Positions 1 to 51,988 of a DNA stretch of 51,988 nt are shown here, piece after piece. The stretch comes from Prevotella sp. (lineage in GTDB: Bacteria; Bacteroidota; Bacteroidia; Bacteroidales; Bacteroidaceae). The notes under the pieces were generated by a model. The model was not told the origin of the DNA. It saw only the letters and a list, made by a program, of their open reading frames with translations, and searched no databases. Both the position numbers and the translations under genes were made by a program. Position 1 is the stretch's first letter, and each line of letters begins with the position of its first letter. The stretch is taken from the NCBI GenBank assembly GCA_017445845.1, contig JAFSRY010000031.1, positions 1 to 51,988 on the forward strand, given 5' to 3'.

Positions 1-95
<95 letters not shown>

Positions 96-105
96 TTTTC
101 CAGAG

Positions 106-144
106 ATCCTGACTTGTCAGACTGACAGGTCAGGATTTTTTTTC
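106..144 (+). terminator. Rho-independent terminator of the rRNA operon
   Basis: An almost perfect foldback pairs 106-120 with 122-136 (one G.T pair; the innermost pairs must open to make a loop) and is followed by eight T residues. It sits about 10 bases after the 5S rRNA and is a textbook intrinsic terminator. Confidence 0.9.
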
Positions 145-472
145 GTTTCCCTCATTCAGGCTTATCGTTGGGCTGGAAAGAGGTGGCCGTATCGGGTGGA
201 TAAACGACATTAGGAGACCTTGCGGTGGAACCGCAAGGCACACTTTCAGGGTGGGAGGTGATTGATGGGAAAAACATGACAGAAAAATTGGCTATTGTTA
301 ACTTGTGCTGTTGTTTCAATGAAAAGGGGTGATTTTCAGGAAAGGCTTGATTTTCTGGTAAGGTATGATTTTCTGGTAAATTGCACTTACTTGTTGACTC
401 TATATAAGGATGATTTGTCGGTTGCGAAACGAAAAGTGGTCTTCGAATAGTTGTTGTTTTATTTTTTTTGTG
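145..472. other. Spacer between rRNA operon and cupin gene
   Basis: No open frame here looks coding. It holds a perfect 8-bp hairpin (218-225 with 231-238, loop of five) that has no T tract, and the 18-bp tandem array listed separately. The cupin promoter starts at 473. Confidence 0.6.
313..384. repeat. Tandem 18-bp repeat, about 3-4 units
   Basis: GATTTT recurs at 331, 349 and 367, exactly 18 bases apart, each followed by CAGGAAAG, CTGGTAAG or CTGGTAAA. A more degenerate unit precedes them at 313. Each unit is a small inverted repeat (TTTTC..GGAAA type), and the first full unit carries the GAAAGGCT tail that also appears in the array at 3493. It lies about 100 bases upstream of the cupin promoter. 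Confidence 0.7.
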
Positions 473-480
473 TATATTTG
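473..480 (+). promoter_or_regulatory. Bacteroidota -7 promoter (TAnnTTTG) of the cupin gene
   Basis: TATATTTG lies 21 bases before the ATG at 501, with a TTG at 453 near the expected -33 distance. A start at the upstream TTG at 468 would place the initiation codon inside the promoter, so 501 is preferred. Confidence 0.7.
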
Positions 481-500
481 CAGAAAAAACAAGTAAAGGT

Positions 501-824
501 ATGATTATAGACTTTCAAAGGATTACCGAAGAGCAGATTTTCGGTTTCAAAGGTGGTGAAGGTGAACTCCTCACGCATAATTATATGGATGATCGCGCGC
601 GTATCATGCGCTCAATACTAAAACCAGGTGCCAGGTCGGGACTGCATGAGCACGCTGCGAATTGTGAAGTTATTTATATTCTTCAAGGAACAATGACATT
701 CCATTATGATGGTCTTGTAGAAGAAGCTAAAGCCGGGGAGGTTCATTACTGCCCGATCGGCCATAGCCATTGGTTTGAAAACCTCACTGATAAGGATGTT
801 CACTACTTTGCAGTCGTGATATGA
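501..824 (+). CDS. Cupin domain-containing protein
   Basis: A 107-residue single-domain cupin. Both cupin motifs are present. Motif 1 reads G-x5-HEH-x4-E-x6-G, with the two His at about residues 47 and 49 and the Glu at 54 as metal ligands. Motif 2 (G-x5-P-x-G-x2-H-x3-N) lies near residues 78-93 and gives the third His. Such proteins usually bind a divalent metal in a small beta barrel and act as isomerases, dioxygenases or sugar/ligand sensors; the exact reaction cannot be told from sequence. The gene stops 40 bases before the rhamnosidase gene on the same strand, so the two may be co-transcribed and the cupin may serve carbohydrate use. The start was moved from TTG 468 to ATG 501 because of the promoter. 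Confidence 0.85.
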   Translation: MIIDFQRITEEQIFGFKGGEGELLTHNYMDDRARIMRSILKPGARSGLHEHAANCEVIYILQGTMTFHYDGLVEEAKAGEVHYCPIGHSHWFENLTDKDVHYFAVVI

Positions 825-864
825 TCTTTTTGTTCTTCTTTTTTCATCTTTGTCTTTTATTTTC

Positions 865-3513
865 ATGAAGCAGCTTCTGTCCCTATTATTCCTGTTGTTA
901 TGTCTTCTGCCTTTGCAGGCCCGGCTGAGGGTATGTAACATGACATGTGAGAACTTGGCAAACCCGGTGGCTGTTGATGTTGTCCAACCTCGTCTTTCCT
1001 GGTGGAATGTGGCAGAATTGGACGAGCGAAACCAGCGACAGACTTCCTATCAGTTGCAAGTGGCTTCATCTGTTGAGTTGCTTAGGAGTGGCAAGGCAGA
1101 CCTGTGGGATACAGGGTGCCTGAAGTCTGGGAATAGCGTACTCATTCCTTACGGTGGCAAGCCCTTGCACAGTGGCCAGGATTGCTATTGGCGAGTCCGT
1201 GTGTGGGATCAGCGCGGACGGCGGTCGTCGTGGAGCGATGTTGCTTTCTGGCATGTTGGTTTCTTATCGCCCGATGAATGGAAGGCCCAATGGATTACCT
1301 CATCACAACTGAATGAGAACTCGCCATCCGCTCCCTTGTTCCGTAAGGATTTGTTAATGGAGAAACCCGTTTTAAAGGCCCATCTCTATCTATGTGGACT
1401 TGGTTACTTTGAATGTTATGTAGACGGGCAAAAAGTGGGGGAGGATGTCCTTGTGCCCAATCAAACCGATTATGGTTACAGACCTGACATCGAACGCACT
1501 CGGGTTGCCATTGACAATGAATTTTCCGGTTATCGCTGCCTTTATCTCTGCTATGACCTTAAACCGTATTTGTCTGAAGGGCGTCACGCTTTAGGTATTC
1601 TTCTGGGCAATGGCTTTTACAATTCAGGCAATGCCTTTGCGATGCCATACGGCCAGCCGCGACTCATCGCTCAGTTGCATGTCACTTACTCAGATGGCAC
1701 GAATGACGTCATCATGTCCGATTCCTCCTGGCTGACGAAGCCCAGTGCCATCACCATGAATGGTGTCTATTCTGGTGAGCATTATGATGCCCGACGCTTT
1801 GACCCTGACTGGTGCAATCCATTGTCATTCAATCGTCCAGAGTGGATGCCAGCTGTGCCCATTGTTGCTCCTGAGGGTCGCCTTGAAGCACAAATGGGCC
1901 CCTCCGACAGAGTGGCTAAGGTATATCATCCGGTCTCCATTATTCATACAGAGGAACCATCCTCAGACGGCTCTCATCAGTCCTTCATTGATGAAGTGGA
2001 TTTCGGTGAAGAAATATCCGGTTGGGTGCATCTTCGAAACCTCAAGGGCAAGGCAGGAGAGCGTATCACCATCGAATATGTGAGCGAGTCCCCCAATGGT
2101 GAAAACATCTATACGATGCGTGGTGGCGCCCCAGAAGACTATCATCCGCGCTTCACATGGTTTGTCTTTCGCAAGGTGAGGATAAGTGGTCTTTCCTATC
2201 CATTGAGTAAGGATGATGTAACAGGCGAAGCCGTCAACAGCGATCTTCGGCAGACTGGCACTTTTGCTTGTTCTGACACCTTGCTGACAAAGATTCATCA
2301 CATCTGGTGTCGAACGTTATTGGATAATGCCCATGGGAGTATCATCAGCGACTGTCCTCATCGTGAGCGTGCAGCTTATTTGGGTGACGGACAGGTAGCA
2401 TGCGATATGGTAATGAGTACGTTCAACGCGCGTTCATTATATTATAAATGGTTTGCCGACATGCGGCTGGCGCAGAATCCCCGCACGGGCTTTGTTCCCT
2501 TTGGTGCCCCCTGGCAGCCGGGATGTGGTGGCGGCGTTCCTTGGAGTGCAGCGATGATTCTCATGCCTTATGCCTATTATCGCCATTATTCCGACCTTCA
2601 GGTTCTTGAAGAAAACTATCCGTCGATGTTGGCTTTAATGGATTATTTCAGTCAGTGGGTGAACGAGGATGGAATCATGGAGCAACGCTATGAAGCAAAG
2701 AATGATATGTCGGTGTGGTGCAATCTTGGCGAATGGTGTACGCCGACGTCAGAGATGCCCTCAAAAGCTCTTGTCCATACTTATTTCTACTGGCGTTGTG
2801 CAGAAGCGATGGCGAAAATATCTCAACTTCTTGATAAGACAGAAGATGCAAATCATTATCGTACCATATCGACAAACACTTGGAAAGCTTTTCATCACTG
2901 TTTCTACCATCAAACTGAAAAGACCTATGGAGGTGCAGGAAGTAATCTCTTTGCTATGGATATGGGCTTGCCTGATGATCGGAAGAATGAAGTTGCTGCA
3001 ACGGTCCGTCGTGAATTGAAAGCCCACGGTGGACACCTCTATACAGGCATCTTTGGCACTCGTCTTTTCTTCGATGTCTTAGCAAAGAACGGTATGGCGC
3101 AGGAGGCCGTCGAAGCCTTCAGGAAGACAGACTTTCCATCCTTTGGCCATTGGATAAAACAAGGTGCAACTACTACCTGGGAACAATGGGATGGTGGCAA
3201 CTCCCATTGTCATCCGATGTTTGGCGGTGGGCTGACCTGGCTATACAGCTGGTTGGGTGGCTTGCAGGAAATCTCAGGAAGAAATCTTACCCTCCGCCCC
3301 CATCTGCCTGCAGGCATTGACTGGGCAGAAAGCTCCTGTGAGAACAATTACGGCATTGTTCGTGTTCGGACGGAAAGAACGGCGGACGGATTGAAAATAG
3401 AGGTTGACGTCCCTGTTGGATGCTCGGCAGAAGTCAGTACCGATTCCGATGGTAATCCGAAGAACGTGGGGTCTGGGCATCATGTCCTATGGTTCGATGG
3501 TGCCGAAGGATAG
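865..3513 (+). CDS. Alpha-L-rhamnosidase, glycoside hydrolase family 78
   Basis: A secreted enzyme of 882 residues, expected to release terminal alpha-L-rhamnose from plant or bacterial polysaccharides. The ATG at 865 gives a clean signal peptide (MKQLL, then a Leu-rich core ending PLQA); the upstream TTG at 850 would add five residues for no reason. The N-terminal region is the rhamnosidase beta-sandwich set, and the middle carries the (alpha/alpha)6 barrel. Family marks are the DCPHRER..GDGQ segment (near residue 500, matching the usual DCPQRDER..GDAQ that holds the general acid) and the TTTWEQWDG segment (near 770) that holds the base. Length is typical. The last codons lie inside the first unit of a 22-bp tandem array, which supplies the TAG stop, so the native C-terminus may have been altered. 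Confidence 0.92.
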   Translation: MKQLLSLLFLLLCLLPLQARLRVCNMTCENLANPVAVDVVQPRLSWWNVAELDERNQRQTSYQLQVASSVELLRSGKADLWDTGCLKSGNSVLIPYGGKPLHSGQDCYWRVRVWDQRGRRSSWSDVAFWHVGFLSPDEWKAQWITSSQLNENSPSAPLFRKDLLMEKPVLKAHLYLCGLGYFECYVDGQKVGEDVLVPNQTDYGYRPDIERTRVAIDNEFSGYRCLYLCYDLKPYLSEGRHALGILLGNGFYNSGNAFAMPYGQPRLIAQLHVTYSDGTNDVIMSDSSWLTKPSAITMNGVYSGEHYDARRFDPDWCNPLSFNRPEWMPAVPIVAPEGRLEAQMGPSDRVAKVYHPVSIIHTEEPSSDGSHQSFIDEVDFGEEISGWVHLRNLKGKAGERITIEYVSESPNGENIYTMRGGAPEDYHPRFTWFVFRKVRISGLSYPLSKDDVTGEAVNSDLRQTGTFACSDTLLTKIHHIWCRTLLDNAHGSIISDCPHRERAAYLGDGQVACDMVMSTFNARSLYYKWFADMRLAQNPRTGFVPFGAPWQPGCGGGVPWSAAMILMPYAYYRHYSDLQVLEENYPSMLALMDYFSQWVNEDGIMEQRYEAKNDMSVWCNLGEWCTPTSEMPSKALVHTYFYWRCAEAMAKISQLLDKTEDANHYRTISTNTWKAFHHCFYHQTEKTYGGAGSNLFAMDMGLPDDRKNEVAATVRRELKAHGGHLYTGIFGTRLFFDVLAKNGMAQEAVEAFRKTDFPSFGHWIKQGATTTWEQWDGGNSHCHPMFGGGLTWLYSWLGGLQEISGRNLTLRPHLPAGIDWAESSCENNYGIVRVRTERTADGLKIEVDVPVGCSAEVSTDSDGNPKNVGSGHHVLWFDGAEG

Positions 3514-3646
3514 CTTCGTGGGTGTCGAAAGGCTGTTTCGTGGGTACCGAAAGGCTGCTTCGTGGGTGTCGAAAGGCTGCTTCGTGGGTGTCGAAAGGCT
3601 GCTTCGTGGGTACCGAAAGGCTGCTTCGTGAGTGCCGAAACTATCT
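3493..3646. repeat. 22-bp tandem repeat array, seven units
   Basis: TTCG recurs at 3493, 3515, 3537, 3559, 3581, 3603 and 3625, exactly every 22 bases. The unit is close to CTTCGTGGGTGTCGAAAGGCTG; variants swap GTGTCG for GTACCG or GTGCCG. Each unit is a short inverted repeat (TTCG..CGAA). The first unit is part of the rhamnosidase coding sequence and the rest is intergenic. The array ends about 50 bases before the next promoter. Confidence 0.9.
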
Positions 3647-3696
3647 TTTGTGAATGGAAAAAAAGTTAAACCATTGCATATATCAGAAGAAATGAG

Positions 3697-3704
3697 TAAC
3701 TTTG
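3697..3704 (+). promoter_or_regulatory. TAnnTTTG promoter of the DUF4375 gene
   Basis: TAACTTTG sits 28 bases before the ATG at 3732. It rules out the longer frame that would begin with TTG at 3702 inside the promoter. Confidence 0.7.
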
Positions 3705-3731
3705 CATTCTAAAAGGAAACAGAGAACGACA

Positions 3732-4235
3732 ATGAAAGAAATATTCGTAAAAGACGGTGCACTGCGTCAGGCAGCCTCAGAGGGTATGGATGCCTTCGTC
3801 GGTGTGTTTGTGAAAGCCATCGATGATGCCATCGGAGGTGAACTGACGGCAGAGACCATGTCGGAATTGTCGACCGACCAGGTGGCCTTGCTTGCATGGA
3901 ACATCCTCCATGAAGAGGTGATGGATGGTGGCTTTATCCAGCTGATTCACAACGGCTATGGCGGTTTTATCTTCCGCAACCCTTTTGCAAAGATTATGAA
4001 TCTTTGGGGGATAGAAGGCCTCGGCCCACTCATCAACAAGGCCCGTAAGTTGTACTTTCTCTATGAAGACGAGCTGACAGAAGACTGTACGGATGAAGAA
4101 TTCATGTCATTGTTCGAACGCTATCCTCAATTCGATGACCTTGACGACAGTTTTGTCGAACATGAGGAGGATTGGATGGAGCAAGTGGCTCAATACATAG
4201 ACGATCATATTGAAAGCTTTGCAAAAATTGCATAA
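3732..4235 (+). CDS. DUF4375 (DMP19-like) domain protein
   Basis: A 167-residue acidic cytoplasmic protein without signal peptide. The centre ([13 protein letters not shown], then [17 protein letters not shown] near residues 50-80) matches the DUF4375 family, which includes the C-terminal part of the Neisseria DNA mimic DMP19. Whether this copy mimics DNA is unknown, although the many Asp/Glu residues fit. The gene has its own promoter and ends five bases before smpB, so the two are probably one transcript with the following map gene. The start is ATG 3732, since the upstream TTG lies in the promoter. Confidence 0.8.
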
Positions 4236-4240
4236 CAATA

Positions 4241-4723
4241 ATGAACAAGGAGCAACAGGAACTCCGTAAGAAGAGTCCTATACAGATAAAGAACAAGAAG
4301 GCTTCGTTCGAATATTTCTTCGTCGAAACCTATACGGCAGGCATTGTGCTGACGGGAACAGAGATAAAGAGCATCCGTCAGGGCAAGGCATCGCTTGTCG
4401 ACACCTATTGCCTGATTATCAATGGCGAGATGTGGCTACGGGGCATGAGCATTTCACCATATTTCTATGGTTCGTTTGCGAATCACGAGATGAAGCGCGA
4501 CCGCAAACTGCTCCTCACCCGACGGGAAATCTACAAGTTGCAGGAAGCAACGAAAGCCCCAGGCTATACCATCGTGCCGACACTGGTCTTCATCGACCAG
4601 AACGGAAGGGCTAAGGTCGACATTGCCCTCTGCCGTGGTAAGAAACAATATGACAAGCGTCAGTCGCTGAAAGAAAAGCAAGACCGTCGTGAAATGGATC
4701 AAGCAAAGAAAATCAGATACTAA
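4241..4723 (+). CDS. smpB: SsrA-binding protein SmpB
   Basis: A 160-residue tmRNA-binding protein needed for trans-translation, the rescue of stalled ribosomes. The N-terminal half shows the family pattern: [28 protein letters not shown] and the later RDRKLLL segment. The C-terminal tail is basic ([13 protein letters not shown]..) as expected of the helix that enters the ribosome decoding centre. Length is normal. The gene lies between the DUF4375 gene (5-base gap) and map (3-base gap), which suggests translational coupling. Confidence 0.95.
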
Positions 4724-4726
4724 GAA

Positions 4727-5584
4727 ATGAATGCACATAAGAAAAATCGCTGGCATGTAGAAGGCGAAATCACAGAGTTGGACAAGAAAGTCCTCTATTG
4801 GCAGAACAAAGGAAAAGTGGTGCCCACGCGCGACTTGATAAAGACTCCCGAGCAGATTGAGGGAATCCGTCGTGCAGGCGTTGTCAACACGGGAGTACTC
4901 GATGCCGTTGCAGCAGCCATACACGAAGGAATGTCTACCCAAGAGATTGACGACATCTGCATGGCCTATTGCAAGGAGCACAACGCTATACCAGCCTGCC
5001 TCAACTATGAGGGATTTCCCAAGAGTGTCTGCACGAGCATCAACGAAGTCGTCTGTCACGGCATTCCCAAGGAGACAGACATCCTTCAGGAAGGGGACAT
5101 CATCAACGTCGACTTCACCACCATCCTCGATGGCTATTATGCTGATGCCTCACGCATGTTCATCATCGGAAAGACAACTCCCGAGAAGGAGCAACTCGTG
5201 CGTGTCGCCAAGGAGTGTCTGGAGATTGGTGCCGAAGCAGCCAAGCCCTATGGCTTTGTGGGCGACATCGGTTATGCCATCAAGAAACACGCAGACAAAT
5301 ACCACTACGGAATTGTCCGCGACCTTTGCGGACATGGTGTGGGCCTGAAGTTCCACGAAGAGCCCGACGTGGAGCATGTCGGCAAGAAAGGTCATGGAAT
5401 GTTGCTTGTTCCAGGAATGGTGTTCACCATCGAGCCGATGGTCAACATGGGCACATGGCGCGTCTTCATCGACAGCGACGACCCCTATGGATGGGAAGTC
5501 ATTTCCGAGGACGAAAAGCCCAGTGCACAGTGGGAACACACCTTCGTCATGACCGAGCACGGAGTGGAAATTCTTACTTATTAG
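4727..5584 (+). CDS. map: Methionine aminopeptidase, type I
   Basis: A 285-residue cytosolic metallopeptidase that removes the initiator Met. The five metal ligands of the pita-bread fold are all visible: Asp in NVDFT, Asp in YYADASRMF, His in GHGVG, Glu in TIEPMV and Glu in WEHTFVMTEHG. An N-terminal extension of about 40 residues (before IKTPEQIEGIRRAG) is longer than in E. coli and has no cysteine-rich zinc motif. It begins three bases after smpB, so the two are likely co-transcribed. Confidence 0.95.
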   Translation: MNAHKKNRWHVEGEITELDKKVLYWQNKGKVVPTRDLIKTPEQIEGIRRAGVVNTGVLDAVAAAIHEGMSTQEIDDICMAYCKEHNAIPACLNYEGFPKSVCTSINEVVCHGIPKETDILQEGDIINVDFTTILDGYYADASRMFIIGKTTPEKEQLVRVAKECLEIGAEAAKPYGFVGDIGYAIKKHADKYHYGIVRDLCGHGVGLKFHEEPDVEHVGKKGHGMLLVPGMVFTIEPMVNMGTWRVFIDSDDPYGWEVISEDEKPSAQWEHTFVMTEHGVEILTY

Positions 5585-5659
5585 GAATTCCAATGCTTTT
5601 CTATATATCTATAGGTCTTCATAGGAAAGCTATATTATCTTGAGTTTATTATTAGAACA

Positions 5660-6691
5660 ATGAACCAGAACGATATTTATATTTTAGCTATCGAATCCAG
5701 CTGCGATGACACCTCTGCCGCCGTATTGCGAAATGATGTGTTGCTGTCTAATGTGACGGCCAGCCAAGCCGTCCATGAGGCTTACGGAGGCGTGGTGCCA
5801 GAGTTGGCATCGCGTGCCCATCAGCAGAATGTAGTGCCAGTGGTCGACCAAGCCATCAAGCGGGCAGGCATCACGAAAGACATGTTGAGCGCCGTAGCCT
5901 TTACGAGAGGACCTGGCCTGATGGGGTCGTTGCTCGTCGGCGTGAGCTTTGCCAAAGGCTTTGCCCGTTCGCTGGGCATCCCGCTCATCGATGTCAATCA
6001 CCTACAGGGACATGTGATGGCACATTTTATTAAGGAAGAAGGAGCGGAGAACAACATCCCCCCATTGCCCTTCATCTGTCTGTTGGTGAGCGGTGGTAAC
6101 TCGCAGATTGTCAAGGTGAACGCCTACAATGATATGGAAGTGCTCGGACAGACCATCGACGATGCAGCCGGCGAAGCCATCGACAAGTGTTCGAAAGTCA
6201 TGGGCTTAGGCTATCCCGGCGGCCCCATCATCGACCGTTTGGCTCGGCAGGGCAATCCGAAAGCATTCACTTTCGCCGAACCTCATATCCCTGGTTATGA
6301 CTATAGCTTCTCTGGACTGAAGACCTCATTCCTTTATTCTCTGCAGAAATGGGTGCAGGAAGACCCTGACTTCGTGGAACACCACAAGGAAGACCTTGCT
6401 GCCAGCCTTGAGTTCACCATCGTTGACATATTGATGAAGAAGTTGCGCCAGGCTGTGAAGGATACGGGCATCAAGCATGTAGCCGTTGCCGGTGGCGTTT
6501 CAGCCAACAATGGTTTGCGCAATGCCTTCCACGACCACGCCCGCCGTTATGGTTGGAAGATCTATATACCCAAGTTCTCTTATACGACGGACAATGCGGC
6601 CATGATAGGCATCGTCGGCTATCATAAGTTCCTCGACGAAGAGTTTTGTCCTATCGATGCCCCAGCCTTCAGCAAAGTAACCTTTAAGTAG
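5660..6691 (+). CDS. tsaD: tRNA N6-adenosine threonylcarbamoyltransferase TsaD
   Basis: A 343-residue Kae1/TsaD-family enzyme that moves the threonylcarbamoyl group to A37 of ANN-decoding tRNAs, working with TsaB and TsaE (not in this window). Visible features are the start AIESSCDDTSAAV, the SRAHQQN and HLQGHVMAH metal-binding His segments, LLVSGGNSQI, and the glycine-rich VAGGVSANNGLR. Full length. It ends one base before pncC. Confidence 0.96.
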   Translation: MNQNDIYILAIESSCDDTSAAVLRNDVLLSNVTASQAVHEAYGGVVPELASRAHQQNVVPVVDQAIKRAGITKDMLSAVAFTRGPGLMGSLLVGVSFAKGFARSLGIPLIDVNHLQGHVMAHFIKEEGAENNIPPLPFICLLVSGGNSQIVKVNAYNDMEVLGQTIDDAAGEAIDKCSKVMGLGYPGGPIIDRLARQGNPKAFTFAEPHIPGYDYSFSGLKTSFLYSLQKWVQEDPDFVEHHKEDLAASLEFTIVDILMKKLRQAVKDTGIKHVAVAGGVSANNGLRNAFHDHARRYGWKIYIPKFSYTTDNAAMIGIVGYHKFLDEEFCPIDAPAFSKVTFK

Positions 6692-6692
6692 C

Positions 6693-7187
6693 ATGACACA
6701 AGACTTGACTGTATTGAGCCGAACCCTTCACGACACCCTTGCCGGTCGTGGGGTGACCATCGGAACCGCCGAGAGTTGCACGGGTGGGGGAGTGGCACAG
6801 GCCATCGTCGCCACCCCGGGTGCCTCTGAATACTTCAAGGGTGGCATCGTCTCCTATTGCAATGAAATCAAGGAACGCCTCTTGAATGTTTCTCACCAGA
6901 CCCTTGAGGAGCAGACCGCCGTCAGCGAAGACGTAGCCCGGCAGATGGTGATCGGAGCTTGTAATGCGTTGGAGGTTGATTTTGCCGTTGCCCTGACAGG
7001 ACTTGCCGGCCCAGGTGGCGGCACCCCTGAGATACCCGTCGGCACCATCTGGATTGGCTATGGCTCGAAAGATGATGTCCGTACCCTCCGCCTTACAGAA
7101 GATAACGGAAGGGAAGAAAACCTTGAAAGGGCAAAAGCAAAAGCATTGGAACTTCTACTCAACTATATCTCTCAGACGGCGGTATAA
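6693..7187 (+). CDS. pncC: Nicotinamide-nucleotide amidohydrolase PncC (CinA C-terminal domain)
   Basis: A 164-residue stand-alone CinA C-terminal domain that deamidates nicotinamide mononucleotide to nicotinate mononucleotide, recycling the pyridine ring for NAD synthesis. Marks are GTAESCTGGGVAQAI near the N-terminus (with the catalytic Ser), the KGGIVSYCNEIKE segment, and GLAGPGGGTPEIPVGTI. The N-terminal MoCF-like half found in full CinA is absent, as in many PncC proteins. It follows tsaD by one base and probably shares its transcript. NadE at 45446 acts later in the same pathway. Confidence 0.92.
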   Translation: MTQDLTVLSRTLHDTLAGRGVTIGTAESCTGGGVAQAIVATPGASEYFKGGIVSYCNEIKERLLNVSHQTLEEQTAVSEDVARQMVIGACNALEVDFAVALTGLAGPGGGTPEIPVGTIWIGYGSKDDVRTLRLTEDNGREENLERAKAKALELLLNYISQTAV

Positions 7188-7394
7188 GGTCAGATGTTCG
7201 CAAGCGGAGGTACTGGCCGTTGTCCTTCGTGAGGCGGTGAAGGTTATCTTGACAGACCGTCATCGGTCATAGTTCACATGACAAAGCCGAGTTATCAATG
7301 ACGGCAAAAGGCAAAAAGTGAAGCTGTAAAACAAAAAAATCCTTAATTATCAACATTATTTGAAGAAATCCTTTGTTAATTCAGGAAATATTTG

Positions 7395-7402
7395 TAATTT
7401 TG
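7395..7402 (+). promoter_or_regulatory. TAnnTTTG promoter of the L28-L33 operon
   Basis: TAATTTTG at 7395-7402 with TTTG at 7372-7375, a spacing of 19 bases that fits the Bacteroidota -33/-7 pair. It is 50 bases upstream of rpmB. Confidence 0.75.
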
Positions 7403-7452
7403 CACCCTGTTTGGAATAAGTATCAAAAAACGAAACAAAATTAAAGATAGCA

Positions 7453-7716
7453 ATGTCTAAGGTTTGTCAAATCACAGGAAAGAAGGCACAGATAGGTAAC
7501 AACGTGTCTCACTCAAAGCACCGCACCAAGAGAAGCTTTGACGTCAATCTTTTCAGCAAGAAGTTCTACTATGTAGAAGAGCAGTGCTGGATTAGCCTCA
7601 AGATCAGTGCCGCTGGTCTTCGTCTTATCAATAAAGTGGGTCTCGACGCAGCCTTGAAGCAGGCTGTTGCCAAAGGTTATGTAGACTGGAAAGACATTAA
7701 AGTTATAGGAGATTAA
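7453..7716 (+). CDS. rpmB: 50S ribosomal protein L28
   Basis: An 87-residue L28 protein. The start [21 protein letters not shown] and the KTKRSF-like stretch ([11 protein letters not shown]) followed by [15 protein letters not shown] are characteristic. It heads the rpmB-rpmG-DUF4295 cluster common in Bacteroidota, six bases before rpmG. It carries one Cys near the N-terminus and not the paired cysteines of zinc-binding versions. Confidence 0.96.
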
Positions 7717-7721
7717 CCAAG

Positions 7722-7910
7722 ATGGCTAAGAAAGTAAAAGGTAATAGAATTCAGGTCATTCTTGAATGCACTGAGCACAAGAACAGTGGTATGCCCGGCA
7801 CGAGCCGCTATGTGACCACCAAAAACCGCAAGAATACTCCTGAGCGTCTCGAGCTTATGAAGTACAATCCCATCCTGAAGAAGATGACTCTTCACAAGGA
7901 AATCAAATAA
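7722..7910 (+). CDS. rpmG: 50S ribosomal protein L33
   Basis: A 62-residue L33 protein ([43 protein letters not shown]). Only one of the cysteines of the zinc-ribbon form is present, so it is likely the zinc-free type. It is placed between rpmB and the DUF4295 gene, the usual Bacteroidota order. Confidence 0.95.
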
Positions 7911-7957
7911 GCTTTGCTCTAATTCATATTAATAACAACCATTAACAATAAGATAGC

Positions 7958-8113
7958 ATGGCAAAAAAAGCGGTGGCAACCCTCCATGAAGGATCGTCGG
8001 AAGGTCGCTCATATACAAAGGTAATCAGAATGGTGAAGAGCCCGAAGACGGGTGCTTACATCTTCGATGAGAAAATGGTTCCCAACGAAGCCGTTAAGGA
8101 ATTCTTTAAGTAA
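7958..8113 (+). CDS. DUF4295 small basic protein
   Basis: A 51-residue gene that is easily missed. It starts at ATG 7958 and ends with TAA at 8111. The product begins MAKKAVATLHEGSSEG and continues with RSYTKVIRMVKSPKTGAY, then a short acidic tail ending VKEFFK. This fits DUF4295, a family of about 50 residues that in Bacteroidota nearly always follows L33. It is thought to be a ribosome-associated protein, but its exact role is not established. A terminator follows 24 bases later. Confidence 0.88.
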   Translation: MAKKAVATLHEGSSEGRSYTKVIRMVKSPKTGAYIFDEKMVPNEAVKEFFK

Positions 8114-8136
8114 GATATCTCTTTAGAAAACAATAC

Positions 8137-8180
8137 GGAGGAACTGCGCGCATGATGAATGTGTGGGGTTCCTCTTTTTG
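8137..8180 (+). terminator. Terminator after rpmB-rpmG-DUF4295
   Basis: GAGGAAC at 8138-8144 pairs with GTTCCTC at 8168-8174, followed by five T residues. It separates the ribosomal protein operon from ftsY. Confidence 0.8.
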
Positions 8181-8244
8181 TGTTTATGTTGTTCGTGTAG
8201 TCTTATTGGGCATCTTTTATCAAGCTTTAGCTTTTTTTTTGAAA

Positions 8245-8272
8245 ATTCTTCATTCTTCATTCTTCATTTTTC
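8245..8272. repeat. 7-bp tandem repeat (ATTCTTC)
   Basis: Three perfect copies of ATTCTTC (8245-8265) and a partial fourth. On the other strand it reads GAAGAAT, similar to the 7-bp repeats near 25790 and 47441. It lies 12 bases upstream of the ftsY promoter. Confidence 0.75.
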
Positions 8273-8283
8273 TTTTTTCTTCG

Positions 8284-8291
8284 TAACTTTG
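8284..8291 (+). promoter_or_regulatory. TAnnTTTG promoter of ftsY
   Basis: TAACTTTG ends 17 bases before the ftsY ATG at 8309, so the leader should be only about 10-15 bases. Confidence 0.7.
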
Positions 8292-8308
8292 CAGAAAACA
8301 GAAAAGAA

Positions 8309-9259
8309 ATGGGATTATTCGGACTATTTAGCAAGAAAAAGAAGGAGACTCTTGACCAGGGACTGGAAAAGACCAAGCAGAATGTCTTTGAGAAACTGAC
8401 CCGTGCTGTTGCCGGTAAGTCAAAGGTCGATGATGATGTTCTTGACAATTTGGAAGAAGTGCTCATCACAAGTGATGTTGGTGTCGAGACGACGTTGAAG
8501 ATCATTGAACGTATTGAGGAACGTGTGGCCCGTGACAAATATGTCTCCACGTCAGAACTCAATCAGATTCTCCGTGATGAGATTGCAGCATTGCTTTCCG
8601 AGAATAATACGACAGATAATGAACAGTGGGACCTTCCCACTGACCATCGTCCCTATGTCATTCTTGTGGTCGGTGTGAATGGAGTCGGAAAGACGACAAC
8701 CATCGGCAAGCTTGCCTGGCAGTTTAAGCAGGCAGGAAAGAAAGTCTATCTCGGCGCTGCCGACACCTTTCGCGCCGCTGCCGTTGAGCAGATTTGTATC
8801 TGGGGCGAGAGGGTAGGAGTGCCTGTCGTCAAACAGCAGATGGGCAGCGACCCCGCTTCCGTAGCATTCGATACGCTACAGTCAGCAAAAGCCAACGACG
8901 CTGATGTCGTTATTATCGATACTGCCGGCCGCTTGCATAATAAGGTCGGCCTGATGAATGAGCTGAAGAAGATTAAGGATGTTATGAAGAAAGTGCTGCC
9001 CGAAGCTCCTGACGAAGTGCTCCTTGTACTTGACGGCTCAACCGGACAGAATGCTTTTGAGCAGGCCAAACAGTTCTCTGCCGTCACCCAGATTACGTCG
9101 CTTGCCATTACCAAACTCGATGGCACTGCCAAGGGGGGCGTTGTTATTGGCATCAGCGACCAGCTGAAGGTTCCCGTTAAATACATCGGATTAGGTGAAG
9201 GGATGGAAGACCTTCAGCTTTTCAACCGCCGTGAATTTGTAGACTCGCTATTTTCATGA
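8309..9259 (+). CDS. ftsY: Signal recognition particle receptor FtsY
   Basis: A 316-residue SRP receptor GTPase that docks ribosome-nascent chain complexes at the membrane. The N domain (four-helix) spans about residues 15-95. The G domain has the P-loop GVNGVGKTT near residue 120, the DTFRAAAVEQ insertion-box segment, DTAGR, and TKLDGTAKGG. The long acidic A domain of E. coli FtsY is missing, as is normal in this phylum; the start MGLFGLFSKKKKE could make an amphipathic membrane anchor. The stop overlaps the rimO start by four bases (ATGA). Confidence 0.96.
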   Translation: MGLFGLFSKKKKETLDQGLEKTKQNVFEKLTRAVAGKSKVDDDVLDNLEEVLITSDVGVETTLKIIERIEERVARDKYVSTSELNQILRDEIAALLSENNTTDNEQWDLPTDHRPYVILVVGVNGVGKTTTIGKLAWQFKQAGKKVYLGAADTFRAAAVEQICIWGERVGVPVVKQQMGSDPASVAFDTLQSAKANDADVVIIDTAGRLHNKVGLMNELKKIKDVMKKVLPEAPDEVLLVLDGSTGQNAFEQAKQFSAVTQITSLAITKLDGTAKGGVVIGISDQLKVPVKYIGLGEGMEDLQLFNRREFVDSLFS

Positions 9260-10566
9260 AACAGCACACTGTTGACATCATCACATTGGGATGTTCAAAA
9301 AACCTTGTTGACAGTGAACACCTGATGGGATTGCTTGAGGCGCATGGCTTCCATTGTACCCACGATGCCCGCCATCCTCAAGGCGACATCGCCGTTATCA
9401 ACACCTGCGGATTCATTGCCGATGCCAAGGAAGAGAGTGTCAATACCATTCTCGAATTTGCTGAAGCCAAGCGTGCCGGACGACTTCGCCGCCTTTATGT
9501 AATGGGCTGTTTGTCAGAGCGCTATCTCACCGACCTTGAAGAAGAACTGCCGGAGGTGGATCGCTATTTCGGAAAGTTCAATTATCGCGAACTTCTGAAA
9601 GAGTTGGTGAAGGATGCCCGCCTGTCACCCGCCGACCATCGCCTGCGTCATGTGACCACACCCGGTCATTATGCCTATATAAAAATCAGTGAAGGCTGCG
9701 ACCGCCATTGTGCCTACTGTGCTATCCCTCTTATCACGGGAAAGCATGTCAGCCGACCTATGGATGAAATCCTCGGCGAGGTTCGCGACCTTGTCGGTCA
9801 GGGTGTCAAGGAGTTTCAGGTGATAGCACAGGAGCTCACTTATTACGGGCGTGACTTCGACGGCAAGGAGCACATCACTGAACTCATCAGCCGAATGGCT
9901 GACATCGAGGGTGTTCAATGGATACGACTGCATTATGCCTATCCTAATCAGTTCCCGCTCTCCCTGCTCGATGTCATTCGTGAGCGTCCCAATGTCTGCA
10001 AGTATCTTGACATAGCCCTGCAGCACATCACCGACCACATGCTTCAACGGATGCTTCGCCATGTGACAAAAGAGGATACGCTCGAACTCATTAAGACCAT
10101 TCGCCAACGAGTGCCCGGCATTCATCTGCGTACGACATTGATGGTCGGCTTCCCGGGCGAGACGGAGGAAGACTTTGAGGAACTCCTTCAGTTTGTCCGC
10201 GAAGCGCGCTTCGAGCGGATGGGAGCCTTTGCCTATTCAGAAGAAGACGGCACCTACAGTGCCCGACATTACGAGGATGATGTGCCGGCAGAGGTGAAGC
10301 AGCGGCGCCTTGACCGGTTGATGTCTTTGCAGCAGGAAATCAGTGCCGAGGTGGAAGCCGAAAAGGTTGGCCAGGTGATGCCGGTCATCATCGACCGCCG
10401 TGAGGGTGACTATTATGTCGGTCGTACCGAGTTCTGTTCGCCCGAAGTAGACCCAGAGGTGCTCATTCCAGTCACCGGCCGGCAGTTGCGACGAGGGCAT
10501 ATCTATCAAGTAGAAATCACTCATTCAGAAGAATTCGACCTTTATGGCCGTGTTCTAAAAGCATAA
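9256..10566 (+). CDS. rimO: Ribosomal protein S12 methylthiotransferase RimO
   Basis: A 436-residue radical SAM enzyme that adds a methylthio group to an Asp of ribosomal protein S12. Three Cys in the N-terminal MTTase domain (LGCSKN, NTCGF, MGCLSE) bind one iron-sulfur cluster. The radical SAM motif CDRHCAYC near residue 145 binds the other. The C-terminal part (after about 370) fits a TRAM domain. RimO rather than MiaB is indicated by the ILGCSKN-type start and by its place next to ftsY, a Bacteroidota arrangement. Its start overlaps the ftsY stop. Confidence 0.95.
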   Translation: MKQHTVDIITLGCSKNLVDSEHLMGLLEAHGFHCTHDARHPQGDIAVINTCGFIADAKEESVNTILEFAEAKRAGRLRRLYVMGCLSERYLTDLEEELPEVDRYFGKFNYRELLKELVKDARLSPADHRLRHVTTPGHYAYIKISEGCDRHCAYCAIPLITGKHVSRPMDEILGEVRDLVGQGVKEFQVIAQELTYYGRDFDGKEHITELISRMADIEGVQWIRLHYAYPNQFPLSLLDVIRERPNVCKYLDIALQHITDHMLQRMLRHVTKEDTLELIKTIRQRVPGIHLRTTLMVGFPGETEEDFEELLQFVREARFERMGAFAYSEEDGTYSARHYEDDVPAEVKQRRLDRLMSLQQEISAEVEAEKVGQVMPVIIDRREGDYYVGRTEFCSPEVDPEVLIPVTGRQLRRGHIYQVEITHSEEFDLYGRVLKA

Positions 10567-10573
10567 GAGAGAC

Positions 10574-10867
10574 ATGAACAATAAAGAATTTATAGCCGAA
10601 CTTGCTCATCGTACGGGTTATAGCCGTACGGTGGCACAAGATTTTGTCCGCACGGCGATTGATGTGATGGCCGAGAGCTTCGACGAAGGAGAAAGTGTCA
10701 ACCTCACCTCCTTCGGCACCTTCGAAGTGAAGAAGCGCCTTGAGCGCATCGTCGTCAATCCTTCGACAGGTCAAAGAATGCTGGTCCCACCGAAACTCGT
10801 GTTGGGTTTCCGTCCGTCATCGGGTATCAAAGAAAAACTGAAAGGGAAAGGCAATGAAGACAATTAG
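10574..10867 (+). CDS. HU-family DNA-binding protein
   Basis: A 97-residue HU/IHF-type protein. The N-terminal helices (NKEFIAELAHRTGYSRT), the central VNLTSFGTFEVKKRLER and the beta-arm VNPSTGQRM fit the family, which bends or compacts DNA as dimers. It lies seven bases after rimO. Its stop overlaps the next HU-like gene by 14 bases, so the two HU domains are made together and might form heterodimers. Confidence 0.9.
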   Translation: MNNKEFIAELAHRTGYSRTVAQDFVRTAIDVMAESFDEGESVNLTSFGTFEVKKRLERIVVNPSTGQRMLVPPKLVLGFRPSSGIKEKLKGKGNEDN

Positions 10868-12092
10868 GACTACCGACATCGCGCGTGTCATTGCTGAACG
10901 TTATGACATTGAGCTTCGCGAAGCTATAGCCTTTGTGAATGCAATGGTCGACGTGATGAATGATGCCCTGCATTATGAAAAACTGGTAAAGGTCAAAGGT
11001 CTCGGTACTTTTAAGGTAACCACTGTCGGTTCGCGCGAGAGTGTCGATGTGACGACCGGCGAGCGCATCAATATTGAGGCGCGTGACAAAATCAGTTTCA
11101 CTCCCGATGCTACTTTGCGTGACCGGGTCAATGCTCCGTTCTCTCAATTCGAAACGGTTGTCGTCAATGAAGGTGTGGACTTTAGTGAGATAGACGCCCA
11201 GTATCAGCCAGAGGATGAAAATGACGAAGTTGAGTACGAGCAGAAAGAGCCTCTTCAGGAATCGGTTATGATAGCCCCATTGGTAACAGAACAAAGGGTA
11301 GAGGAACCTGTAGAGGCAGAAGACCCTCAGCCGGTGGAGACTTCTCCCGTTGAGGAGTTACCTGTCGTGGAAGAGGAAAAAATGGATGAGCCGGAACAGC
11401 CTGTTCCTTCGCAAGAGGACGCAACGGAAAACAAGGAGACACCGAGAGTGGAGCCGGCAGCTGCTGTTATACCGGTAGAGTCAGAAGAACTTCAGCAACT
11501 TCGTCGCCGGTTGGATGAGTTGTTAGATCAGCGTTCTGAAGATCAAGAAACCTTCCGTCGTGATCGCCGCATGTTCCATTGGCTGATTGGCAGTATGATC
11601 GTTCTGCTGTTAATTTGTCTTGGTCTCTTGTTGTATTTATATTGGTCGGGGCGCATCGTTACACATGTAAAGGGCTATGAACAGCCGGCTCCGTCGGCAG
11701 TTGTCGCTGAACCCGTAGAGTCAGTCCTGCCTGACACCACCGAGCTACTTCCTGATACCTTGCAAACGGCAGAAGTAGAAACCGAAGCCGAAGCAGAGGC
11801 TGAGCAAGTAGCTGAGCAGGCAGCGGAACCAGAACTGACAGCGAAAGCCGAGCCGGCCTCCGAGTATGATGCCGATCCGCGCATACGTCTGGGCGCCTAT
11901 CGCATCGTCGGCATCGACCATCAGGTGACGGTTGTCCGCGGACAGACCTTCAAGATGATCAGCAAAGCCCATCTTGGCGAAGGCATGGAGTGCTACATGG
12001 AAGCGGTCAATCCAGGTGTCAAATCGGTGAAAGAAGGCGATGTCCTGAACATTCCGAAACTGGAACTGAAGAAGCGGACTGCCAACAAGTAA
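10854..12092 (+). CDS. Membrane-anchored HU-like protein with C-terminal LysM-like domain
   Basis: A 412-residue protein with an unusual plan. Residues 1-95 form an HU/IHF-type domain (KLVKVKGLGTFKV and VDVTTGERINIEARDKI). Residues 100-235 are an acidic Pro/Glu-rich linker ending in a short charged coiled-coil-like stretch. Residues 241-264 are a strong membrane helix (LIGSMIVLLLICLGLLLYLY). Residues 265-340 are Ala/Glu-rich. Residues 345-405 look LysM-like (YRIV, VVRGQTFKMISKAHLG, VNPG, VKEGDVLNIP). If the DNA-binding part is cytoplasmic, the LysM-like end faces the periplasm and could touch peptidoglycan. It overlaps the preceding HU gene by 14 bases. Domain calls are by eye. Confidence 0.8.
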   Translation: MKTIRTTDIARVIAERYDIELREAIAFVNAMVDVMNDALHYEKLVKVKGLGTFKVTTVGSRESVDVTTGERINIEARDKISFTPDATLRDRVNAPFSQFETVVVNEGVDFSEIDAQYQPEDENDEVEYEQKEPLQESVMIAPLVTEQRVEEPVEAEDPQPVETSPVEELPVVEEEKMDEPEQPVPSQEDATENKETPRVEPAAAVIPVESEELQQLRRRLDELLDQRSEDQETFRRDRRMFHWLIGSMIVLLLICLGLLLYLYWSGRIVTHVKGYEQPAPSAVVAEPVESVLPDTTELLPDTLQTAEVETEAEAEAEQVAEQAAEPELTAKAEPASEYDADPRIRLGAYRIVGIDHQVTVVRGQTFKMISKAHLGEGMECYMEAVNPGVKSVKEGDVLNIPKLELKKRTANK

Positions 12093-12336
12093 CTGTGCGA
12101 AGGCATGTCTGGCTCTCTTTTTGAGCAAAAAATGGCAAAGAGTTGAAAGTCAGATAGTTATGTCTTTTTATGGTGATAACTTTTAGTCGACACCATTAAC
12201 AGTGCTTGGTAAGCCTCTTATCAGTGACATGTAAGCCTGTTATCTCATACAGGTAATCGTCTTTCCAACCATTGATAAGGATGGCGATACTTTTCATCGG
12301 CAATTTCGAAGCTTTTTTTCGGAGATAGATATCAAC

Positions 12337-12371
12337 AGAGAGGGGATGCGGCCAGTCCGCATCCCCTCTCT
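12337..12371. repeat. Perfect 15-bp inverted repeat hairpin
   Basis: Bases 12337-12351 pair without mismatch with 12357-12371 around a CCAGT loop (stem AGAGAGGGGATGCGG). No T run follows on either strand, so a classical intrinsic terminator is doubtful. Confidence 0.75.
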
Positions 12372-12411
12372 TTCGGCGTATGCTATGGGTGTCAATCCCG
12401 TTCCGAAAGGG

Positions 12412-12452
12412 CACATAAAAAGGAAACCCTCAGTGGGTCTCCTTTTTGTGTG
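12412..12452. terminator. Bidirectional terminator of the S9 peptidase gene
   Basis: Bases 12412-12429 pair with 12435-12452 at 16 of 18 positions around the loop TCAGT. The arms end in an A run and a T run, so it can work on both strands. It lies 20 bases past the S9 peptidase stop. Confidence 0.8.
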
Positions 12453-12471
12453 TCGTGTTAAAAGGCTGTCG

Positions 12472-14637
12472 TTATTCTTTCAGCCAGCGGTCGAGCCAGT
12501 TGAAGTAGGTACGCTGCCACAGAATACCATTCTGTGGTTTCAGCACCCAGTGGTTTTCGTCAGGGAAGATGAGCAGTTGGGCTTCGATGCCACGCAGACG
12601 GGCGGCATTGAAGGCTCCCATGCCCTGGTTGGCGTTGATGCGATAGTCCTTCTCGCCGTGGATGCAGAGGATGGGAGTGTCCCACTTGTCGACGAAACGA
12701 TGAGGCGAGTTGTCGTATGTCCGCTTTGCATTCTCCGTCTGGTCCTTGTTCCAATAGGCATCATCGTATTCCCAGTTAGAGAACCACACCTCTTCAGTGT
12801 CTGTATACATCGATTCGAGGTTAAAGGCACCGTCGTGAGCAATGAAGCACTTGAAGCGTTTGTCGTGATGACCTGCAAGGTAGTAGACTGAGAAACCTCC
12901 GAAGGAGGCTCCGACACAGCCCATTCGGTCCTTGTCTACGAATGGCAGGTTATTGGCTGCATCGTCGATGGCCGACAGATAGTCTTTCATGCACTGACCG
13001 GTCCAGTCGCCGGAGATTTCTTCAAGCCACTCCTGTCCGAAGCCGGGCAGACCACGACGGTTCGGGGCGATGACGACATAGCCGTGGGCAGCCATAATCA
13101 TGAAGTTCCAGCGATAGGACCAGAACTGGGAGACCGGGCTCTGCGGACCACCTTCGCAGAAGAGCAAGGTGGGGTACTTCTTGTTCGCATCGAAGTGAGG
13201 CGGGAGGATGATCCAATAGAGCATGTCCTTGCCGTCTGTTGTCTTCACCCATCGTTGCTGCACCTTTCCGCGTGTCAGCTGGTCGAAGATGTGTTTGTTC
13301 TCAAAGGTAATCTGTTCAACCTTTGTCTTCTCTGTATTCTTGATGTTGGGTGTTACGACATAGAGGTCGGCGGCGTGCATGAAGTCGTGACGTTCCATGA
13401 GTAACTGCTTGTTGCCCAGCATCTGGAGAGAACCGAAGTCGGCCCAGTCGTTGGTGAGTTGTGTGACTTCTCCATCGAGGTTGGTGGCGTAGAGGTTTTC
13501 TGTGGCGTGCCAGACACCGATGAAATAGAGGGTCTTAGAGTCGGGAGCCCAGCAGAAGTCGTCGACATTCGAGTCGAAAGACTCAGTGACATATTGTTTC
13601 TTGAAGGTCTGTAGGTCGCAGACGCAGAGACGTTGCCGGTCGGCTTCATAGCCGTCACGTTCCATCGACAGCCAAGCCACATAGCGACCGTCGGGCGAGA
13701 ACTTAGGGTTCTGGTCGTAACCGACATTGTTCTTGAGGTTTTCGGGGGCATTAACTTCCTGATACTTCATCGTCTTCGTCGGATCAACGTTGACTTTCTT
13801 GTAGTCGGCGGTCTTGCAGAGGTTGAAGTATTGGTTGCCTTCGTTGGCGGTATCATAGAGGAAGATGTCAGAGTCGGTCGAAATGGCATAGTCTACACCC
13901 GTCTTCATTCTGCATGTGAAGGCAATCTTTTTCGAGTCGATGCTCCAAGCCAGCTGTTCAATGCCACCGAACGGTTCCATCGGACATTCGTAGGGCAGAC
14001 CCTTCAGGATGTCTCTTGTCTCGCCGATGCCATTGGCCGTGACTTCGGCAACGAAGGGATGCTGGATGCTCTCTACATAGTGGTCCCAATGACGATACAT
14101 CAGGTCGGTCACCAGTCGGCCTGTTGCCAATGGCAGGTCTTTCGGGTTTTCCTTGATACTCTCGTGAAAGGGGATGCTTTCGATGATGATGACCTTCGTG
14201 CGGTCGGGCGAGAAGCGGAAACCCTCTACCTTTCCGTCGGTCTTCGACAGCTGTCGGCGATTGGTGCCGTCGGCATTCATAGTCCATATCTCGCCGCCAC
14301 GGGCAAAGGCAATCGTGTTCTTGTCCAGCCACGTCGGGTCCGTTTCGTTGTCGGCCGTCGTCGTCAGTTGCACTTGGTTTTTCCCATTGGCATCAATGAC
14401 GAAAAGCATCTGATGGCTTTTGTTCTTTTCAACACTGTAGTATGCCACCTGATATACTATCTTCTTACCGTCGGGCGAAGCCTCGTAGGTGCCGATGCGT
14501 CCCATGGCCCACAATGCTTCCGGTGTCATGAGGTCACTCCTCAGTTGGATGTTGTTTTTACTAATCATTGTCTGTGCCTTGATGCAGTTCGTCATAGTCA
14601 TCAGACCTATGACAAACAGTAGAGTTATCTTTTTCAT
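12472..14637 (-). CDS. Secreted S9-family (prolyl oligopeptidase/acylaminoacyl peptidase-like) peptidase
   Basis: A 721-residue exported serine peptidase. The start is ATG 14637, giving signal peptide MKKITLLFVIGLMTMTNCIKAQ; a longer frame from TTG 14664 would run into the promoter. Residues about 30-430 form a WD40-like beta-propeller with repeated SPDG-type motifs (EASPDGKKI, KFSPDGRYV). The C-terminal alpha/beta hydrolase domain has the nucleophile motif GASFGG (Ser about 578), Asp about 664 in GEKDYRI and His about 696 in DENHW. A role in peptide uptake in the periplasm is inferred. Confidence 0.92.
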   Translation of the reverse strand: MKKITLLFVIGLMTMTNCIKAQTMISKNNIQLRSDLMTPEALWAMGRIGTYEASPDGKKIVYQVAYYSVEKNKSHQMLFVIDANGKNQVQLTTTADNETDPTWLDKNTIAFARGGEIWTMNADGTNRRQLSKTDGKVEGFRFSPDRTKVIIIESIPFHESIKENPKDLPLATGRLVTDLMYRHWDHYVESIQHPFVAEVTANGIGETRDILKGLPYECPMEPFGGIEQLAWSIDSKKIAFTCRMKTGVDYAISTDSDIFLYDTANEGNQYFNLCKTADYKKVNVDPTKTMKYQEVNAPENLKNNVGYDQNPKFSPDGRYVAWLSMERDGYEADRQRLCVCDLQTFKKQYVTESFDSNVDDFCWAPDSKTLYFIGVWHATENLYATNLDGEVTQLTNDWADFGSLQMLGNKQLLMERHDFMHAADLYVVTPNIKNTEKTKVEQITFENKHIFDQLTRGKVQQRWVKTTDGKDMLYWIILPPHFDANKKYPTLLFCEGGPQSPVSQFWSYRWNFMIMAAHGYVVIAPNRRGLPGFGQEWLEEISGDWTGQCMKDYLSAIDDAANNLPFVDKDRMGCVGASFGGFSVYYLAGHHDKRFKCFIAHDGAFNLESMYTDTEEVWFSNWEYDDAYWNKDQTENAKRTYDNSPHRFVDKWDTPILCIHGEKDYRINANQGMGAFNAARLRGIEAQLLIFPDENHWVLKPQNGILWQRTYFNWLDRWLKE

Positions 14638-14661
14638 CTCAATCTGGTTTATTATGGGGGA

Positions 14662-14669
14662 CAAAGTTA
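14662..14669 (-). promoter_or_regulatory. TAnnTTTG promoter of the S9 peptidase gene
   Basis: On the minus strand TAACTTTG lies 24 bases upstream of the ATG at 14637. Confidence 0.7.
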
Positions 14670-15009
14670 CAAAAAAAGTCTGTAACGAAAGACGGATTTT
14701 GGAGAATTAACGCAGAAAGCACGTAAATATAGGGCAAGACGGGGAAAAACGAGGAAGTTCAGTTTTAGGCTGAATGCATATTTGGGAGGAATAAAGAAGT
14801 AGTTAGGTTTCTTATCCGTAACCCGTGAGACGGTTTTGAGAGCCTGTTAAACTTCGTTAATCGGACAGGCGAGATGGGACATAACGACGCACCTCTCACC
14901 ACCCGTTTCTGATTCCGCAAACTGCTATATTTTGCATAGCGACAGAACCAGGAAAAGATAGTAGTTTTGCAGCCGGAATTTAAAAACGAGCAAGAAGGGA
15001 GGCGTCCCT
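14670..15009. other. Spacer without recognisable gene
   Basis: Open frames here are short and have no protein-like composition that I can recognise. The stretch may be further debris of the AraC-type gene that follows on the minus strand. Confidence 0.4.
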
Positions 15010-15297
15010 TCACACCCTATACCGCCCTGCATCGCCCTTCTGCCTCAACGCCATGCGCCGTTCCGTGGGTGTCTGCTTGCGTTCCCGACGGATGACGACA
15101 CAGAAGTTTGTGTGCGAGCCGAGACCCGAACGACGAGCCACCTCCGCAAGCGGCAGGTCGGTGTAGCGCAGCAGGTCGTCGGCCAGCCGCAACTGGTAGG
15201 CCATGCGGAAGTCTGGCCCCGACATGCCCGTCACCCTCTCCTTTGCCAAATTTGTTGCTTCCGCGCCATATATCAGCCTCCGCTGCGCCCTCTGCAT
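15010..15297 (-). pseudogene. AraC-family regulator remnant (C-terminal helix-turn-helix)
   Basis: An open frame of 95 codons whose middle reads LRLADDLLRYTDLPLAEVARRSGLG and later SHTNFCVVIRRERKQTP. This fits the AraC/XylS helix-turn-helix pair, where usual versions read LLR.TD.SI.EVA..CGF.S.. and F.R.F+...G.TP. No ligand-binding or response-regulator part precedes it: upstream on the minus strand no continuing frame is recognisable, and no promoter is visible. It is therefore called a truncated remnant. The Arg-rich tail after the second helix also departs from the family. Confidence 0.5.
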
Positions 15298-15511
15298 CGC
15301 TTCCGAACGACCAAGTAGCTACCTCTTTGCACTCAGCGTTCCATCTTTTCTATGAAGATACCATCTCTCCACACTCCGCGACATCATCATATCGCATAAC
15401 AATCGCCTCAAAACCTCCAAATTCTTCCGTCCCATCCACGTCAGGCCCTCAAAATCTTATCTTTTTTTGATTTTTTACAGCATCCTTGCATCATAATTTC
15501 CGGAAAAGTTG

Positions 15512-15519
15512 TATCTTTG
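15512..15519 (+). promoter_or_regulatory. Orphan TAnnTTTG promoter-like site
   Basis: TATCTTTG on the + strand, preceded by AT-rich DNA. No convincing gene starts behind it; the nearest + strand gene is at 15944. It may be a leftover of a decayed gene or may drive an untranslated RNA. Confidence 0.4.
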
Positions 15520-15581
15520 CATCGCTTTACTCACGCCAGGCCGACTTCGCAAGATTTCGGTGCGGCTACAGGGAGGGAGTA

Positions 15582-15788
15582 CTACATATTGAGAAAAGTG
15601 TTTGCTAACGCTTTGTTTTTGGTTGTCTTGAACGTCGGAACTTCAGAACACAAATCAAGAGCAATGCAGAGGTAGATGCTACGGGTAGGTACTATATATG
15701 CTGTCCCGTCCGGTGTGCCGACGGCTATCCATGCCGTCATGCACACCTTTATGGGGCGCAAAGTATATACCAACGGCGTGGGTATCAA
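15582..15788 (-). pseudogene. Possible IS3-type transposase fragment
   Basis: A 68-codon open frame containing the stretch TAYIVPTRSIYLCIALDLCSE. This loosely resembles the first strand region of IS3-family integrase cores (TDITYIPT..GYLYLCIVLDLFSR, where the first catalytic Asp lies). The Asp of that motif is not preserved, and neither end of an element is seen. Low confidence; a random open frame is possible. Confidence 0.25.
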
Positions 15789-15943
15789 GTCTGTTTGTTT
15801 ATTTGTGAGGTTTCCGACGACCTAAAGACGACGAACGAGCAGAGGCCAGATACCCCGCTTTCTTTTTGTGTGGTTCATGGTAACTTAATTAAACCAACAA
15901 GCCTGGCTCTGGGTGTCTGACGGGCACAACTTTTCAGTGTACA

Positions 15944-16399
15944 ATGAAAAAGTTATCATCCCTCACGGCCATTTGCGCAGGCCTGCTCCTGGCGAGCTTC
16001 ACAAGTTGCGCAACGTATCAGAAAGAGGCTGCCATCATGAGCCTCGGCAACAACAACATCAACACCTACGTTGAGGCTGACCTTGACTATGCCAACGCAA
16101 AGAAGGTGCAGGCTTCCGTGAACACGGCCACACTGTTTGGTTTCATCCAGTTGGAGCGCAACGGCAACAAGACTCTGAAGAGTGCCAACCGCTACAAAGG
16201 ATTGTCGAAGCGCGAGGCACAGGCTCTGTACCGCGCCAAGGAGAATGCCGACGTGGACATTATTCTTGAGCCGGAATTTGAGACAGAGAAGCACAGCTGG
16301 TTCTTTGGTGCCTATCGCACTTCCACAACGAAGGTTAAGGGCTGGGGCGTAAACATCAAGGGTATCCAGAAAGACCAGCACGGAGTCCCCAATCGTTAA
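15944..16399 (+). CDS. Small lipoprotein of unknown function
   Basis: A 151-residue protein with a lipoprotein signal: MKKLSSLTAICAGLLLASFTSC, Cys at residue 22. The mature part has many Asn and aromatic residues and ends in a VKGWGVNIKGIQKD segment. I do not recognise the family. It may be anchored to the outer or inner membrane. It lies 70 bases before a second secreted protein gene on the same strand, so the two could form a unit. Confidence 0.75.
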   Translation: MKKLSSLTAICAGLLLASFTSCATYQKEAAIMSLGNNNINTYVEADLDYANAKKVQASVNTATLFGFIQLERNGNKTLKSANRYKGLSKREAQALYRAKENADVDIILEPEFETEKHSWFFGAYRTSTTKVKGWGVNIKGIQKDQHGVPNR

Positions 16400-16469
16400 A
16401 TGATGATGCGTCCCTGTCTGCTTTATACTCAAAACAGACAGGGAACATCTATTTTATGACATACGCCTT

Positions 16470-17051
16470 ATGATAGGAAGGTTATTCGGAACAATCATTG
16501 CCTTCGCTCTTGCACTCACGTCTCAGGCACAGGTGAAAGGGCAAGACTATACGGTGGATGAAAACGGCGACGTGGTTGTTGTAAAGGTAGTCGAAGGACT
16601 TGCGCTTCAGCGACATGAAATTTATATCGCCGCACTGAAGTATTTGGAAAATGCTTACAAGGATACGAAGTATAAGATTGTCATCAACTCTCCAGAGAAT
16701 GGGGTCGTGGCAGGTGAGGGAGAATATCTTCAGTTTCATGAGGACAGGATTTTCCCCTCTTCGTATTTCCTGAATGCTCCAATTACGCTTCGTGTAGAGG
16801 CGAAAGACGGAAGGGCCAGAATCTCTGTCATTCTGAGCTATTACACGGGTAAACGCTCAAACATCAACACAAGTGAAGATATTCACGACCGCATTAGCGA
16901 GTTCCAACCTGTCAATGAACGCCAAACAGAACGCCGCAAATTATACAATGCGGCTTTTCCTGTTTTGTTTCAGAAAGCCCAAAAGACGCTGAATGAAGTG
17001 GAAGAAGTCTTAAAGTCTACACGTTCTTCTGTTCCTGATACGGACTGGTGA
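16470..17051 (+). CDS. DUF4468-like secreted protein
   Basis: A 193-residue protein with signal peptide (MIGRLFGTIIAFALALTSQAQ). After it come KVVEGLALQRHEIYIAALKY, NSPENGVVAGEGEY and RVEAKDGRARISV. The pattern of a short helix, a strand carrying VAGEGEY, then VEAKDGR.R fits DUF4468, a Bacteroidota family with a TBP-like fold of unknown role. The C-terminal 40 residues are charged and helical. It lies just after the lipoprotein gene, and a hairpin terminator follows. Confidence 0.72.
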   Translation: MIGRLFGTIIAFALALTSQAQVKGQDYTVDENGDVVVVKVVEGLALQRHEIYIAALKYLENAYKDTKYKIVINSPENGVVAGEGEYLQFHEDRIFPSSYFLNAPITLRVEAKDGRARISVILSYYTGKRSNINTSEDIHDRISEFQPVNERQTERRKLYNAAFPVLFQKAQKTLNEVEEVLKSTRSSVPDTDW

Positions 17052-17068
17052 GAACACCTTTTAATAAT

Positions 17069-17117
17069 AGAGCGGGAACCCGCGCCGACATCCTCGGCCT
17101 CGGTTTCCCGCTCTTTG
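17069..17117 (+). terminator. Two-part hairpin, likely terminator
   Basis: AGAGCGGGAACC at 17069-17080 pairs, with one bulge, with GGTTTCCCGCTCT at 17102-17114. Inside it GCCGA and TCGGC (about 17084-17098) form a second small hairpin. TTTGTTT follows. A partly decayed copy of the same element lies at 18044. Confidence 0.7.
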
Positions 17118-17137
17118 TTTCTCCACATCATTATATT

Positions 17138-17675
17138 TTACAGTCCCTCAATCTCCTCCTCCGTCAGGCCGGTAATCGACATAATTTCCTTCACCTCGTA
17201 TCCCTTGTTTTTCATGCGCCAGGCTGTCTGCATCAGGCTTTTGTGGACGGCGGTCTCAGCTTTTGCCTGCTCGTTCTGTTCCCATTCTGACCAGTCGGTC
17301 TCGTTCAGATACAGTATCACCTGTTCAAGCAGTGGAGTAAGGTCATCCTCAATGACATATCGAATCTGACTCTCCTTGATTTTGTAGTAATCGTGAACGA
17401 GGATATTGCGCATACTCATGACGCTCTTCCATGGCGTTTCCTTGTGGCTGTTGCGGAAAGCGTTGGTGAGGTTGTATGCAGCCTCGCCAATGATTTCAAG
17501 GTACCCTCCGTGATGTTATCAACATCGCGGTGCCTCCCTTTTTCACGATGCCGTAAAACACCAGCACGTTGCTGCTAAGATTATCCATGGACACGGTCTT
17601 GACGTTGTCCTGAATACGCTTGATGGCATCCTTGATATGCTCAAGTCTTTCTCGGTCTCTAACGGGCTCTCTCAT
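17138..17675 (-). pseudogene. hepT: HepT-like toxin gene, frameshifted by a palindromic insert
   Basis: The first piece (ATG 17675 to TGA 17496) starts MREPVRDRERLEHIKDAIKRI and runs to VFYGIVKK, typical of HepT/DUF86. The rest continues in another frame (EIIGEAAYNLTNAF, then MRNILVHDYY) to TAA at 17138. The R-x4-H-x-Y RNase motif is intact in the second piece. Between VK and EIIGEAA, where the family is contiguous, about 40 extra bases with a 10-bp stem (17508-17517 with 17521-17530) break the frame. A further oddity is the C-terminal tail (from about NEQAKAETAV to MSITGLTEEEIEGL), which resembles the end of Rpn/PD-(D/E)XK transposase-like proteins and not HepT. The 5' end overlaps mntA by 17 bases. 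Confidence 0.75.
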
Positions 17676-17958
17676 ATATCAGTTTTTTGTCGTGATTAGC
17701 ACTTTCAACGGCGAAGGGGAGCAATTCTCCTTCCTCCACTAAGTCCACCTTGCGGTCAAGCAGCTCTTCCAAGTCGTTCATTATTGCACAATGTTTCAGT
17801 AGGCTGATGCGCGCTTTGTCGTCGTATTGTACGAGCAAGTCCACGTCGCTCAGAGGTGTCTCCTCGCCTCGGGCGAAGGAGCCGAACAGCCATGCGCGCT
17901 GGATGGGCTGAGCCTTGAAGTAGTCGGCAATCGTCTGCTGTATTACATTTGTACTCAT
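17659..17958 (-). CDS. mntA: MntA-type nucleotidyltransferase antitoxin
   Basis: A 99-residue minimal nucleotidyltransferase. The signature GS-x10-DxD is present (LFGSFARGEE..SDVDLLV, near residues 30-47). MntA proteins neutralise HepT by adding AMP to a Tyr of the toxin. The start at ATG 17958 is favoured because a TAnnTTTG promoter lies 28-35 bases upstream; a longer frame reaching 18144 would cross that promoter and an inverted-repeat element. The catalytic core looks intact although its HepT partner is broken. Confidence 0.85.
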   Translation of the reverse strand: MSTNVIQQTIADYFKAQPIQRAWLFGSFARGEETPLSDVDLLVQYDDKARISLLKHCAIMNDLEELLDRKVDLVEEGELLPFAVESANHDKKLIYERAR

Positions 17959-17985
17959 AATCGTGTTGTTTTTAGGATTCGTCGG

Positions 17986-17993
17986 CAAAGTTA
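17986..17993 (-). promoter_or_regulatory. TAnnTTTG promoter of mntA-hepT
   Basis: Minus-strand TAACTTTG, 28 bases before the mntA ATG. It fixes the mntA start. Confidence 0.7.
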
Positions 17994-18043
17994 CAAAGAT
18001 TTTTCGAGATTCATTTCTCTTTTGCAGAAAAAGTACAAAACAA

Positions 18044-18088
18044 AGAGCGGAAAACCGCGCCGACATCCTCGGCCTTTGGATTCCCTCT
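18044..18088. repeat. Decayed second copy of the 17069 hairpin
   Basis: AGAGCGGAAAACC at 18044 and the core CCGCGCCGACATCCTCGGCC match the element at 17069-17114. The right arm (GGATTCCCTCT) is diverged, so the outer stem is imperfect. It lies upstream of mntA, on the opposite side of the module from the first copy. Confidence 0.7.
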
Positions 18089-18188
18089 ATTCGTTTCTCT
18101 ACAGTATCCGTCCGTCGTGGCGGTCTTTTTCCTGACTTCGTCACTCATTTTTCAGTTAAAATATAACTCCCTGATAAAGAATTATTTG

Positions 18189-18196
18189 TACTTTTG
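18189..18196 (+). promoter_or_regulatory. TAnnTTTG promoter inside the inverted-repeat element
   Basis: TACTTTTG on the + strand, about 40 bases before a small open frame at 18234. Confidence 0.45.
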
Positions 18197-18233
18197 CATA
18201 CCCTGATTTTGGGGTATTACCATCAGCATCTAC

Positions 18234-18332
18234 ATGCCAGAGAACAAGGCCCACTACGTCAAGACCATGCCCATGAAACGGCATAAGCCCATCGAAAAGT
18301 TATTCGACGAAGAATTTTGGGGTATGCAATGA
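18234..18332 (+). CDS. Small open frame of 32 codons inside the inverted-repeat element
   Basis: Begins MPENKAHYVKTMPMKRH and ends DEEFWGMQ; its TGA lies in the right inverted end. The frame stays open a little upstream of the ATG (ITISIY..). No family recognised. It may be a tail of a lost gene or chance, but it lies behind a promoter-like site. Confidence 0.3.
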   Translation: MPENKAHYVKTMPMKRHKPIEKLFDEEFWGMQ

Positions 18333-18354
18333 CGAAGTCAGGAAAAAGTATAGA

Positions 18355-18385
18355 AAAAAGAGAACCTTGTCTTGGTTCTCTTTTC
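18355..18385 (-). terminator. Terminator of tRNA-Arg
   Basis: AAGAGAACC and GGTTCTCTT arms (about 18358-18366 and 18374-18382) around a 7-base loop, flanked by A and T runs so that it can work on both strands. It lies just downstream of the tRNA on the minus strand. Confidence 0.75.
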
Positions 18386-18391
18386 ATTTTG

Positions 18392-18465
18392 TGATCCCCG
18401 CGGGATTCAAACCCACAACCTTCTGATCCGTAGTCAGATGCTCTATTCAGTTGAGCTAGGGGACC
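18392..18465 (-). tRNA. tRNA-Arg (anticodon ACG)
   Basis: On the minus strand the sequence starts GGTCCCCTAGCTC, has the anticodon arm TCTGA-CTACGGA-TCAGA with anticodon ACG, the T loop GGTTTGAATCC and the matching 3' acceptor GGGGATC plus discriminator A. The acceptor pairs over seven bases with one G.T pair. CCA is not encoded. The A34 in ACG is normally turned to inosine by TadA. Confidence 0.93.
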
Positions 18466-18552
18466 ATCATTCTCAAATGCGGATGCAAAGTTACGCACTT
18501 TTTTCCAATTGACCAAATTTTTTTCGGTGTTTTTTTAGAAAAACCTTCTTTT

Positions 18553-19191
18553 TTATATTTTTTGGACCTCATCATCGAATAATCGGTCGAAATAAGCCCT
18601 CAGTTCGTCGGGCTTTTCTATCAGTTCACGCAGTTGTTTCTGATAAGTCTCATTAGGAGAATTGGGTATCCAGAGCCGGATGTATCCGTTGGTAGAGTAT
18701 TTGTTTTGCATGTGTTCAAGAAACCTGTCCCAATGCTGTTCTTTGTTTTTTTCGGGATAGTGGCTCAGTCCATACTGAATGGTTCTGCGGAACACAATCT
18801 CGGGCTCCATGTCACGGTCGGCCTCGGCAACAATCTTTCCGTAGACGCTCCGGGGGGCATGGCTTGAGGATGCGCGATGGTCTTCAACAGCTTCCTTCAT
18901 AATCTTGATTTGTTCTTTCGAGAACCATTTTTTCAATCGTGCATCAGCCAGGAGTATTTTTCCGCTGGTGATGTGGTGGATAGCGCGCGGACCGCTCATG
19001 CCGAGGTCGTGATAGGCGGCGATGACATAGGCCATGTTGATGTCTGCACCCACGCGGCGGGCCAGTTCGACGGAGCGGTTGATGACGCGCGAGACATGTG
19101 TGAGATCATGGGCACGGTCGAAAGCGGTGTAGCGTGGAAGAATGTTTATTTCCACGAACTCCATGAGGTCGAGACTTATCCCTTGAATCAT
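18553..19191 (-). CDS. HD-domain phosphohydrolase
   Basis: A 212-residue cytoplasmic protein with the HD metal site in order: His in AHDLTHVSRV (residue about 31), HD in AAYHDLGMSG (about 62-63) and Asp in AEADRDMEP (about 124). HD proteins cleave phosphate esters such as nucleotides or (p)ppGpp; the substrate here is unknown. It is divergent from menA, with both promoters packed in the 55-base gap. Minus-strand TATATTTG lies 20 bases before the ATG at 19191. Confidence 0.85.
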   Translation of the reverse strand: MIQGISLDLMEFVEINILPRYTAFDRAHDLTHVSRVINRSVELARRVGADINMAYVIAAYHDLGMSGPRAIHHITSGKILLADARLKKWFSKEQIKIMKEAVEDHRASSSHAPRSVYGKIVAEADRDMEPEIVFRRTIQYGLSHYPEKNKEQHWDRFLEHMQNKYSTNGYIRLWIPNSPNETYQKQLRELIEKPDELRAYFDRLFDDEVQKI

Positions 19192-19210
19192 AATCTTTTG
19201 AAATAGTTTG

Positions 19211-19218
19211 CAAATATA
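19211..19218 (-). promoter_or_regulatory. TAnnTTTG promoter of the HD-domain gene
   Basis: Minus-strand TATATTTG. It is back to back with the menA promoter at 19231, only 12 bases apart, so the two transcripts may compete or share control. Confidence 0.65.
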
Positions 19219-19230
19219 CGAAAAAAACTT

Positions 19231-19238
19231 TATCTTTG
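19231..19238 (+). promoter_or_regulatory. TAnnTTTG promoter of menA
   Basis: TATCTTTG ends eight bases before the ATG at 19247, so the predicted transcript start is only a few bases from the start codon (nearly leaderless). Confidence 0.65.
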
Positions 19239-19246
19239 CAAATTGT

Positions 19247-20152
19247 ATGGAGAAAATTCGTATTCATTCGTTTCAGGCGTGGCTGTTGGCATCGCGTCCG
19301 AAGACGCTCATGGGAGCTGCCGTCCCGATGATGATAGCATTGTCGATGGCGTATGTCGACAGTGTGGGTCACGTTGACATGTCTTTTTCTCATTGGGTAC
19401 TGCCGGCGTTGCTCTGCGTCGCCTTTGCCATGCTGATGCAGATTGATGCCAATTTCATCAACGACTATTTTGACTTTGTCCGGGGTAACGATGATGAAAC
19501 CCGTCTTGGGCCTCGAAGGGCTTGTGCAGAAGGGTGGGTGACCCCTCGTGCCATGAAGATTGCCATCGGCATCGTCACTATGCTTGCCTGCGCCGTCGGC
19601 CTGCCGCTCATTTATTTCGGAGGGTGGCGCATGGTGCTCGTCGGCTTAGCCTGCGTGGTGTTCTGTTTTCTCTATACGACGACTCTTTCCTATTGGGGAC
19701 TCGGCGATGTGCTCGTACTCGTCTTCTTCGGCATCGTGCCCGTTTGCGTTACTTATTATATATTAATGCGCACGCTCGCGTGCGAGGTGTTTGTTGCCTC
19801 ATTGGCTTGCGGACTGGTCATCGACACGCTGCTCATCATCAATAACTACCGTGACATCGACAACGACCGGCGGGCTGGTAAAAATACCCTCATCGTGAGG
19901 GTGGGTGCACAGGGAGGCCGTTGGCTCTATCTGGCTGCAGGCTTCCTCGCAGTGTTGCTGGCAGCGGTCTTCATTGATGTCCGGTTGGTGTTGTTCTGCC
20001 TTCCTTACCTTTGCCTGCATGTGCTGACATGGCGCGAGATGTGTCGCATCAATAGGGGTAAAGCCCTGAACCTCATCCTTGCCAAGACTTCGCGGAATAT
20101 GTTTGTCTTTGGGTTGGCCTTTTCTTTAGGCATTTTGCTGATTGGCCTATGA
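19247..20152 (+). CDS. menA: 1,4-dihydroxy-2-naphthoate polyprenyltransferase MenA
   Basis: A 301-residue inner-membrane prenyltransferase that joins DHNA and a polyprenyl diphosphate to make demethylmenaquinone. The two Asp-rich Mg-binding motifs are present: NDYFDFVRGNDD (near residue 75) and NNYRDIDNDRRAGK (near residue 200). About eight to nine hydrophobic helices fit the family. The start MEKIRIHSFQAW at 19247 is chosen over TTG 19208, which lies upstream of the promoter. Its stop overlaps the next gene (ATGA). Confidence 0.93.
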   Translation: MEKIRIHSFQAWLLASRPKTLMGAAVPMMIALSMAYVDSVGHVDMSFSHWVLPALLCVAFAMLMQIDANFINDYFDFVRGNDDETRLGPRRACAEGWVTPRAMKIAIGIVTMLACAVGLPLIYFGGWRMVLVGLACVVFCFLYTTTLSYWGLGDVLVLVFFGIVPVCVTYYILMRTLACEVFVASLACGLVIDTLLIINNYRDIDNDRRAGKNTLIVRVGAQGGRWLYLAAGFLAVLLAAVFIDVRLVLFCLPYLCLHVLTWREMCRINRGKALNLILAKTSRNMFVFGLAFSLGILLIGL

Positions 20153-21326
20153 GAACAGCTATCGTCGGCGGTGGTGCCGCAGGTTTCTTTCTGGCTGTCA
20201 ACCTGAAGGAGATGTGTCCGCTGATGGAGGTCTGTATCTTCGAAAAATCACAGAAGGTATTGGCAAAGGTCGAAGTGTCGGGTGGTGGACGGTGTAACTG
20301 CACCAATTCCTTTGCCGCTGTCACCGACCTCCAGCAGGTCTATCCGCGCGGCCATCGGTTGCTGAAAAGACTTTTCAACGGCTTCGGTCCCAGGGATGCC
20401 TACGAGTGGTTCGAACGTCATGGGGTGCCTTTGGTGACGCAGTTGGACAATTGTGTCTTTCCAAAGGCACAGGATGCTCATGCCATTATCGACTGCTTCC
20501 TGACGATGGCACGAAGACAAGAGGTGACAATAAAGCCCCATGCAAATGTGTCTTCACTTGAAGCACTGAAAGACTTCGATTTTGTTTGTGTCACCACGGG
20601 CGGACAGCCCCGATTGGCAGGGCTTCAATGGCTGGCTGACTTGGGACACGAAATCATTCCGCCTGTTCCTTCACTTTTCACGTGAAAGACAAGGCTTTAC
20701 AAAACCTCATGGGAACAGTCGTGGAAAATGCTACGGCGTTTATTCCCGCAACTCACTATCGGGCCTCGGGGCCCTTGCTCATCACCCATTGGGGAATGAG
20801 TGGACCTGCCATACTGAAACTCTCCAGTCATGCCGCCCGCCATCTGTCAGACTGTCGCTATGAGTCGCCGCTGGCAGTGAATTGGCTGTCGATGCGTGAT
20901 GCCGATGTCGTTGAGGCTTTGCAGGCTATTGCCATCAGCAATCCTCAAAAGAAAGTGACGACGATACGACCTTTCGATTTGCCCTCGCGACTGTGGGATT
21001 ATCTTTTGGAGAAGACCCTTGGCAATCACGCCTCCTGTCGGTGGAGTGAACTGGGTAAGAAAGAATTGAACCGCCTGGCCAATGCCCTTTGTAACGATAG
21101 CTATGCTATCAGTGGGCGTGCCGTCTTTAAGGATGAATTCGTCACTTGCGGCGGTGTCTCGTTGCAGTCGGTCAATCCTTCGACCTTGGAGAGCCGCCAT
21201 GTCCACAACCTGTTTTTCGCAGGCGAAATTCTTGACATCGACGGCATTACCGGCGGCTTCAACTTCCAAGCTGCCTGGACCACCGCCTATACCGTGGCCA
21301 AGAGTATATGTGAGAAGAGAGAATAG
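20149..21326 (+). pseudogene. HI0933/BaiN-family flavoprotein, interrupted by a frameshift
   Basis: The two open frames 20149-20685 and 20682-21326 together make one FAD-dependent oxidoreductase of about 390 residues. Part one has the dinucleotide-binding start AIVGGGAAGFFLAV and VSGGGRCNCTN, and stops after PPVPSLFT. Part two goes on with KDKALQNLMG, ASGPLLITHWGMSGPAIL and ends with CGGVSLQSVN and FFAGEILDIDGITGGFN. Homologs read SLFTF-x-V-KD without break. The break sits at the palindrome TTTCACGTGAAA; loss of one copy of a 7-base tandem TTTCACG would explain it. It may be a sequencing error, a true mutation or a reversible switch. It starts within the menA stop. Confidence 0.85.
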
Positions 21327-21341
21327 GAATGCGACTGGCTT

Positions 21342-22466
21342 TTACTTCCCCCCTTTCCTCCTGTTACAGTCGCGACAGAGCATCTGGCAGTTTTCTATAA
21401 CCGTTCTTCCACCTTCGCGCCAAGGGGTAATGTGGTCTCCCTCCATAAATTCCAAGTCGAACTCTTTACCGCAAAGGGCACATCGATGACCTTGTGTTTC
21501 CCAAACGACCAGTTTGATGTCTTCGGGGAAAGCCCGAAGGTCGAGGTAGTGCTCGTCGCCCGTCAGTACATATGGGATGATGCCAGTCTGCCGTTGGATG
21601 TCTGAGTCGCGCATCAGGGTGGAAATCTGTTGACCCAAAGCGGCTGTGTCGAGGGTTTTCTGCCCGAACCAATCGTAGAGTTCAGCCCAGTCGAGTCCCT
21701 TCATAATGCGTTTAAACTTCTTCATGTCGAAGTTTGTAATGGCCCAGTTGAGTACCGTCTGAAAGTATGACCAAAGGTTGTTGGAGTTTGGGTCATGCTG
21801 GTGTTGCGACATGTATCCGACGACCGATTGACGGCGTCCTTGACGAGTCTCGTGGTCGGCCATCCATTCAAGGGCTTTCTTCAGAAAGTCCTGGCGGATC
21901 GGGGTACCGTTGACGAGGTCTTTCCCCAGTCGGTAGGCACCACAATTCGATTTTGAGAAATGGCGTTTGGCATCGCTGACGAAAGGACCAGCATAGATGG
22001 CATTGTTGATTTCCTGTTCGTTCAGCGGCTTGCCGGCGATATTGATAGTCTTAAACCATTTGAGTTTTTCCGAGGTTTCGCCTTCACAGACATAGACAGT
22101 CAGTCTGTAGTCGAGTATTCGCTTCTGGATGTCTTCCGGTTGATTGAAGAAAGCTTTATAATCGTAGGAGAATTTGCCTGCCACATATTCGCAGAGTGAG
22201 AGGGTGCGCTGTTGTCCGTCCATCACTTCATAGGGACATTCCGCATCATCACTCCTACGAACCCAATACATCACGTTCAATGGATAGCCGTTCAGCACCG
22301 TTGTGATGACCGCCTGCTGTTCCTTCTCGTTATAGATAAATTCGCGTTGATAGGGTGGGCGAATGTCTAACAAACCGTTATAGCCACGGACGCCCAGTTC
22401 GTCGTTGTTCACATAGCCCTTTGTAATCTCACCAACGGTCACTTCTATTTGCTTAATCGTCATCAT
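21342..22466 (-). CDS. DUF262 and HNH nuclease domain protein (GmrSD-like)
   Basis: A 374-residue protein. The N-terminal DUF262 (ParB/Srx-like NTPase) part has PPYQREFIYNEKEQQAVITTVLNGYP and the YEVMDGQQRTLSL motif near residue 80. The C-terminal HNH domain has C329-x2-C332, DH at 344-345, N359 and C364-x2-C367, thus a complete zinc-bound beta-beta-alpha-metal nuclease. Related fusions act as restriction enzymes, some against modified DNA (GmrS/GmrD). Here it directly follows an EcoRI-type adenine methylase gene (24-base gap, same strand), which suggests a restriction-modification pair. The active site is intact. Confidence 0.85.
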   Translation of the reverse strand: MMTIKQIEVTVGEITKGYVNNDELGVRGYNGLLDIRPPYQREFIYNEKEQQAVITTVLNGYPLNVMYWVRRSDDAECPYEVMDGQQRTLSLCEYVAGKFSYDYKAFFNQPEDIQKRILDYRLTVYVCEGETSEKLKWFKTINIAGKPLNEQEINNAIYAGPFVSDAKRHFSKSNCGAYRLGKDLVNGTPIRQDFLKKALEWMADHETRQGRRQSVVGYMSQHQHDPNSNNLWSYFQTVLNWAITNFDMKKFKRIMKGLDWAELYDWFGQKTLDTAALGQQISTLMRDSDIQRQTGIIPYVLTGDEHYLDLRAFPEDIKLVVWETQGHRCALCGKEFDLEFMEGDHITPWREGGRTVIENCQMLCRDCNRRKGGK

Positions 22467-22490
22467 ATATCTTTTCCTTTCTTATAATCG

Positions 22491-23564
22491 TTATACTTGA
22501 GGGTGCTTGTTGCGGATGAGAATTCTGCTATATTGTCTTTTACCTTTTACGACTCCACAACCACCTCTGTCTTCTGGATGAATAACATAACCAACCTTTT
22601 CTAATACATCTTGGGGCGTTGAGGCTCGAGTGTTACCGCTTGCCTGCCAAATAATCTCAAATTGTTCAGGGTTATACTTGTCAAGGAATGTTATGGGAAC
22701 TCCAATAAGGCCTTCATAATCATAAGGTATATCAGATGTTTTATTGACGTTTATAGCATTGTAATTGTCGAACTTTGGGTATTCTTCTGGTGAATATTTG
22801 CAAACCAAATCAATAAACTCATTTCTTTTTGGAATATCTAAATTTGTAAACCAATGTACACCAGATACTCTTATCATTCCTTCTTTGTGGTCATTGGCTG
22901 TTGCTGTATCCTCGTATGGAGAAACGAAATGGGCAGCTCCTCCCTTAAAACCATACCCTAACCATATTTTGTTATTAATAACATGTGGAAATATTTCTTT
23001 ATATATAATTGCCCCTTGATTACCTACTATTAGGAATTTTTTATTAAACTCCATCAGTTGCCCGATATATTCGCGGAACAAGGAGAAGGGTGGGTTCGTG
23101 ACAACGATGTCGGCCTGTTTGAGTAGTTCGATACACTCTGAGTCACGGAAGTCGCCTGTCTTGAGAGTAGAAAGAACGTTGCGGTCGTTTTGCAGAAGGT
23201 AGCGGACATCGGAAAGGTCGACGGCTCCGTCGCCATTCAAGTCTTTCACCTCCGTTATTTCCACTTTATAGGCAATCTTCTTGGGGTCACTCTGATAGTC
23301 ATCGAATTGCAGCAGCAGTTCGTTGCCTTGAACGGGTGAGCCGTTATAGCAGGTGCAGATGAGTTTCTTCAGTCCCAACTGATTGAACCTCAGCGCAAAA
23401 TACTTGAAGAAATTACTTTCGTAAGGGTCGTCGCAGTTGCACAATACAACCTTCCCACGGAAATGAGGCCAGTAGTGCTGCAACTCCCTTTCAATGTCAG
23501 AAAGCTGAGTATAGAACTCATCCTTCTTCGCTGTCTTGGCAGCATTTAGGTTTTTGTTTGCCAT
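22491..23564 (-). CDS. EcoRI-type adenine-specific DNA methyltransferase
   Basis: A 357-residue methylase. The start AKTAKKDEFYTQLSDIERELQ, VVLCNCDDPYESNFFKYF and the catalytic TNPPFSLFREY (N157-PPF160) fit the EcoRI methylase family, which methylates adenine N6. The segment DLNGDGAVDLSDV (about residues 110-122) looks like a calcium-binding loop and recurs in this family as an insertion. The rest resembles intact members through GVPITFLDKYNPEQFEI. It is the first gene of an operon with the DUF262-HNH gene, behind an unusually long leader. Confidence 0.9.
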   Translation of the reverse strand: MANKNLNAAKTAKKDEFYTQLSDIERELQHYWPHFRGKVVLCNCDDPYESNFFKYFALRFNQLGLKKLICTCYNGSPVQGNELLLQFDDYQSDPKKIAYKVEITEVKDLNGDGAVDLSDVRYLLQNDRNVLSTLKTGDFRDSECIELLKQADIVVTNPPFSLFREYIGQLMEFNKKFLIVGNQGAIIYKEIFPHVINNKIWLGYGFKGGAAHFVSPYEDTATANDHKEGMIRVSGVHWFTNLDIPKRNEFIDLVCKYSPEEYPKFDNYNAINVNKTSDIPYDYEGLIGVPITFLDKYNPEQFEIIWQASGNTRASTPQDVLEKVGYVIHPEDRGGCGVVKGKRQYSRILIRNKHPQV

Positions 23565-23854
23565 ACGCTAATGCATGATTGTGCGTATTGCTTATCTTCG
23601 GAGGTGTAGGCAGGCAGGGCACAAAAAGAACATGGACGATTCTCATCCATGTCCTAAAGGCTCTACCAAAGCCTACAAAACCAGATAAGTCACGCCCATG
23701 CATAACGCACAGACGTTTGCGACTTATTCTTCGGCTTTGTTTTTTTGAACTTGGTAGATTCTTAGGACATTCCGAATAACAGCAAACGCTTGTTAATTTT
23801 TTCCACGATGTTGCGTCCGCTCCTCCGCTGAGGTCAGTAGCGAACGCTTGTGTG
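23565..23854 (-). ncRNA. Structured 5' leader of the methylase operon (candidate new RNA element)
   Basis: From the promoter at 23855 to the methylase ATG are about 285 transcribed bases without a gene. Domain A: 23813-23821 pairs with 23839-23847. Domain B: CGTTTGC (23714-23720) with GCAAACG (23782-23788), inside it TTATTC (23724-23729) with GAATAA (23774-23779). Domain C: TGTGCGT (23580-23586) with ACGCACA (23705-23711), then CTTATCT (23591-23597) with AGATAAG (23683-23689), TGTAGGC (23605-23611) with GCCTACA (23671-23677), and ACATGGA (23630-23636) with TCCATGT (23646-23652). On the minus strand the last hairpin is followed by TTTTT. Domains B and C share design. Found by eye only. Confidence 0.55.
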
Positions 23855-23862
23855 CAAAATTA
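23855..23862 (-). promoter_or_regulatory. TAnnTTTG promoter of the methylase/DUF262-HNH operon
   Basis: Minus-strand TAATTTTG. The distance to the methylase ATG (290 bases) is far more than the 15-50 bases seen at other genes of the window. Confidence 0.6.
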
Positions 23863-23864
23863 CA

Positions 23865-24015
23865 GAATAATTCTGAGCTGACAAAACATTTGCTGCAAAA
23901 AGTGTATGGAGGAACGCAAAAAGGTTTCGGCCTTGACGTTAATTCCTGTTATAGTCAAGCCCGTTAGTAAGTAAACTTCATTAGTATGCTGCCTATTGAC
24001 AGTCTAATAAAAAAA
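23865..24015. other. Spacer between the methylase promoter and queH
   Basis: No gene is recognised. The AT-rich end (AAAAAAATTAG near 24010) lies directly downstream of the QueH-DUF4112 stop on the minus strand. Confidence 0.4.
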
Positions 24016-25128
24016 TTAGCTGAACAAGGCGGTGCCGAGCTTGACTGCCAACCACACGAGAAGCCACATCATGAGGATGATGGTGAGCAGGAGAAGGATG
24101 CAGACGGCGGCTGTCTGCCGTGCCTTGCGGTTGACTTCACGGATGACCACCTTGTCGCCGTTGATGAAGCCGTCGATGAGTTTCATGTTCTGGACGTTAG
24201 AACGATGGAAGAAGTCGATGACATCTCCCACGAAAAAGGGTAGAAGTCCGAGGAGGATGTCGCGGAGGGCATTGTTGAGGATGGCCATCGTCAGTGCCCA
24301 CGAGCGGATCTTGAAGGCCGCGAAGTAAAGATAGATGAGGGCAAAGAGTCCTCCGATGGCATCGCCGATGCCGAAAGGCAGCAGTCCGATGATGCCGTCA
24401 AGGTAGAAGCGGTCCATCAGCCGGGTGAGGCGACGCATGAACGATATGGACCACGCCGTCTGTCCTTTCCTCGGGAGGGACTGGGTAGAGGGGCTTGGCG
24501 TTCCTCTTAAACTATACTCACACCCGCAGTACTGCTGGTTATAGAAGTTGTATTCGCGTAGCAGTTGGTTGCGGCGCTCGTAGAGACCGCCCTTGCGCCA
24601 GTTTTGTGCCCAGAAGTGAGTACCGGGGACTTGCGATTCCGCATATTGGCCCGCTGCTGTAATCTGTTCGAGGCTTTTCCACCGGGAGGAAGCGAGTGTT
24701 GTGGTGAAGTATTCGATGCCGAGTTCTTTTGCCTTTCGTGCTGTGATGAGCAGGCGATGGCGGAAACACTGCAGGCAGCGGCTTCCCCTTTCAGGTTCGT
24801 TTTCCAGTCCTTTCACGCACGACAGCCACTCTCCGTGGTTGTAGTCGCCATCAATCCAATGAAGGCCGAGGCTCTCGGCATGTCGCTTGCTCTCGTTCTT
24901 TCGGATTTCATATTCCTCGTGCGGATAGATGTTCGGATTATAGTAGAAGATGGTGGGTCGGATGCCGTTTGCCAACAGCCACTCAACGATGGCAGACGAA
25001 CAAGGAGCACAGCAAGCATGAAGGAGAAGCCCGGACGCAGAGCCGTCCCCCTTTCCCTCCCCAAGGGAAGCGGACAATGTCTGTTGGGCAATTAGCCCTT
25101 CGGGAATTTGTATGGCTGGCTGTTTCAT
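24016..25128 (-). CDS. queH: Epoxyqueuosine reductase QueH fused to DUF4112
   Basis: A 370-residue fusion. Residues 34-205 are QueH, which reduces epoxyqueuosine to queuosine in tRNA: HACCAPC (C39, C40, C43), CLQC (C118, C121) and CGC (C201, C203). Residues 231-340 are DUF4112, a membrane domain (LMDRFYLDGIIGLLPFGIGDAIGG and LLGLLPFFVGDVIDFF), plus a last helix near 347-368. QueH normally ends right after CGCEYSL; here RGTPSPSTQSLPRKGQ follows, coded by a C/G-rich dispersed repeat. The N-terminal 33 residues are also extra and include SLGEGKGDGS from another copy. QueA at 43039 makes the QueH substrate. Confidence 0.88.
   Translation of the reverse strand: MKQPAIQIPEGLIAQQTLSASLGEGKGDGSASGLLLHACCAPCSSAIVEWLLANGIRPTIFYYNPNIYPHEEYEIRKNESKRHAESLGLHWIDGDYNHGEWLSCVKGLENEPERGSRCLQCFRHRLLITARKAKELGIEYFTTTLASSRWKSLEQITAAGQYAESQVPGTHFWAQNWRKGGLYERRNQLLREYNFYNQQYCGCEYSLRGTPSPSTQSLPRKGQTAWSISFMRRLTRLMDRFYLDGIIGLLPFGIGDAIGGLFALIYLYFAAFKIRSWALTMAILNNALRDILLGLLPFFVGDVIDFFHRSNVQNMKLIDGFINGDKVVIREVNRKARQTAAVCILLLLTIILMMWLLVWLAVKLGTALFS
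24464..24496. repeat. C/G-rich dispersed repeat inside the queH-DUF4112 frame
   Basis: CCTCGGGAGGGACTGGGTAGAGG-like segment, matching in part the copy at 25138 (GGGAAGGGACTGG). It codes for the linker between QueH and DUF4112. Confidence 0.6.
25045..25070. repeat. C/G-rich dispersed repeat near the queH start
   Basis: CCCTTTCCCTCCCCAAGGG segment, part of the same family. It codes for SLGEGKGDG, an N-terminal insertion before the QueH cysteine motif. Confidence 0.6.
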
Positions 25129-25137
25129 CCTTTTTAT

Positions 25138-25172
25138 GGGGGAACCCTCCCTTGGGAAGGGACTGGCTTAGA
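25138..25172. repeat. C/G-rich dispersed repeat between deacetylase and queH
   Basis: ACCCTCCCTTGGGAAGGGACTGG fills most of the 39-base gap between the two genes and touches the deacetylase stop codon at 25168. The arms CCCTCCC and GGGAAGGG can pair. Confidence 0.65.
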
Positions 25173-25782
25173 ACGTTTTGAAGGCATACCCTTGTTCCTG
25201 CAACCACTGGAGGGCGGCAGGAAGGGCGGTGTGTAGTTTGTCGATGCTTTTGAGGGAGTCGTGGAAGGTGATGATGGAACCGTTGCGTGTGAATCGCTTG
25301 ACATTGCTGAGGACATCGTCGGCGGTGATCCACTTGGAGTAATCGCGTGTGACGAGGTCCCACATGATGACGCGATACTCCTTGCTCAACCAGAAGTAGA
25401 CGCTCCAGCGCATCCACCCGTGAGGTGGGCGGAATAATTTTGAAGGTGTCTTCATCACCACCTGTGCGCGATGGACATTGAAAAGATAGGTGGCAGTCCA
25501 GTGTTTGAAGGAGCCCAGGTGGTTGTAGGTGTGGTTTCCTATCTGGTGGCCTTCTGCTTTGATGCGTTCGAACAGCTCGGGATGGCGTGTTATGTTCTGT
25601 CCGACCATGAAGAAGGTTGCCTTTGCATTGAAACGTGCCAAGGTGTCAAGGATGAAGGGTGTTGCCTCGGGGATGGGGCCGTCGTCGAATGTCAGGTAGA
25701 CCGCCTTTTCCATTGGGTTCATCCGCCATGTCGCATGGGGATAGAGCCACCTTAACCACTTTGCCGGTTGTTCGATGAACAT
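25168..25782 (-). CDS. Polysaccharide deacetylase family protein (NodB domain)
   Basis: A 204-residue NodB-type enzyme. Motif 1 TFDDGP near residues 31-36 gives the catalytic Asp and a metal Asp; motif 2 H-x3-H (GNHTYNH, about 83-87) gives the metal His pair; motif 3 RPPHG (about 117-121), WDLVTRDYS and the final ITFHDS complete the fold. No signal peptide is seen (MFIEQPAKWLRWLYPH), so it may be membrane-associated or cytoplasmic. It probably removes acetyl groups from a GlcNAc-containing glycan such as peptidoglycan. Confidence 0.88.
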   Translation of the reverse strand: MFIEQPAKWLRWLYPHATWRMNPMEKAVYLTFDDGPIPEATPFILDTLARFNAKATFFMVGQNITRHPELFERIKAEGHQIGNHTYNHLGSFKHWTATYLFNVHRAQVVMKTPSKLFRPPHGWMRWSVYFWLSKEYRVIMWDLVTRDYSKWITADDVLSNVKRFTRNGSIITFHDSLKSIDKLHTALPAALQWLQEQGYAFKTF

Positions 25783-25895
25783 TATTCTTAATGAGTAATT
25801 AGTAATGAGTAATTATGATGCCCTTTGCGGTTAGCGTCCATGATTGATGACAGAGCTGGGACCGGCAGGTGTTGTCATAATTACTCATTTCTCAT
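25783..25895. repeat. 7-bp tandem repeats forming a 15-bp inverted repeat
   Basis: Left side: TAATGAG TAATTAG TAATGAG TAATTAT, four 7-base units (about 25789-25816). Right side: ATTACTC ATTTCTC ATTTA (about 25880-25898). Bases 25804-25818 (AATGAGTAATTATGA) are the exact reverse complement of 25875-25889 across 56 bases. It fills the gap between the deacetylase and DUF2723 genes and runs a few bases into the end of the latter. Confidence 0.75.
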
Positions 25896-28800
25896 TTAAT
25901 ACAGCGGTTGTCCGCCTTTTTTGATATAGCGTGAATAGAGAACGTCGAGTTCGTCGAGTCGCTGTTCAGCTTTTTCGGGATTAGCCTTTCGGACTGTCTC
26001 GCAGATTGTCTGCATGAAGATGAAGTGACGCTGGCAATCGAGGATGCAACCATAGAATTTGCCTCCGTCGAGTGTGAGATAGAACTCGAGGTACTGGCGC
26101 GAACGCTCCCAGATGGCATTGGCAATTTCCTCTGCTTTTGCGTTGTCACCCAACTGGATGTAGGCGCGAGCCAAGTCGTTTCCACCGGAGATGTAATCCA
26201 TCGGGACGTTTTCGACAGGCAGGACTTCTGCACATTTATCGAGTACTTCCTTAGCGCGCACGGTGTCGCCTTCCTGGATGAGCGTGAGTGCGAGCTGTGC
26301 CATCAGGCGGCGATGCGAGATACACATCCTCATTACGGTCTCGTCGACATAAAGGCCGTGCTTCTCCATGCCACCCCACTTGAAGCGGTGCATGACGTTA
26401 TCGTAGACTTTCTCTGTGTCGAAGTTCTTGACACCTTTTACAGGAACGAGGTCGCCTTTGTCGTTGGTGTAGTAGGTGGAGAATGGTGTGATGCGGCTTG
26501 CCAATCCCTCCTGTACGAAGTTCTCTCCAAGGTTCAAATAGTTAGACGGACCTACGGAGTTGGCGACATAGATGGGGCGTGTCCAGTTGGCGTTGGCAAT
26601 CATCTCGAGCATCATCAGTTCGCCTTTGTAGAGTGTGCGCTTTCCTTTGAGCGAGATGGCCATGCGGTCGGGGATGGAGTCAGCAGCCATCAGCATTCCG
26701 CTCTTTTTGACGGCATCCTTGTCAATGGTGACATAGAGTGTGTCGGTGGGGATGATATGCAGTTCTTCGTCTTTGTTGCGCACCCAGTATTTCATGATGT
26801 TCTTTACTTCGAACGGTTCTTCGCCGAAGCGTGCTTTGGCAGCCTCGGGGTTCTGTTCGAAATATTTCTTTACGACAGCCTTTGCACTGGGGTCTATGCT
26901 GATGGCTTCGTTGGTACCTATGCAGTAGTCGATGCGTGGCCATGTGATGGGCAGTGCCGGTGAGTCGTAGGCAGGACGTACCATCTGGTCGATGTACCAG
27001 TCGGTCTGCAAATACGAGAGGTTGCAGACGCGTGCATCAGTGCGTACACCCTCGACATCCTGGTTATACCATAGTGGGAAGGTGTCGTTGTCGCCATTGG
27101 TGAAGATGATAGGGTTGCCTTCGTCGGGCAGTGTCATCAGGTAGTTCTCTCCGTAGTCGCGGCATGTGTAGCGTCCCGACCGGTCGTGGTCGTCCCAGTT
27201 CTGTGATGCCATCTGTATGGGAACGAGCAGGGTTAGTATGGCAACGGCACAGGCGATGGCGGTCTCGTTGAGTTTGAGGTGTTTCTTCAGCAGGTCGATG
27301 ATGGCAGCGACTCCGATGCCGCACCAGATGGCGAAGGCATAGAACGAACCGGCATAGGCATAGTCACGTTCGCGCGGCTGTAGAGGTGTCTGGTTCAGGT
27401 AGAACACGATGGCCAGTCCGGTCATGAAGAAGAGGAAGAATACTACCCAGAACTGTCGTATGCCCCGCTTGCCGCGATAGGCTTGCCAGAAGAGTCCGAT
27501 GAGTCCGAGCAGCAGGGGCAGACAGTAGAACGTGTTGTATCCCTTGTTGTTTTTCATTTCGTCGGGCCACTGGTCGGGGTTGCCGAGTCCGAGCACATAG
27601 TTGTCGAACCATTTGATGCCTGTCAGCCAGTTGCCTTTGTCGACAGAGCCATGTCCTTGCAGGTCGTTCTGGCGGCCGGCAAAGTTCCACATGAAGTAGC
27701 GCCAGTACATCCAGTTGCACTGATAGGAGAGGAAGAACTTCATGTTTTCCCACTGCGACGGCATCTTCACCATGACGTCTTCGCCGCAACGGTCGTAGGG
27801 CACATTATAGCCTTTCACGCCGCCCATCCAGTCTTCGTATGCCTGGACATGTTCCTGTGCGGAACTGTGCATACGCGGGAAGAGCATGTTCTGTGCATAG
27901 ATGTATTTTGCCTTATGGCTGACCACGAAGTATCTGTCGGGTTCGTTGGGGGTTGCTTTTTCCACGCGGCTGTAGATGGGGGCCTTGTCGACCCGTTTGG
28001 GAATGCACATGTTGCCCTCGACGTCGAATGCGACCTGCGAGGTGTAGGCAGGGCCGTAGAAGAGTGGGCGGTCGCCGTATTGGTCGCGGCTCAGGTAGTT
28101 GCCCAGGGTGAAGATGTCTTCAGGTGAGTTCTGGTCCATAGGCGGGTTGGCAGCCGACCGGATGACGATGAGCGCATACGATGAATAGCCAATCATCAAC
28201 ATCAACATGCAGAGGAGCATGGTGTTCTTGAGTCGTGAGGTGACGACGGCGACTTTCTTTGTGTTGACGACTTTCTTGTAGTTCAGTGCGAGCCAGAGCA
28301 GAGCGAGTACGACGATGCCGATGGCAACTGCCGTCCATCCATAACCGTAGAAGGGTATGCCGAGCATGGCCACGGCCAGGAGGAAGGCGATGTTCTCGCG
28401 CATCTCGTGACCTTCCTGATAGGTTTCCCAAATGGCCCAGATGACAACGCCCACGAGGAGGAAAATGTAAATGATTTCGCCAGTATTGAATGGGCATCCG
28501 AGGACATTGACGAAGAGCAGTTCGAACCAACCTCCAACGGTGATGATGCCGGGCACGACGCCATAGAGTACGGCGGCGACGAGCACTGCCGAGACAACGA
28601 GTGCGACGAGTGATCCCTTTACTTCGATGTTGGGGTAGCGTTTGTAGACGTAAACCAGCACGATGGCGGGAATGCACAGCAGGTTGAGCAGGTGGACGCC
28701 GATGGAGAGACCGATCATGTAGAAAATCAGTACCAGCCATCGGTCGGCATGAGGTTCGTCGGCATGGTCTTCCCATTTCAGTATGAGCCAGAAGACGACG

Positions 28801-29264
28801 GCTGTGAAGGCTGATGAGTAGGCGTAGACTTCGCCTTCGACGGCTGAGAACCAGAAGGTGTCGCTGAAGGTGTATATGAGTGCGCCCACCAGTCCGGATG
28901 CCTCAATGCCGATGAGTTTTGCCGTTGTCAGCTCGCTCCAGTCCTTGAGGATGAGTTTTCTCACGAGGTGCGTGATGGTCCAGAAGAGAAACATGATGGT
29001 GGCTGCTGAGAGCAGTGCGCTCATGGTGTTCACCATTCGTGCCACCATCGACGGGTCGCTGACGAGTTGTGTGAAGAGGTTGGCGGTGAGCATGAAGAAG
29101 GGTGCGCCCGGTGGGTGGCCGACTTCCAGTTTGTAACCTGTTGAGATAAATTCCGGGCAGTCCCAGAAGGATGCCGTCGGTTCGATAGTGAGGCAATACA
29201 CTACGGCAGCGATGAGGAAGGCTGCCCATCCGAGTGCATTGTCAACGATACGGTACTTTTTCAT
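25896..29264 (-). CDS. DUF2723 multi-pass membrane protein
   Basis: A 1122-residue inner-membrane protein. The start is set to ATG 29264 (MKKYRIVDNALGW), because a longer frame to 29333 crosses the TAnnTTTG promoter at 29301. The N-terminal half has about a dozen membrane helices with TIEPTASFWDCPEFI and LEVGHPPGAPFF, the signature of DUF2723. These proteins look like GT-C glycosyltransferases, and some are linked to O-mannosylation of exported proteins in Bacteroidota. The C-terminal 400 residues are soluble, probably periplasmic, with TPR-like helices near the end (AQLALTLIQEGDTVRAKEVL). It is the sole gene of its transcript. Confidence 0.9.
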   Translation of the reverse strand: MKKYRIVDNALGWAAFLIAAVVYCLTIEPTASFWDCPEFISTGYKLEVGHPPGAPFFMLTANLFTQLVSDPSMVARMVNTMSALLSAATIMFLFWTITHLVRKLILKDWSELTTAKLIGIEASGLVGALIYTFSDTFWFSAVEGEVYAYSSAFTAVVFWLILKWEDHADEPHADRWLVLIFYMIGLSIGVHLLNLLCIPAIVLVYVYKRYPNIEVKGSLVALVVSAVLVAAVLYGVVPGIITVGGWFELLFVNVLGCPFNTGEIIYIFLLVGVVIWAIWETYQEGHEMRENIAFLLAVAMLGIPFYGYGWTAVAIGIVVLALLWLALNYKKVVNTKKVAVVTSRLKNTMLLCMLMLMIGYSSYALIVIRSAANPPMDQNSPEDIFTLGNYLSRDQYGDRPLFYGPAYTSQVAFDVEGNMCIPKRVDKAPIYSRVEKATPNEPDRYFVVSHKAKYIYAQNMLFPRMHSSAQEHVQAYEDWMGGVKGYNVPYDRCGEDVMVKMPSQWENMKFFLSYQCNWMYWRYFMWNFAGRQNDLQGHGSVDKGNWLTGIKWFDNYVLGLGNPDQWPDEMKNNKGYNTFYCLPLLLGLIGLFWQAYRGKRGIRQFWVVFFLFFMTGLAIVFYLNQTPLQPRERDYAYAGSFYAFAIWCGIGVAAIIDLLKKHLKLNETAIACAVAILTLLVPIQMASQNWDDHDRSGRYTCRDYGENYLMTLPDEGNPIIFTNGDNDTFPLWYNQDVEGVRTDARVCNLSYLQTDWYIDQMVRPAYDSPALPITWPRIDYCIGTNEAISIDPSAKAVVKKYFEQNPEAAKARFGEEPFEVKNIMKYWVRNKDEELHIIPTDTLYVTIDKDAVKKSGMLMAADSIPDRMAISLKGKRTLYKGELMMLEMIANANWTRPIYVANSVGPSNYLNLGENFVQEGLASRITPFSTYYTNDKGDLVPVKGVKNFDTEKVYDNVMHRFKWGGMEKHGLYVDETVMRMCISHRRLMAQLALTLIQEGDTVRAKEVLDKCAEVLPVENVPMDYISGGNDLARAYIQLGDNAKAEEIANAIWERSRQYLEFYLTLDGGKFYGCILDCQRHFIFMQTICETVRKANPEKAEQRLDELDVLYSRYIKKGGQPLY

Positions 29265-29300
29265 TCGTCTATGGAGTCTTTCGATTAAATATTCTTTGTG

Positions 29301-29308
29301 CAAAGGTA
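29301..29308 (-). promoter_or_regulatory. TAnnTTTG promoter of the DUF2723 gene
   Basis: Minus-strand TACCTTTG, 37 bases upstream of the chosen ATG at 29264. Confidence 0.7.
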
Positions 29309-29526
29309 CAAAGAATTCATCGAAAGACTTCACACGTGCGCGTAAACTTAATATTATTTAATAGTTTCGTAGTTTGCATCTCTCTGGCGACTACGGATTT
29401 TGCTGAATAGCCATGTGCCACGCATTTCACGAATAACCGCTGAGGACTACGGAGGACCACGACTTTCCCGAATGACACGAAATTGCTGTTTTCTTTAATT
29501 GGTGTTCGTGAAAGAGGCAGTTCTTG

Positions 29527-30135
29527 TTATCGATGGTCGGTGGTGGAATAGTCTTTATATTTTGTTGCGGGGAAGTTGAAGATGGCGTCGCTGATGCCTC
29601 CGCTTTTAAAATTGCTGATGTTGATGCGTGCCCAGAGGAAGGCTACTTTTATACGTACGCTCTTGGGTGCGCGTGTCTGCTTGTCGATGACGGCGCGTGC
29701 CTCCTTGAATCCCTTGATGCCTGGTTTCGGCTTCAGTGAGATGACATAGCCATCGGCTGTTTCCTCGCAGGCATAGTTGTAGTCGTCGGGTTTGAACTTG
29801 AACTTGCTGGCGTATTTATCTTTGTTGGGATCGTCGGCCTTGAAGATGTCGAGCGTATTCTTCTTGGTGTCGATGAGGTAGTAGTCCTTGCCGTCAGACC
29901 ATGAGCGATAGCGTGTCTCGAAGAAACGTTGCTTTTTGCCTTTCATCCAGATGGTGCCGTTGGTATGGTATAGACGCAGGATGTCGACATCGTAGTGCAG
30001 CTGGCATCCCTGTGTGCCGAATACCATCTGGTAGGTGTGGTTGAAGATTTCTCGTGCTTGCTGTGAATTTGTTTGAGCAGTGAGTGTTGTTACGATGGAA
30101 AAGAGTAGTCCTGTCAGCAGGTATTTTATGTTCAT
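29527..30135 (-). CDS. LolA-like periplasmic protein
   Basis: A 202-residue exported protein with signal peptide MNIKYLLTGLLFSIVTTLTAQ. The body (GTIWMKGKKQRFFETRYRS, DGKDYYLIDTKKNTLDIF, then FKFKPDDYNYACEETADGY) follows the half-barrel pattern of LolA/LolB-like proteins: a strand carrying W.KG.+F, then LYD-type strands. LolA carries lipoproteins from the inner to the outer membrane. This copy is diverged and could bind another lipid. It lies 48 bases downstream of uvrA on the same strand. Confidence 0.7.
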   Translation of the reverse strand: MNIKYLLTGLLFSIVTTLTAQTNSQQAREIFNHTYQMVFGTQGCQLHYDVDILRLYHTNGTIWMKGKKQRFFETRYRSWSDGKDYYLIDTKKNTLDIFKADDPNKDKYASKFKFKPDDYNYACEETADGYVISLKPKPGIKGFKEARAVIDKQTRAPKSVRIKVAFLWARINISNFKSGGISDAIFNFPATKYKDYSTTDHR

Positions 30136-30183
30136 TGGCGTTTCTTTTTAGTTGACGATTAGACAGTTGTGCAAACAACTTGT

Positions 30184-33045
30184 CTACTTGTTTACTTGTC
30201 TACTTGTTCTTTCCAGTTCTTCTTTTATGAATCGTGGTGTGTAGCCGAGTGTTGACTGTGCCACTTGCTGAGGTGTTCCAGTGGTGAGGATGTGTCCTCC
30301 GTTTCGTCCTCCCTCTGGTCCGATGTCGATGATGTGGTCGGCTTGTCGGATGACGTCGAGGTTGTGTTCGATGACGATGACGGTGTTGCCTCGGTCGACG
30401 AGTCGTCGCAGCACGCCCATGAGTATGCGTATGTCCTCAAAGTGGAGTCCTGTGGTGGGTTCGTCGAGGATGTAGAGGGTTCGTCCGGTGTCTCGCTTCG
30501 ACAGTTCGGTGGCAAGTTTTACGCGTTGGCTCTCACCGCCGGAGAGGGTAGTTGAGGACTGTCCGAGTTTGATGTACCCCAGTCCTACGTCTTGTAACGT
30601 CTTGATTTTCTGTAGGATGCTTGGTACTGCTTCAAAGAATTCTACAGCCTGGTTGATGGTCATGTCGAGTACGTCGGCGATGGACTTACCTTTATATCTG
30701 ACTTCCAGTGTTTCGCGGTTGTAACGTTTCCCGTGGCACACTTCGCATGGCACCATCACGTCGGGCAGGAAGTTCATCTCGATGGTTTTATATCCGTTGC
30801 CGCTGCATGTCTCGCATCGTCCGCCTTTGACGTTGAACGAGAAGCGTCCGGGTTTGTATCCTCTGATTTTTGCTTCGGGCAGGTTGACGAAGAGCGAGCG
30901 TATGTCGGCGAAGACACCGGTGTAGGTGGCAGGGTTTGAGCGTGGCGTGCGTCCGATGGGACTTTGGTCTACGTCGACCACTTTGTCGATGAGTTCTATG
31001 CCCTCGATGCTGTCGTAGTCCATGGGTCGTTTCAGCGAACGGTAGAAGTGTCGAGCGAGGATAGGTTGCAAGGTTTCGTTGATGAGCGTTGACTTTCCCG
31101 ATCCTGAGACGCCGGTGACGACGATGAGTTTACCGAGTGGGAACTCCACGTCGACGTTCTTGAGGTTGTTGCCTCGGCAGCCATGTAATTTCAATGAGGG
31201 CTGTGGGCTGAGTGCCGGGGCATTGCCTTCTGGCTTGCAGTCTGGTTCTTCTTCGTTCTTGAGGTATCTTGCCGTCAGGGTGTCGGCATTGAGCAGTTCG
31301 GCGGGTGTTCCCTGGAAGACCACTTCCCCTCCTTTCCTTCCTGCGCGTGGTCCAATGTCGACGATATAGTCGGCGGCGAGCATCATGTCGCGGTCGTGTT
31401 CGACGACGATGACGGTGTTGCCGAGGTCGCGCAACTCCTTGAGTGAGTTGATGAGTCGTTGGTTGTCGCGCTGGTGGAGTCCGATGGAGGGTTCATCGAG
31501 GATATATAGCACGTTGACGAGTTGCGACCCAATTTGTGTGGCGAGTCTGATGCGCTGGCTTTCTCCGCCTGAGAGGCTTGCCGACGGCCGGTCGAGCGAG
31601 AGGTAGTCGAGACCTACTTCGAGCAGGAAGTCGACTCTGGTCCGCAGCTCTTTGACGATTTCGGCGGCAATCTTTCGGTTCATTGTGTCGAGGTGTTCCT
31701 CCACATGGTCGAGCCATTCTTTCAGGTCGAGCATATCGAGTGCGGCGACCTCGGCGATGTTCTTGTCCCAGATGCGGTAGGAGAGTGACTCGCGTTTCAG
31801 TCGCTGCCCGTGGCACTCGGGACACTGGCATACGGCGAGGAACTGGTCAGCCCACTTCTGTCCGCTGGCAGAGTCATCGTTTTCCATCACCTGCCTCAGG
31901 TATTTGACAATGCCGTCGAAGGTGGTGAAGTAGTCCGACGACGTGTGGACGAGGTCCTTGGCAATGCGCACGTTCTCCAGTGAGCCGTAGAGCACTTCCT
32001 GAACGGCTTCCTCGGGAATGTTGCGGAAGGGCGTCGACAGGTCGCAGTCGTACTTCTGCAGGATGGCGTCAATCTGCCAGAAGACCATCTGGTTCTTATA
32101 TTTTCCCAGCGGCACGATGGCACCCTCGCGAATGCTGAGCGAGTCGTCAGGAATGACTTTCTTCAGGTCAATCTCGTTGACGAAGCCGAGGCCCTTGCAG
32201 TGAGGGCAGGCACCTTCGGGTGAGTTGAATGAGAAGATGTTGGGAGCCGCCTCGCCGTATGACATGCCTGTGACGGGGTCCATGAGTCGTTTTGAGAAGT
32301 TGCGCACGCTGCCCGTGTCATAGTCCATGATCATCAGCTGTCCGTCGCCCTGCTTCATGGCGGTCTCTACAGTTTTGCGGAGCCGTTCGTCGGCACCCTC
32401 TGCCGAGGCTTTCATCTTGTCGATGAGCACCTCGATGTTGTGGTTTCTGTAGCGGTCCACCTTCATGCCGCGGGTGATTTCCATAATCTCACCGTCTACG
32501 CGCATATACAGGTAGCCTTTGCGCCGCATCGACTCAAAGAGCTCGCGGTAGTGGCCCTTGCGCTGCCGCACGAGGGGGGCGAGGATGGCGATGCGCCTGC
32601 CGGCATAGTCGGAGGCAATCTTCCCGAGCACCTGTTCCTCGGTGTATTTTACCATACGCTCCCCCGTCATATAGCTGTAGGCGGTAGAGGTGCGGGCATA
32701 GAGCAGACGCAGGTAGTCATAAATCTCGGTAGTGGTGCCGACGGTGGAGCGCGGGTTCTTGTTCGTCGTCTTCTGTTCGATGCTGATGACGGGCGACAGT
32801 CCCGTAATCTTGTCCACGTCGGGACGCTCCATGCCGCCGAGGAAGTTGCGAGCGTAGGCCGAGAACGTCTCAATATACCTGCGCTGCCCTTCTGCGTAGA
32901 TGGTGTCGAAGGCCAGCGACGACTTTCCCGACCCCGACAGTCCGGTGATGACGGTCAGCGAGTTGCGCGGTATGGTCACGTTGATGTTTTTCAGGTTATG
33001 AACGCGGGCGCCGATAACCTCGATGCGTTCGTCTTCTCGTTGCAT
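30184..33045 (-). CDS. uvrA: Excinuclease ABC subunit A
   Basis: A 953-residue UvrA, the damage-recognition ATPase of nucleotide excision repair. Two ABC modules are seen: the first Walker [10 protein letters not shown] near residue 35 and the second GVSGSGKST near 650. There are two signature segments ([12 protein letters not shown] and [12 protein letters not shown]) and two Walker B ends ([22 protein letters not shown]). Zinc Cys pairs are in [10 protein letters not shown] and in [16 protein letters not shown]. Length matches the family. The last codons and the stop lie in a short ACTTGTCTACTTGTTT repeat (about 30179-30210), so the C-terminus may vary. Confidence 0.97.
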
Positions 33046-33084
33046 TATTTGTTGAATGTTGACTTTAGGACGATACTTTTACTC

Positions 33085-33792
33085 CTAATTACTACTCCTT
33101 TCCTCATTATATCCTCTCAGCAGGTTGACATCCTTCCTGATGTTATACTTCAGTCCGTCGGCACCCTTGGCCTTCACAAAGAGGAAGTAAACTCCCTGCT
33201 TGACGTCGCGGCCGCCGTAAGTGCCGTCCCATCCGCCAGCCGGATCGGTCCAGTCGTAGAGCAGCTGTCCCCACCTATTATATATATAGGCATGAAATTC
33301 CACCAGCGACTGCCAACCGTCCTTCGCCTTGAAGACATCGTTGATGCCGTCATTGTTGGGTGAGAAGGCATTGGGGAACTCCAACTTGCTCTCCGAGATG
33401 GTCACCGTCAGCGGTGTGTTTTCAGCCCAGTATTCCTGGGTGAAGCTGATGGTGTCGCCTGCCAGCGTGAACTGTGCGTAGCACACGATGCGGTGCGAGC
33501 CTGCCTTCGTGAAAGTGTAGTCAGTCTCCTCCTCGTAGCGCACGAGGTAAGGCTCGTCTTCGCCTTCAAGCGTGAACCGCCATTCGTAGTAGGGATTGTA
33601 GTCGCCTATATTAGCGGGGTTGGCGGCGAAATGGGCTTCCAGCGGTGCCGGTCCCGAATAGGTTGTTGCCGTCTGGTCGCCATCCTTCAGGTGGAATGTG
33701 CCCGTAGGGCTAATCGTCGGCTTCCCGCCGTCAGCCCATGTGCCGAGGCTCGTCAGAGCCAACAGCAACGATAAGATATAGCGTGTCTTCAT
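33085..33792 (-). CDS. Secreted protein with T9SS/gliding-motility C-terminal (CHU_C) domain
   Basis: A 235-residue exported protein: signal peptide MKTRYILSLLLALTSLGTWA, a middle Ig/PKD-like beta domain (SHRIVCYAQFTLAGDTIS), and a C-terminal domain with FPNAFSPNNDGINDVF, IYNRWGQLLYD and WDGTYGGRDVKQGVYFLFV. This is the gliding motility-associated C-terminal domain, a type B sorting signal for the type IX secretion system. It is short for the class, with little beyond the sorting domain. A promoter (minus TAACTTTG, 33817-33824) lies 25 bases upstream of the start. Confidence 0.87.
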   Translation of the reverse strand: MKTRYILSLLLALTSLGTWADGGKPTISPTGTFHLKDGDQTATTYSGPAPLEAHFAANPANIGDYNPYYEWRFTLEGEDEPYLVRYEEETDYTFTKAGSHRIVCYAQFTLAGDTISFTQEYWAENTPLTVTISESKLEFPNAFSPNNDGINDVFKAKDGWQSLVEFHAYIYNRWGQLLYDWTDPAGGWDGTYGGRDVKQGVYFLFVKAKGADGLKYNIRKDVNLLRGYNEERSSN

Positions 33793-33816
33793 TCTCCTTG
33801 TTTTGAATTTAGCTTA

Positions 33817-33824
33817 CAAAGTTA
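33817..33824 (-). promoter_or_regulatory. TAnnTTTG promoter of the CHU_C protein gene
   Basis: Minus-strand TAACTTTG, 25 bases before the ATG at 33792. Confidence 0.7.
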
Positions 33825-33829
33825 CGAAT

Positions 33830-34540
33830 AAGTGAGCGCAAAACAAAGAAAACTGAAACTTGTTTATGTTTTTTTAGGTTTTGCCGGCCCCTCATAATGG
33901 TCTTTATGTGTCGCAAAAAGTATGGCGTGAAATGTTAAATTTTCAGATAAAACTTTACGAAATGGCTGATAATCCGGAGAAAATATGCTGTTGGATGATT
34001 TTTGGCACGAAAATCGGCTCGAAATGAAGATTTTTGCGTTTTGTATTGTAAGTACATGTGAATAAATGAGTTATGAATAGAGGTACTCACGATGACCTGA
34101 TTTCTGTGGGGCGATGACCAATAGCGGTTTTGTAAAATAGCCTATTTTACTGACCAAAATAGGCTATTTTACTGTATGAAATAGGCTATTTTACCTTGCC
34201 GAAGATGCCTTTCGTTGGTGTCGAAAGGTACAATCGGGATCATATTTTGCCAGTTTCGACCCTTCCGATGGGCTGTTTCGAGATGGAGGAGTAGTCGTTT
34301 TCTCAGTTTGGTTGGTCGGTTTTTCTGTTTGCGTTTTCTCTTTCTTGTATTTCCGAAGTGTTAAAAATGAGCAAAAGTTTTTACATATTTGTGAGTGGCG
34401 AAGCCACAGGCCGCTCAGTAGTTCCCACCCCCTGCAACATTCCCGATGCGCTGCATCGTCAGAAGACTGCGTGGTCTTTTTACCTTTTTACCCTTTTTTT
34501 AATATTATTTAGTTGCCGGAATGTTGCGTCAGTCTTTTTA
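33830..34540. other. Divergent spacer of about 700 bases
   Basis: No open frame looks coding. It holds the phased 22-bp array at 34134-34319. The remainder is AT-rich with poly-A/T stretches. It separates the minus-strand genes from the Bat operon. Confidence 0.6.
34134..34319. repeat. Phased 22-bp repeat array with two motif types
   Basis: Three AAAATAGSCTATTTTA palindromes start at 34134, 34156 and 34178, exactly 22 bases apart. After them TTCG marks recur at 34211, 34255 and 34277, again on a 22-base grid with one decayed unit at 34233; the two grids are out of step by 11 bases. The segments TTCGTTGGTGTCGAAAGG and GGGCTGTTTCG match the unit of the array at 3493. Confidence 0.8.
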
Positions 34541-34546
34541 TTGTTG

Positions 34547-34554
34547 TAATTTTG
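34547..34554 (+). promoter_or_regulatory. TAnnTTTG promoter of the Bat operon
   Basis: TAATTTTG, 37 bases before the MoxR-family ATG at 34592. No other promoter of this type was noticed up to queA, so the operon may be read from here. Confidence 0.7.
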
Positions 34555-34591
34555 CATCGAAATTGTAAAACGACAATAAATAAATAGTATT

Positions 34592-35587
34592 ATGGCAGAA
34601 GCTATTGATATCCGCGAACTGAATATGCGGATTGAACAACAAAGTGCATTCGTGACGAACCTGACGACGGGCATGGACCGTGTCATTGTCGGACAGAAAC
34701 ATCTGGTGGATGCACTCCTTATCTCGCTGTTGAGTGACGGACATATCCTCCTTGAGGGTGTGCCCGGACTGGCCAAGACATTGGCCATCAAGACTTTGGC
34801 GCAGCTCATCGACGCCGACTTCCAGCGCATACAGTTCACCCCCGACCTGTTGCCAGCCGACGTGGTGGGTACGATGGTGTATTCGCAGAAAGACGAACGT
34901 TTCCAGGTGAAGAAAGGCCCGGTGTTTGCCAACTTCGTCCTCGCCGACGAAATCAACCGTGCTCCGGCAAAGGTGCAGAGTGCATTGCTCGAAGCTATGC
35001 AGGAACACCAGGTGACGATTGGCGAGCAGACGTTTGCGCTGCCGAAGCCTTTCCTTGTGATGGCCACCCAGAACCCCATCGAGCAAGAGGGTACCTACGA
35101 ATTGCCTGAGGCACAAGTAGACCGTTTCATGCTGAAAGTCGTCATCGACTATCCGACGCTCGACGAAGAGAAGAAAATCATCCGCGAGAACCTCGCCGCC
35201 GCACTGCCCGAGGTGCGTCCCGTGACGACGGCCGACGACATCATGAAGGCCCGCGACGTCGTGCGCCAGGTGTATATCGACGAAAAGATTGAGCAGTATA
35301 TTGCCGACATTGTCTTTGCTACCCGCTATCCCGACCGCTACGGCCTGAGTGAGCTGAAGGATATGATGACATTCGGTGGCTCGCCCCGTGCCAGCATCAA
35401 CCTTGCAAAGGCTGCCCGTGCCTATGCCTTCGTGAAGCGCCGTGGCTATGTCGTTCCGGAGGACGTCAGAGCCGTTGCCCATGATGTATTGCGTCACCGC
35501 ATCGGCCTGTCCTATGAGGCTGAAGCATCAAACGTCACGAGCGAGGAAATTGTTTCGAAGATCATCAACAAGGTCGAAGTGCCGTAA
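34592..35587 (+). CDS. MoxR-family AAA+ ATPase
   Basis: A 331-residue AAA+ ATPase. Walker A is EGVPGLAKT near residue 55, Walker B is LADEINRAP near 115, sensor 1 is ATQNPIEQEG near 157, and the C-terminal lid has GGSPRASINLAKAARA. MoxR ATPases act as chaperones for von Willebrand factor A proteins coded next to them, as here with DUF58 and BatA/BatB. It is the first gene of the operon often called bat, first linked to aerotolerance in Bacteroides fragilis. Confidence 0.93.
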   Translation: MAEAIDIRELNMRIEQQSAFVTNLTTGMDRVIVGQKHLVDALLISLLSDGHILLEGVPGLAKTLAIKTLAQLIDADFQRIQFTPDLLPADVVGTMVYSQKDERFQVKKGPVFANFVLADEINRAPAKVQSALLEAMQEHQVTIGEQTFALPKPFLVMATQNPIEQEGTYELPEAQVDRFMLKVVIDYPTLDEEKKIIRENLAAALPEVRPVTTADDIMKARDVVRQVYIDEKIEQYIADIVFATRYPDRYGLSELKDMMTFGGSPRASINLAKAARAYAFVKRRGYVVPEDVRAVAHDVLRHRIGLSYEAEASNVTSEEIVSKIINKVEVP

Positions 35588-35590
35588 AAA

Positions 35591-35630
35591 AGGCCTCTAA
35601 CCCCCTCCTAAAGGGAGTGGGGGTGGGGTG
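35591..35630. repeat. C/G-rich dispersed repeat after the MoxR gene
   Basis: AGGCCTCTAACCCCCTCC followed by AAAGGGAGTGGGGGTGGGG; the C-rich and G-rich arms can pair. It fills the first half of the 81-base gap before the DUF58 gene. Same type as the copy at 45393. Confidence 0.65.
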
Positions 35631-35668
35631 CAATCGTCAAATAAAAAGACTATTCAAAACAGATTGCA

Positions 35669-36535
35669 GTGGAGACATCAGAACTACTGAAGAAAGTAAG
35701 ACGCATCGAAATCAAGACGCGCGGGCTGAGCCAGAACATCTTCGCCGGTCAGTACCATTCGGCCTTCAAGGGCAGGGGTATGGCCTTCTCCGAGGTGCGC
35801 GAGTATCAGTTCGGCGACGACGTGCGTGATATCGACTGGAATGTCACGGCCCGCTTCCACCGGCCCTTCGTGAAGGTGTTTGAAGAGGAGCGCGAACTGA
35901 CGGTGATGCTCCTCATCGACGTCAGCGGCTCGCTTGACTTCGGCACGCAGCGGCAGATGAAGCGCGACATGGCGACAGAGATTGCCGCCACCATCGCCTT
36001 CTCGGCCATACAGAACAACGACAAGATCGGCGTCGTCTTCTTTTCCGACCACATCGAAAAGTATATCCCACCTAAGAAAGGCCGACGACACATCCTCTAT
36101 ATCATCCGGGAGATGCTCGACTTCAAGGCCGACAGCCGGCGGACTGACGTGGGCATGGCATTGGAGTACCTGACCCGAGTGATGAAACGCCGTTGCACCG
36201 CCTTCATGCTGAGCGACTTCTACGATCGTAAAGACTTCGAGAAGGAGGTGCAGATGGCTGGCCGCAAGCACGACCTGATGGCCATTCAGGTCTATGACCG
36301 CCGTGCCCAGACGCTGCCCGACGTGGGACTGATGAAGGTTCGCGATGCCGAGACTGGCCACGAAATGCTCATTGATACCAGTTCGAGACGGTTGCGGCAG
36401 GCCCATGCGAAGTATTTCTCCGACAGGCAGGCCCAGCTGCGTGAGACTTTCAGCAAGAGCAATGTCGACTGGACCAGCATTGCCACCGACGAGGACTATG
36501 TGAAGGCGATGATGATACTGTTTAAAAAACGATGA
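35669..36535 (+). CDS. DUF58 domain protein of the Bat operon
   Basis: A 288-residue cytoplasmic protein. The start is GTG 35669, since the family begins close to METSELLKKVRRIEIKTRGL. The DUF58 core YQFGDDVRDIDWNVTARF lies near residues 46-63, and a vWA-like fold follows with LLIDVSGSLDFG (D-x-S-x-S metal site, about residues 83-87). Such proteins are thought to be clients of the MoxR ATPase. The stop overlaps the next start by four bases (ATGA). Confidence 0.9.
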   Translation: METSELLKKVRRIEIKTRGLSQNIFAGQYHSAFKGRGMAFSEVREYQFGDDVRDIDWNVTARFHRPFVKVFEEERELTVMLLIDVSGSLDFGTQRQMKRDMATEIAATIAFSAIQNNDKIGVVFFSDHIEKYIPPKKGRRHILYIIREMLDFKADSRRTDVGMALEYLTRVMKRRCTAFMLSDFYDRKDFEKEVQMAGRKHDLMAIQVYDRRAQTLPDVGLMKVRDAETGHEMLIDTSSRRLRQAHAKYFSDRQAQLRETFSKSNVDWTSIATDEDYVKAMMILFKKR

Positions 36536-37605
36536 AACGAATAATCACAATAATACTGACTTTGCAACTGGCGCTCGCTGTCTCGGCCCAACAAGCCAAC
36601 GTGACGGCCGAACTCGACTCGGTGGTCATCTTCATCGGGCAGCAGACCCACCTGAAGCTGGGGGTGACGGCCCGGGAAGGAGCGGAAGTCGTCATTCCAG
36701 ACTTCCAACCGCGGCACTACCTCATACCCGAGGTGGAAATCCTCGAGGTATCATCGACTGATACGGCTCACCTCGACAACAGCCAGATGAAGTTGTCGAA
36801 GCGGTTGACACTGACGGCCTTCGAAGACTCTCTGTTTGCCATCCCGCCCATCGGCGTAGTCATCGACGGCGATACGCTGACATCGAAGACCATAGCCCTG
36901 AAGGTGATGACGCTCGATGTCGACACCCTTCACCTCGACCAGTTCTTCCCACCGAAACCCGTGCAGAACAATCCCTTCCTCTGGAGCGAGTGGAGCGGTC
37001 TGTTCTGGTTGAGCGTGCTGATGCTGCTGCTCTGTGTCGTAGGCGTATATCTTTCGGTACGACTGAAAGAAAACAAACCTGTCATCACGCGCATACGTAT
37101 TATTAAAAAGGTGTTGCCTCATCAGCGTGCCCTGAAGGAAATTGACAAACTGAAAGAGGAAAAGATGTCGACATCAGAAGACCAAAAAGCCTACTATACG
37201 CGGCTCACCGACACCCTGCGCCGCTATATCGAGGAACGCTTCGGCTTCTCGGCGATGGAAATGACGACGTCAGAGATTATCTATCACCTGCAAGCCTCTG
37301 GCGACCAGACGATGATAGCCGAACTGAAGGAACTCTTCGAAACAGCCGACCTGGTGAAGTTTGCCAAATACTCGACACTCATCAACGAGAACGACCTCAA
37401 CCTGGTCAATGCCGTACAGTTCATCGACCAGACCAAGCTCGAGGGAATGCCTACCGAGGAACGCATCGTGCCGACCCTTTCGGAGAGCGATGTCAAGACC
37501 CGTCAGAACCGACGCCTCATCATAGTAATGCTCGGTCTGATAGGAGTCGGAGTCCTTGCCATTCTGGGCTATGTGCTCTTCCAACTGGTCATGCTGTGGA
37601 GTTAG
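36532..37605 (+). CDS. Bat operon membrane protein of unknown function
   Basis: A 357-residue protein with signal peptide MKRIITIILTLQLALAVSA, a periplasmic beta-rich part to about residue 155, a membrane helix near 160-182 (LFWLSVLMLLLCVVGVYLSV), a cytoplasmic helical part (ALKEIDKLKEEK, TDTLRRYIEERFGFSAMEMTTSEI) and a last membrane helix at 325-353. The cytoplasmic part with RRYIEERFG..A.EMTT.E resembles the tail of DUF4381-like proteins found in many MoxR/vWA operons. Function is unknown; a membrane anchor for the DUF58/vWA complex is inferred. Confidence 0.8.
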   Translation: MKRIITIILTLQLALAVSAQQANVTAELDSVVIFIGQQTHLKLGVTAREGAEVVIPDFQPRHYLIPEVEILEVSSTDTAHLDNSQMKLSKRLTLTAFEDSLFAIPPIGVVIDGDTLTSKTIALKVMTLDVDTLHLDQFFPPKPVQNNPFLWSEWSGLFWLSVLMLLLCVVGVYLSVRLKENKPVITRIRIIKKVLPHQRALKEIDKLKEEKMSTSEDQKAYYTRLTDTLRRYIEERFGFSAMEMTTSEIIYHLQASGDQTMIAELKELFETADLVKFAKYSTLINENDLNLVNAVQFIDQTKLEGMPTEERIVPTLSESDVKTRQNRRLIIVMLGLIGVGVLAILGYVLFQLVMLWS

Positions 37606-37609
37606 GAAC

Positions 37610-37713
37610 CTGGTCGTTTAGTCGTTGGGTCGTATAGTAGTTTGGGAAAGATAGTTGCCAGACATGGATAGATTCCTAATCTACCATACCACCAATCTGC
37701 CAAACCACCAAAA
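37610..37713. other. Spacer inside the Bat operon with a dispersed short repeat
   Basis: TAGTCGTTGGGTCGTATAG (near 37619-37637) is, with one mismatch, the reverse complement of 51631-51649. The rest is AT-rich with CCACCAA-type repeats just before batA. No promoter was recognised. Confidence 0.45.
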
Positions 37714-38724
37714 ATGATAAATGTGATGGAATTTGTAAATAATGAATATTTTCTGTTGCTCTTGCTGCTGGTGCCCTATGTGCTGTGGTACTTCCTCTAT
37801 CGCAAGCACGCCGAGCCAACCCTGCAGATGAGCGATACCTATGCCTACCAGCGGGCACCCGTCAGCTGGCGTATGCGCCTGGTCCACCTGCCGATGGTGC
37901 TGCGATGTCTTGCCTTCACGGCGTTGGTCTGCGTGTTGGCCCGCCCGCAAACAAGCCGGTCGTGGGACAACCGCACCACCGAGGGCATCGACATCATGCT
38001 TGCCATGGACGTCTCGACATCGATGCTGGCCGAAGACCTCAAACCCAACCGCATCGAGGCCGCCAAGGAAGTGGCTACGGAATTCATATCGGGCCGTCCC
38101 GACGACAACATCGGGCTGTCCATCTTTGCCGGTGAAGCCTTCACGCAGTGTCCGATGACCCTCGACCATACCAGTCTGCTCAACCTCCTGCAGTCTGTAC
38201 GCACGGATATTGCCGCACGGGGGCTCATCTCCGACGGTACTGCCATCGGCATGGGTCTCGCCAATGCTGTGTCGCGGCTGAAAGAGTCGAAGGCAAAGTC
38301 GAAAGTCGTCATCCTGCTCACCGACGGCTCGAACAACATGGGTGACCTCTCGCCGATGACCAGTGCCGAGATTGCCCGCAGCCTCGGCATCCGCGTCTAC
38401 ACCATCGGTGTCGGCACGAACAAGGTGGCACGCTATCCGATGCAGGTCGCAGGCGGCGTGCAGTATGTCAACATCCCCGTCGAGATTGACACGAAGACGC
38501 TCTCGCAGATTGCCGCCACCACCGACGGACACTTCTATCGGGCCACCAACAATCGCGAGCTCCGGCAAATCTATGACGACATCGACAAGCTGGAGAAGTC
38601 GAAGATGAACGTGAAGACCTTCTCAAGACGCTACGAAGCCTATCAGCCCTTCGCCCTGGCTGCCGTGCTGTTGCTCCTGCTTGAAATCATTTTTAGAACC
38701 ATTGTGTTAAGGAGGATTCCATAA
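37714..38724 (+). CDS. batA: BatA, von Willebrand factor A membrane protein
   Basis: A 336-residue inner-membrane protein: two N-terminal hydrophobic helices (about 11-27 and 59-75), a vWA domain with the metal site AMDVSTSM (D-x-S-x-S, near residue 95) and LLTDGSNNMG near 205, and a final helix near 312-332. BatA and BatB are thought to form periplasmic complexes in the Bat system, linked to oxidative stress or envelope integrity. It starts at ATG 37714; a second in-frame ATG four codons on is also possible. It ends two bases before the BatB part. Confidence 0.93.
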   Translation: MINVMEFVNNEYFLLLLLLVPYVLWYFLYRKHAEPTLQMSDTYAYQRAPVSWRMRLVHLPMVLRCLAFTALVCVLARPQTSRSWDNRTTEGIDIMLAMDVSTSMLAEDLKPNRIEAAKEVATEFISGRPDDNIGLSIFAGEAFTQCPMTLDHTSLLNLLQSVRTDIAARGLISDGTAIGMGLANAVSRLKESKAKSKVVILLTDGSNNMGDLSPMTSAEIARSLGIRVYTIGVGTNKVARYPMQVAGGVQYVNIPVEIDTKTLSQIAATTDGHFYRATNNRELRQIYDDIDKLEKSKMNVKTFSRRYEAYQPFALAAVLLLLLEIIFRTIVLRRIP

Positions 38725-38726
38725 GT

Positions 38727-40406
38727 ATGTTCCGATTTGAAAGCCCCATCTATCTATGGCTCTTGCTGCTCATTCCGCTTTTACTGGTGGTGAGTATATG
38801 GCTATACAGCCAGCGCAAGAAGAAACTCCGTAAGTTCGGCGACCCTGAACTGCTCAGGGCGTTGATGCCCGACGTGTCGCGATGGCGGCCTGCGGTGAAG
38901 CTGGCGCTGATGCTCGCAGCATTAGCACTGCTCATCATCATGGTGGCCCGCCCGCAGATGGGAACGAAAATATCGAGGGAGAAACGACAGGGCATTGAAA
39001 CCATCATCGCCCTCGACATTTCCAACTCGATGCTCTGCGAGGACGTCACGCCCACACGACTGCAGAAGAGTAAGCTCCTCGTCGAGAACCTCGTCGACCA
39101 TTTCACCAACGACAAGATTGGTCTCGTCGTCTTTGCCGGCGATGCCTTCGTCCAGCTGCCCATCACCAGCGACTATGTGTCGGCCAAGATGTTCCTGCAA
39201 AGCATCAGCCCCTCGCTTATCGCCACACAGGGTACTGACATCGCCCAGGCCATCCGGCTGAGCATGAACAGTTTCACACAAGACCGCAACATTGGAAAGG
39301 CCATCATCCTCATCACCGATGGCGAAGACCATGAGGGCGGTGGGGTAGAGGCTGCCGAGGATGCCCACAAGAAAGGCATCAACGTCTTCATCCTTGGAGT
39401 AGGCTCCGCCCGGGGAGCTCCCATCCCGATGGAAGGGGGCGTCTACATGACCGACAACACGGGTGAGACCGTCATCACCGCCCTCAACGAGCAGATGTGT
39501 CAAGAGGTGGCGCGCGCCGGAAAGGGCACCTATATCCATGTCGACAACAACTCCGACGCACAAAAGCGCCTTGACCACGAACTCGACAAACTACAGCACG
39601 GAGAAACGGAAAGCGTCGTATACAGCGAATACGACGAGCAGTTTCAGGCCTTCGGCATCCTGGCACTACTCCTGTTGCTCATCGAAATCCTTATCCTCGA
39701 AATCAAAAATCCGATGTTCAAGAATATGAAGCTCTTTAAAGGTCGCTTCCTCCTCATAGGCATCCTCGGATTGATGCCTTTAGTCGCCAATGCACAGCTC
39801 GACCGACAGTATGTGCGCACGGGCAACCGTTTCTTCAAGGCACAGGCCTTCGACAAGGCAGAGGCTGAATATCGGAAAGCCCTCACCAAGAACCCTTCCA
39901 ACCCACAGGCTCTCTACAACCTCGGCTGTGCCCTGATGGCCCAACAGCAGGACTCGGCAGCGATGGTGCAGTTCGACCAGGCTGGAAAGATAGAGCAGAA
40001 CAAGCTGCGCCGGGCGAAGGCCTTCCATAACATGGGATGGATTTGTCAGCGCCATCAGCTCTTCGACAAGGCCATCGAAGCCTATAAAGAGTCGTTGCGC
40101 AACAACCCCGACGACAACGAGACACGTTACAACCTCGCCCTCTGCCAGTATCAGCGGAAACAGCAGCCACCGCAGCAACAACCGCAGAACCAAGACAACA
40201 AAGACCAGCAGGGAAACGACCAGAAGCAAGAAAATCAGCAGCAGGAGGATCAGTCGCAAGACAATCAGCAGCCGCAGCCTAAAGACAAAATGAGTCAGGA
40301 GAACGCCGAGCAGTTGCTCAATGCCGCCCTGCAACAGGAAAAGCAGACGCAGGAACGCATGAAGAAACAGCAGCCTCGCTCGCGCAACCTGCAGAAACAA
40401 TGGTAA
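38727..40406 (+). CDS. batB: BatB-BatC fusion (vWA plus TPR)
   Basis: A 559-residue fusion. Residues 1-330 are BatB: membrane helices at 10-27 and 57-74, metal site DISNS (97-101), LITDGEDHEG near 196, and a helix at 308-326. Residues 334-559 are BatC: an own signal-like helix (FLLIGILGLMPLVANAQ, 341-357), TPR repeats from about 360 to 475 (AEAEYRKAL, AIEAYKESLRNNPDD), then a Gln/Asn-rich tail. In B. fragilis these are separate genes. An internal ATG at 39726 could still start a lone BatC. Topology allows both domains in the periplasm. Confidence 0.9.
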   Translation: MFRFESPIYLWLLLLIPLLLVVSIWLYSQRKKKLRKFGDPELLRALMPDVSRWRPAVKLALMLAALALLIIMVARPQMGTKISREKRQGIETIIALDISNSMLCEDVTPTRLQKSKLLVENLVDHFTNDKIGLVVFAGDAFVQLPITSDYVSAKMFLQSISPSLIATQGTDIAQAIRLSMNSFTQDRNIGKAIILITDGEDHEGGGVEAAEDAHKKGINVFILGVGSARGAPIPMEGGVYMTDNTGETVITALNEQMCQEVARAGKGTYIHVDNNSDAQKRLDHELDKLQHGETESVVYSEYDEQFQAFGILALLLLLIEILILEIKNPMFKNMKLFKGRFLLIGILGLMPLVANAQLDRQYVRTGNRFFKAQAFDKAEAEYRKALTKNPSNPQALYNLGCALMAQQQDSAAMVQFDQAGKIEQNKLRRAKAFHNMGWICQRHQLFDKAIEAYKESLRNNPDDNETRYNLALCQYQRKQQPPQQQPQNQDNKDQQGNDQKQENQQQEDQSQDNQQPQPKDKMSQENAEQLLNAALQQEKQTQERMKKQQPRSRNLQKQW

Positions 40407-43042
40407 TGAAAAGATACATATACTTCCTTCTGATGATGCTTTCGGCCATGGGAGCCCATGCCCAGAGCATCACAGTATCGGCACCCTCGCAGGTGTCGGC
40501 AGGTGAGAATTTCCGTGTGCAGTACAAAGTGGACACCCAGGATATTTCCGACTTCCGCTCAAACCTTCAGACGTGCGAAGGCTATGAAGTCATAGCGGGG
40601 CCAAGCACGTCGAGGAGTACAAGCATACAAATGATAAATGGCCATACGACCAGTTCGTCGACCGTCACCTACACTTATGTCCTCTATGCCGCCAAGAACG
40701 GTACCTACACGTTGCCCGCAGCGCAGGCTACGGCAGGTGGAAAAGGAATCCAGTCGAAGCCAGTTACCATCGCCATCACTGGTTCGGCACCACAGGGCGG
40801 CAGCCAGTCGCCGAGGATGCACGAGGAAGACCAGGGCGGACAGGTGAGGGATGCCGGTTCGCAGATTTCAGGCAAGGACCTGTTTATCGAGGTCAGTGCC
40901 AACAAGAAGCGTGTCTACGAGCAGGAACCCATTCTCCTGACCTATAAGGTATATACGCTACTCGAACTGACACAGCTCGAGGGAAAAATGCCTGACCTGA
41001 CGGGCTTCCATACGCAGGAGGTCAAGCTGCCGCAACAGAAGAGTTTCCACATCGAACAGAAAAACGGACGTAACTACCGTTGCGTGACGTGGAGCCAGTA
41101 TGTGATGTTCCCACAGATGACGGGACTGCTCGATATTCCCAGCATCACTTTCAAGGGAATCGTCGTTCAGGTCAACCGCAACATCGACCCCTTTGAGGCC
41201 TTCTTCAATGGCGGCAGCGGCTATGTAGAGGTGAAACGAGAAATCAAAGCACCGGGACTGAAAGTACAGGTCGACCCGCTTCCTGAGCGGCCCGCTGGCT
41301 TCTCGGGTGGCGTCGGCAGGATGAACGTCGAGGCTGAACTCAACCACGACCAGCTGAAAGCCGGCGACCCGCTGACGCTGACGGTGACCGTGAGCGGTAC
41401 GGGCAACCTGAAGCTGCTGCGCGAACCCGTCGTCGAATTTCCCAAAGATTTCGACAAGTACGACGCCAAGGTCACCGATCACACCCAGCTCACCGCCAAC
41501 GGATTGGAAGGCAGCATGGTATATGAGTTCCTCGCTGTTCCGCGCAACGCAGGAAAGTACACCATACCCGCCATAGAATTTATTTATTTCGACACCGCCG
41601 CAAAGAGTTATAAGACACTTTCGACAGAGGCCTTCGACATCATCGTGGCGAAAGGCAATGGTCAGCAGACAACCGTCTCCAGCTTCACACAGGCTGCCGA
41701 TACCGATATCCACGGCATGAAGTACGGTCGGACCCGTCAACACGGCGTCGGTTCTTTCTTCTTCGGTTCTACCGGCTACCTACTGTCGATGCTCGTGCCC
41801 TTTGTGGCCTTCGTGGCTCTGCTCATCATTTTCCGAAAACGGGCCCTCGACAATGCCGACATCGTCAAGATGCGCGGTAAACACGCCAACAAGGTCGCAA
41901 CGAAACGACTCAAGAAGGCCCACCAGCTGATGGCACAAGGCAAGGGCAGCGAGTTCTACGACGAAGTGCTGCGTGCCCTTTGGGGATATGTCGGCGACAA
42001 ACTCAATATGTCTGTTGAGAAACTATCGCGCGAGAACATCGAAGACAACCTGAAAGCCCACGAGGTTGATGCAGATACCGTGGCCACCTTCCTCTCCGCT
42101 CTCGACGAATGTGAGTTCGAACGCTATGCACCGGGCGATGCTGCGGGTAATATGAGTAAGACTTTCGAGTCGGCGATGACCGCCATCATGAATATTGAAA
42201 ACGCTATGAAACGACGAAAGCAAAGCCGTAAGCAGGGAAACGGCAGTGGCGAAGCTAACTCCGCAGCTGGCCGAAACTTCCTGCTGATTCTCCCCTTGCT
42301 ATTATTTGTGCTCAACGTTACTCAGCTGTCGCTGGCACAGACCGACTCGCTGACGGTGACGAAGCCCGTCGCCGACGCCTCTTATGACAACGGCAACTAT
42401 CAGGAGGCTATCGCACAGTATGAGGCCCTTCTGAAGGAGGGAGTGTCGTCCGACCTGTATTATAATCTCGGCAATGCCTACTACCGGACGAACAATATCA
42501 CACAGGCCATCCTTGCCTATGAGCGAGCACTACAGTTGGCACCGGGCGACAGAGACATCCGTTTCAACCTTGACTTTGCCCGTTCGCGTACCATCGACAA
42601 GATAACGCCTCAGAGCGAAATGTTCTTCGTCACTTGGTATCGTTCGTTGGTGAACCTGATGAGTGTCGACGCATGGGCATGGCTCGCCCTGGTTTCTATC
42701 GTGTTGGCATTGGCCCTGTTGCTGGTCTATCTGTTCGTACCCAGCCTTCTGCTTCGCAAGGTCGGCTTCTACGGAGCGTGCCTGTTCTTCGTACTCTTCG
42801 TCTTCGGCAACTTCTTTGCATGGCAACAGAAACTACAGTTTGAAAACCACAAGGGAGCTATCGTCACCGCAGAGCAGGCCGCCATCAAGCAAGCACCTTC
42901 GGCACAAGGCACTGATGTGGTGACCGTTCACGAGGGCACACGGGTCGAGATTACCGACCGTGCCATGCAAGGCTGGCTGGGCGTAGAACTCGCCGATGGA
43001 CGTGCCGGTTGGATAGAAACAAAGAACGTTGAAGAAATATGA
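40406..43042 (+). CDS. batD: BatD-BatE fusion
   Basis: An 878-residue fusion. The start is taken as ATG 40406, which overlaps the BatB-BatC stop (TAATG); an ATG at 40400 adds two residues. Residues 1-620 are BatD: signal peptide, Ig-like beta domains with AGENFRVQYKV and LKAGDPLTLTVTVSG, a membrane helix near 450-475, and a cytoplasmic helical part. From about 625 a new signal-like helix (LLILPLLLFVLNVTQLSLAQ) starts BatE: TPR repeats (YYNLGNAYYRTNN), two membrane helices (about 755-775 and 785-810) and a C-terminal SH3-like domain (TRVEITDRAMQGWLGVEL). Its stop overlaps queA. Confidence 0.9.
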   Translation: MKRYIYFLLMMLSAMGAHAQSITVSAPSQVSAGENFRVQYKVDTQDISDFRSNLQTCEGYEVIAGPSTSRSTSIQMINGHTTSSSTVTYTYVLYAAKNGTYTLPAAQATAGGKGIQSKPVTIAITGSAPQGGSQSPRMHEEDQGGQVRDAGSQISGKDLFIEVSANKKRVYEQEPILLTYKVYTLLELTQLEGKMPDLTGFHTQEVKLPQQKSFHIEQKNGRNYRCVTWSQYVMFPQMTGLLDIPSITFKGIVVQVNRNIDPFEAFFNGGSGYVEVKREIKAPGLKVQVDPLPERPAGFSGGVGRMNVEAELNHDQLKAGDPLTLTVTVSGTGNLKLLREPVVEFPKDFDKYDAKVTDHTQLTANGLEGSMVYEFLAVPRNAGKYTIPAIEFIYFDTAAKSYKTLSTEAFDIIVAKGNGQQTTVSSFTQAADTDIHGMKYGRTRQHGVGSFFFGSTGYLLSMLVPFVAFVALLIIFRKRALDNADIVKMRGKHANKVATKRLKKAHQLMAQGKGSEFYDEVLRALWGYVGDKLNMSVEKLSRENIEDNLKAHEVDADTVATFLSALDECEFERYAPGDAAGNMSKTFESAMTAIMNIENAMKRRKQSRKQGNGSGEANSAAGRNFLLILPLLLFVLNVTQLSLAQTDSLTVTKPVADASYDNGNYQEAIAQYEALLKEGVSSDLYYNLGNAYYRTNNITQAILAYERALQLAPGDRDIRFNLDFARSRTIDKITPQSEMFFVTWYRSLVNLMSVDAWAWLALVSIVLALALLLVYLFVPSLLLRKVGFYGACLFFVLFVFGNFFAWQQKLQFENHKGAIVTAEQAAIKQAPSAQGTDVVTVHEGTRVEITDRAMQGWLGVELADGRAGWIETKNVEEI

Positions 43043-44265
43043 TAGACCCTAAGCAGATAAAGATTTCCGACTATAACTATTCATTGCCCGACGAGCGCAT
43101 CGCAAAGTTTCCCTTGGCACGTCGCGACGAGAGCAAGCTCCTTATATATAATAAAGGTGTGGTCAGCGAGGATGTTTTCAAGCACCTGCCCGACCACCTG
43201 CCAGCTGGTGCCCTGATGGTGTTTAACAACACGAAGGTCATCCAGGCACGTCTGCATTTCCGTAAGGAAAGTGGAGCTCTGATAGAGGTTTTCCTTTTGG
43301 AACCCGCCGCACCCACAGACTATGAACTCATGTTCCAGTCGCGGGGTCGGTGTGCATGGTATTGTCTCGTCGGAAATCTGAAGAAATGGAAAGAAGGCAC
43401 GCTCGTTCGCGACATTGAAGTCGGCGGACGTCCTCTCTCGCTCAAGGCCACACGAGGCCCGATGCATGGCACCAGCCACCGCATCGACTTCGAGTGGAAT
43501 CGCGACAACGTGTCGTTGGCAGAACTCATCGATGTCGTCGGAGAACTGCCCATACCGCCATACCTTAACCGTAAGACCGAGGAAAGCGACAAGACCACCT
43601 ACCAGACAGTCTATTCGAAGATAAAAGGTTCTGTGGCAGCTCCGACGGCAGGCCTGCACTTCACACCGGAAGTGCTGCAGGCCCTCGACGCCCATGGCAT
43701 CGACCGCGAAGAGCTCACGCTCCATGTGGGAGCTGGAACCTTCAAGCCTGTCAAGAGCGAGGACATCGGCGGTCATGAGATGCACACCGAGTTTGTCAGC
43801 GTGCGCCGCTCGACGATAGAGAAACTCCTTCGTCACGGTTGCAAGGCCATCGCTGTGGGAACGACCTCCGTCCGAACCCTCGAGAGCCTCTATTATATGG
43901 GGGCGAAAGTGTTGCTGAAGCCCGAGCTATCGGAAGAGCAGCTGCACGTCGGTCAGTGGGAGCCCTACGAGCCGTCGCCGCTGGGTGAGTGGCCTTCCGT
44001 GGAGTCATCGTTGCAGGCATTGGCCGACTATCTCGACCGCCATCAGCTGGAAGTGTTACATTCCAGCACGCAAATCATCATTGCACCAGGTTATGAATAT
44101 AAAATCGTGCGTCGCCTCGTCACTAACTTCCATCAGCCGCAGAGCACGTTGCTCCTGCTCGTCAGTGCGTTTGTGAAAGGCGACTGGCGAACCATCTATG
44201 ACTATGCCCTTGCTCACGACTTCCGTTTTCTGAGCTATGGCGATTCTTCATTATTAATCCCTTAA
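43039..44265 (+). CDS. queA: tRNA S-adenosylmethionine ribosyltransferase-isomerase QueA
   Basis: A 408-residue enzyme that moves the ribosyl part of SAM to preQ1 in tRNA, making epoxyqueuosine. Family marks are SDYNYSLPDERIAKFP, VFNNTKVIQARL, YQTVYSKIKGSVAAPTAGLHF, the LTLHVGAGTFKPV segment, EFVSV and LVTNFHQPQSTLLLLVSAF. Somewhat longer than the E. coli protein (356), like other Bacteroidota copies. It overlaps the BatD-BatE stop (ATGA), so it may be read from the Bat promoter. QueH (24016) acts on its product. Confidence 0.95.
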   Translation: MIDPKQIKISDYNYSLPDERIAKFPLARRDESKLLIYNKGVVSEDVFKHLPDHLPAGALMVFNNTKVIQARLHFRKESGALIEVFLLEPAAPTDYELMFQSRGRCAWYCLVGNLKKWKEGTLVRDIEVGGRPLSLKATRGPMHGTSHRIDFEWNRDNVSLAELIDVVGELPIPPYLNRKTEESDKTTYQTVYSKIKGSVAAPTAGLHFTPEVLQALDAHGIDREELTLHVGAGTFKPVKSEDIGGHEMHTEFVSVRRSTIEKLLRHGCKAIAVGTTSVRTLESLYYMGAKVLLKPELSEEQLHVGQWEPYEPSPLGEWPSVESSLQALADYLDRHQLEVLHSSTQIIIAPGYEYKIVRRLVTNFHQPQSTLLLLVSAFVKGDWRTIYDYALAHDFRFLSYGDSSLLIP

Positions 44266-44270
44266 TTGTT

Positions 44271-45392
44271 ATGCTGAAAATAGGAGATAAAGTAAGGTTT
44301 CTGAGTACAACGGGAGGCGGACGTGTGGCTGGCTTCCAAGGTAAGAACATCGTTCTCGTTGAAGACGAGGACGGCTTTGAAATTCCCACCATGATGACCG
44401 ATGTCGTACCCGTCGAGAGTGATGACTATCAGTCTAAGCATGTTCTGACCAGCAAGGAGGCTGAGGCTGAACGCGAGAAAAACAAAGGCCGGAGCATCAA
44501 GTCGCTGATGGCCGAAACCTCTTCCATCGTAGATACCGATAATGAGCCCATCGACAAGGAAATTACCTTCCAGGCCCCTGCCGAAGAACGCAAAGGCGGC
44601 AACCAGCTCAGTTGCTACCTCGCCTTCGTGCCCATTGACATCAAGGAGATAACGAACACTCGCTTCGAGTGCTACATCGTCAACGACAGCAACTACTACA
44701 TCACCTATACATACCTCTGTGGGGAAGGCAACGCATGGACGCTGCGCAGTAGGGGAGAAGTCGAGCCCAACACCAAGGAGTTCATCGAGGAGTTCGGACG
44801 CGAAGACCTTAATACACTCGGCCGCGTGGCCATTCAGCTCATCGCTTGCAAACACGACAAGCCCTTTGCTCTGAAGCCTGCCGTAGAAGCACAGTTCCGC
44901 ATCGATCCCGTGAAGTTCTATAAACTCCACACCTTCCAGGAGAACGACTTCTTCGAGCAGAAAGCCCTGCTCTACACCATCATCGAGAACGACCGTGTCG
45001 CGCGGCCCTTGGTCGTCAATGCAGAGCGGCTGAAGGCAGAGATGTATCAGAAGGCCGCCGACGATACCAAACCCCGCCAACAGACCATCCGTCCGAGGAA
45101 AGAAGATGAAGGGGCTCTCGTCGTTGACCTCCATGCCCACGAACTGCTGGAGACAACGGCAGGAATGACGAATACCGATATTCTCAACTACCAGCTCGAC
45201 GTCTTCAGGAAGGCCATGCAGGAACACATCAAGGAGAAAGGAAAGAAAATCATTTTCATCCACGGTAAGGGAGAGGGCGTGCTCCGTGCGGCTCTCATCA
45301 ATGAATTGCGCTATCGTTTCAAACCCTGCACCTATCAGGATGCATCGTTCCAGGAATATGGCTTCGGTGCTACGCAGGTGAATGTAAAATAG
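44271..45392 (+). CDS. DUF2027 and Smr domain protein
   Basis: A 373-residue protein. The N-terminal 60 residues (IGDKVRFLSTTGGGRVAGFQGKN) resemble the beta domain that precedes Smr in Bacteroidota MutS2-like proteins. The central part (about 115-260) is DUF2027. The C-terminal Smr domain has VVDLHAHEL near 285, the LDVFRKAMQEHIKEKGKKIIFIHGKGEG stretch (here noted by ends LDVF and GKGEG) and YRFKPCTYQDASF. Smr domains cut or bind nucleic acids; this lone version lacks the MutS ATPase. It begins five bases after queA. Confidence 0.88.
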   Translation: MLKIGDKVRFLSTTGGGRVAGFQGKNIVLVEDEDGFEIPTMMTDVVPVESDDYQSKHVLTSKEAEAEREKNKGRSIKSLMAETSSIVDTDNEPIDKEITFQAPAEERKGGNQLSCYLAFVPIDIKEITNTRFECYIVNDSNYYITYTYLCGEGNAWTLRSRGEVEPNTKEFIEEFGREDLNTLGRVAIQLIACKHDKPFALKPAVEAQFRIDPVKFYKLHTFQENDFFEQKALLYTIIENDRVARPLVVNAERLKAEMYQKAADDTKPRQQTIRPRKEDEGALVVDLHAHELLETTAGMTNTDILNYQLDVFRKAMQEHIKEKGKKIIFIHGKGEGVLRAALINELRYRFKPCTYQDASFQEYGFGATQVNVK

Positions 45393-45430
45393 TATCCCCC
45401 TCCAATGGAGAGGTTGTGGGAGGTCTCTAA
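45393..45430. repeat. C/G-rich dispersed repeat upstream of nadE
   Basis: CCCCCTCCAATGGAGAGG followed by GTGGGAGGTCTCTAAA. It fills the gap between the DUF2027-Smr and nadE genes and resembles the copy at 35591 read from the other strand. Confidence 0.55.
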
Positions 45431-45445
45431 ATTAAAAAAACAAAT

Positions 45446-47455
45446 ATGAATTACGGTTTTATCAGAGTAGCCGCAGCCATACCTTCTGTCAAGGTAGCCG
45501 ATGTGGCCTATAACGTAGCACAGGTAAAGACGCAAATCCTCGAGGCTGAGGCTCAGGGCGTCGAAGTCATCGTGTTTCCCGAACTGACACTGACGGGCTA
45601 TACATGTCAGGACTTGTTCACACAGAAAATACTCATAGAAGAAGCTGAAGCCGGAGTGGCCGAGCTGATGGCTTTCACAAGAGAGAAACGAGTAGCCGTT
45701 ATCGTCGGCGTGCCCGTCGACACTGGAAAGATCCTGCTCAACTGCGCCGTCGTCATCAGCCAGGGTGAACTGCTGGGTATCGTACCCAAGCGCTATCTGC
45801 CCAACTACAGTGAGTTCTACGAAAAGCGGTGGTTCGCTTCGGCACAAGACTACAACGACGGAGAACCCATCACCTATGCCGGTGTGACACGCATCGTGTA
45901 CACAGGACCGACCCTGTTCACAACGTTGTCGGGAGTCCGCTATGGTGTCGAGATCTGTGAAGACGTGTGGGCACCCGTACCACCCAGCAACCATCTGGCA
46001 TTGGCCGGAGCTGACCTCATCTTCAACCTCTCCTCCAGCGACGAACTCGCCGGAAAGCACGCCTACCTAAAAGCCCTGTTGGCCAACCAATCGGCACGCA
46101 CCATATGCGGCTATATATACAGTAGCAGCGGCTTCGGAGAGTCAACGCAGGACGTCGTCTATGGCGGCAACGCCATCATATTTGAAAACGGCCGCCTGCT
46201 CGCAGAGTCAGAGCGCTTCTCCTTTGAACCCCAAATACGCATTGCCGACATCGACATCGAGATGCTACATGCCGAACGGAGAAAAAACACCACCTACGTC
46301 AACGCACAGCGGAATGAAGTATCCGCCCAAAGCCTCACCCCCGGCCAATTCCACTCGGACTTCTGCCCCTCGGGAAGCGAGGGGTTAAAAGAGGAGATGG
46401 AGGTTACTGTAGGTGAGTTGGACAGAGGTGAGACTTCCCTCTTCCGCTTCGTCTCTCCGACACCGTTTATCCCTTCGAGCAATAACATGCAACCAGCTTG
46501 CGAAGAGATTCTCAATATTCAGGTGGCAGGACTCGCAAAACGCCTCGTCCATATCGGTTGCAAGACCGTCGTCCTGGGCATTAGTGGCGGACTCGACTCC
46601 ACACTCGCACTCCTCGTGTGCGTGCGTACATTTGATAAATTAGGTTGGGAGCGCAAAGGTATCGTCGGCATCACCATGCCAGGCTTCGGCACCTCCGACC
46701 GCACCTATCATAACGCACTGGCACTGATGAACGAACTCAGCATCACCCAGCGGGAAATCGGCATTGCAAAAGCCGTGCGCCAGCACTTTGAGGACATCGG
46801 TCACGACATCAACAACCACGACGTGACCTACGAAAACGCACAGGCTCGCGAACGCACACAGATTCTGATGGATGTAGCCAATCAGCTGAATGGTCTTGTC
46901 ATCGGCACCGGCGACCTCTCCGAACTCGCCCTCGGCTGGTGCACATACAACGGCGACCACATGTCGATGTATGCCGTTAACGCCAGTGTGCCCAAGACTC
47001 TCATACAGCACCTCGTGCGCTATATCGCTACTACCAATAGCGACCAACCGACCAAGACGCTCCTCTTCGACATCGTCGACACCCCCATCAGCCCCGAACT
47101 CACACCTGCCGACAACGAAGGACTCATAGCCCAAAAGACCGAAGACATAGTAGGTCCCTACGAGCTCCACGACTTCTTCCTCTTCTACACTCTGCGTTAT
47201 GGATTCCGCCCACGGAAGATACATTTCCTTGCCCTCCATGCCTTTGAAGGTAAATACGACTCGGCAACCATAGCCCGTTGGCTGCGTACTTTCTGCCGAC
47301 GCTTCTTCACCCAGCAGTTCAAACGTTCTTGTCTGCCCGACGGACCGAAAGTGGGTAGTGTCAGCCTCTCGCCGCGTGGCGACTGGCGAATGCCCAGCGA
47401 CGCCTCCGTCCAGTTGTGGATGAAAGAATGCGAGGAGATTGGAAATGAGAAATGA
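45446..47455 (+). CDS. nadE: Glutamine-dependent NAD+ synthetase
   Basis: A 669-residue enzyme. The N-terminal nitrilase-type glutaminase has its Glu in FPELTLTGY (about 45), Lys in VPKRYLPNY (about 115) and Cys in VEICEDVW (about 171). The C-terminal synthetase has the ATP pyrophosphatase loop LGISGGLDST (about 375). It makes NAD from nicotinate adenine dinucleotide and glutamine. A segment near residues 305-335 (CPSGSEGLKEEMEV and after) is coded by a C/G-rich repeat with a 7-bp hairpin (46366-46384) and lies in the linker between domains. The stop lies in a 7-bp tandem repeat. Confidence 0.94.
   Translation: MNYGFIRVAAAIPSVKVADVAYNVAQVKTQILEAEAQGVEVIVFPELTLTGYTCQDLFTQKILIEEAEAGVAELMAFTREKRVAVIVGVPVDTGKILLNCAVVISQGELLGIVPKRYLPNYSEFYEKRWFASAQDYNDGEPITYAGVTRIVYTGPTLFTTLSGVRYGVEICEDVWAPVPPSNHLALAGADLIFNLSSSDELAGKHAYLKALLANQSARTICGYIYSSSGFGESTQDVVYGGNAIIFENGRLLAESERFSFEPQIRIADIDIEMLHAERRKNTTYVNAQRNEVSAQSLTPGQFHSDFCPSGSEGLKEEMEVTVGELDRGETSLFRFVSPTPFIPSSNNMQPACEEILNIQVAGLAKRLVHIGCKTVVLGISGGLDSTLALLVCVRTFDKLGWERKGIVGITMPGFGTSDRTYHNALALMNELSITQREIGIAKAVRQHFEDIGHDINNHDVTYENAQARERTQILMDVANQLNGLVIGTGDLSELALGWCTYNGDHMSMYAVNASVPKTLIQHLVRYIATTNSDQPTKTLLFDIVDTPISPELTPADNEGLIAQKTEDIVGPYELHDFFLFYTLRYGFRPRKIHFLALHAFEGKYDSATIARWLRTFCRRFFTQQFKRSCLPDGPKVGSVSLSPRGDWRMPSDASVQLWMKECEEIGNEK
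46365..46403. repeat. C/G-rich hairpin repeat inside nadE
   Basis: CCCCTCG (46366-46372) pairs with CGAGGGG (46378-46384) around GGAAG, followed by AAAAGAGGAGATGGAGG. It is in frame, in the linker between the glutaminase and synthetase domains. Confidence 0.55.
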
Positions 47456-47485
47456 GGAATGAGGAATGAGAAATGAGAAATGAAC
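47441..47485. repeat. 7-bp tandem repeat across the nadE/esterase junction
   Basis: Six units of GAAATGA or GGAATGA with ATG at 47445, 47452, 47459, 47466, 47473 and 47480. It supplies the nadE stop (47453-47455) and the start codon of the next gene (47473). As 7 is not a multiple of 3, gain or loss of a unit would change which ATG is in frame. Confidence 0.8.
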
Positions 47486-48540
47486 AGGTAGCAAATCGGC
47501 AGAAACTCTCCTCCTTAGGTGGGGGCGGTGGAGGTTTTCTCCTCCTTTTTCTGTTCTTTTCTCTCTTTAAGGCGACAGCACAGGAGCCTGTGCAACTGTC
47601 GAAAATAAACAGGCAGAAAACATTCCGCCACACCGTGCCCGCGGGCAACTATAGCGGCATCACGTCCATAGGCGGCGACCGCTATGCCATCGTCAGCGAC
47701 AAAGCTCCTGAGTTAGGGTTCTTCCTCTTTCATATCTCCATCGACAGCATTACGGGAACGCTCCGTGATGTTGTGTGCGAAGGTTTTGTCGGTGCGGCTT
47801 CTGGCTCAGGGGCTCATGATCTCGAAGCCATCACCTTCGTGCCCGACCGCCGGACCCTCTTCCTTGCCGACGAAGCCACCACCATCAGCGAATACACCCT
47901 CGACGGACAGCCCACCGGCCGCAGTCTACCCCTTCAGATGTATGGGAACCTGAATAAGAACTATGGCTTGGAGTCGCTCACCTATAATGCCCAGACCCAC
48001 CGCTTCTGGACCTGCAACGAGGCAGCCCCCATCCGCCTGCAAGCCTTCGACGAACAGTTGCAGCCCATAGACTCCTATACCTATCCCTTAGACACCCCCA
48101 AGGCGGCCCATCGCAAAGCTGCGAGTAAGCGAGGACAATCTGAGCTTGCTCAGAGATTTCCGGGCGAGAGCAGGTTATCGAAAGCCCGCAACTACGCCCA
48201 CGGCGTGAGCGAACTGCTGGCATTGTCCGATGGGGCATTATTAGTGTTAGAGCGCGAGTTCTATGTGCCCAAACGGAAGGTTGGCGCATGGGTCATTAAC
48301 AAACTCTATCAGTATTTTCCCGACAGCGAAGCCACCAAGCACCTCGTCGCACAGTGGAAGACACGCCTGAACCTCACCCGACGCGCACTCGCCAACTACG
48401 AAGGCATGTGCCTCGGACCCCGACTCGCCGACGGACGACAAGTCATCATCCTCGTCAGTGACTCACAAAACCAATATGCAGGTATCTTGCGCGACTACTT
48501 CAAAACCATTGTCATAGAACGGAATGACAATAGACGGTGA
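47473..48540 (+). CDS. Phytase-like esterase domain protein, secreted
   Basis: A 355-residue exported protein. The body fits the esterase-like/phytase-like beta-propeller family: SGITSIGGDRYAIVSDKAP, HDLEAITFVPDRRTLFLADE, YGLESLTYN and LANYEGMCLGPRL. Substrate unknown. The N-terminus is odd: before the hydrophobic core LLLFLFFSLFKATAQ it has MRNEQVANRQKLSSLGGGGGG, coded by the 7-bp repeat and a G-rich repeat (47505-47545). The true start may be later or the signal may be weakened. A second odd stretch, AAHRKAASKRGQ to GESRLSKA (about 213-240), looks like a repeat-derived insertion. Confidence 0.8.
   Translation: MRNEQVANRQKLSSLGGGGGGFLLLFLFFSLFKATAQEPVQLSKINRQKTFRHTVPAGNYSGITSIGGDRYAIVSDKAPELGFFLFHISIDSITGTLRDVVCEGFVGAASGSGAHDLEAITFVPDRRTLFLADEATTISEYTLDGQPTGRSLPLQMYGNLNKNYGLESLTYNAQTHRFWTCNEAAPIRLQAFDEQLQPIDSYTYPLDTPKAAHRKAASKRGQSELAQRFPGESRLSKARNYAHGVSELLALSDGALLVLEREFYVPKRKVGAWVINKLYQYFPDSEATKHLVAQWKTRLNLTRRALANYEGMCLGPRLADGRQVIILVSDSQNQYAGILRDYFKTIVIERNDNRR
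47505..47545. repeat. C/G-rich dispersed repeat in the esterase N-terminus
   Basis: CTCTCCTCCTTAGGTGGGGGCGGTGGAGG: C-rich arm, TTAG centre, G-rich arm, the same layout as the 35591 copy. It codes for SSLGGGGGG in the signal peptide region. Confidence 0.55.
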
Positions 48541-48603
48541 AAGAAAAAACACCGAAAATAACAATTTTCCCCTTGCTGACTCAGGAAAATCGATAAAAAT
48601 GAG

Positions 48604-48611
48604 TATCTTTG
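48604..48611 (+). promoter_or_regulatory. TAnnTTTG promoter of the MmeI-like gene
   Basis: TATCTTTG, 28 bases before the ATG at 48640. Confidence 0.7.
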
Positions 48612-48639
48612 CAGCATTAATAACTCCCAATCAAGTAAT

Positions 48640-51555
48640 ATGATGACGGAAAAGCAAATGGCTGTTGCCGCTGCTGGTTTTGCACAACGGTGGAAAGGCA
48701 GAGGATATGAGAAGGGTGATTCTCAAATCTTCTGGACAGAACTCTTGACGGAAGTGTTTGGCATCGAGAATCCCAGTACCTTCATCCGTTTTGAAGAGCA
48801 AGTGAAAGTTGATAAAACCAACTTTATCGACGGTCATATCCCTTCTACTAAAGTCCTCATTGAGCAAAAGTCATTGGGAAAGGACTTGCGCAAGGGCATC
48901 GTTCAGAGTGACGGCTCGATATTAAATCCTTTTCAGCAGGCAAAGCGCTACACCATAGAACTGAAATACTCTGAGCGTCCCCGTTGGATTGTGACCTGCA
49001 ACTTCTCAGAGTTTCTTGTCTATGATATGGAGCAACCCAATGGTGAGCCTGAACAGATATTGCTTGAAAACTTGGGTAAGGAGTATTACCGTCTGTTGTT
49101 TCTTGTAGATGCTACGAACGAGCATCTGAGTAAAGAGATGCAGGTGTCAATGCAGGCTGGTGATATTGTCGGAAAAATCTATGAGGCACTGCTTGGACAA
49201 TACAATGATAACTCCCCCGAAGCTTTGCGGTGGCTGAATATCCTTTGTGTCCGCATTGTCTTCTGTCTTTATGCAGAAGATGCCGGGGTGTTTACTCACG
49301 ACCAGTTCCACGACTATCTGGTGCGCTATGAGGCAGAGGATTTGCGCAGTGCATTGATACGATTGTTTGAGGTGTTGAATACGCCGACAGACCAGCGGAG
49401 CAAATATCTGAAAGACGACTTGAAGGCCTTCCCTTATACCAATGGCGGCCTGTTTGAAGAACAGATAGAGATACCGCAGTTTACCGAGGAACTCAAGCAG
49501 ACTTTGCTGAAAAAAGCCAGCCTTGACTTCGACTGGAGCGAGATCTCGCCAACCATCTTTGGAGCTGTCTTTGAGAGTACCCTCAACCCCGAAACCCGTC
49601 GCAGTGGCGGAATGCATTACACGTCGATTGCCAACATCCATAAAGTCATTGACCCGCTTTTCTTGAATGACTTGCGTCGTGAACTCGACGAGATACTGGA
49701 AGAGAAGGTAGAGCGGCAACGCCAGAAAAAGCTCGATGCCTACCAAGACCGCTTGGCATCGATGACATTCCTCGACCCGGCTTGCGGTTCGGGTAACTTC
49801 CTTACTGAAACCTATCTTTCGCTACGCCGTCTGGAGAATGAGGTCATACGCGAGCGTCACCACGGACAGGCATTTATAGGTTTTGAGGAAGTTAACCCTA
49901 TCAAGGTGAGCATCCAGCAGTTCTATGGTATAGAAATCAACGACTTTGCTGTTACTGTAGCCACGACAGCCCTTTGGATTTCAGAAGCACAGATGCTTCG
50001 TGAAACCGAGAAGATTATCCGTCGCGACATTGACTTCCTGCCACTCAAGTCTTACACCAACATCCGGGAAGGTAATGCCTTGAGGATGGATTGGGACATG
50101 ATAGACGTGCCTTCAGACATACCGACAATTCATGCCAATAAAGTTCATTTGCTGATTGAGCCTGAGTCGATGAAAGCCAGCGAAGCAATTGTCAATCTTG
50201 ACGAAGTCAATGTAGTAACCAGACATTTCGATGGAGAACTAAAACCTGATGTGCAACGTTATAAAGTTGACTTTGATTATATCATGGGCAATCCGCCTTT
50301 TGTGGGAGCAAGATGGATGAGCAAAGAGCAAAAGGAGGACGTGTTGAAGATATTTGGCATAAAATGGGCAGGGGTAGGAGATTTGGATTATGTGGCTTGT
50401 TGGTATAAAAAAGCAGCAGACCTCATGCGCGGTACGAAGATAAAAACAGCATTGGTTTCCACGAATTCTATCACTCAAGGTGGAGCCGTCGCTAATTTGT
50501 GGAAACCTCTTTTTGAGCAAGGCATTAGTATTAACTTTGCTTGGCGTACTTTCCGCTGGGACAGTGAGGCCAGTCTGAAAGCCCATGTACATTGCGTTAT
50601 TGTCGGTTTCTCGTTCATCGTCGATGAAAAGAAAATGATTTATGTAAACGAGCAACAACAAGTAAGTGCGGATAACATCAATGGATACTTACTTAATGCT
50701 CCTGACATCTTCATTGAAAAGAGAATGAAACCTCTTTGTGATGTTCCAATGATTTATTTGGGTGGTCAGCCCATTGATGACGGCAACTTGGTGCTTACCC
50801 ACGCAGAAAAGGACGAACTTCTGAAGCATGAGCCGCAGGCAGAGCCCTTTATCCGCCCCTTCATGATGGGTAAGGACTTTATTGAAAGAAAACCACGCTA
50901 TTGCCTTTGGCTTAGAGGTGCCGACCCTTCTTTGCTTCGAAAATGTCCTCATGTGTTAGATCGGGTGGCAAAAGTAAAAGCCTTCAGGTCGTCGAGCAAC
51001 AGAAGTAGCACGCAGAAAGCTGCTGAAGACCCGACATTATTCGGAGCGCCCTTTGAGTGTAAGACCAAATATGTCGCATTGCCAAAGGTTTCTTCGGAAA
51101 ACCGAAAGTATATACCCATCGATTATCTGACACCCGACATTATCCCTGGCGACAAGCTATTCTGTCTGCAAGGTGCATCAGCCTACCATTTTGGCGTTCT
51201 GACAAGTAATGTCCACATGGCATGGATGAGAGCGGTATGTGGAAGGTTAAAAAGTGATTATAGCTATTCAAATACGATAGTCTACAACAACTTCCCTTGG
51301 CCGATGCCAACAGAAAAGCAGAAGGCTGAGATAGAGCAGACGGCACAAGCCATTCTTGACGCACGCGCCAAGTATCCTGACTCGTCGTTGGCTGATTTGT
51401 ATGATGAATTGACGATGCCCGTTGAGTTGCGCAAGGCTCATCAAGACAACGACCGTGCGGTGATGCAGGCTTACGGCTTCCCGGTGAAGTCTACCTTTAC
51501 GGAAAGTCAGTGTGTGGCAGAATTGTTCAAGTTATATACGAAATTGGCGAAGTGA
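48640..51555 (+). CDS. MmeI-like (type IIL) restriction-modification enzyme
   Basis: A 971-residue single-chain enzyme. The N-terminal nuclease has the PD-ExK type site D64-x10-E75-x-K77 (IDGHIPSTKVLIEQK), as in MmeI, whose site is D70..ExK82. The methylase has FLDPACGSGNFL near residue 380 and the catalytic MGNPPFVGAR near 549, thus an adenine N6 methylase. The region after about 610 (WRTFRWDSEASLKAHVHCVI onward) is the target-recognition part that sets both cutting and methylation. MmeI is 919 residues, so length fits. All key residues are present, so it is probably active. It stands alone with its own promoter. Confidence 0.9.
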   Translation: MMTEKQMAVAAAGFAQRWKGRGYEKGDSQIFWTELLTEVFGIENPSTFIRFEEQVKVDKTNFIDGHIPSTKVLIEQKSLGKDLRKGIVQSDGSILNPFQQAKRYTIELKYSERPRWIVTCNFSEFLVYDMEQPNGEPEQILLENLGKEYYRLLFLVDATNEHLSKEMQVSMQAGDIVGKIYEALLGQYNDNSPEALRWLNILCVRIVFCLYAEDAGVFTHDQFHDYLVRYEAEDLRSALIRLFEVLNTPTDQRSKYLKDDLKAFPYTNGGLFEEQIEIPQFTEELKQTLLKKASLDFDWSEISPTIFGAVFESTLNPETRRSGGMHYTSIANIHKVIDPLFLNDLRRELDEILEEKVERQRQKKLDAYQDRLASMTFLDPACGSGNFLTETYLSLRRLENEVIRERHHGQAFIGFEEVNPIKVSIQQFYGIEINDFAVTVATTALWISEAQMLRETEKIIRRDIDFLPLKSYTNIREGNALRMDWDMIDVPSDIPTIHANKVHLLIEPESMKASEAIVNLDEVNVVTRHFDGELKPDVQRYKVDFDYIMGNPPFVGARWMSKEQKEDVLKIFGIKWAGVGDLDYVACWYKKAADLMRGTKIKTALVSTNSITQGGAVANLWKPLFEQGISINFAWRTFRWDSEASLKAHVHCVIVGFSFIVDEKKMIYVNEQQQVSADNINGYLLNAPDIFIEKRMKPLCDVPMIYLGGQPIDDGNLVLTHAEKDELLKHEPQAEPFIRPFMMGKDFIERKPRYCLWLRGADPSLLRKCPHVLDRVAKVKAFRSSSNRSSTQKAAEDPTLFGAPFECKTKYVALPKVSSENRKYIPIDYLTPDIIPGDKLFCLQGASAYHFGVLTSNVHMAWMRAVCGRLKSDYSYSNTIVYNNFPWPMPTEKQKAEIEQTAQAILDARAKYPDSSLADLYDELTMPVELRKAHQDNDRAVMQAYGFPVKSTFTESQCVAELFKLYTKLAK

Positions 51556-51691
51556 TGGTCTGCCGATAATGTCAGGTGTTGAGTCGCTTGGAGGTTTAGA
51601 AAGATTAGTGTGAATGGTTTGTAACTTTTCTATACGACCAAACGACTAATCTCCTGAACGACTCTGCCATTGATGTCCTTTTCACCTTTCA
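51556..51691. other. Spacer after the MmeI-like gene
   Basis: CTATACGACCAAACGACTA (51631-51649) is an inverted copy, with one mismatch, of the sequence at 37619. No clear terminator or gene was found. Confidence 0.4.
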
Positions 51692-51835
51692 TTAATCCCC
51701 AAACTCTTTGATGAGTTTTTCGAGGGCTGGGTCCCGATTATCGGGCACCTTTGTCTACGCCCAATGTCTGTCGTTCTTTCCCGATGTAAGGAAAGCCAGC
51801 AGGATTTATGAAGCTTTTTCGATGTGTGTGAGAAT
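51692..51835 (-). pseudogene. Fragment of a decayed gene
   Basis: On the minus strand one frame reads SFINPAGFPYIGKERQTLGVD and, after a frameshift, another reads TKVPDNRDPALEKLIKEFGD before a TAA at 51692-51694. Both stretches look like real protein, the second like a C-terminal helix. I do not recognise the family. A frameshift and an in-frame stop between them suggest a remnant. Confidence 0.3.
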
Positions 51836-51855
51836 TGAGGGCGTGTCAGAATGAA

Positions 51856-51988
51856 TGCGCTCGCTACTCCCTCAGTTGACTTTTGTCTTCTTCGGTCATG
51901 ACTCGGCATAGCCCAAGTAAACTTGGCTCTGCGCTCGCTACTCCCTCAGTTGACTTTTGTCTTCTTCGGTCATGACTCGGCATAGCCC
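51856..51988. repeat. 74-bp tandem repeat, running off the window end
   Basis: The unit starts with TGCGCTCGCTACTCCCTCAG at 51856 and again at 51930; the 59 bases seen of the second copy match the first (51856-51914). The unit ends with AGCCCAAGTAAACTTGGCT, a near palindrome. More copies may lie beyond the edge. Confidence 0.9.

Follow-up and report, generated by a model that had tools for sequence, protein, structure and literature searches.

A multicopy Bacteroidota leader RNA with long-range helices and a terminator-like hairpin, a candidate attenuator of restriction-modification genes in Prevotella

Intrinsic-terminator attenuators and riboswitch expression platforms make up a general class of leader. 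The RNA that we describe here resembles them in lying 5' of a gene, in having a hairpin followed by a U run, and in having a strand that can alternatively pair with the 5' arm of the terminator, but it differs in having three long-range helices, including a putative loop-loop contact, without an Rfam match, and in recurring up to 27 times per genome before unrelated genes. The JUMPstart and epsC elements are linked to RfaH and processive antitermination and act on polysaccharide operons. Both are named in a table of PMC2864571. Our RNA is, like them, a leader element common to several operons; unlike them, it has a terminator-like hairpin inside the element, and several of its targets are single large genes. 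A corrinoid riboswitch with a kissing loop (PMC10653944) likewise appears to couple that loop to a terminator and antiterminator in a 5' leader, whereas our leader matches no Rfam riboswitch class and stands before other genes. FopS of Bacteroides, as presented in sections of PMC11697453, is also a multicopy Bacteroidota RNA with an intrinsic-terminator end (putative in our case), but FopS is single-stranded over a 5' stretch and works in trans, whereas here a highly structured core serves as a leader.

For restriction-modification (R-M) systems, sections of a 2025 review (PMC12707154) describe control by promoter methylation, methyltransferase-repressor fusions, antisense RNA and C proteins, for the most part one system at a time. 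The strings "attenuat" and "leader" have no occurrence in its main text, and the sections covered do not describe an element shared across unrelated R-M systems. Our leader would resemble these controls in restraining or timing R-M expression. A literature search found no description of the RNA, including in the main-text sections covered of PMC8040213, PMC11697453, PMC9723704, PMC7366714, PMC11109978, PMC8632094, PMC2864571 and PMC12707154; an earlier unnamed listing is possible, most likely among the thousands of candidate RNAs in the supplements of PMC8040213 (a 2021 microbiome survey), which lie outside that search. As far as our searches go, a leader attenuator is of a known kind, while the architecture, the copy number and the attachment to several R-M types are new.

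The window that we analyzed is a 51,988-nt stretch of Prevotella sp. DNA (contig JAFSRY010000031.1). On its minus strand, the leader precedes both genes of an operon, which encode an EcoRI-type methylase and a GmrSD-type nuclease (Table 1). Promoters of the expected type combine an upstream TTTG element with a -7 box. The initial annotation had placed such a promoter, for which a passage of PMC9723704 gives the consensus TAnnTTTG, about 290 bases upstream of the methylase, and our predicted promoter agrees with this; as estimated from the promoter box, transcription would start near 23850, giving a leader of about 286 nt before the ATG at 23564. By eye, boxes resembling TAATTTTG lie upstream of the core in several homologues, and a hairpin-like stretch of variable sequence occupies the position of hairpin A, whose 9-bp stem is exactly as first annotated.

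Folding against shuffled sequence and a search of Rfam, two of the checks that the initial annotation had proposed, both set this leader apart. On the minus strand, its minimum free energy (MFE) was -109.8 kcal/mol, whereas the shuffles averaged -76.3 (sd 5.25), which gives z -6.38; the plus strand had z -3.99, and none of 200 shuffles was as good on either strand. Rfam 15 gave no match at the leader up to E = 5 and none at the gathering score in the window; the sole match in 23000-24500 was at 24094-24187 (E 1.1), and in 19 relatives all six matches up to E = 1 fell outside the RNA. The leader is real and strongly structured, and its family has no Rfam 15 match. Elsewhere in the window, one ORF (24016-25128, minus strand) is a fusion of QueH (epoxyqueuosine reductase) with a DUF4112 domain, and at 20149-21326 (plus strand) an HI0933-like FAD protein, recognized by Pfam on its first part, seemingly continues in the next frame (20149-20685 into 20682-21326), possibly owing to a frameshift or an assembly error.

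Table 1. Features of the operon, its predicted promoter and the leader RNA (window coordinates; RNA strands in 5' to 3' order)
Feature	Position	Strand	Evidence
GmrSD_N/HNH restriction endonuclease, operon gene 2	21342..22466	-	PF03235, PF01844; PADLOC REase_II E 1.4e-119
EcoRI-type adenine methyltransferase	22491..23564	-	PF13651 E 1.7e-148; PADLOC MTase_II
Upstream promoter element TTTG	23882..23885	-	Sequence; 19-nt spacer to -7 box
Predicted promoter -7 box TAATTTTG	23855..23862	-	Sequence
Hairpin A, 5' end of leader, 9-bp stem, inner CCUC/GAGG	23813..23847	-	Sequence and fold
Conserved RNA core, 172 nt	23624..23795	-	Covariance model R2, 162.3 bits; this copy is itself in the model alignment
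P1B 5' strand GCGUUUGC, partner 23714-23720	23782..23789	-	95% of cells paired, 82 sequences
Exchange strand 1 UUAUUC	23774..23779	-	Pairs GAAUAA 91% or GGAUAA 88%; column-shuffled 88%, 87%
x UGUCCUAA, proposed antiterminator strand, partner x' 23650-23657	23762..23769	-	212/629 double-change cells; 5 significantly covarying pairs
y UCUACCAA, loop strand, partner y' 23662-23669	23751..23758	-	98% paired; 6 significantly covarying pairs
z CAAAGCC, partner z' 23676-23682	23733..23739	-	Own helix mean 8.44 bp vs 5.01 swapped
Exchange strand 2 GAAUAAG	23723..23729	-	Alignment pairing counts
P1B 3' strand GCAAACG	23714..23720	-	Alignment pairing counts, 82 sequences
tip5' GUCUGUGC, partner tip3'	23707..23714	-	99% paired
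tip3' GCAUGGGC, exclusive partners tip5' or terminator 3' arm	23694..23701	-	99% / 98% paired, 82 sequences; column-shuffled 95% / 93%
Exchange strand 3 CUUAUC	23684..23689	-	Alignment pairing counts
z' GGUUUUG	23676..23682	-	Partner-swap test
hC closing strand GGC, with GCC 23659-23661; puts y' in loop	23671..23673	-	1 significantly covarying pair, C-G/U-A
y' UUGGUAGA	23662..23669	-	Covariation
x' UUAGGACA, overlaps terminator-like hairpin 5' arm	23650..23657	-	Covariation; hairpin overlap
Terminator-like hairpin 5' arm AGGACAUGGA	23646..23655	-	Fold energies; local hairpin survey
Terminator-like hairpin 3' arm UCCAUGUUCU	23627..23636	-	Fold energies; local hairpin survey
U run 3' of hairpin	23623..23627	-	At least 3 U in 5 nt after arm, 80/82 sequences
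U run-to-start codon segment; in many homologues can pair with y'-x' region	23565..23622	-	Own mean 9.11 bp vs 7.32 swapped; at least 8 bp in 52/82

The leader had been annotated as two adjacent domains, B and C, of nested local stems. All of the stem sequences named there are present, but the plan was incomplete: judged from the sequences, the main feature of the leader is three long-range helices, x, y and z, that link domain B to domain C. For three of the four annotated domain C stems, the 3' strand (GCCTACA, AGATAAG or ACGCACA on the minus strand) falls beyond the terminator-like hairpin and is not part of the 172-nt core; 20 near relatives preserve these strands well, divergent ones less well. 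The sequence CTTAT(T)CTTCGG, noted in both domains, is real and belongs to four mutually complementary strands able to exchange partners.

We assessed covariation on a MAFFT L-INS-i alignment of 86 sequences (87 minus L157), using a home-made script that follows the design of R-scape: a G-test with APC was compared with 20 null alignments in which inferred substitutions were replayed on the tree, and a tail was fitted. Twelve pairs reached E < 0.05, of which y contributed six, x five and the closing of hC one; standard pairs made up 81-99% at each. This covariation supports the proposal that the leader is a functional RNA. Two outcomes that the initial annotation had named as refuting it, a lack of covariation and a folding energy no better than that of shuffled controls, were thus both looked for and did not occur. 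As y lies in the loop of a small domain B hairpin and y' in a domain C loop closed by GGY/RCC, y would form a loop-loop contact, which x and z flank. Because z sits in a length-variable region, z:z' was tested without an alignment, by comparing the longest helix per sequence between own and swapped partners in 82 sequences. Mean lengths were 7.74 against 4.05 bp for x, 8.04 against 4.22 bp for y and 8.44 against 5.01 bp for z, the highest of 200 swap means being 4.43, 4.78 and 5.40 bp, respectively. A helix of at least 6 bp was available within the same sequence in 79/82 cases for x, 82/82 for y and 80/82 for z, the z helix ranging from 3 to 11 bp.

Pairing of the core involves x, y, z, tip and P1B, and on the A5 alignment (82 distinct rows), which we used for the structure counts, pairing is maintained through G-U changes. 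For the exchange strands, the tip and the terminator arm, the paired fraction exceeds that of column shuffles by a few per cent only; as they are nearly invariant, they carry little covariation of their own. Two structures can be drawn on this alignment. Structure 1 (x, y, w, tip, hB, hC and the outer stem) has 93.5% of cells paired and 502 double-change cells, and structure 2 (P1B, P2B, the domain C stem, y and hC) has 95.1% and 337, while slid controls for both gave 28-46% paired. The two have y and hC in common and are mutually exclusive elsewhere.

Two hallmarks of an attenuator are present across the family. At least three U occur in the 5 nt past the hairpin arm in 80/82 sequences, with no more than 3 nt between the 3' arm and the U run in 73/82, and the terminator arms have conserved rival pairings: x:x' covaries, and tip3' is 98% paired with the terminator 3' arm. 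The terminator-like hairpin uses x' bases in 67/82 and, by taking this strand, excludes x:x'. The local hairpin is weak in part of the family, with 24/82 not below z = -1 and 26/82 with a dG above -5 kcal/mol. In the window, the terminator fold and the x:x' fold are nearly equal in energy (-63.0 versus -62.2 kcal/mol), and over the 82 sequences the x:x'+tip fold lies above the MFE by a median of 0.8 and a mean of 3.1 kcal/mol. The second alternative, which combines P1B with the domain C stem (tip3' with the terminator 3' arm), lies 8.2 kcal/mol above the MFE in the window and averages 10.5 kcal/mol less stable than tip+x (pseudoknot terms left aside), the absolute difference being at most 5 in only 11/82; at this cost, it either requires assistance or may be no ground state. 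In many members, the stretch past the U run can pair with the y'-hC-x' region over up to 18 bp (highest of 100 swap means, 7.70), which would constitute a third state open to read-through transcripts only.

A DNA search of 301 family genomes gave a match at E <= 0.01 in 37 genomes, 21 of them (the window's own included) below 1e-20, and 16 of these 21 strong matches lay directly before an EcoRI-type methylase. At two such loci (L011 and L024), the methylases are 47% identical to that of the window and the leader DNA is 84% and 78% identical, respectively. We built two covariance models, R1 from 20 leaders and R2 from the 172-nt core of 82 sequences. R1 found the RNA in 142/399 family genomes, including 61/207 with a completeness of 90% or more and a contamination of 5% or less. 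R2 found it in 131/344 genomes sampled from the order (86/194 genera) and in 30/296 sampled from the phylum, three of which are outside the class; in seven genomes of other phyla, reached via chance pattern hits, its best results were two weak matches (E 0.08 and 0.58). The window's own genome holds three clear copies and two weak ones, and 12 genomes picked for having hits hold 3-27 copies each at E <= 0.001. A pattern scan of named genomes yielded 85 stretches, and the hosts of the 80 analyzed (L234-L313) are mostly Prevotellaceae/Bacteroidaceae MAGs, many from ruminants. The leader DNA had a single 24-base match among phage records and no match among plasmid records. At locus L199, an rteR sRNA (RF04181; 37-119) sits some 1.4 kb away from a leader RNA copy; rteR is linked to CTnDOT-type elements, and leader copies may therefore travel on conjugative elements.

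What lies behind the RNA was assessed at 87 loci with ORF scripts that covered the sense strand downstream. An ORF follows 86 of them, and 75 starts are within 78 nt of the U run, 67 of those at 45-78 nt. An ATG ORF of at least 100 aa begins no more than 100 nt 3' of the RNA, in the same sense, at 73/86 loci, compared with 0/28 loci with enough sequence on the 5' side in the other sense and 88/435 random places. At more distant loci, a same-sense ORF was found within 150 nt in 34/48. By BLAST cluster and Pfam of representatives, 64/86 genes encode a DNA methyltransferase or a restriction/helicase protein (four of them more than 150 nt away): 26 EcoRI-type, 11 SNF2 helicases (mostly with PLD), seven N6_Mtase/HsdM, seven N6_N4_Mtase, six Eco57I/MmeI-like, four MmeI, two D12 and one C5. 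As the first 30 rows are the nearest relatives of the window's leader, the other 57 rows, chosen down the R1 matches listed with not every match taken, are a fairer sample; here, 36/57 are of R-M/helicase type, five are acyltransferases and 16 are others or none. PADLOC, run on representatives, recognized methyltransferases of types I, II and III, one of them matching part of a IIG model, and HKD+Snf2.

In genome G310, ten of the 15 copies fetched (of 17) precede R-M/defence-type genes, one of which (GmrSD) is 229 nt away; four of the loci (L339, L340, L342 and L343) were named by likeness. In the named set, 70 loci after removal of seven chance hits and three loci without room, 55 lie before EcoRI-type methylases and eight more resemble other R-M genes by eye. 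Starting from the genes, we found the RNA no further than 150 nt upstream (E <= 0.01) at 25 of the 30 top-ranking EcoRI-type methylase loci, 10 of these 25 being copies also in the model. Large SNF2 helicases recur with the leader (L114, L116, L119, L123, L130, L131 and L138), two of them (L114 and L123) with a PLD/HKD domain, and look like one-gene restriction systems.

In distant genomes, the RNA precedes not only R-M genes but also genes for membrane proteins, secreted proteins and BspA-type LRR proteins (many labels by eye), which rules out an RNA dedicated to R-M alone. Some SusC/TonB-like genes are more than 200 nt from the RNA and may not belong to it. One 2.0-Mb genome (G668; for example, L359-L364) has the leader before several BspA-type LRR proteins, and its copies vary in x, y and z but otherwise look alike. 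At six loci (L099, L107, L121, L137, L144 and L355), the gene behind the leader encodes a membrane acyltransferase (Acyl_transf_3 or MBOAT), possibly for surface modification; L144 was assigned by likeness to L137, and in L121 and L355 the gene is more than 150 nt away. Mixed targets occur with some riboswitches that sense signalling molecules. Here too, R-M types, acyltransferases, LRR proteins and others do not make up a single downstream pathway, and the genes therefore suggest no ligand.

We consider it likely that a Bacteroidota-wide, apparently undescribed cis-regulatory RNA is represented here, with the leader as one of its copies, and that it acts as a bistable transcription attenuator. 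Comparison shows the pairings and their mutual exclusion, the U run and the location ahead of genes; we infer termination itself, the direction of control and a single common signal. By this comparison, x' either pairs with x or contributes to the 5' arm of the terminator-like hairpin, and tip3' pairs either with tip5' or with the terminator 3' arm. In the model, with x, y and z intact, the leader would be in its antiterminated state and polymerase would read through into the gene; a signal common to the copies, be it a small molecule, a protein or the transcription rate, would disturb x, y and z and let the terminator form, ending transcription some tens of nucleotides before the start codon (58 nt in the window). 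The segment beyond the U run would be transcribed only on read-through, and in many members y' and x' could then be captured by it. A single shared ligand or protein appears likelier than gene-specific control, because the rest of the core is constant while x, y and z drift with compensation. The initial annotation had suggested that the last hairpin and its T run form an attenuator that times the methylase against the nuclease. The anatomy fits an attenuator, but the timing is unsupported, as the leader precedes both genes and the same RNA stands before many single-gene systems, including MmeI-like and PLD-SNF2 proteins, as well as before acyltransferases and BspA-type LRR proteins.

Several other readings of the leader were weighed against the attenuator. 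The U run might be incidental in a ligand- or protein-responsive leader acting mainly on translation, where the distance to the ATG and nearby strands such as AUACGC...GCGUAUGGC would be what counts. The fairly tight ORF distance (67/86 starts at 45-78 nt past the U run) speaks for this, as do the conservation of the 3' part of the leader in 20 near relatives and the ability of GCAAUACGC in the window to pair at 8/9 positions with GCGUAUGGC across the ATG (by hand). However, the U run is preserved in 80/82 sequences, and by eye the start-codon hairpin is imperfect or absent in some near relatives (L012, L013, L016 and L022), for which reason we dropped it as a general mechanism; on balance, we regard control at translation as unlikely. 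A leader peptide was also dropped: 77/82 cores contain some ATG ORF of at least six codons, but no start column is common to more than 27/82, and a conserved short ORF is thus absent.

A trans-acting sRNA, in which a terminated product of about 170 nt would be functional and the downstream gene read by leakage, seems quite improbable to us. The compact conserved core with its terminator-like end and the 3-27 copies in 12 hit-selected genomes would suit such an RNA, and sections of PMC11697453 document a multicopy sRNA family, FopS, in Bacteroides. Yet a same-sense gene stands behind 73/86 loci against 88/435 random places, non-homologous gene families occupy the same position, and much of the variable sequence (x, y and z) is internally paired, with no evident conserved seed. 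Copy number is again what recommends a mobile DNA element or recombination hairpin (an attC-like or spreading repeat) rather than an RNA device, together with the position of several copies near contig ends in fragmented assemblies and the presence of rteR at one copy's locus. Against it speak the orientation and the distance to a gene, whereas an attC-like element would have no fixed relation to a start codon; promoter-like boxes lie upstream of several copies (by eye), pairing is preserved via G-U, the minus-strand fold beats the plus, and the exact 18-base pattern, which is specific to the near subfamily, is absent from viral contigs. We give this reading very little credence. An ordinary long leader with stems formed by chance has a negligible probability, being refuted by conservation and covariation, along with the folding z of -6.38 and the partner-swap test.

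If the leader is an attenuator of the kind proposed, R-M systems of several types in Prevotella-type genomes would stand under one RNA element. The broadest form of this proposal, to which we assign an even chance, is an undescribed phylum-wide kissing-loop riboregulator that, in Prevotella-type bacteria, places unrelated R-M and defence systems of one cell (as with 10 of 15 copies in one genome) under one RNA-sensed signal, as a defence regulon controlled by RNA, and governs surface proteins in other Bacteroidota. R-M genes can be harmful to the host if badly expressed. The leader RNA is a multicopy fold with very strong covariation, and its ligand or protein partner can now be searched for directly. 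If the proposal is true, a cell could shift its whole restriction barrier up or down with one signal, which would bear on phage resistance, gene transfer and the genetic tractability of gut and rumen Prevotella.
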